A stretch of 20,382 nt of DNA, taken from positions 1-20,382 of the IMG/VR virus record IMGVR_UViG_3300033182_000048. One strand, 5' to 3'. The stretch comes from a virus. The translations under genes were made by a program, and so were the position numbers. Of this stretch, positions 1-20,382 are shown one piece after another (position 1 is the stretch's first letter; every line of letters begins with the position of its first letter). The notes under the pieces are model-generated. The model searched no databases and was not told the origin of the DNA. It worked only from the letters and a program-made list of their open reading frames with translations.

Positions 1-153
1 CTATTAAAAGATACAGATCATTATGCTTTATCAGATCAAACTTTATCTGATGACATGAGAACTTACAGACAAAATTTAAGAGATATAACTAATGGATTGA
101 CTACAAAAGCTGAAGTAGATGCTGTTGTATTTCCTACTAAACCAACTTCTTAA
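1..153 (+). CDS. Tail-assembly chaperone-like protein, C-terminal fragment
   Basis: The first 50 codons of the window are open in frame 1 and stop with TAA at 151-153; the start lies outside. The visible part reads LLKDTDHYAL..., then DDMRTYRQNLRDIT, and ends PTKPTS. This matches the pattern of the phage tail assembly chaperone family (Phage_tail_APC: 'LL..tDw...D..l......YRq.LRdi' followed by a terminal proline-rich stretch), whose members are usually encoded at the end of the tail gene cluster. Family assignment is from memory of the pattern. It converges with the leftward phosphoesterase gene and overlaps its 3' end by 17 nt, so the rightward late operon probably ends here. No terminator hairpin is visible at the junction. 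Confidence 0.7.
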   Translation, partial: LLKDTDHYALSDQTLSDDMRTYRQNLRDITNGLTTKAEVDAVVFPTKPTS

Positions 154-838
154 TCCATTTACCTTCGTTGTTTAATACCATTGGAAGTAGTCTTGGTATT
201 CCATCTAAGATAATACCGCATCCAATTATAAATCTAGTCTTAAAATTTTTTGCGTATTGAAAAGCAAGTGACTTCTGATCTATGAGGCATCCTACATTCA
301 TACCAAAAAATATATTATCTGGATTGGCCCAATAGCTTATAATAAATTTAGTATGATAGTGACCCTGTACAGCAGACATACCCATTGTTTGAGATACTTT
401 TAATATGTCGGCAGATCTACCATGAGTAAAGAAACATCTTTGACCATTAGACATTGTGATAGTTAGATCATCAATCCATTGCCATTTCTTTGTACCAAGA
501 AAATCACCGTAGTCTTTAAGAAACTCTTTAGACATTCCATACTTCAATGCACGTCTATATACTAAACTACTATGATTGCTTTCTACTTCAATCATTTTAG
601 GAAATATATCTTCTAATTGTCTTACGTATTGTCTAGCAATTTTTAATTCATGACCAGCCGAGTAAAGGTCAGGATCGTGAGAGTGCATAGATATAGCGTG
701 GAAATCAAGTAAGTCACCAATATTAACCACGAGGTCTGGTTTATATTCATTCTTAATTTCACGTAGAAATTCAAAAGCGTCTTTATGATGGTAAGGTATA
801 TGTAAGTCACTAATAACTAATATTCTTTTGTGGGTCAT
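137..838 (-). CDS. Calcineurin-like metallophosphoesterase
   Basis: A 233-residue protein with the metal-binding signatures of the metallophosphatase fold: DLH near residue 11, GDLLDFH near residue 42, an NH motif near residue 88, and the C-terminal GHYHTKF near residue 160. The usual GNHD/E loop is degenerate here (SNHS), so the glycine and the acidic residue after NH are missing. Such phage proteins are presumed to hydrolyse phosphodiesters or phosphomonoesters; the substrate is unknown. It is the last gene of the long leftward operon, downstream of lysozyme, and its ATG lies inside the preceding 60-aa gene. A small hairpin (844-848 with 855-859) lies just ahead of the start, and no good Shine-Dalgarno is visible, so translation may be coupled to the upstream gene. 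Confidence 0.85.
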   Translation of the reverse strand: MTHKRILVISDLHIPYHHKDAFEFLREIKNEYKPDLVVNIGDLLDFHAISMHSHDPDLYSAGHELKIARQYVRQLEDIFPKMIEVESNHSSLVYRRALKYGMSKEFLKDYGDFLGTKKWQWIDDLTITMSNGQRCFFTHGRSADILKVSQTMGMSAVQGHYHTKFIISYWANPDNIFFGMNVGCLIDQKSLAFQYAKNFKTRFIIGCGIILDGIPRLLPMVLNNEGKWIKKLV

Positions 839-992
839 AAGCTACGGCAGGAGAGCCGTCTATGTACTCCTCTAAATTTTTTATTTTATCTTTTGGGTCA
901 ACGTAAATTATTTTCCCATCTTCTATATGCACATCTTTGACGATATTATTTATTGGATCTACAATAATTTCTTCAAGTATAAGCACACACAA
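810..992 (-). CDS. Hypothetical 60-aa protein between lysozyme and phosphoesterase
   Basis: An acidic reading frame of 60 codons (N-terminus CVLILEEIIVDP, C-terminus AYDPQKNISY) that fills the gap between lysozyme and the phosphoesterase, overlapping the latter by 29 nt. No ATG is available near its 5' end; the frame opens with TTG at 992 or GTG at 986, and no convincing ribosome binding site is visible, so the start is uncertain. I do not recognise a family. Its position inside a tightly packed operon and its full open length support a real gene, but it could be a non-expressed remnant. Confidence 0.45.
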   Translation of the reverse strand: MCVLILEEIIVDPINNIVKDVHIEDGKIIYVDPKDKIKNLEEYIDGSPAVAYDPQKNISY

Positions 993-1005
993 TCTATACA
1001 GGAAT

Positions 1006-1449
1006 TTAATTAGCTTTGCAACTTCTCATTATTTCGGAAAGAGATTTGGCACGTGCAGGAGTTTGGTTTGCCCAACGGCTGTCCATCATTTGAAATGAAG
1101 CCTCACCATAATCTTCTTTGTTAAGCGCTTCCCACATCTTTTTAAATTTAGATACACCTCCAATGCCCAACTGAAAAACCATCTCAATTATGACACACTT
1201 AGCTTTGAATACAATGTGAGTACATTTATTATCTTCTATTAATCTTTCTGCATTACGTCTTGCTTCAAAGAAATCTGTTTCAAATAAACCATTTAATAAT
1301 TTATCTGAATACTCATGACCCTCTACAAAAGCATCTTGTGTAGTAAGTAAATGTCCATAACCGATTGTGGCAAAACCAAGGCTATCTTTATATACTGTGT
1401 TTCTGTAGCCTTCGTGTTCTTTAATACGTTTTTTAAGTTCTTCGTACAT
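1006..1449 (-). CDS. Endolysin, T4-type lysozyme (GH24 muramidase)
   Basis: A 147-residue T4-lysozyme-like muramidase that would cleave the MurNAc-GlcNAc bond of peptidoglycan at lysis. The catalytic triad is intact: Glu13 in EHEG, Asp22 in YKDSLG and Thr28 in FATIGYGH, with the spacing of T4 lysozyme (E11, D20, T26). The C-terminal helices also match (VFQLGIGGV, and DSRWANQTPARAKSL, the counterpart of T4 SRWYNQTPNRAK). There is no signal peptide, so export should need a holin, for which a candidate lies upstream in the same operon. Its ATG overlaps the stop of the preceding 90-aa gene (TAATG), implying coupling. It is unusual in being co-transcribed with the SSB and exonuclease genes rather than with the virion genes. 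Confidence 0.95.
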   Translation of the reverse strand: MYEELKKRIKEHEGYRNTVYKDSLGFATIGYGHLLTTQDAFVEGHEYSDKLLNGLFETDFFEARRNAERLIEDNKCTHIVFKAKCVIIEMVFQLGIGGVSKFKKMWEALNKEDYGEASFQMMDSRWANQTPARAKSLSEIMRSCKAN

Positions 1450-1721
1450 TATGCTTTGTTTTTATTGGCAAATGCTCTAGCTTGTTCTTTACTGCTAAAA
1501 CCCCATTTTTTTAACGCTAGTTTTAATCTGGTAGGTTTACCCTTACTATCAGTTAAAGGGCCATCCATGCCGCCAAAACGGGCCGCAAACGATATCCTAC
1601 GGCCACTCTTACCTTTTGATAAAGGTGGTTTTAAATTAGATCCTTCAGTACGTTTAAAATAATCTCTACCTTTTTGAGATAGGCCACCGCTAGGATTTTT
1701 ATGTTCTTTGCTGTAACCCAT
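1449..1721 (-). CDS. Conserved phage protein, DUF6321-like
   Basis: A 90-residue basic protein containing LSQKGRDYFKRTEGSNLKPP, then RRISFAARFGGMDGPL, and KPTRLKLALKKWGFS. The order GL(S/T)xKGRxYFxRxxGxxLKP... RRxSFxxRFxGMxGP... PTRxxLxLxxWGF is the pattern of a small family (DUF6321, from memory) common in marine phages and their environmental relatives. The function is unknown; the density of arginine and lysine suggests nucleic acid or phosphate contact. It is coupled at both ends: its ATG overlaps the stop of the 57-aa gene and its stop overlaps the lysozyme ATG. Confidence 0.7.
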   Translation of the reverse strand: MGYSKEHKNPSGGLSQKGRDYFKRTEGSNLKPPLSKGKSGRRISFAARFGGMDGPLTDSKGKPTRLKLALKKWGFSSKEQARAFANKNKA

Positions 1722-1894
1722 TATGCAGTACCAAACTTAGGAAACCCTGCTTTTGCTTTAGCATATTGTTTAGGATCAACAGTTGATTTAGATTTAGGAT
1801 TAGATGTGCCTTGTTTCTTGGCTCTATTCATATAGTAATACAAACCTTTTTTAGCTGTCTTACCAGATTTTGTCTTGTGATAACCTTTTTTCAT
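1721..1894 (-). CDS. Small basic protein, 57 aa
   Basis: A 57-codon frame that exactly fills the gap between the holin candidate and the DUF6321-like gene. It begins MKKGYHKTKSGKTAKKGLYY, carries about 16 lysines and ends FPKFGTA. The ATG at 1892-1894 is preceded by a good Shine-Dalgarno (AAAGGAAG) lying at the end of the preceding gene, whose TAA stops one base before this ATG; its own stop overlaps the next ATG (TAATG). The pattern KxGYxKxxSGKxAKKGLYYYxNxxKKxG resembles small unnamed proteins in marine phages. Function unknown; the lysine-rich composition suggests DNA or envelope contact. Confidence 0.75.
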   Translation of the reverse strand: MKKGYHKTKSGKTAKKGLYYYMNRAKKQGTSNPKSKSTVDPKQYAKAKAGFPKFGTA

Positions 1895-1895
1895 A

Positions 1896-2285
1896 TTACT
1901 TCCTTTTGATTAGATCAGTTGCTTTAAGACCATACACACTTGCTATTACTCCCACAAATATAGTCTGATACCAAAAAGGTAGATCAGAAAAATATTGAAA
2001 GAATAATTGCATTTTTTCCATGTGTGCAGGATTATCAGACCACACCGCAAATCCAAGCATTACTATAGGCAAACAGAGAATGATTAAAATTAGTTCGTCT
2101 TTCCAATCAGATTTTTGATTTTCAAGAACAGTACCTTTATACTCAATTTCGCCTTTAGCCATACGTATCGCAGTCTGTAATTTTGCATCCGAGATAGCTT
2201 CTTTCGTTCTTTGATTGTTAGCATATACTTTTGCCCCCGTCTTTACTGCCATTGATAATAAATTTATCCACGCCATTATCCCCAA
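1896..2285 (-). CDS. Holin candidate (3TM/GTA-holin-like)
   Basis: A 129-residue protein with a hydrophilic middle (residues about 15-60) and two clear hydrophobic segments near the C-terminus: LILIILCLPIVMLGFAVW at about 65-82, and FWYQTIFVGVIASVYGLKAT at about 104-123. The run 'SDWKDE' before the first segment and 'PFWYQ....V.AS.YGLKA' at the end recall the 3TM holins of gene-transfer agents and marine phages. A holin would form membrane lesions that release the lysozyme encoded three genes downstream. An N-terminal third helix (MAWINLLSMAV) is possible. The start overlaps the previous gene by 10 nt; MGIM or the internal MAW may be used. The assignment rests on topology and context. Confidence 0.65.
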   Translation of the reverse strand: MGIMAWINLLSMAVKTGAKVYANNQRTKEAISDAKLQTAIRMAKGEIEYKGTVLENQKSDWKDELILIILCLPIVMLGFAVWSDNPAHMEKMQLFFQYFSDLPFWYQTIFVGVIASVYGLKATDLIKRK

Positions 2286-2506
2286 ATCCTAACATTTTTA
2301 ATAACTGTAAAAAACATAGCTACTAATGCACCAATAACAAATACAGCTTTAACTCCACCTGTACCCATTGCCATTTGTTTTTTTAATTGTTCTATGTCTT
2401 TTGAATTTTTATTTACTAGATCTTTGATTTCGTCTAGTTTGTATGCAATCATGCTATGAGATATACTAGCAACTCTAGTTCTTTTAACTGTTTTACGTCT
2501 AGGCAT
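2276..2506 (-). CDS. Small tail-anchored coiled-coil membrane protein
   Basis: A 76-residue protein with three parts: an arginine/lysine-rich N-terminus (MPRRKTVKRTRV), a short heptad-like helix (YKLDEIKDLVNKNSKDIEQL, about residues 22-41), and a C-terminal hydrophobic helix (VKAVFVIGALVAMFFTVI). This resembles XhlA-type hemolysin/holin-accessory proteins, which dimerise through a coiled coil and anchor in the inner membrane. It sits immediately upstream of the holin candidate and overlaps both neighbours by a few bases. A lysis-accessory role is inferred from topology and neighbours only. Confidence 0.6.
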   Translation of the reverse strand: MPRRKTVKRTRVASISHSMIAYKLDEIKDLVNKNSKDIEQLKKQMAMGTGGVKAVFVIGALVAMFFTVIKNVRIWG

Positions 2507-2714
2507 TATCAGCCTCTTTACAATAGAAGTTTATAATGGTTCTAAACTTGTATAGATCTTCTGCTTTTAATTCATTCATAATTTCATAACTCTTTTTATA
2601 CCCTGTTATAGCACATTCTTTGTATGAATTGTAGTGTAAATTATCAGATATTGGCCCTGTACATACACCCATTGCGGCTTGACATATCTGCATAATTAAC
2701 ACAAATTTAATCAT
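2499..2714 (-). CDS. Small exported cysteine-containing protein, 71 aa
   Basis: Starts with a short positively charged, hydrophobic segment (MIKFVLIMQICQAAMGVC) that looks like a signal peptide, followed by a polar domain with cysteines in SYKECAI and FYCKE. I chose the ATG at 2714 because the preceding 40-aa frame ends in TGA overlapping it (ATGA), a normal coupling in this operon; a longer frame back to TTG at 2768 lacks a ribosome binding site. It shares its layout (signal-like N-terminus, S/DxxxC near residue 30, last cysteine near the C-terminus) with the proteins at 2837-3055 and 6685-6903. Probably periplasmic; function unknown. Confidence 0.6.
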   Translation of the reverse strand: MIKFVLIMQICQAAMGVCTGPISDNLHYNSYKECAITGYKKSYEIMNELKAEDLYKFRTIINFYCKEADNA

Positions 2715-2833
2715 TTTCTTAACTTTTTTGCATTGTATTTTCTCTGTGTTTTTATTCTCCAGCACCAATGAAAGATACTTCTGCTAGTTTTTTCTATACT
2801 TGCTATTATCCAATCTAACATTGTAATACTCAT
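2711..2833 (-). CDS. Small amphipathic basic protein, 40 aa
   Basis: A 40-codon frame filling the gap between two exported-protein genes. The protein begins MSITMLDWIIASIEKTSRSI and ends with a basic run, NAKKLRK. The N-terminal half can form an amphipathic helix rich in W and I, and the tail carries many K and R. Its ATG lies three bases after the upstream TAA and its TGA overlaps the downstream ATG (ATGA), which fits the gene-to-gene spacing of the whole operon. I do not recognise a family; a membrane-associated peptide is plausible. Confidence 0.6.
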   Translation of the reverse strand: MSITMLDWIIASIEKTSRSIFHWCWRIKTQRKYNAKKLRK

Positions 2834-2836
2834 AAA

Positions 2837-3055
2837 TTATTTACTACTTATTATTCTCTCAATACTTTTAGAACCATCTACATTTGTAGATAATTCTGCT
2901 TCTACTTGACCGCACATAAACTGTTTGTTTTTCATATCCATATTCCTCGTAGCTTCACGTTTCATTTTGAGGCAAGTAGATAAACTGTCTTGTATTCTAT
3001 GCTCAACTAATTGACCGTTAATAAACAAACAAAGAGCAAATACTAATTTTATCAT
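2837..3055 (-). CDS. Small exported cysteine-pair protein, 72 aa
   Basis: Opens with MIKLVFALCLFINGQLVEHR, a short signal-like hydrophobic segment, followed by SLSTCLKMKREATRN and QFMCGQVEAELST. Two cysteines (C28 and C48) lie in the mature part, suitable for a disulfide in the periplasm. Similar small proteins with FINGQLVEHR and FMCGxVEAEL patterns recur in marine phage genomes as hypotheticals (from memory). The ATG overlaps the TAA of the upstream coiled-coil gene. The function is unknown; its position in the lysis half of the operon suggests envelope targeting. Confidence 0.7.
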   Translation of the reverse strand: MIKLVFALCLFINGQLVEHRIQDSLSTCLKMKREATRNMDMKNKQFMCGQVEAELSTNVDGSKSIERIISSK

Positions 3056-3429
3056 TAGTGATCTCCATTAAGTTTACCAATGTTGGCTCTAACACTATCT
3101 TTTAATTTCTCTACATCAATTCTTAATCGTTCTACATCTAACTGTAGTCTTTCAATATTGACTTTGTTAGTCATGTTTTGTTCTTGAGTTTGTTCTAATT
3201 TTTCTACTTGCTGTGCGATATGCTCAAGCAACATAAACTGTTCTTGATCTACAGGTAGTTGTTTTGATGCTTCTAATAAGTCTTGTTGTTGTAATTTATC
3301 AGCAGTTTCTAATTGATTAAGTCTTTCAATAATGCCAAAATAGGCCCATACACCTATCCCCACAGCCCCGACAATCGCAATTAAATTTCTTATTGGTAAT
3401 GCAACGGATGTATTTTCTGATATTTTCAT
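3055..3429 (-). CDS. Membrane-anchored coiled-coil protein, spanin-like candidate
   Basis: A 124-residue protein: a short N-terminus, one transmembrane segment (NLIAIVGAVGIGVWAYFGII, about residues 15-34), then a long heptad-repeat region (about 35-120) rich in L, E, Q and K, for example VNIERLQLDVERLRIDVEKL near residues 90-109. A single N-terminal membrane anchor followed by a periplasmic coiled coil is the architecture of inner-membrane spanins (Rz-like), which disrupt the outer membrane, but no lipoprotein partner with a clear lipobox is visible. It could instead be a structural or scaffold-like membrane protein. Neighbouring lysis genes favour a lysis role; confidence in function is low. 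Confidence 0.75.
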   Translation of the reverse strand: MKISENTSVALPIRNLIAIVGAVGIGVWAYFGIIERLNQLETADKLQQQDLLEASKQLPVDQEQFMLLEHIAQQVEKLEQTQEQNMTNKVNIERLQLDVERLRIDVEKLKDSVRANIGKLNGDH

Positions 3430-3590
3430 TAAACAATCTTACCTTTATTAGAACCTTTTTTAATAACATATTTTTGTGTGCCATTAGCACCTACATTAAC
3501 TTCTTTTTTAAGATTTTTAAACAAATTCATTTCTTTAAATTTGTGTTCAATCTTCTTTTTAAAACTTTCTAATACTTTTGTATCTCTCAT
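3429..3590 (-). CDS. Small basic protein, 53 aa
   Basis: A 53-codon frame between the spanin-like gene and the 32-aa gene. It begins MRDTKVLESFKKKIEHKFKE and ends SNKGKIV. Its ATG overlaps the TGA of the preceding gene (ATGA) and its TAA overlaps the next ATG. The purine-rich run AAAGAAAAAGAA ahead of the start may serve as ribosome binding site. A later ATG (3530) would give 33 residues. Strongly basic, predicted helical N-terminal half; unrecognised function. Confidence 0.65.
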   Translation of the reverse strand: MRDTKVLESFKKKIEHKFKEMNLFKNLKKEVNVGANGTQKYVIKKGSNKGKIV

Positions 3591-3685
3591 TTCTTTTTCT
3601 TTTTTTTAGGAAAAAATACTTTGTCTAAATGCTCACCAAATTTGTCAAGCAAACCAAAGAACTTATAAAAAAATTTATCAATCAT
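3587..3685 (-). CDS. Very small protein with lysine tail, 32 aa
   Basis: A 32-codon frame: MIDKFFYKFFGLLDKFGEHL followed by DKVFFPKKKKKK. An aromatic amphipathic helix with a polylysine tail; I have seen this layout (MIxKFFYxFFGLxDKF....FFPKKK) as small hypotheticals in marine phages. ATG at 3683-3685 follows GGCGGATT; the TGA overlaps the next gene's ATG. The coupling on the downstream side and the conserved look support translation despite the length. Likely membrane-surface binding; function unknown. Confidence 0.65.
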   Translation of the reverse strand: MIDKFFYKFFGLLDKFGEHLDKVFFPKKKKKK

Positions 3686-3730
3686 AATCCGCCATTTTAC
3701 CAGATTATAATAGTTATATAAATATTTAAT

Positions 3731-3964
3731 TTAATTGAGTTTTGTTAATAAAGATTTAATCTTTTCAAGATACACGATACCATCCCATAATTCTTCTTGG
3801 GTATCTTCAATCCACTTACCAATAGGTTTTGTGGCCTGTACCATTGTTACTTTGTAATTAGATATACCTTCATCAGACCGTTTGCTAAACTTACGTAATA
3901 AATGCTGTATCATAGGATCTTTAGTAACAACAAACGGTCTAACTATTTTAGTTTTTTTTGCCAT
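3731..3964 (-). CDS. MazG-like / dATP-dGTP pyrophosphohydrolase-like protein
   Basis: A 77-residue protein: an N-terminal part with MIQHLLRKFSKRSDEG, then ISNYKVTM and WIEDTQEELWDGIVYLEKIK. The helix E-x-x-E-E-L-W-D-x-x-x-Y-L-E-K resembles the metal-binding EExxD helix of the all-alpha NTP pyrophosphatase (MazG) superfamily, and phage proteins of this size and pattern are common next to exonuclease and SSB genes. It may hydrolyse non-canonical or excess nucleoside triphosphates, or be a reduced non-catalytic version, since only one acidic helix is obvious. ATG overlaps the stop of the exonuclease gene. A 45-nt gap follows it, the first gap in this operon. Confidence 0.65.
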   Translation of the reverse strand: MAKKTKIVRPFVVTKDPMIQHLLRKFSKRSDEGISNYKVTMVQATKPIGKWIEDTQEELWDGIVYLEKIKSLLTKLN

Positions 3965-4869
3965 TAGAATGTAACATTTAAGAAGTGACTACAAAATTCA
4001 TTTACACGACAGTAGTGTTGACATCTAACATCTTCACCACTTCTAAATACAATCTTGCATCCACTACCTTCAATCATTTTTTGACTTGTAAGAAATTGTA
4101 CTGCTTCATCTCTTGTAGCAAATACACGCCAAGCAGTTTTTCTATTATCTTTCATAACTGCATAGCTATCTTCTTTACGCCATCTTTCTTTAGCACTACA
4201 CACAGGTAACTCTGTAGATGTTTCAGCATCTTTATGTAGTTTGATACGACTATGTACATAGTTTTCTTGTTCTTCTTCAGACCATCTACGTATAGGTATC
4301 ATCACAACTTGTTTACGTGGGTAGTTATCTGATTGCATCACTTTCATCTTAGACCAATCACGTAAGATTGCCATGATAGATAATGATTTAACTTTGATTT
4401 GTTTTTTATATCTAAGCAAATCTTTTTGGTTCTTACGACATAAGAAATCAAGAACATTTAACTGTTGTTCCCATTCATCTTTACCATTAGTCAAAGCATC
4501 AAGCGCCGCCCATGCAGATGTAACTTTAAAATCAATTAAGTTACCTTGACTTGTAAGTAAATCAAATGCACCAGATAATGTCCAACCATTAGTAATAGCA
4601 TCATCTTTGTAAAATAATCTACGTTCAGCTATGTCTGTCTTTTGTTTAGCACGTTCAATAACATGGTGTACTGATTGGCCCAACAAAGAAAAGATACGAT
4701 CTGATACATCTTCTTTGATTAGATCAAAGTTATTTTTTTCTAATACCCTAATTCTAGGTGGTGCTATCAAACGGGTAGTAGATATATCAGAGCCACTACT
4801 ATCGTAAGGGTCATTCTTTACTGCCCGTTCAATAACTTTAGGTAAATTAGATATGTTTGTAAATTGCAT
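3964..4869 (-). CDS. PD-(D/E)XK exonuclease, Cas4/RecB-like with Fe-S cysteines
   Basis: A 301-residue nuclease. His68 in SVHHVIE, Asp103 in LSGAFDLL, Asp113-x-Lys115 in LIDFKVTS, and Gln135/136 in EWEQQLNVL follow the order of the PD-(D/E)XK exonuclease core (H, D, D-x-K, Q). Four cysteines are placed as in Cas4/AddB-type nucleases with an iron-sulfur cluster: C224 in LPVCSAKERW, and C283, C287 and C293 in RCQHYCRVNEFC. It probably resects double-stranded ends for recombination, working with the SSB encoded directly upstream; no annealase is seen in this window. Its ATG overlaps the SSB stop (TAATG). Confidence 0.85.
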   Translation of the reverse strand: MQFTNISNLPKVIERAVKNDPYDSSGSDISTTRLIAPPRIRVLEKNNFDLIKEDVSDRIFSLLGQSVHHVIERAKQKTDIAERRLFYKDDAITNGWTLSGAFDLLTSQGNLIDFKVTSAWAALDALTNGKDEWEQQLNVLDFLCRKNQKDLLRYKKQIKVKSLSIMAILRDWSKMKVMQSDNYPRKQVVMIPIRRWSEEEQENYVHSRIKLHKDAETSTELPVCSAKERWRKEDSYAVMKDNRKTAWRVFATRDEAVQFLTSQKMIEGSGCKIVFRSGEDVRCQHYCRVNEFCSHFLNVTF

Positions 4870-5480
4870 TAAAATGGTATTGGTTCATCACCTACATTAA
4901 GATCAGACCCATTGTTACCATCACCTAGATCTTGGTTCATGTTGTCTAATTCTTTTGATCTTAATATCATGTTTCTTATACCTTCAGATAGATTGTTAAA
5001 TACCTCTGTGTTACCTTTTTGGTATTCATCCATACTAAAAATAACACTCTTATGGTATTGATCATCAATCTGATCACCTTTTGCTAACGGCATAACAGAT
5101 GATATTTTAGGTTTACCATTCTTATCAATGACATTGAGTGTACACGCTACACCTGCCAATTTACATATATCAAATGCTTTTTTTTCTGTTTCAGTAAATG
5201 GTCTGCCACGCCACGATACTAGATCATTAGCTAATGTAGCTTTCTCATTAAGTGAGAGTGTGTAGAATTTACTGATAGTCATAGGTTCACCGTTGCTATC
5301 CTTCTCACTAGGTACTTCCCATATTACCAGCACTTGTTTTTTCCAACTGATCTGTCCTTGATAATCATTTTTTTGTGTACCAAGCTCTATGATCTTAACA
5401 CATCTGGCCTTGTGAACACCTGCGGACACCGTTGGATAACGAGGCGCATCACCACCATTATTTATTACTATACTTGTCAT
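4869..5480 (-). CDS. Single-stranded DNA binding protein (phage SSB-like)
   Basis: A 203-residue protein with an OB-fold-like body (YPTVSAGVHKARCVKIIELG, then KKQVLVIWEVP, about residues 15-57) and a disordered acidic tail ending GDEPIPF. The last residues match the DDxIPF tip by which bacterial SSB recruits repair and replication proteins, so this SSB probably docks to the host's SSB partners. It is the first gene of the leftward operon, with Shine-Dalgarno AAGGAAA ahead of its ATG and an operator-rich promoter region upstream. Neighbouring nuclease and the tail support the call; the fold itself is inferred. Confidence 0.8.
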   Translation of the reverse strand: MTSIVINNGGDAPRYPTVSAGVHKARCVKIIELGTQKNDYQGQISWKKQVLVIWEVPSEKDSNGEPMTISKFYTLSLNEKATLANDLVSWRGRPFTETEKKAFDICKLAGVACTLNVIDKNGKPKISSVMPLAKGDQIDDQYHKSVIFSMDEYQKGNTEVFNNLSEGIRNMILRSKELDNMNQDLGDGNNGSDLNVGDEPIPF

Positions 5481-5514
5481 ATTGTATTTCCTTTTTTCAC
5501 TAATTTATTATTGA

Positions 5515-5572
5515 TTAACTACTGTTAAATTATATATTAACTATAGTCAAGTTTTATATTGACTTTTGTTAA
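5515..5572. promoter_or_regulatory. Triple operator in the divergent early control region
   Basis: Three copies of a 14-bp palindrome TTRAC-N4-GTYAA lie at 5515-5528 (TTAACTACTGTTAA), 5537-5550 (TTAACTATAGTCAA) and 5559-5572 (TTGACTTTTGTTAA). Start-to-start spacing is exactly 22 bp twice, about two helical turns, as for cooperative phage repressor sites. They fill the region between the SSB gene and the rightward regulator operon. A leftward -35 (TTGACT, complement of 5545-5550) lies in site 2, with a weak -10 position in site 1; a rightward -35 (TTGACT, 5559-5564) lies in site 3. The likely ligand is the HTH protein encoded at 5810. Confidence 0.8.
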
Positions 5573-5587
5573 TAAAACAAATATAGA
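5559..5587 (+). promoter_or_regulatory. Rightward early promoter
   Basis: TTGACT at 5559-5564 and TATAGA at 5582-5587 are separated by 17 bp, a good sigma70-type promoter. The -35 lies inside the third operator, so a bound repressor would block it. The expected start (about 5594) falls at or next to the ATG at 5595, so the first message may be nearly leaderless. Confidence 0.6.
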
Positions 5588-5594
5588 ACAATTT

Positions 5595-5813
5595 ATGGCA
5601 AGTGTTATTGACGAGTTAGTTGAGGAATTACAAGCAAAGAAAAAAAGATTAGATAAAGAAATAATCAATCTAGATAGATCTTCTGTGATCCCACAAAACT
5701 ACAACAAAGCAGAATGTATTTGCGAATTAACTGATAAAGCAATTAAATGTGAAGACAGGGCTAATTACCTGTTGCAATTAAGACACAATAGTGTTGCAAA
5801 TTTACAACAATGA
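5595..5813 (+). CDS. Hypothetical 72-aa protein upstream of the HTH regulator
   Basis: First gene of the rightward operon. I use ATG 5595 (MASVIDELVEELQAKKKRLD...), because the alternative TTG at 5559 lies inside an operator and the promoter -35. The N-terminal 25 residues are a charged amphipathic helix that may form a coiled coil; two cysteines follow (AECICELT) and a third in IKCED. No DNA-binding motif is visible. Its TGA overlaps the ATG of the HTH gene (ATGA), so the two are co-translated. It may modulate the regulator; that is inference from position alone. Confidence 0.65.
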   Translation: MASVIDELVEELQAKKKRLDKEIINLDRSSVIPQNYNKAECICELTDKAIKCEDRANYLLQLRHNSVANLQQ

Positions 5814-6019
5814 GTAACATAGAATTAGCACAGAAAAGAAAAAAAGAAGTTATAACTAAGTATGGAGGTAAAAATTTATCCAGAATGCTTGGTATCTCTC
5901 ATCCAGCAGTATCTAAATGGAAAGTTATACCTCCATTTCGTGCTTTTCAGATTGCAAAGTTAGGTGATTTTAGTATAGAATACATTAGACCAGATTTAAG
6001 AATTACGCCAGAACGCTAG
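5810..6019 (+). CDS. YdaS-like Cro-type HTH regulator
   Basis: A 69-residue protein whose core (NLSRMLGISHPAVSKWK, about residues 22-38) is a helix-turn-helix: the recognition helix HPAVSKWK is followed by IPPFRAFQIAKL and IEYIRPDLR. 'A-V-S-x-W-K-x-(I/V)-P....I.........RPDL' is the signature of YdaS/Cro-like regulators of prophages. It would bind DNA as a dimer and is the best candidate to read the palindromes at 5515-5572 and elsewhere in this window. No larger CI-like repressor is seen here. Start ATG overlaps the upstream TGA. Confidence 0.8.
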   Translation: MSNIELAQKRKKEVITKYGGKNLSRMLGISHPAVSKWKVIPPFRAFQIAKLGDFSIEYIRPDLRITPER

Positions 6020-6192
6020 GCGTAGCGCATCTCCCGAATAGCGTAAAAGTATAGCGTTTTGATGGGGCGGATTTCCCTCTTTTATCATCTTTTAGTTAAG
6101 GTTTACCGCCCCATCCCCTCTCCCCATCATTTATGGCAATGCTATAGCAATGCTAAAAAATCGCATCATTTTGCTAATGGCAAAAGTATCCC

Positions 6193-6234
6193 CTTCATCT
6201 TCACCTTCATCTTCACCTACACCTACAACTACAT
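6193..6234 (+). repeat. Seven tandem hexamers CTWCAH
   Basis: Reads CTTCAT, CTTCAC, CTTCAT, CTTCAC, CTACAC, CTACAA, CTACAT without interruption; the first four form two perfect copies of a 12-bp unit. The plus strand of the tract has no G at all. A further CTACAT lies at 6251-6256. Confidence 0.9.
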
Positions 6235-6246
6235 CCAAGATAGCCC

Positions 6247-6295
6247 TTGACTACATCTTATTTCTGAAGTAAAAAACAAAATTAACTAAACTTAA
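6247..6295 (+). promoter_or_regulatory. Promoter with operator-like site ahead of the DUF1376 gene
   Basis: TTGACT at 6247-6252 and TAAAAA at 6270-6275 are 17 bp apart. Immediately downstream, 6282-6295 reads TTAACTAAACTTAA, one base away from the TTAAC-N4-GTTAA palindrome, at the expected transcription start and directly before the ATG at 6297. It would place replication genes under the same regulator; the mismatch lowers confidence. Confidence 0.45.
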
Positions 6296-6296
6296 T

Positions 6297-6692
6297 ATGC
6301 GAAAATCTACAACAGACGAACAAAGCCCTGCATTTCAATTCTATGCAGGTGATTGGATTTCTGATCCAAACAGAATGAAACTATCTTTAGAAGAACAAGG
6401 CGCATATGTTTTATTATATTGTCATTGTTGGCGTGGATTTAGAATACCAAAAGATTTTGAAATCATGTCTAGAATGTTAAATTGTAGAACAGAAAAAATA
6501 GAAAAAATCTATCCTAAAATAAAACATTTGTTTGAGGAAAAAAAAGAGAAAGATGGTATCACTTATCTGTATTGTATTCAAGCTGAAGAAGAACGTAAAG
6601 AACAAGCAAAGAATAGACGTAAGAGATCTATCGCAGGTAAGTTAGGTGCTAAAAAAAGATGGAGTGATGAAAGCCTAGAAGAAGATGAGTAA
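6297..6692 (+). CDS. DUF1376/YdaU-like replication protein
   Basis: A 131-residue protein whose N-terminal two thirds match the DUF1376 (YdaU) domain: PAFQFYAGDWISDPNRMKLS, LEEQGAYVLLYCHCW, and RIPKDFEIMSRMLNC. The C-terminus is highly charged (ERKEQAKNRRKR, then SIAGKLGAKKRW). DUF1376 proteins sit at the replication-initiator position in lambdoid and Rac-like phages and often form the N-terminal domain of replisome-organising proteins. The RRKRSxAGxxGAKxRW tail is typical. Here it is a short stand-alone version, next to primase and helicase genes, so a role in recruiting host helicase or opening the origin is likely but not proven. Confidence 0.85.
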   Translation: MRKSTTDEQSPAFQFYAGDWISDPNRMKLSLEEQGAYVLLYCHCWRGFRIPKDFEIMSRMLNCRTEKIEKIYPKIKHLFEEKKEKDGITYLYCIQAEEERKEQAKNRRKRSIAGKLGAKKRWSDESLEEDE

Positions 6693-6903
6693 GATAATAA
6701 TTTTTTTATTAGCTTGTACTAATTGTCAATTAGAAAGATTAATGATTGATTATAATTACAAAGATGTTTCTGATTGTTCAGACAAAGCAAATGAAGTTAT
6801 ACAAGAAATTGCTGAATTTCATTGGTACGAGGAAGGAAAATATAATCATTCAGCTTATTATACTCCAGATGGTAAATTAATTATTGGACATAGATGTGAT
6901 TAA
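6685..6903 (+). CDS. Small exported cysteine-containing protein, 72 aa
   Basis: Begins MSKIIIFLLACTNCQLERL, a short signal-like segment, then YKDVSDCSDKANEV and a polar region ending IIGHRCD. Layout matches the two exported proteins of the leftward operon (2499-2714, 2837-3055): a hydrophobic start, a DxxxC near residue 31, and a last cysteine close to the C-terminus. It is odd to find it wedged between two replication genes. ATG at 6685 overlaps the DUF1376 stop by 8 nt and is preceded by GAAGAAG. A superinfection or envelope role is possible; function unknown. Confidence 0.65.
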   Translation: MSKIIIFLLACTNCQLERLMIDYNYKDVSDCSDKANEVIQEIAEFHWYEEGKYNHSAYYTPDGKLIIGHRCD

Positions 6904-7741
6904 TTTTACAGAACAAAGTCATTACAGTATGTTTTTAGATTACTTCGGTGACAAACATACATTCCAAACATTTGATGATAAAATTATAAACAAAAGATTA
7001 ATCAAACAATTACACGGAAGTATTAAACAACACTTTAATCAACTTGCAGAATTAAATCAAAAAGGTGCAGGTATATATTTTACTGTAAATGAAACAGATC
7101 TATTTGGTAGAACAACACAACATATCAAATCAATACGTGCTGTATTTATAGATCTTGATGGTGCGCCATTACCAGATAAGTTTGATGTACCACCAAGTAT
7201 TGTTTTAAATACAAGTCCAAACAAATATCATTGTTATTGGATTGTCAAAGATATGCCATTAGAAAGTTTTAGTTTGTATCAAGAAGCGTTGGCTAATAAA
7301 TTTAATGCAGATCCAAAAGTGAAAGATCTACCACGTGTGATGAGAGTTGCAGGTTTTTATCATAACAAACGTAAACCTTATCCTGTAAAAATTATCCAAT
7401 GTACTTCGCAAGAACCATACACCATGAAAGAAATCAAAGAAGGATTAGGATTAAAAAGGCCAGAACGTAAAGTTATTAATTACGAACCGTCTATGTATAA
7501 AGGTAAGTACACAGGCACATTACGATATGGATGCGGTGAAGGTGATAGACATGAACGATTAGTTAAGATGTTGATCGCAATAAGAACTAGAGGTGAAAGT
7601 TTTGAGTATGCAAAACAAGAAGCACTAGAGTTTGCGAAACATTGCATTCCACCAGAAAACCCAAACGAAGTTTTATTTCAACTTAACGATATATGGAAAC
7701 GATATGAACCTACTACGAGATTATCAAAAACAAGCAATTAA
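6896..7741 (+). CDS. RepB-type (AEP superfamily) DNA primase
   Basis: About 281 residues from GTG 6896, preceded by GGA at a suitable distance; TTG 6884 is an alternative. The archaeo-eukaryotic primase core is recognisable: GAGIYFTVNETD, then AVFIDLDGAPLP with the catalytic pair Asp86-x-Asp88, SIVLNTSPNKYHCYWIV with His112, and LPRVMRVAGFYHNKRKPYPV with His156. This order matches RepB_primase (plasmid RSF1010 RepB') relatives in phages. It should make primers or initiate synthesis at the origin. It overlaps the helicase gene downstream by 38 nt, indicating a coupled primase-helicase pair. Confidence 0.85.
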   Translation: MINFTEQSHYSMFLDYFGDKHTFQTFDDKIINKRLIKQLHGSIKQHFNQLAELNQKGAGIYFTVNETDLFGRTTQHIKSIRAVFIDLDGAPLPDKFDVPPSIVLNTSPNKYHCYWIVKDMPLESFSLYQEALANKFNADPKVKDLPRVMRVAGFYHNKRKPYPVKIIQCTSQEPYTMKEIKEGLGLKRPERKVINYEPSMYKGKYTGTLRYGCGEGDRHERLVKMLIAIRTRGESFEYAKQEALEFAKHCIPPENPNEVLFQLNDIWKRYEPTTRLSKTSN

Positions 7742-9197
7742 AGATATACGTCATTACTTTAGTCACGGCAAAAAAAGAATATTACTTGTTGCGCCAACAG
7801 GTAGTGGTAAAACTGTCATTGCATCATCTATGTTAGATCAAGCAAAAGACAAAGGAAACTTCGGTTTGTTTGTGGCCCACAGACGAGAACTTGTTATGCA
7901 ATGCAGTAAGAAGTTAGCTGACTTTGATATTAAACATGGTGTAATTATGGCTAGTAAAACACCTAATCATTATGCAGATGTACAAGTAGCATCTATACAA
8001 ACATTTACATCAAGAGTTGACAGACATGATTTTATAAAACCAAATGCAAGTTTAATTATTATTGATGAGGCCCATAGATCTACATCATCATCATTTAAAA
8101 AACTAATTGCAGAATATCCAGACGCATGGGTCATAGGCCTTACTGCAACACCATGTAGAGCAGATGGTAAAGGTCTTGGTAATATTTATCAGGAACTTGT
8201 TGAGTGTGGTAACATCAAAGAACTTACTACAAAAGGTTATTTAGTACCAAATAGAATAGTTGCACCTACAATACCAGACTTACAGAACATTAGAATAGTT
8301 GCAGGTGATTATGAAAAAAGATCATTAGACAACAAAATGAATACACCAAAACTTGTTGGTGATATTGTATCTCATTGGGTTAGACATGGTGAGAACAGGC
8401 CAACTGTAGTGTTTGCTGTATCTATTAAACATTCAAAATACATTGCAAATATATTTAGACAAAACGGGATACCCGCAGGTCATATTGATGGTGAGATGCC
8501 AGAAATAGAACGTGAACAACAATTAGAAAAACTAGACAAGGGTGAGATCAAAGTATTATCTAACTGTATGGTCTTGACTGAAGGTTGGGATCAACCAAAA
8601 GTATCATGTGTTATTATTGCAAGACCAACTAAATCATATTCATTGTATTTACAAATGGTGGGTAGAAGTTTAAGACCCGCAGAAAATAAAAAAGACACGC
8701 TTATCATTGATCATAGTGGGTGTGTATATGAACATGGTTTCCCAGAAGATGTGCCTAAATGGGAACTGAAAGTATCAAAAGAAAAAGAACGTAAAAAGAA
8801 AGAACCAAAACCAATAGAGAAACAACCATTTACGTGTGTACAATGTGATACAGTTTATAAACCTACAAAGGAAGACCCTGCTTGTCCAAACTGTGCATTT
8901 ATACCTACCAAAAAAGAAAAGATGATTTTAATAGAACAAGGTAGATTAGTTGAACTACCAAAAATGAAACCCAATGCACAAGACAAAGAAAACTTTTATG
9001 CACAATTAGTTTATTATGCACGACAAAAAGGTTTTAAAGAAGGATGGGCAAGTTGGACATTCAAAAGAAAGTATGGACACTTTCCTCATTCTAAAAAAGT
9101 ATTTCCTGTAGCTACAGGTAAAGATGTCATGAATTTTATACAACATTGTAATATTGCTAGAGCCAAATCTAAAAACATAAAGGAGTTAAGTATATGA
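7704..9197 (+). CDS. SF2 DEAD/DEAH-box helicase with zinc ribbon
   Basis: A 497-residue helicase from ATG 7704, chosen over an upstream in-frame ATG (7632) because GGA sits at good distance and the protein then starts at the canonical MNLLRDYQKQAI Q-motif region. Walker A APTGSGKT (30-37), DEAH (121-124), LTATP (146-150) and QMVGRSLRP (317-325) are all intact. A C-terminal zinc ribbon has C378-x2-C381 and C394-x2-C397. Family members (SSL2/RecQ-like phage helicases) unwind replication forks or recombination intermediates. It pairs with the primase whose gene overlaps it. Confidence 0.95.
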   Translation: MNLLRDYQKQAIKDIRHYFSHGKKRILLVAPTGSGKTVIASSMLDQAKDKGNFGLFVAHRRELVMQCSKKLADFDIKHGVIMASKTPNHYADVQVASIQTFTSRVDRHDFIKPNASLIIIDEAHRSTSSSFKKLIAEYPDAWVIGLTATPCRADGKGLGNIYQELVECGNIKELTTKGYLVPNRIVAPTIPDLQNIRIVAGDYEKRSLDNKMNTPKLVGDIVSHWVRHGENRPTVVFAVSIKHSKYIANIFRQNGIPAGHIDGEMPEIEREQQLEKLDKGEIKVLSNCMVLTEGWDQPKVSCVIIARPTKSYSLYLQMVGRSLRPAENKKDTLIIDHSGCVYEHGFPEDVPKWELKVSKEKERKKKEPKPIEKQPFTCVQCDTVYKPTKEDPACPNCAFIPTKKEKMILIEQGRLVELPKMKPNAQDKENFYAQLVYYARQKGFKEGWASWTFKRKYGHFPHSKKVFPVATGKDVMNFIQHCNIARAKSKNIKELSI

Positions 9198-9556
9198 GTG
9201 AAGAAGTATTAGAAATGCACATGGATAAATTACGTAATATTGGTCAAAAACACGCAGTAGCTAAAGCTAATTTAACTGCGTTAGAACATGGCAGAAAGAT
9301 ATTATTGGCTACACTAATGAAGGAAAAGATGATAAATTCAAATACAGGAAAATTAGATAGTGTAAATGCCCAAGAAAGAGAAGCCAGAACAGACAAAAGA
9401 TATCAAAAACATATTGATAAACTTGCAAATGCTGTGCAGGAGGAGGCGAAATGGCATTGGGAAAAGCGTTGTGTTGAGATCAATTTTGAAACATGGAAAA
9501 CAAAAATGATTAATCAAATGAAAGAAGCAAAAAGTTATGGCCTACAAAAAACGTAA
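9194..9556 (+). CDS. Hypothetical helical protein in the replication operon, 120 aa
   Basis: A charged, almost entirely helical 120-residue protein with AKANLTALEHGRKILLATLM, then NAQEREARTDKRYQKHID and W-containing helices (EEAKWHWEKRCVEINFETWK). The AQERxAxxxxxYxxHxxxL pattern recurs in small phage proteins near recombination genes, but I cannot name the family. It has a strong Shine-Dalgarno (AAAGGAG) and its ATG overlaps the helicase TGA (ATGA). A DNA recombination accessory role is a guess from position. Confidence 0.75.
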   Translation: MSEEVLEMHMDKLRNIGQKHAVAKANLTALEHGRKILLATLMKEKMINSNTGKLDSVNAQEREARTDKRYQKHIDKLANAVQEEAKWHWEKRCVEINFETWKTKMINQMKEAKSYGLQKT

Positions 9557-9854
9557 ACGAAAAGAGCCAGAACTATATACCTACGATAAGTATGAATGTT
9601 GGTGGGAGGATCATTCATCTGATTGTGAATGGAAAGACATTAAAGAAGCAGAAAAAGATAAACCAGAAATATGTTTTACTGAAGGTTATCTATTAAAAAA
9701 AGATAAAGATTGTCATATCTTCGTTATGTCATTTTCACATAATCAGATAGGTGATGAAATGATTGTTGCTAATAAAAATATACTAGAACTTAAAAAGGTG
9801 GGTACAAAAACATTTTACGTAAAAGACTTTCAATATGGCACGTACAAAAACTAA
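9537..9854 (+). CDS. Hypothetical 105-aa protein
   Basis: Starts MAYKKRKRKEPELYTYDKYE, continues with a tryptophan- and acid-rich stretch (CWWEDHSSDCEWKDI) and a beta-rich C-terminal half with alternating hydrophobics (EMIVANKNILELKKVG). It resembles small, SH3-like single-domain proteins of phages (WWEDHxS...W..) but I do not recognise a family. It overlaps both neighbours by 20 nt, so it belongs to the replication operon. A nucleic-acid or protein binding role would fit the basic N-terminus. Confidence 0.7.
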   Translation: MAYKKRKRKEPELYTYDKYECWWEDHSSDCEWKDIKEAEKDKPEICFTEGYLLKKDKDCHIFVMSFSHNQIGDEMIVANKNILELKKVGTKTFYVKDFQYGTYKN

Positions 9855-10137
9855 ACACGAAAAAATCCATATGCAGAAAGTCGCTGATCTTGGATGTATC
9901 ATTTGTCGTAAGATGGGATTTCCAGATAGCCCCGCTGAACTACACCATATCAAAGACAAGACAGGCATGGGTAAGAAAGCTAGTAATCTAGAGGTTATTC
10001 CTCTATGCCCAAATCATCACAGACATGGTAAAGATGCTTATCATTCAAGCCCAAAAGAATTTACAAAAAAATGGGGAACTCAAAGAGAGTTGTTGACAGA
10101 AGTATTAACATATGTTAATTGTTGTGGTAAGTGCTAA
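9835..10137 (+). CDS. Ref-like HNH nuclease (RecA-dependent nuclease family)
   Basis: A 100-residue HNH protein: C21 and C24 in LGCIICRKMG, H37-H38 in LHHIKDKTGMG, and LCPNHHRHGKDAYHSSP with C58, H61 and H62, then FTKKWGTQRELL. The order C-x2-C / LHHI / PLCxxHHxxGxxxxHxxPxxFxxxxGTQxxLL is that of Ref-type nucleases, best known from phage P1, which cut DNA at RecA-formed displacement loops. The protein here is only the C-terminal catalytic domain, without Ref's N-terminal region. A perfect operator-like palindrome lies in its last codons (10105-10118). It is the last gene before a non-coding gap. Confidence 0.85.
   Translation: MARTKTKHEKIHMQKVADLGCIICRKMGFPDSPAELHHIKDKTGMGKKASNLEVIPLCPNHHRHGKDAYHSSPKEFTKKWGTQRELLTEVLTYVNCCGKC
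10105..10118. promoter_or_regulatory. Operator-like palindrome inside the HNH gene
   Basis: TTAACATATGTTAA is a perfect copy of the TTAAC-N4-GTTAA palindrome, extended to 16 bp by a flanking A and T. It lies in the 3' end of the HNH coding sequence, 12 bp after a TTGACA at 10093-10098. It may regulate an internal promoter for the gene at 10247, or be a chance match fixed by coding. Confidence 0.45.
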
Positions 10138-10246
10138 TGCACCTAGTACCTAGCGGTACGGCGAAAACAACTATATAGAGGGTCGCTATAAAAAGAAAGA
10201 AGATAAGTATCAGAATAATGAACGGCGCTTCACCCTCTAAATTATT
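10138..10246. other. Intergenic segment with hairpins
   Basis: It holds a 5-bp hairpin GTACC-TAGC-GGTAC (10146-10159) directly after the HNH stop and an 8-bp inverted repeat, TAGAGGGT (10176-10183) with ACCCTCTA (10232-10239), ending eight bases before the next ATG. No T-run follows either stem, so neither is an obvious terminator. The second stem could place the next gene's start next to a structured leader. Confidence 0.45.
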
Positions 10247-10609
10247 ATGAGTATAAATTATAAAAAGCTAAAACGATTATTTCAAGACGGTGAATATCAA
10301 ATGATTGACACCTTAATCAATGTTGACGTTGATCTTATATCTAAAATTGATGATAACATGATTAAAAAAGGTTTTGCGGAAAAACATAACAATAAATATA
10401 AATCATTACTATCTCAAAGAGAACTAGAATTATTTACTACCGTTAAAATGATAGCTAACGGTCATATTAGATTTTTAATTAATGCGCTATCCACTATTTT
10501 AAAAGATAATGAAGATGCTAAAACTATACATAGATTAGAAAAAGAATGTACTACTCTTAAAAATGTAATTGATGCAAAACAAAAAGAAATAGAAAGATTA
10601 AATGGCTAA
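10247..10609 (+). CDS. Hypothetical 120-aa coiled-coil protein
   Basis: A 120-residue protein; residues about 60-85 are a hydrophobic helical stretch (MIANGHIRFLINALSTIL) and 90-120 a heptad-like coiled coil (IHRLEKECTTLKNVIDAKQK). The N-terminal half may be a small winged-helix-like fold (YKKLKRLFQDGEYQMIDTLI, then DDNMIKKGFAEKHNNKY), a pattern seen in phage proteins that regulate transcription, but this is a weak reading. The start has no strong Shine-Dalgarno (CTAAATTATT). Its stop lies inside the next small gene, so the two are linked. Confidence 0.65.
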   Translation: MSINYKKLKRLFQDGEYQMIDTLINVDVDLISKIDDNMIKKGFAEKHNNKYKSLLSQRELELFTTVKMIANGHIRFLINALSTILKDNEDAKTIHRLEKECTTLKNVIDAKQKEIERLNG

Positions 10610-10730
10610 ACAAAAATTTACTCATTTTGTACCAAGGCCAAAACCAAAGAAAAGACCAAGACGACATAAAAAAGACTTAAACAAGCATGAAAAGAGATCG
10701 TACAAAAAGTACAACAATCAAGGTAGATAA
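10602..10730 (+). CDS. Small basic protein, 42 aa
   Basis: A 42-codon frame beginning ATG 10602, overlapping the previous gene by 8 nt. The protein starts MAKQKFTHFVPRPKPKKRPR, then RHKKDLNKHEKRSYKKYNNQ. More than a third of the residues are K or R, with a PRPKPKKRPRRHKKDLNKHE pattern that recurs in small marine phage proteins (from memory). Such composition suggests nucleic acid binding, possibly ribosome- or DNA-associated; function unknown. Confidence 0.7.
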   Translation: MAKQKFTHFVPRPKPKKRPRRHKKDLNKHEKRSYKKYNNQGR

Positions 10731-10824
10731 GCCAAGAATTAATTGGAAAAAGAAATATCTAAAATTAAAAGAAAAGTATAAAAAATTAAGGGAGGATTAC
10801 GAGTTTGTTCGTTTCCTCCCTTAA
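10687..10824 (+). CDS. Small charged protein ending in the terminator, 45 aa
   Basis: A 45-codon frame beginning MKRDRTKSTTIKVDKPRINW and continuing with a lysine-rich helix to EFVRFLP. It overlaps the 42-aa gene by 44 nt in another frame, and its last 13 codons are written within the hairpin terminator at 10786-10824, whose final TAA is also its stop. It is the last rightward gene before the operons converge. The long overlap lowers confidence, but its SD-like GCATGAAAAG context and high charge fit the neighbours. Confidence 0.45.
   Translation: MKRDRTKSTTIKVDKPRINWKKKYLKLKEKYKKLREDYEFVRFLP
10786..10824 (-). terminator. Hairpin terminator between convergent operons
   Basis: An 11-bp perfect inverted repeat: TTAAGGGAGGA (10786-10796) and TCCTCCCTTAA (10814-10824), with a 17-nt loop. 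Read leftward, the stem is followed directly by a T-run (complement of AAAAAA at 10779-10785), the classic intrinsic terminator form, so it should stop the leftward operon that begins at 12595. Read rightward there is only a weak AT tail, so it may act there less efficiently. Confidence 0.85.
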
Positions 10825-10827
10825 CAT

Positions 10828-10965
10828 TTATAAAAGAATTGCACCTATCACAAAACCTACAATAAAACAAACGATTTCAGTTCTGTAATAAAGTGATTTA
10901 GTTTTTAGATCCTCTGTCCATTTTTTAGTAATGAACAGAGTTTTACCAAATAAATTTATTATCAT
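10828..10965 (-). CDS. Small membrane protein, 45 aa
   Basis: A 45-codon frame directly upstream of the terminator. It begins MIINLFGKTLFITKKWTEDL and ends with a hydrophobic helix IVCFIVGFVIGAILL (about residues 31-45), giving a tail-anchored protein. ATG overlaps the TGA of the next gene upstream (ATGA, 10962-10965), so it is translationally coupled. Last gene of the second leftward operon. Function unknown. Confidence 0.7.
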   Translation of the reverse strand: MIINLFGKTLFITKKWTEDLKTKSLYYRTEIVCFIVGFVIGAILL

Positions 10966-11192
10966 ACATCTACCCCCGTTTCTATTTTAAGATCAACAAG
11001 AACGTCTGTCAAATCATCTATAATAGTATCTAGACTTTCTTTAACATAACCGTCTGTATCACCTTTTAGTTTTTCTAGTCTATTTATTTGATTATTAAGA
11101 CCTGCAAGTGAAACACCAAATTTTTTACGACTATGCGCTTCAGCTTTGTTTTTGCTATCTCTATAATCGTGGCCATCATCTCTTTGTGTCAT
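10962..11192 (-). CDS. Hypothetical 76-aa protein
   Basis: An acidic helical protein: polar N-terminus (MTQRDDGHDYRDSKNKAEAH), then LAGLNNQINRLEKLKGDTDG and a C-terminal helix DTIIDDLTDVLVDLKIETGV. I do not recognise a family. It has one of the best ribosome binding sites in the window (AAAGGAGG before the ATG at 1119x). It lies between genes for two small acidic proteins and a small membrane protein in the leftward accessory operon, consistent with host-interaction roles that cannot be seen from sequence. Confidence 0.7.
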   Translation of the reverse strand: MTQRDDGHDYRDSKNKAEAHSRKKFGVSLAGLNNQINRLEKLKGDTDGYVKESLDTIIDDLTDVLVDLKIETGVDV

Positions 11193-11204
11193 TATTTTCC
11201 TCCT

Positions 11205-11414
11205 TTAGTAAGTTTGTTTAAATCCATCATTACAATCAGCAAATATAATTAATTCTTGATAATTAATTGAATTATCAAAATCATCTTTATTTATTTTGCA
11301 ATGATATATGTCTGGGTCTTCCTTATCTCTATCACAAGCGGTATGAACAGAAATTTTAACTTCGTCTTCTAATTCATAATTAAGTAATTCAGTTATCAAT
11401 TCTTTAACTGTCAT
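11205..11414 (-). CDS. Hypothetical acidic 69-aa protein
   Basis: A 69-residue acidic protein: MTVKELITELLNYELEDEVK, a beta-rich middle (ISVHTACDRDKEDPDIYHCK) and LIIFADCNDGFKQTY. The opening 'MTVKELIxxLxxxxxxxEV' is a common start in small phage and bacterial proteins (often a beta-strand domain), but the function is unknown. Its ATG is preceded by GGAGGT and overlaps the TGA of the upstream gene. Confidence 0.7.
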   Translation of the reverse strand: MTVKELITELLNYELEDEVKISVHTACDRDKEDPDIYHCKINKDDFDNSINYQELIIFADCNDGFKQTY

Positions 11415-11635
11415 TGATTTACCTCCGTCATAGTGACCTGTATGTGTATATTAACACCTTGTTCACCATTTATTTTACGATCTATTGATTTTAATAAATC
11501 TAGAAAATCATCTACATTTATATATTCATCACTAGCCGTGTGAAATAACACTTTGTCTTTTTCACGTTTGTCTTTTTTTGGATTGTACTTTGATCCAATT
11601 TTATTTATTGCATAACTATCTACGTATGTACTCAT
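11411..11635 (-). CDS. Hypothetical 74-aa protein
   Basis: A 74-residue protein starting MSTYVDSYAINKIGSKYNPK, with a charged middle (KDKREKDKVLFHTASDEYIN) and a C-terminal beta-rich end (GVNIHIQVTMTEVNQ). No family recognised. It has AAGGA ahead of the ATG and is coupled to the next gene by an ATGA overlap. Acidic helix VDDFLDLLKSIDRKI may pair with the similar small proteins downstream; this is speculative. Confidence 0.65.
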   Translation of the reverse strand: MSTYVDSYAINKIGSKYNPKKDKREKDKVLFHTASDEYINVDDFLDLLKSIDRKINGEQGVNIHIQVTMTEVNQ

Positions 11636-11636
11636 T

Positions 11637-11795
11637 TTAGTCCTTTCTAGTTGTTGAGGGTAATGAATTAAATAGCATTATTGTTCCCCCAACTGCCAAC
11701 AATAATCCAACTATTCTATCACCGTGAAATGATAACAAGCATCCAAGAAATGCGAGGGCAAAGCCCCCGCAAGTCATTAAAATACGGCTAACCAT
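11637..11795 (-). CDS. Small two-helix membrane protein, 52 aa
   Basis: A 52-codon frame in the gap between two larger genes: MVSRILMTCGGFALAFLGCL gives one membrane helix, IVGLLLAVGGTIMLFN the second, joined by a short SFHGDR turn, with a basic tail (TTRKD). This is the shape of a small holin or an inner-membrane effector such as a superinfection-exclusion peptide. Its ATG overlaps the stop of the upstream gene (TAATG). The two glycines in each helix (CGG, VGG) would allow tight packing. Function unknown. Confidence 0.7.
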   Translation of the reverse strand: MVSRILMTCGGFALAFLGCLLSFHGDRIVGLLLAVGGTIMLFNSLPSTTRKD

Positions 11796-12121
11796 TACAG
11801 ACCTTCATATTTTAATAGTTTATAATTATCAAACAGAGCTGAAGCTAAATTCGATATTACACTAAAAGCCATATTCATTCCGCAACCGCTAACACCTACG
11901 CTATTGGTCTTGACTTTAAATGGATAACCAAGAGCAACTGCAATATTGTAAGATAACCAATTTTTACGAACTTGACCGTTCTCAACATTAAATTTATAAA
12001 AATCAATATGTCTGTACATACCGCTAGGCGATACATTTCTAATAATGTAATAGATTGTATCACCTTCCTTGACCCACTTTCTTAAATTTTCAATCGCTTC
12101 ATCTTTTGTTAACATTGCCAT
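11795..12121 (-). CDS. Conserved protein with RxVSxSGM and GCGMxM motifs
   Basis: A 108-residue protein: an N-terminal helix (LTKDEAIENLRKWVKEGDTI), a beta-rich middle with NVSPSGMYRHIDFYKF, and VSGCGMNMAFSVISNLASAL. The combination 'Y.(I/V)(L/I)R.VS.SGM.R.I..Y...' and 'GV.V.GCGMxMxF.(L/V)...L..aLF' is a distinctive small family I have seen in many phages and some actinobacteria; no function is known to me. The start has GGAGGG at good distance (MAM with two ATGs possible). It overlaps the upstream 55-aa gene by 23 nt. Confidence 0.7.
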   Translation of the reverse strand: MAMLTKDEAIENLRKWVKEGDTIYYIIRNVSPSGMYRHIDFYKFNVENGQVRKNWLSYNIAVALGYPFKVKTNSVGVSGCGMNMAFSVISNLASALFDNYKLLKYEGL

Positions 12122-12266
12122 AGTTTCCCTCCGCTTTTTTTTGTATTGTTTGATTGATATCCACCATTTTAGCGTGGATGTTGATAGGCTCTTTTACTGC
12201 CTTGCATAAACATTCGTACACGGTTTTACCCGTGTACAAAATTCCTTTAATACGCATCTTAATCAT
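12099..12266 (-). CDS. Hypothetical 55-aa protein
   Basis: A 55-codon frame filling the gap between the GCGM-motif gene and the DUF3846-like gene. It begins MIKMRIKGILYTGKTVYECL, continues CKAVKEPINIHAKMVDINQT and ends in a basic tail. The ATG overlaps the TAA of the upstream gene (TAATG). No family recognised; the tightness of coupling on the 5' side is the best evidence for a real gene. Confidence 0.65.
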   Translation of the reverse strand: MIKMRIKGILYTGKTVYECLCKAVKEPINIHAKMVDINQTIQKKAEGNYGNVNKR

Positions 12267-12595
12267 TACCAACCCCCTTTACAAACATTGCTCTCAATGA
12301 CGATTACATTGCCAAAGATATTATACATAAAAGGGCTAGTGCCACTTTTGTTATAAATGTCCGTAGCCTCTTTATTGATTTTATATTTTTTAAGTTGTGC
12401 ATCTTCATCAACTAACATTCTACGGCCATCAATTAATTTAATTCTTTCAACATAACCGCCGACAAACTTTTGAGCATCTTTAAGCGTCAATATAGGATCA
12501 GAGTTTGTGATGTACTTGACTTTTGGTTTTAACTCATCAGATAAAACCTTTGCCACATGATCTGCGCTAGGCATTTCATTAGTTTTATTAGTCAT
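12266..12595 (-). CDS. DUF3846-like protein
   Basis: A 109-residue protein whose C-terminal part matches the DUF3846 pattern: FVGGYVERIKLIDGRRMLVD, EDAQLKKYKINKEATDIY, and IFGNVIVIE. DUF3846 proteins are small, of unknown role and frequent in phages, plasmids and bacterial accessory regions. The N-terminal half (about 40 residues) is a polar extension. First gene of the second leftward operon, with AAGGAG ahead of ATG and a promoter (TTGACT, 17 bp, TATTAA) overlapped by an operator palindrome upstream. Likely an early-expressed accessory or host-interaction gene. Confidence 0.75.
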   Translation of the reverse strand: MTNKTNEMPSADHVAKVLSDELKPKVKYITNSDPILTLKDAQKFVGGYVERIKLIDGRRMLVDEDAQLKKYKINKEATDIYNKSGTSPFMYNIFGNVIVIESNVCKGGW

Positions 12596-12614
12596 ATATT
12601 TTCTCCTTTATCAA

Positions 12615-12628
12615 TTAACTAAAGTTAA
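12615..12628. promoter_or_regulatory. Operator palindrome over the leftward accessory promoter
   Basis: TTAACTAAAGTTAA is a perfect copy of the palindrome seen at 5515-5528. It covers the -10 and start of a leftward promoter: -35 TTGACT (complement of 12648-12653), a 17-bp spacer, and -10 TATTAA (complement of 12625-12630). A bound regulator would shut off the DUF3846 operon. Confidence 0.75.
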
Positions 12629-12653
12629 TAAATTAATTTAATTGCAAAGTCAA
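12625..12653 (-). promoter_or_regulatory. Leftward promoter for the DUF3846 operon
   Basis: On the minus strand TTGACT (12653 to 12648) and TATTAA (12630 to 12625) are exactly 17 bp apart, a near-consensus sigma70 promoter; the operator at 12615-12628 overlaps its -10. Confidence 0.6.
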
Positions 12654-12670
12654 CTCCTTTAGTTTAGAAT
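12642..12670 (+). promoter_or_regulatory. Rightward promoter for small terminase
   Basis: TTGCAA at 12642-12647, a 17-bp spacer, and TAGAAT at 12665-12670. It shares its core with the leftward promoter, so the two are face to face. Start would be about 12677, three bases before the terminase ATG at 12680, so the AGGTG at 12671-12675 would be partly upstream of the RNA. Confidence 0.45.
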
Positions 12671-12679
12671 AGGTGCAAC

Positions 12680-13108
12680 ATGACTAGAACCCTTACAGAA
12701 CAACAAAAACGCTTCATTGAGTACTTTAGCCAAACAGGCAACGCCACTCAATCTGCGATCAAGGCGGGATACTCTGAAAAAACTGCCGAGCAACAGGGCT
12801 ACGAACTTAAAAACAAGCTATCCAACGAGATTGACACGGCTACACGTAAGCTGTTGTCTGGTGCTGTTCCAATGGCCGTAGATAAACTTAAATCTTTGAT
12901 TGAGGGTGATAAGATTAGTCCAAGTGTTAAGCTGGGGGCTATTAACTCGCTACTTGATAGAACAGGCTACCAAACTACCCACAAGGTAGAAGACGTAACA
13001 GGTAAGAAAACAGACGAGGAACTACGCCAAGAACTCCAACATCTGCTAGGTGCTATCCATATCAAATCCTCTGACGAAGACGGCGGGGGTAATAGCTCTT
13101 TAAATTAG
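12680..13108 (+). CDS. terS: Terminase small subunit (Terminase_2 family)
   Basis: A 142-residue protein with the Terminase_2 pattern: LTEQQKRFIEYFSQTGNATQ, SAIKAGYSEKTAEQQGYELK, then IDTATRKLLSGAVPMAVDKL and SPSVKLGAINSLLDRTGY. It recognises phage DNA and loads the large subunit during packaging. AGGTG precedes ATG. Codon use is visibly richer in G and C than in the genes on either side (for example AACGCCACT and GGCTACGAA), as is the following spacer, which hints at a separate origin for this segment. The gene is unusually far (more than 600 nt) from the large subunit. Confidence 0.9.
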   Translation: MTRTLTEQQKRFIEYFSQTGNATQSAIKAGYSEKTAEQQGYELKNKLSNEIDTATRKLLSGAVPMAVDKLKSLIEGDKISPSVKLGAINSLLDRTGYQTTHKVEDVTGKKTDEELRQELQHLLGAIHIKSSDEDGGGNSSLN

Positions 13109-13522
13109 CCTTTAATCCTCCATATCTCATCATACAGACACATAAGACGTATATCACGACACTTACCCAAGCCACTTACATTCTCCCATATTGCTTCAAA
13201 TAATCCCACAAGAACTATAAATAAACGATCTTCCCACACACTCACACGCCCTGCCAAGCAAGGTTTCAGCGCCCTCTGGTGCGTGTTGCGTGGTCTTGTT
13301 TTATGTAAATGGCCATCATTATCCTCTTATTACTCCCATAGCTAACAATATAGAAAGCAATGTACTCGTTTTGTTCTAATGAAGGCCAAAATCAGACCCC
13401 CACCCCCCAAAAACATTTTCAGTATAATTAACAATGGATTACTCCGCATAGCGATTGGTATTTTTATATATTAACCTAAGTTAATAGCTTGAATATGTGC
13501 TAAAAAAAAGTTATTGCTAACT
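13109..13522. other. Gene-free stretch between the terminase subunits
   Basis: Over 400 bp without a convincing gene in either strand. The plus strand is C-rich and poor in G over long runs (cccacacactcacacgccc around 13225; CAGACCCCCACCCCCC at 13394-13409). A hairpin GCGCC-CTCT-GGTGC lies at 13269-13282. Operator palindromes lie at 13471-13484 and 13517-13530. A gene this size could be missed only if highly unusual. Being next to the small terminase gene, it is a candidate packaging (pac/cos) or origin region, or a non-coding RNA; I see nothing that decides. Confidence 0.6.
13471..13484. promoter_or_regulatory. Operator palindrome upstream of the large terminase unit
   Basis: TTAACCTAAGTTAA, a perfect copy of the palindrome, flanked by A and T to give 16 bp of symmetry. 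It lies 52 bp before the small gene preceding large terminase. No clear sigma70 promoter of good score is visible around it (TTGAAT at 13489 with a weak -10 at 13512). Confidence 0.65.
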
Positions 13523-13530
13523 ATGGTTAA
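13517..13530. promoter_or_regulatory. Operator-like site over a start codon
   Basis: CTAACTATGGTTAA matches the palindrome at nine of ten positions and contains the ATG at 13523 of the next gene. It starts 46 bp after the perfect copy at 13471. It may act with it, or be fixed in part by the coding sequence (ATG GTT AAG). Confidence 0.45.
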
Positions 13531-13729
13531 GCCAATTAAAGAATTAAAAACAATTCTACATTTTAAAAAAAATGGTTATATATATCGTTATGTTCTTGTT
13601 GATCGTTTTCAGCATAATAATAAATTTCACTATGGTTTTGATGTAAAATTAGAAAGAACTGAAAAAGAAATATGGGCGCTTGAAAATAACAGAAAAATAC
13701 GCAGAAAATATATTTTAAATAATGGATGA
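13523..13729 (+). CDS. Hypothetical 68-aa protein before large terminase
   Basis: A 68-residue basic protein starting MVKPIKELKTILHFKKNGYI, followed by YRYVLVDRFQHNNKFHYGF and LERTEKEIWALENNRKIRRK. I use ATG 13523 rather than TTG 13514, since TTG sits in the operator-like sequence. No Shine-Dalgarno is obvious. Its stop overlaps the large terminase start by 8 nt. A beta-rich small domain is likely, possibly linked with packaging by position, but the family is unknown. Confidence 0.6.
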   Translation: MVKPIKELKTILHFKKNGYIYRYVLVDRFQHNNKFHYGFDVKLERTEKEIWALENNRKIRRKYILNNG

Positions 13730-15140
13730 CGCATTACAAAGAGCAGTAGAAATAGCAAAAGAATTAGAACGTAGAAAAGCGACTAATCGGATGGCTCATT
13801 ATGAACCATATAAATATCAAGTAAAATTTCATAATGATAAATCTGCACAACGATTGTTAATGGCTGGTAATAGGGTCGGCAAGTCTTTCTGTGGGGCTAT
13901 GGAAATGGCGTACCATGTGACGGGTCACTACCCAACGTGGTGGGAAGGCAGAAAATTTAATAGACCAATACGTGCTTGGGCTGGGGGAGTTTCAAATGAA
14001 ACCACTAGGGATGTCTGTCAAAGAGAGCTTGTTGGCCAACCAGATGATCCATCTGCAAAAGGTACAGGATCTATCCCATTAAACAATATTGTTGATACGG
14101 TAAGAAAAGCAGGTGTACCAAATGCGCTAAACTCTGTAGTAGTAAAACATAAATCTGGAGGCAACTCTAGAATAGGTTTTAAAGCGTATGAAATGGGTAA
14201 AGAAAAATGGATGGGTGAAAGTCTAGATGTTATTTGGCTAGATGAAGAACCACCACCAAGTATATATTCACAAGCATTAACAAGGACAGCCGATAAAGGC
14301 GGAATTGTGTATATGACATTTACGCCAGAAAGCGGAATGACAGAAACAGTTGCACAATTTATGAACCAGTTAAAAGATGGACAAGCATTATTTACTGCGG
14401 GATGGGATGATGCACCACATATGACAAAAGAAGTTAGAGAACAAATACTACAAGCGTTACCACCGCATGAAAGAAAAATGCGTGAAAAAGGAATACCACA
14501 ATTAGGATCTGGTTTAGTATTTCCAATAGCTGAAGAAGATATTATTTGTGACCCAATAGAAATACCAACGCATTGGCCTAGAATATGCGGACTAGATTTT
14601 GGATGGGATCACCCAACAGCCGCTGTATGGATTACATGGGATAGAGATAGCGATATAATTTATGTTTATGATAGTTATTCTTTACGACAAGAAACTGTAC
14701 CTATTCATGCTAGTGCAATAAAATCAAAAGGACAATGGATACCTGTAATATGGCCTATGGATGGAAGACAAGCTGATAAAGGATCTGGTAAAAATTTAAC
14801 AGAACAATATCGTAAAGAAGGCGTAAACATGACTAGAGAACATTTTAGTAATCCACCAAGCGTAGGTCAAAAAGAAGGTAGCGGTGGTAATAGTGTTGAA
14901 GCAGGTGTTATGGAAATCTTAACACGTATGCAGACAAAGAGATTGAAAATATTTAAAAATCAAGATAAACTGTTAGAGGAATTACGAATGTATCACAGGA
15001 AAGATGGTAAGATTGTTCCTGCTAATGATGACGTAATATCAGCAATGCGATACGCTGTTATGTCATTAAGAAAAGCAAGAATTAAAAATTACGAACCTCA
15101 ACAATTATATTCTGATTCTGAATTTAGTGTATTTGGATAA
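13722..15140 (+). CDS. terL: Terminase large subunit
   Basis: A 472-residue packaging motor with ATPase and nuclease domains. Walker A is AGNRVGKS (48-55) and Walker B VIWLDEE (170-176, catalytic D174-E175). The nuclease domain begins at GLDFGWDHPTA (D292), with D347 in VIWPMDG and D436-D437 in NDDVISAMRYAVM as further metal ligands. It cuts concatemeric DNA and pumps it into the prohead through the portal. The start at 13722 overlaps the upstream gene's stop. The small-gene neighbours (three KTVLGG proteins) follow within 3 nt. Confidence 0.95.
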   Translation: MDDALQRAVEIAKELERRKATNRMAHYEPYKYQVKFHNDKSAQRLLMAGNRVGKSFCGAMEMAYHVTGHYPTWWEGRKFNRPIRAWAGGVSNETTRDVCQRELVGQPDDPSAKGTGSIPLNNIVDTVRKAGVPNALNSVVVKHKSGGNSRIGFKAYEMGKEKWMGESLDVIWLDEEPPPSIYSQALTRTADKGGIVYMTFTPESGMTETVAQFMNQLKDGQALFTAGWDDAPHMTKEVREQILQALPPHERKMREKGIPQLGSGLVFPIAEEDIICDPIEIPTHWPRICGLDFGWDHPTAAVWITWDRDSDIIYVYDSYSLRQETVPIHASAIKSKGQWIPVIWPMDGRQADKGSGKNLTEQYRKEGVNMTREHFSNPPSVGQKEGSGGNSVEAGVMEILTRMQTKRLKIFKNQDKLLEELRMYHRKDGKIVPANDDVISAMRYAVMSLRKARIKNYEPQQLYSDSEFSVFG

Positions 15141-15142
15141 TT

Positions 15143-15712
15143 ATGAGTAGAGAAAGTTATAGAACATCATCATCTTACAGATCATCTGTATCTGGTAAAC
15201 AAGCTAGAGCAAGTAAAGCAAGAGTAGAAGCATCAACTGGTAGATCTAAATTAGATAATTATCAAGTGCCTAAATCTAATACTGGAATAAAAGGATTAGA
15301 TATAGCTTTAAATGTAATTCAACCATTTAGACAAAAAACTTTTGAAGTAAACAGAGAGTATTTTCAAAAAAATGTAGCAGGTAAAAGAGGTTACAAAAAT
15401 ACTTTTGCAGATTATCAAAGATACATAACTGGTAGAGGTCAAGGAACATTAGATGCAATGGGAAGACCAATACAATCTGGTGATAATAATCAAAGAACAG
15501 TTTTAGGATCAACACAACAACAAACTGCTGAAGCACCTGCACAAACACCTACACCTGTAGAAACAAAAGAAGACATTAAGAAAAAAAGATCAACAACTAT
15601 AATGGGATCTGGTTATGGTCAAAGAACTATGTTGACAAGTGCTGCTGGTGATGAAACAGAAGCAAATGTTTCTAAAACTGTTTTAGGTGGAAGTGTAAGA
15701 AAAAGAATTTAA
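15143..15712 (+). CDS. KTVLGG-motif protein A, 189 aa
   Basis: Low-complexity N-terminus rich in S and R (residues 1-40), a central domain (GIKGLDIALNVIQPFRQ, about 48-64; YITGRGQGTLDAMGRP, about 94-109), a TVLG copy at 118-123 (RTVLGS), a PAQTPTPVE linker, and the C-terminal motif at about 157-183, GYGQRTMLTS...SKTVLGG, then a basic end (SVRKRI). The same motif closes the proteins at 15726 and 16431. Function unknown; between terminase and portal, a head or packaging accessory is likely. Starts 3 nt after the terminase stop. Confidence 0.75.
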   Translation: MSRESYRTSSSYRSSVSGKQARASKARVEASTGRSKLDNYQVPKSNTGIKGLDIALNVIQPFRQKTFEVNREYFQKNVAGKRGYKNTFADYQRYITGRGQGTLDAMGRPIQSGDNNQRTVLGSTQQQTAEAPAQTPTPVETKEDIKKKRSTTIMGSGYGQRTMLTSAAGDETEANVSKTVLGGSVRKRI

Positions 15713-15725
15713 CAAGGAGAAAATA

Positions 15726-15992
15726 ATGGGTGGATTTGTAAGAGCAATATCTAGAGCAGTATTTGGAACTCCACAACAACAAGCGCCTGTGCAAGTTGTT
15801 CAAGAACCAAAAAAAACTGTTACAGAACCGTCTGCTACACAATTAGCAAAAGAACAAGCTATGACTAAATCTAAATTAATGGGTGCTGGTTATGGCGGAA
15901 CTACAATTATGTCTAGTGCATCTGGTGTAGAAGAAGAAGCTGAAACTGCTAAAACTGTTTTAGGTGGTGCTAAGAAAAAAATGAAAGCATAG
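15726..15992 (+). CDS. KTVLGG-motif protein B, 88 aa
   Basis: An 88-residue protein with an amphipathic N-terminus (MGGFVRAISRAVFG), a Q/P/V-rich linker (about 17-40), and a C-terminal motif GYGGTTIMSSASGVEEEAE followed by TAKTVLGG (about 55-81), ending KKKMKA. Shares the motif with protein A and protein C. Strong Shine-Dalgarno AAGGAG. Its stop (TAG) overlaps the GTG start of the acetyltransferase. The conserved acidic tract (EEEAE) and terminal glycines suggest a binding peptide for a partner such as portal or scaffold; this is inference. Confidence 0.75.
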   Translation: MGGFVRAISRAVFGTPQQQAPVQVVQEPKKTVTEPSATQLAKEQAMTKSKLMGAGYGGTTIMSSASGVEEEAETAKTVLGGAKKKMKA

Positions 15993-16420
15993 TGATTAAA
16001 GTAGTTACTGACGATAAATGGAAACACCGAGTTGGTGATTACATAAAAAAAAATGCTTATATAACAGCAGATCTTGGTGATCAATTTTCTTATATTGGAT
16101 TTGTAGAAGACGATAAAGTTTTAGGTGGTTTTCTATTTTCTGATTATGATGGTAATAATATCTGGGTACATTTAGCATTAGAAACTCCTAGAGTTTGTAC
16201 AAAAAATCGTATAAAATATGTGTTTCAATACGGTTTTAAACAATTAGGCTGTAATAGAATGACAGCACTATGTCGTAACGGTTATGAAAGAAATGAAAGA
16301 TTGTTAAAAGGCGTAGGATTTGTTAAAGAAGGTATTGTACGTAAATGTTTTAATATTAACGGAACATACGTTGATGGTGCAATTTACGGAATGTTGAAAG
16401 AAGAATGTAAATGGTTATAA
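15992..16420 (+). CDS. GNAT-family acetyltransferase
   Basis: A 142-residue protein matching the GNAT fold of the RimJ/RimL type: a beta strand region (FSYIGFVEDDKVLGGFLF), then IWVHLALETPRVCTKNRIKY, a helix FQYGFKQLGCNRMTALCRNG, and NERLLKGVGFVKEGIVRKCF, the usual GF..EG..R element before the last strands (DGAIYGML). The Q/RxxGxGxA acetyl-CoA loop is not evident, so binding may be altered. Such genes recur between terminase and portal in marine podoviruses, and may acetylate a virion or host protein. Starts with GTG 15992, overlapping the TAG stop upstream. Confidence 0.85.
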   Translation: MIKVVTDDKWKHRVGDYIKKNAYITADLGDQFSYIGFVEDDKVLGGFLFSDYDGNNIWVHLALETPRVCTKNRIKYVFQYGFKQLGCNRMTALCRNGYERNERLLKGVGFVKEGIVRKCFNINGTYVDGAIYGMLKEECKWL

Positions 16421-16430
16421 AGGAATAATT

Positions 16431-16643
16431 ATGGGATCAAAAGCACAACCACAAATGCCACCCCCAGTAGATCAATCTGTTTACGATAAAACTGCTGAAA
16501 AAGAAGCGGCTATGGAAGCAGAAAAAGCAAAAGCATTAGGTACAAAACGTAAAGGTATGTACGGTACAATTTTAACAAGTGGTACAGGTGTTGAGGATGA
16601 AGCTGAAACATCTAAAACGGTATTAGGTGGTACAATAACATAA
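16431..16643 (+). CDS. KTVLGG-motif protein C, 70 aa
   Basis: The shortest of the trio: a P-rich start (MGSKAQPQMPPPVDQSVYDK), a charged helix (EKEAAMEAEKAKALGTKRKG) and the motif MYGTILTSGTGVEDEAET followed by SKTVLGGTIT (about 42-70). AAAGGA lies ahead of the ATG. The P-rich start and E/K helix resemble the leading segment of small head-completion or portal-assembly peptides, but no homologue is recognised. Located directly ahead of portal with one base between stop and ATG. Confidence 0.75.
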   Translation: MGSKAQPQMPPPVDQSVYDKTAEKEAAMEAEKAKALGTKRKGMYGTILTSGTGVEDEAETSKTVLGGTIT

Positions 16644-16644
16644 T

Positions 16645-18306
16645 ATGGCTACTTACGAATATATAAAAAAACGAGTTGATGCATTGGCATCTGATAGAGG
16701 AACGTGGGAAGTAAATTGGCAAGAAATACTTGACTACGTTATGCCACGTAAAGCAGACGTTGTTACACTAAGAACAAAAGGTGAAAAACGTACAGAAGTT
16801 TTATTTGATAGTACAGCTATTACAGCAAATAATTTATTAGCCGCAAGTTTACAAGGTACACTTACATCACCATCATTACCATGGTTTAGTGTAAAATTAA
16901 GAGATGAAACATTAAATGAAAATCGTGAAGTGCAGTTATGGTTAGAAGATACTGCAAAAAGAATGTACGACACATTTAATGAAACAAATTTTAATACTGA
17001 AGTACATGAGATGTATCTTGATATTTGTTCAATCGGTACTGCCGCATTATTTGTTGAAGAAGGTAACAGAGGTTTTGATACAGACGGTATTCATTTTAAT
17101 ACATTACACATTGCAGAATATTACATACAAGAAAATATAAATGGTAAAGTTGATACACTTTATAGAAAATATAAATTAACAGCTAGACAAGCTGTTCAAG
17201 AATTTGGTGAAGAAAATGTTGGTGAAAAAATTTTACAAGCGGCAAAAGAAAAACCAGATCAAAAATTTAATTTTATTCATGCTGTAGAACCAACTGAAGA
17301 TTACAAAAGAGCAACAGGTAAAACATCTACTAGATTACCATTTCATTCTTGTCATGTTTGTGAAGAAGATAAGATGGTTGTTAGAACAGGTGGATACAAT
17401 GAGTTTCCATATTTAGTACCACGTTGGTCAAAAGCAACTGGTGAAATTTTTGGTAGATCACCAAGTTACAATGCATTACCAGATATTAAAACTTTAAACA
17501 AAGCTGTTGAGATTGGATTAAAAGCATGGGCTAAAGCTATTGATCCACCATTACTTGTTCAAGATGATGGTGTTGTAGGTAGAGTTAGAATGACACCTGC
17601 TGGTATTACAGTTATTAGAAATGATGGTGCAGTTAAACCATTACAAATTGGATCTAATTGGCAAATTACAGATTTAAAAGAAAACCAATTAAGAACTGCA
17701 ATTAGACAAGCATATTATTCAGATCAATTACAATTACAAGAAGGCCCACAAATGACAGCAACAGAAGTACAAGTTAGATACGAATTGATGCAAAGATTAC
17801 TTGGGCCAACATTAGGTAGATTTCAATCAGAATTTTTAAATCCATTAATTGAACGTGTTTTTGGAATTATGTATCGTGCAGGTGCATTAATGCCAGAACC
17901 AGATATTATTAAAGGATCTAAAATAGATGTAGAATATTTAGGGCCATTAGCTAGATCACAAAGAATGGAAGAAGCAGTATCTATTGAAAGATTATATCAA
18001 TTAGCAATGAATGTTGCACAAGTTGATCCTGTTATTATGGATAACATAAACCATGACGAAGCAATTAGATTAAGAGGTAACTTATTAGGTGTACCTAAAA
18101 CTGTTTTACGTGGTAAAGATGAAGTTGAAGAAATGAGAAATGCACGTGCTGAACAACAACAAATGGCGGCAATGGCACAAGAACAACAAGCACAAGCACA
18201 AGCAATGAAAACACAAGCGGAAGCATCTAAAACTATGGCTGATCCAAATGTGCAAAGTATGTTATCTGATACAGCAGACGATATGGGTATTGCAGAAAAT
18301 ATTTAA
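16645..18306 (+). CDS. Portal (head-to-tail connector) protein
   Basis: A 553-residue T7-type portal: the N-terminus has VNWQEILDYVMPRKADV and TEVLFDSTAITANNLLAASL, then LQGTLTSPSLPWFSVKLRD, matching the 'bacteriophage head to tail connecting protein' family. It forms the dodecameric ring at one vertex, the docking site for terminase and later the tail. The C-terminus is long, Q- and A-rich (about residues 505-535, AEQQQMAAMAQEQQAQAQAM), as in other podovirus portals where it forms the internal barrel. Starts 2 nt after protein C; its stop overlaps the next gene (TAATG). Confidence 0.95.
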   Translation: MATYEYIKKRVDALASDRGTWEVNWQEILDYVMPRKADVVTLRTKGEKRTEVLFDSTAITANNLLAASLQGTLTSPSLPWFSVKLRDETLNENREVQLWLEDTAKRMYDTFNETNFNTEVHEMYLDICSIGTAALFVEEGNRGFDTDGIHFNTLHIAEYYIQENINGKVDTLYRKYKLTARQAVQEFGEENVGEKILQAAKEKPDQKFNFIHAVEPTEDYKRATGKTSTRLPFHSCHVCEEDKMVVRTGGYNEFPYLVPRWSKATGEIFGRSPSYNALPDIKTLNKAVEIGLKAWAKAIDPPLLVQDDGVVGRVRMTPAGITVIRNDGAVKPLQIGSNWQITDLKENQLRTAIRQAYYSDQLQLQEGPQMTATEVQVRYELMQRLLGPTLGRFQSEFLNPLIERVFGIMYRAGALMPEPDIIKGSKIDVEYLGPLARSQRMEEAVSIERLYQLAMNVAQVDPVIMDNINHDEAIRLRGNLLGVPKTVLRGKDEVEEMRNARAEQQQMAAMAQEQQAQAQAMKTQAEASKTMADPNVQSMLSDTADDMGIAENI

Positions 18307-18518
18307 TGGACGATAACAAAGAACACAAACAATTAAAAACAGATTACCAATCAACCTTTGATACAAAGGAAGGTAAACGAGTGTTGGACGATTTAAAATC
18401 GGCCTACTATCATAGAGGATCATTTTGTAAAGATCCACATGAAACTTCATTTCGTGAAGGACAACGAAGTGTAATAATCAGAATAATCAACTTAATCAAG
18501 GAGGATAAAGATGTCTGA
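18306..18518 (+). CDS. Bbp19-like phage protein
   Basis: A 70-residue protein: LKTDYQSTFDTKEGKRVLDD, LKSAYYHRGSF, then REGQRSVIIRIINLI. The pattern 'Y...F.(T/S)..G+.VL..L.......F........REG.RSVI..I' is that of small Bbp19-like phage proteins, usually encoded just after the portal. Role unknown; perhaps an adaptor or a packaging accessory. It starts within TAATG from portal and overlaps the scaffold gene ATG by 8 nt. Confidence 0.8.
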   Translation: MDDNKEHKQLKTDYQSTFDTKEGKRVLDDLKSAYYHRGSFCKDPHETSFREGQRSVIIRIINLIKEDKDV

Positions 18519-19323
18519 TGAACAAATGACCACAAACGACAATCCAGTACAAGAACAAGAAACTACTACTGTACTTGGATCGGGAAGTAACAATCAAGAT
18601 TGGAAATCATCACTTTCAGACGAGTTAAAAAATGATGCTACATTACAAAACTTTAAAGACGTAGAAAGTTTAGCAAAAACTGTAGTACATCAACAAAAAG
18701 TTTTAGGAAGCAGAATACCGTTACCTAAAACAGAAGAAGAATATAATGAACTTTATACTAAATTAGGAAGACCAGAAGATCCTAATAAGTACGAAACTAA
18801 TATTCCTCAAGATTACCAACAATACTTTAAACAAGAAAATTTAGACGAGTTTAAAAACGTAGCGCATAAAATTGGTTTAAATAATAATCAAGTTAATGCT
18901 TTGTTAGATTATCAAATCAACAGTATTAAATTTGAACAAGAAAATGAACCTGCATCTATAGCGGCAGAAAAATCACAAACCGAACAAATCTTAAAACAAG
19001 AATGGGGTTATGATTATGAAAAAAATGTTAGAGCCGCAGATAGAGCATTAGATGTTTATGGTGATGATGAATTAAGAGATTTAATGACAAATACATCTGC
19101 TGGTAATAATCCTGCTGTTATTAGATTTTTTGCAAGACTTGGTTCAGAAATAACAGAAGATATGGCTAAGAATACACAAAATAATAGATTAGCTGTATCA
19201 CCTTTAGACGCTAAAGAAGAAATACAAAAAGTTATGAATGATCCAAATCATGCATATCATAAAGGCGAACAAACGGCTGTTGAAAAAATGCGACAGTTAC
19301 ATGAAAAAGCCTATGGCGTTTAA
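18511..19323 (+). CDS. Capsid assembly scaffolding protein
   Basis: A 270-residue acidic, helical protein in the position of T7 gp9, just before the capsid gene. A disordered N-terminal third contains TTTVLGSGSN (about residues 18-27), echoing the TVLG element of the KTVLGG trio, then DWKSSLSDELKNDATLQNFK and a conserved part LGRPEDPNKYETNIPQDYQQ typical of phage scaffold proteins. The end (NPAVIRFFARLGSEITED, HKGEQTAVEKMRQLHEKA) forms the helical capsid-binding part. It should guide prohead assembly and leave during maturation. Strong Shine-Dalgarno AAGGAGG. Confidence 0.85.
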   Translation: MSDEQMTTNDNPVQEQETTTVLGSGSNNQDWKSSLSDELKNDATLQNFKDVESLAKTVVHQQKVLGSRIPLPKTEEEYNELYTKLGRPEDPNKYETNIPQDYQQYFKQENLDEFKNVAHKIGLNNNQVNALLDYQINSIKFEQENEPASIAAEKSQTEQILKQEWGYDYEKNVRAADRALDVYGDDELRDLMTNTSAGNNPAVIRFFARLGSEITEDMAKNTQNNRLAVSPLDAKEEIQKVMNDPNHAYHKGEQTAVEKMRQLHEKAYGV

Positions 19324-19332
19324 CTAATTTTG

Positions 19333-19341
19333 TGATATAAT
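19333..19341 (+). promoter_or_regulatory. Extended -10 promoter for the capsid gene
   Basis: TGATATAAT is an extended -10 element (TGN plus consensus TATAAT) right after the scaffold stop, with no good -35. Transcription would begin near 19347-19348, giving a leader of about 175 nt with strong structure. Confidence 0.5.
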
Positions 19342-19347
19342 TGCAAC

Positions 19348-19489
19348 ACCAACTTCGCCCTATTAGGACAACGAATAGGTAGCCGTGATGGCTTTAAATT
19401 TCCGATTGATCGTATCGTTTACGATAAGGTTTCCCGTAAGGATAAAAGCCGACATACACGGAATATAGTATAATGCATTTGTATTATGC
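19348..19489 (+). ncRNA. Structured 5' leader of the capsid gene
   Basis: No gene lies in this stretch, but several helices do. P1: CCTATT (19359-19364) with AATAGG (19374-19379), loop of nine. P2: CCGTG (19383-19387) with CACGG (19457-19461), continued by GGCTTT (19390-19395) with AAAGCC (19445-19450), enclosing about 50 nt. Inside, P3: TATCG-TTTA-CGATA (19413-19426), and a short TCC/GGA helix (19432-19442). Then an AU hairpin GTATAATGC-ATTT-GTATTATGC (19468-19489), partly G-U. The nesting is more than AT-rich chance would give. Likely regulates capsid expression or binds a protein; no known class recognised. Confidence 0.6.
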
Positions 19490-19522
19490 TCTCTATTCTT
19501 AAACTTAATAGGAGGACTTAAT

Positions 19523-20382
19523 ATGTCAACTCAAATAACTACAGCTTTTGTAGAACAATACAAAAGTAATGTGTTTCATTTGGCACAACAAAAAGGTTCT
19601 AGATTAAGAGATGCGGTAAGATCTGAAAGTGTAACAGGTAAATCACATTTCTTTGAAAGAATTGGGTCAACTGCGGCACAAAAAAGAACTTCTAGACACG
19701 CTGATACTCCAAGAGTAGATACGCCTCACTCTAGAAGAAAAGTAACAATGGAAGATTACGATTGGGCAGACTTAATTGATCAAGAAGATAAAGTAAGAAT
19801 GCTTATATCGCCTCAATCTGAATATGCTAAAGCTGGTGCTTATGCTATGGGTAGAGCAATGGACGACGCAATTATTGCGGCGGCTACTGGAAATGCTTAT
19901 GGCGGTGTTAGCGGCGGTACAACTGTTGCATTACCTGCTGGACAAAAAGTAGCAGTAGCTTCAAGTGGTTTATCTTTGGATAAATTAATCAGCGCAAAAG
20001 AAATTCTTGATGCGTCTGATGTTGATCCAGATGAAGAAAGATATTTAATTTGCACAGCAAAACAAATGTCTGATCTTCTTGCATTAGAGAAAATCACATC
20101 TGCTGACTATGCATCAGTAAAAGCGTTAGTACAAGGTTCTATTGATAGTTTCATGGGCTTCAAGTTTATCAGATCTGAAAGACTTGGAACAGATGGTTCT
20201 AGCAACAGACAAGTATTAGCATTCACTAAATCAGCAATGGGTCTTGCGCTTGGTAAAGATATTTCTACAAAAATATCTGAAAGAGCAGTCAAGTACTATG
20301 TAACACAGGTAGTCTTATCTATGAAGATCGGCGCTACAAGAGAAAAAAAAGAAAAAGTAGTAGAGATTGCTTGTTCAGAATC
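19523..20382 (+). CDS. Major capsid protein, 3' end cut by the window
   Basis: About 286 residues are visible, open at the right edge. N-terminus MSTQITTAFVEQYKSNVFHL, then QKGSRLRDAVRSESVTGKSH, a DWADLIDQEDKVRMLISPQS element, and the end GATREKKEKVVEIACSE. This is the pattern of the HK97-fold capsid family common in uncultured marine podoviruses (phage capsid protein 2 type, from memory), where the final motif GATRxxxxKVVEIxCxE comes within a few residues of the stop, so almost the whole gene is present. Preceded by AGGAGG and the structured leader. It forms the icosahedral shell with the scaffold. Confidence 0.9.
   Translation, partial: MSTQITTAFVEQYKSNVFHLAQQKGSRLRDAVRSESVTGKSHFFERIGSTAAQKRTSRHADTPRVDTPHSRRKVTMEDYDWADLIDQEDKVRMLISPQSEYAKAGAYAMGRAMDDAIIAAATGNAYGGVSGGTTVALPAGQKVAVASSGLSLDKLISAKEILDASDVDPDEERYLICTAKQMSDLLALEKITSADYASVKALVQGSIDSFMGFKFIRSERLGTDGSSNRQVLAFTKSAMGLALGKDISTKISERAVKYYVTQVVLSMKIGATREKKEKVVEIACSE

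Follow-up and report, generated by a model that had tools for sequence, protein, structure and literature searches.

Gene blocks of the window and relationship to Baldr

The stretch of DNA analysed here (the window, 20,382 bases) is part of a viral genome and, like all virus records used, of unstated completeness. Its open-reading frame list falls into four gene blocks: L1 runs leftward from 5480 to 137, R1 rightward from 5595 to ~10730, L2 leftward from 12595 to ~10828 and R2 rightward from 12680. Between L1 and R1 lies a compact array of three predicted operators, O1, O2 and O3, and further copies, A and B, lie at the start of leftward operon 2 and ahead of the terminase-large/structural operon, respectively (Table 1).

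Table 1. Genes, predicted operators and putative promoters of the two control regions (window coordinates)
Feature	Sequence	Position	Strand	Remarks
First gene of leftward operon 1, 203 aa		4869-5480	-	no assigned function; SD present
Operator O1 (predicted)	TTAACTACTGTTAA	5515-5528	none	over presumed leftward -10 and start
Leftward promoter PL (putative)	TTGACT 5550-5545, 17 bp, TAACAG 5527-5522	5522-5550	-	
Operator O2 (predicted)	TTAACTATAGTCAA	5537-5550	none	right arm is leftward -35, TTGACT 5550-5545
Operator O3 (predicted)	TTGACTTTTGTTAA	5559-5572	none	left arm is rightward -35, TTGACT 5559-5564
Rightward promoter PR (putative)	TTGACT 5559-5564, 17 bp, TATAGA 5582-5587	5559-5587	+	
ORF1, 72 aa		5595-5813	+	no assigned function; no SD; presumed leaderless first gene of rightward operon
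Cro-like repressor, 69 aa		5810-6019	+	P22_Cro family; second gene of rightward operon
Operator A (predicted)	TTAACTAAAGTTAA	12615-12628	none	over -10 and start of operon-2 leftward promoter
Operon-2 leftward promoter (putative)	TTGACT 12653-12648, 17 bp, TATTAA 12630-12625	12625-12653	-	
terS promoter (presumed)	TTGCAA, 17 bp, TAGAAT	12642-12670	+	9 nt before ATG 12680
Operator B (predicted)	TTAACCTAAGTTAA	13471-13484	none	4 nt upstream of weak -35-like box
Weak late promoter PB (presumed)	TTGAAT 13489-13494, 17 bp, TATTGC 13512-13517	13489-13517	+	

At the DNA level the nearest match among phage records is Pelagibacter phage EXVC032P Baldr (OQ414636; 25% query coverage, 79.5% identity), and the large terminase is 82.4% identical to that of Baldr and <60% identical to those of the other 416 matched records. 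The annotation of Baldr shows the same four gene blocks, its Cro is 73.5% identical to that of the window and it also has the array, operator A and operator B, differing by one mismatch in each of O1 and O2 and by a displaced ORF1 start with SD-like sequence, a layout shared with relative L077. In the OQ414636 record the locus tags read EXVC031PHodr, no gene is annotated at 31095-31823, the expected position of the leftward 203-aa gene, and the ORF1 homologue is labelled as a PD-(D/E)XK nuclease, which looks wrong. A literature search on Baldr gave nothing relevant among the matches listed. The best explanation of the window is that it holds the early control region of a Pelagibacter-type, lytic-looking podophage.

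A P22_Cro-family protein adjoins the array

The preliminary description had named a 69-aa protein as the one candidate regulator of this DNA. The gene is real, overlapping ORF1 by ATGA, and its product is the sole match to a Pfam DNA-binding regulator among 30 protein entries. Profile comparison makes it a member of the P22_Cro family (Pfam P22_Cro, E 2.9e-10, 40.2 bits, curated cut-off 30.2), and its profile also matches P22 Cro (PDB 1rzs, E 8.6e-6). Structure modelling gave five helices, a single model of the five being confident at a mean pLDDT of 85.9, and 1rzs ranked first, weakly, in a Foldseek search with this model (E 0.34, TM 0.48/0.54). The stretch ISHPAVSKW is invariant in 16 aligned Cro relatives, which agrees with the near-constancy of the operator. 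An alignment scan for more distant Cro proteins returned the same best 80 contigs as an earlier search and none further away.

Predicted operators and promoters of the array

The three sites are 14-bp dyads with the consensus TTRAC-N4-GTYAA, predicted as operators from the letters of the DNA, which span 58 bp in total. Their steps of 22 bp (starts at 5515, 5537 and 5559) and the TTGACT -35 hexamers facing in both directions, all reported in the preliminary description, are found exactly in the window, and its view that two divergent early promoters share a compact set of operators, which overlap promoter elements, is supported. Exact operator sites number six across the window, against a mean of 0.19 in 1000 dinucleotide-shuffled windows, none of which held six or more exact sites or three sites in 60 bp. 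An open scan of the window for dyads (5-mers, spacers 0-12) placed TTAAC-N4-GTTAA first of 13,312 (P 2.0e-6), this is only suggestive because 1 of 30 shuffled windows had some dyad equally good (1.4e-6), and the case for operators therefore rests on clustering and conservation. The other three exact sites (10105, 12615 and 13471) extend the operator system beyond that first described.

Further copies of the site occur inside or next to genes. The exact operator at 10105-10118 lies within the 3' end of an HNH-type nuclease gene (9835-10137). Close relatives (e.g. L001, L002, L003, L005, L008, L010, L011 and L014) have it in a comparable position, and it may reflect coding constraint. A one-mismatch site (6282-6295) stands immediately ahead of the DUF1376 gene start, and Baldr-clade relatives (L064, L074, L077 and Baldr itself, L132:5460) have an exact site ~430 bp downstream of the cro start.

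The -10 of PR ends 7 nt ahead of the ORF1 ATG, the -10 of PL is poor and located inside O1, and the PL -35 in relatives is TTGAC[TA], an arm of O2. The presumed PR and PL starts are ~80 bp apart. Directly after the presumed leftward start (5504-5514) the sequence AATARTAAAT is conserved even in distant relatives. In most ORF1-bearing relatives the distance from the start of the -35 to the ORF1 ATG is 34-39 nt without SD, groups at 46, 62 or 93 nt have SD-like sequence, and groups at 121-131 nt have neither the short distance nor SD-like sequence. SD-like sequence precedes the first gene of L1 in 15/15 and of L2 in 29/29 cases, ORF1 in 3/16, terS in 1/22 and the gene after B in 1/5. Other genes are mixed (exonuclease 2/16, cro 3/9, helicase 6/12, primase 0/3, terL 8/21), so the absence of an SD alone is a weak argument for leaderless transcripts; the near-fixed promoter distance is a better one, and we infer from it that the rightward transcripts are probably leaderless.

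Conservation of the array in relatives

We compared 81 loci including the window, one of which (L001) has no upstream sequence; the other 80 gave 64 distinct 420-bp upstream regions. Allowing one mismatch at most and a spacing of 18-26 bp, three sites were present in 42 regions, at least one spaced pair in 18 and neither in 4. Exact sites numbered 130 in the 64 regions against 1 for the reversed control pattern, these being counts over related sequences and not independent events. Among the 42 three-site regions the O1-O2 gap was 21 (5 regions), 22 (20), 23 (5), 24 (11) or 25 bp (1) and the O2-O3 gap 21 (14), 22 (17) or 23 bp (11), with the 22/22 arrangement in only seven, and in two-site relatives the spacing fell as low as 19. 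Exact 22-bp spacing, true of the window, is thus rejected as a rule because spacing drifts among relatives. The preliminary description had taken loss of the spacing in relatives that retain the promoters as evidence against its reading, and this is partly what we see, the drift still leaving the sites near two helical turns apart. In a distant group (L047, L052, L055, L056, L069, L072 and L076) there is no ORF1 match, cro directly follows its sites and the site spacing is wider.

Most arm positions carried 1.7-2.0 bits of information, the R/Y position 0.75 and the 4-bp core 0.3-0.8, a contrast that stems in part from selecting sites at one mismatch or fewer. In both O2 and O3 the TTGAC arm doubles as a -35 box, and the arms might on that account be kept purely as promoter elements, the dyads being incidental. 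We find this scarcely credible: relatives retain the opposite arms, as well as sites O1, A and B, although these are not the -35 boxes in question, neither shuffling nor the reversed pattern yields such sites, and loss of the non-promoter arms while promoters stay was not seen in the main clade.

Cro was matched in 8 of 16 further records, all eight of which carry 2-5 operators. The eight records with no Cro match are all 11-23 kb fragments, of which five have no operator and three have 1-2. Judged from sequence and gene order, the 69-aa protein is the likely binder of the TTRAC-N4-GTYAA operators. Another protein, the host's or the phage's, could bind them instead with Cro a bystander, given that Cro binding is deduced and that ORF1 and many small genes have no assigned function; the palindrome size fits an HTH dimer, the gene next to the array, and probably the first target of that array, is cro itself, and operators accompany Cro in all eight Cro-positive further records, all of which make this alternative improbable.

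A second divergent control region

In 20 records (window excluded), counting one strand, there were 82 occurrences of the operator pattern and 9 of the reversed control, and many of these records have the array plus two sites ~0.8-0.9 kb apart, matching A and B of the window. For A, an exact site lies ≤200 nt upstream in 66 of 80 terS loci (window included) and is absent in 11 terS loci that have enough sequence. The site sits over the -10 or the start point of a putative leftward promoter, which scores a mean of 9.3/12 against 7.75 for shuffled sequence (29 cluster representatives). A helical phasing between A and the terS start was tried and rejected, the distances (64-66, 75, 80, 87, 97-101, 105 and 121) not being of one phase.

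For B, an exact operator occurs 66-68 nt from the anchor in 53 of 62 anchored regions; at least one of the other nine regions (L299) is a false anchor in coding sequence. Of 24 cluster representatives, 18 have their next open ATG 52-55 bp from B, and in the remaining six the distance is 46 or 58-66 bp. In the main clade a weak box of the form T[TA]G[AC]A[TC] (e.g. TTGAAT, TTGCAT or TAGAAC) follows the operator by 3-4 nt, and in the window the presumed PB -10 stands 5 nt before ATG 13523. The core promoter at B scores a mean of 7.38/12 against 6.89 shuffled, compared with 8.83 for PR and 9.18 for terS. By eye, no consistent partner box was found that would make B the promoter's own -35 or -10. 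A rule suggested by clade L292-L306, in which a strong late promoter appears where the operator is degraded, was not clean; L300-L306 keep a one-mismatch operator directly before the -35.

As B stands over no evident promoter, simple repression does not explain every site, and B would either serve to activate a weak promoter or have some other role. On the first of these readings Cro would have a dual function, repressing via O1-O3 and A and activating the late operon from B, centred at ~-46. The prevailing B-to-ATG distance and the weak box just past the operator favour it; the near-background core score, which exceeds that of shuffled sequence and falls below those of PR and terS, may equally mean that there is no promoter at B, the distance differs in six of the 24 representatives and, counting against activation, we know of no Cro that activates. 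We regard the dual function as tentative and on balance doubtful; it extends the explanation by Cro repression and does not exclude it.

Just upstream of B a conserved module (13395-13470), present in many relatives, consists of C-rich CACCCCCCAAA, TAYAATGGAT and then CCGCACAGCGG-like sequence and is perhaps a packaging site. No RNA fold was detected upstream of B (z 0.95) and no Rfam family in the window. The late-region sites of L340 and L353 have five core bases rather than four (TTAAC-N5-GTTAA or close); the record of L340 (G031) has no Cro match and that of L353 (G020) has one.

Search for a second repressor and an integrase

No tyrosine integrase was detected in 17 records by a search that recovered one in all 14 control genomes, and neither an S24 repressor domain nor an HTH_3 protein over cut-off in 12 records, some of them fragments. 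Weak HTH_3 matches below cut-off occurred in 5 of the 12, all five inside cro by position. A search of genome_contigs (84,980 species) gave no close homologue and three distant relatives, none titled Pelagibacter. The second repressor for which the preliminary description proposed a search was thus not found in these 12 records, and its likening of the locus to a lambda OR/OL region stands for the three operators and divergent promoters and not for a two-repressor switch, which, with no partner, no S24 domain and no integrase found in the records searched, is not supported. A lambda-like lysis-lysogeny switch, with a second repressor encoded beyond the window or of an unfamiliar type, would account for the array geometry and for the distance between presumed starts, since lambda PRM and PR starts are also ~80 bp apart; in view of the integrase, S24, HTH_3 and genome_contigs results we consider it very improbable.

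A proposed Cro-only early shut-off

We favour, at a probability of roughly 70%, an autoregulated early shut-off by Cro alone, in which the dimer would act on O1-O3 and A with no CI-like partner. Host RNA polymerase would fire both early promoters at once, and a dimer of the 69-aa protein, as the sequence suggests, would then bind TTRAC-N4-GTYAA. O3 would overlie the -35 of PR, which serves the operon of ORF1, cro and the replication genes; in PL, the promoter for the 203-aa gene and the exonuclease, O2 would overlie the -35 and O1 the -10. Accumulating Cro would close both early promoters, its own included, and via operator A also the second leftward operon; for activation of the late operon Cro is a candidate through operator B. 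This model is favoured by operators that overlap -35 or -10 elements in PR, PL and the operon-2 promoter, by arms that are kept while the core varies, by the excess of exact sites over the control in the upstream regions, by a P22_Cro protein with an invariant ISHPAVSKW stretch adjoining the array, by the presence of operators in all Cro-positive further records, and by the failure to find a CI-like gene or integrase. The poor PL -10 counts against it, as do the operators in three of the eight records with no Cro match, all fragments. A broader version, in which Cro would time the whole genome by shutting the early and L2 operons and activating the late operon from B, with leaderless rightward transcripts, we think unlikely.

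The protein resembles P22 Cro in being a small HTH protein with both the Pfam and the 1rzs profile match. P22 is temperate and pairs Cro with C2; no C2-type partner of Cro was found here, and the operator half-site presumably differs from the P22 consensus. Lambda OR likewise has three tandem operators about two turns apart between divergent promoters, as do the window and the 42 three-site regions of its relatives. Unlike lambda OR, both window promoters would drive lytic-type operons, CI and integrase were not found, spacing varies among relatives and the operators recur at other operons. Phi-CbK TgrL, an XRE regulator of a Caulobacter phage, is likewise a phage-coded HTH regulator with early expression and is reported to repress host genes (PMC10688885), whereas the sites described here belong to the phage's own DNA. 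How the lytic pelagiphage HTVC027P controls its early genes is left open by a 2025 transcriptome paper in the portion available (PMC12753301). In the partly accessible literature on pelagiphage Cro and on Pelagibacter phage promoters and operators, we found no study of such a circuit.

The P22_Cro protein family is known; new here are an array with no CI, its recurrence at another control region and a possible dual role. Pelagiphages infect the most abundant marine bacteria, and control of their transcription is little described. As an isolate of the same layout exists (Baldr, host HTCC1062), the predictions of the circuit are testable. If the circuit is as proposed, it would show how a Cro-operator array behaves when the lysogeny half is absent, hardly any lytic timer could be simpler than a genome of four blocks under one small repressor, and infection may be timed by a single small protein without lambda's second repressor.

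What the first reader, a model, noticed from the sequence alone, without database searches (positions are those of the whole stretch)
15143..16643. Three small proteins sharing a C-terminal KTVLGG module around an acetyltransferase
Seen: proteins at 15143, 15726 and 16431 end in the same order, (GYG or MYG)xTxxxSxxGxxxEAxxxKTVLGG, though their N-terminal parts differ completely. A TVLG element also occurs internally in protein A and at the start of the scaffold. Such a shared tail on otherwise unrelated proteins suggests one common docking partner (portal, terminase or capsid) or a common modification site. The acetyltransferase is encoded between the second and third.
Basis: partly seen in the sequence, partly recalled or inferred. 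Interest (0 to 1): 0.7.

Follow-up and report, generated by a model that had tools for sequence, protein, structure and literature searches.

The report
Phage portal-side proteins sharing one tail
Three small genes of a marine, Pelagibacter-phage-like virus encode proteins with unlike fronts but the same roughly 28-residue end; this end marks an uncharacterised protein family encoded next to the portal gene of many short-tailed phages, and probably anchors small helper proteins in the channel through which the viral DNA leaves.

Summary
Proteins A (15143), B (15726) and C (16431) share a C-terminal module, roughly T-[IL]-[LM]-T-[SG]-x-x-G ... K-T-[VL]-L-G. The tails align far above shuffled controls (0 of 5000); the N-terminal parts do not.

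It is not peculiar to this phage. It marks PHROG family phrog_831 (function unknown), which includes epsilon15 gp3; BPP-1 Bbp22 carries it too. In 16 phage records searched whole, the module gives two matches in 13, one in epsilon15 and BPP-1, none in one. In 398 bacterial genomes, all 8 with phrog_831 at E<=2.5e-4 have a PF12236 portal on the same contig and strand, seven within 90 bases. The window is unusual in having three copies: A and B are normally alternatives for one slot.

Best explanation (inferred): small, mostly disordered portal/tail-channel proteins that work like T7 gp6.7 and gp7.3, with the shared C terminus as anchor. Homology to the T7 proteins was tested and not shown. Acetylation of the module lysine is not supported. 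The partner is untested: no complex could be modelled and no virion proteome was found.

The parts
13722..15140 (+). large terminase, directly upstream
   Evidence: PF03237 E=1.8e-25 and PF17289 E=8e-21
15143..15712 (+). protein A, 189 aa: Ser-rich front, helical domain, disordered linker, C-terminal module
   Evidence: ORF; relatives 52-57% identical; AF2 model
15236..15493 (+). A residues 32-117, predicted helical domain, shared with HTVC024P gp58
   Evidence: mean pLDDT about 69-89 per block of ten for residues 31-110, falling to 54 for 111-120; sequence comparison
15602..15691 (+). module of A (residues 154-183)
   Evidence: profile match; shuffles
15726..15992 (+). protein B, 88 aa: basic front MGGFVRAISRAVF, module at C terminus; weak phrog_831 match
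15879..15968 (+). module of B (residues 52-81)
15992..16420 (+). GNAT-type acyltransferase; start overlaps the stop of B by one base
   Evidence: phrog_4470 E=3.4e-23; PF13420 E=9.9e-5, just under cut-off
16431..16643 (+). protein C, 70 aa, phrog_831
   Evidence: phrog_831 E=2.1e-7
16431..16475 (+). front of C, MGSKAQPQMPPPVDQ, resembling the portal-binding segment of T7 gp6.7
   Evidence: pattern shared with T7 gp6.7 and P-SSP7 gp23; homology not shown
16548..16631 (+). module of C (residues 40-67)
16645..18306 (+). portal (T7-type head-tail connector)
   Evidence: PF12236 E=7e-141
18568..18579 (+). TVLG near the N terminus of the scaffold; possible partial copy of the module end
   Evidence: 70 of 71 clade scaffolds, 0 of 75 others

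Best explanation
A, B and C are small accessory proteins of the portal/tail channel, made together with the portal and built into the virion. Each has a variable, largely disordered front and the same C-terminal anchor peptide. The anchor binds a repeated site on one component of the portal-adaptor-nozzle channel (most likely nozzle or adaptor, next the portal), so different fronts are held in one place. The front of C resembles the T7 gp6.7 segment that lies on the outside of the portal barrel; the basic front of B resembles the start of T7 gp7.3, whose C-terminal residues bind the nozzle. They would help seat the internal core, dock the nozzle and hold the DNA end, and be released at ejection. 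Shown: the shared module, its conservation and its position; predicted: disorder of the tail of A. Inferred: presence in the virion, the partner and the function.
For: Position: phrog_831 directly upstream of PF12236 portals in an independent genome sample, in 9 of 9 epsilon15-type prophages, and only in that gap in whole phage records. Conserved end on unlike fronts. Tail of A predicted disordered. T7 gp6.7 and gp7.3, encoded just upstream of the T7 portal gene, are resolved virion proteins at the portal barrel and at the nozzle/DNA end (PMC11784390). phiKMV p29, next to its portal and a GNAT, is nearly identical to PDB 9s0y chain AE, 'tail channel protein'. Order small-GNAT-small-portal also in SP6 and phiKMV, and a GNAT in the same gap of BPP-1. 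Front pattern shared with T7 gp6.7 and P-SSP7 gp23, 115 of 230 family proteins v 9 of 1529 background ORFs.
Against: Profile comparison with T7 gp6.7, gp7.3, SP6 p29 and phiKMV p29 is no better than reversed controls, and the module is not seen in T7, so the analogy rests on position, size and a short front pattern. No virion proteome or structure of a module protein was found. The C model is of low confidence.
Confidence: 0.5

Rival explanations
1. Assembly factors acting before maturation: the module binds the portal, and scaffold (TVLG near its N terminus in this clade) and small proteins use the same site in turn; they need not stay in the finished virion.
For: Genes lie between terminase and portal; scaffold TVLG conserved in 70 of 71 clade scaffolds.
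Against: Scaffold TVLG is absent from 75 scaffolds of other module-bearing or related groups, and residues around it are conserved as well; the nearest analogues, T7 gp6.7 and gp7.3, are in the virion (PMC11784390).
Confidence: 0.2
2. The module, or its lysine, is a substrate of the neighbouring GNAT enzyme, which modifies the small proteins during assembly.
For: GNAT in the same gap in the window clade (all 65 loci holding both terminase and portal), BPP-1, SP6 and phiKMV; 72 of 74 GNAT loci keep the lysine in at least one copy.
Against: Module without a GNAT in the gap in HTVC010P-type phages and epsilon15; lysine replaced in 18 of 84 module peptides of GNAT loci; one lineage lacks it in both copies.
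Confidence: 0.1
3. Terminase-interacting proteins: the module recruits the packaging motor to the portal.
For: In this clade the first module gene directly follows the large terminase gene (2 bases after its stop).
Against: The constant neighbour is the portal: in epsilon15 gp3 sits next to the portal and 0.9 kb and a reversed gene away from terminase.
Confidence: 0.06

Closest known systems
phrog_831 (epsilon15 gp3, HTVC010P AGE60273.1 and AGE60274.1), function unknown
   Same: Small size, front with P-K/S-x-P, module at the C terminus, gene next to the PF12236 portal
   Different: Window copies have a short basic extension after the module; A has an added domain and no phrog_831 match; three copies instead of one or two
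BPP-1 Bbp22
   Same: Module at the very C terminus, upstream of portal Bbp21, GNAT in the same gap
   Different: One copy, 135 aa, Gln-rich front, only a weak phrog_831 match (E=0.0086)
T7 gp6.7 (PF17570, phrog_1391)
   Same: Small, upstream of the portal gene, front MCFSPKIKTP like that of C and epsilon15 gp3
   Different: No profile similarity; no module
T7 gp7.3 (PF11653, phrog_1320) and SP6 p29
   Same: Small, basic front, gene near the portal; C-terminal peptide of gp7.3 is the anchored part (PMC11784390)
   Different: No profile similarity to the module family
phiKMV p29 / PDB 9s0y_AE 'tail channel protein'
   Same: Next to the portal and a GNAT gene; C terminus ...GTGVSQTLGINY
   Different: Different PHROG (3112); no significant profile match to the family

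Membership tests
phrog_831 | profile match | tested here: met
   C E=2.1e-7; B E=0.0024 (weak); A no match
phrog_831 | gene next to a PF12236 portal (found here) | tested here: met
   C ends 1 base before the portal start; A and B 0.9 and 0.65 kb upstream
phrog_831 | module at the C terminus | tested here: met
   3-7 extra residues in the window copies
T7 gp6.7 (PF17570 / phrog_1391) | profile match | tested here: not met
   no match for A, B or C; hhalign no better than reversed control
T7 gp6.7 (PF17570 / phrog_1391) | N-terminal segment on the portal barrel | not testable with these tools
   only a shared short pattern in C
T7 gp7.3 (PF11653 / phrog_1320), phiKMV p29 (phrog_3112) | profile match | tested here: not met
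T7 gp7.3 (PF11653 / phrog_1320), phiKMV p29 (phrog_3112) | C-terminal peptide bound in the tail channel | not testable with these tools
   no complex prediction or virion data available
GNAT acetyltransferase substrate | invariant acceptor lysine in genomes with the enzyme | tested here: not met
   L069 and L070 have the GNAT and no lysine at the position in either copy

The most novel reading that the evidence does not exclude
The module is a docking peptide for one repeated site at the portal vertex, used in turn by the scaffold (TVLG near its N terminus) and by two or three small proteins with interchangeable fronts, so that one peptide code orders the exchange from scaffold to core and tail parts in a widespread group of podoviruses.
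Probability: 0.12. Interest if true: 0.7.

Novelty: new member of a known kind. Interest (0 to 1): 0.45.

Why it matters
HTVC010P-type pelagiphages are reported to be among the most abundant marine viruses (general knowledge), yet the genes between terminase and portal are annotated as hypothetical. Recognising a shared C-terminal anchor on paired small proteins, always at the portal, gives phrog_831 a testable role and suggests where to look for the gp6.7/gp7.3 counterparts that a recent Vibrio phage study could not identify by sequence (PMC13320782).

Tried and rejected
PDB sequence searches with epsilon15 gp3 and with a ten-member family profile: no relevant match. Foldseek of the A model: nothing significant in PDB; in viral models one 241-aa protein, the length of HTVC024P gp58 and so probably that protein. 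hhalign to T7 gp6.7, gp7.3, phiKMV p29 and SP6 p29: no better than reversed controls; P-SSP7 gp23 scored somewhat higher (probability 10.7% v 1.1% reversed), over a proline-rich stretch, and was not taken as evidence. phrog_4893 as an intermediate family in 398 genomes: two weak hits. The module alignment could not seed a collection scan; epsilon15 gp3 found nothing in genome contigs. TVLG inside A: rejected, absent from relatives. Acetylation site: see rivals. KC465899 turned out to be a myovirus, HTVC008M, and was not used. Rfam: nothing in the window. The epsilon15 structure papers are not in the library.

Full report
WHAT THE WINDOW IS. A 20,382-base contig held as a virus record. The head genes run on the + strand: small terminase 12680-13108, large terminase 13722-15140, A, B, GNAT, C, portal (PF12236, E=7e-141), a Bbp19-like protein, scaffold 18511-19323. 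The closest named record found is Pelagibacter phage EXVC032P Baldr, with the same gene order except that it lacks A and has one extra small gene between C and portal. Host and taxonomy were not tested further.

The three tails align far above shuffled controls (0 of 5000 shuffles reach any of the three scores) and the fronts do not. A profile of the three tails finds the module in nearly all of the 80 contigs fetched by portal similarity, as a rule one copy before and one after the acetyltransferase. In C the module is more constrained than the front (uncorrected pN/pS 0.38 v 0.63 over 18 sequences).

HOW FAR IT EXTENDS. The same end is found in epsilon15 gp3, BPP-1 Bbp22, two proteins each of HTVC010P and HTVC024P, and two of a podovirus from a Florida spring. 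Most of these match phrog_831, function unknown; Bbp22 only weakly. Over 193 distinct module peptides the core is T-[IL]-[LM]-T-[SG]-x-x-G and then [TS]-[LVI]-L-G; in the wider family it is the very C terminus (TLLGQ and the like), while the window clade adds a short, often basic extension.

POSITION. Three tests. (1) The module profile over 16 phage records searched whole gives two matches in thirteen, one in epsilon15 and BPP-1 and none in one; these are the copies already seen upstream of the portal. (2) Of 347 module matches in fetched loci, all 323 in loci where a portal was detected are upstream of it on the same strand; the other 24 are in loci without a detected portal. Part of those loci were chosen by portal, so this is not independent. 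(3) The independent test: phrog_831 and PF12236 were each searched in the same 398 genomes of one phylum. The 8 genomes with phrog_831 at E<=2.5e-4 all have a portal match on the same contig and strand, seven within 90 bases (in G090 only a short partial match, E=7.6e-8) and G265 2.7 kb downstream. None of the 10 weaker matches has one. Portals occur in 23 of the 398. Nine of nine prophage genomes chosen by an epsilon15-type portal have exactly one match. The threshold separating the 8 from the 10 was chosen after seeing both lists.

TWO FRONTS, ONE END. In window-type loci the order is B or A - GNAT - C - portal; in HTVC010P-type loci it is a C-like protein, then a second one of 55-236 aa, then the portal, without the acetyltransferase. 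A and B look like alternatives for one slot: no fetched locus other than the window has both. The near relatives L006 and L078 have only B, so A is an extra copy in the window; recombination and misassembly cannot be told apart without reads. A has a predicted helical domain followed by a disordered linker and module; C is predicted, with low confidence, as one helix with extended ends.

WHAT IT PROBABLY DOES (inference). T7 has two small virion proteins encoded just upstream of its portal gene. gp6.7 (88 aa) has residues 2-15 on the portal barrel and moves to the extended channel at ejection; gp7.3 (99 aa) has C-terminal residues 84-98 on the nozzle and lysines at the DNA end (PMC11784390). 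phiKMV p29, in the corresponding place, is nearly identical over 91 residues to PDB 9s0y chain AE, 'tail channel protein' (E=4e-51). The order small - GNAT - small - portal occurs in SP6 and phiKMV as in the window, and BPP-1 has a GNAT in the same gap. The front of C and of many family members shares the pattern M[CGS]x1-8P[KSQ]x0-3P with T7 gp6.7 and P-SSP7 gp23 (115 of 230 short module proteins v 9 of 1529 background ORFs, three of which look like unrecognised members). Upstream of 24 prophage portals, 13 of 295 ORFs carry a module-like end and 16 the front pattern, v 5 and 4 of 853 in antisense and downstream controls; 7 v 0 carry both. These patterns were written with the sequences in view, so the figures illustrate more than they test. 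From this I put about even odds on A, B and C being portal/tail-channel accessory proteins with the module as anchor.

LIMITS. Homology with the T7 or phiKMV proteins was tested and not shown, so this is 'works like', not 'is a'. Presence in the virion, the binding partner and any phenotype are untested. Locus counts include overlapping or near-identical contigs and are not independent events. The scaffold TVLG is conserved only within this clade.

Noticed in passing
L090:631-1032 (T7 gene 7): T7 gp7, between gp6.7 and gp7.3, weakly matches the phiKMV GNAT family phrog_3986 (E=0.025, residues 48-133 to 53-137) and phrog_5167 (E=0.01), both also hit by the phiKMV GNAT; no Pfam match. It may be a diverged GNAT, which would make the T7 order small-GNAT-small too.
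   Followed up: partly
window 1721-1894 (-); L084:5516-5662: A Lys-rich 57-aa ORF in the window's left part resembles, by eye, the 48-aa ORF that Baldr has between C and portal (both ...KxGTS..K..STV..K.Y...K.GFPK).
   Followed up: no
L208, ORF ending about 1459: The ORF just upstream of this prophage portal carries several module-like repeats (TLLNSAAGVG..., TLLTGAAGVD...LGKNTLGG...NSLLGA), as if the module had been duplicated inside one protein.
   Followed up: no
L223, ORF ending about 876; L248:2405-2686: A prophage protein has the MC...P..PPKPP front of this family but a different end (DSLRIPKKQSKGLNL), and matches the P-SSP7 gp23 family phrog_13568 (E=4e-7); the end looks, by eye, like that of T7 gp7.3 (KSLSVARSSGGGINI).
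   Followed up: partly
window 15143-15712: The window is the only one of the fetched window-clade loci with three module genes; A seems an added copy of the A type found elsewhere in place of B.
   Followed up: partly
window 1006-1449 (-): ORF that looks by eye like a T4-lysozyme-type endolysin (EGYRNTVYKDSLGFATIGYGHLL); not run against a library.
   Followed up: no
window 137-838 (-): Calcineurin-like phosphoesterase (PF00149, E=2.2e-8).
   Followed up: no
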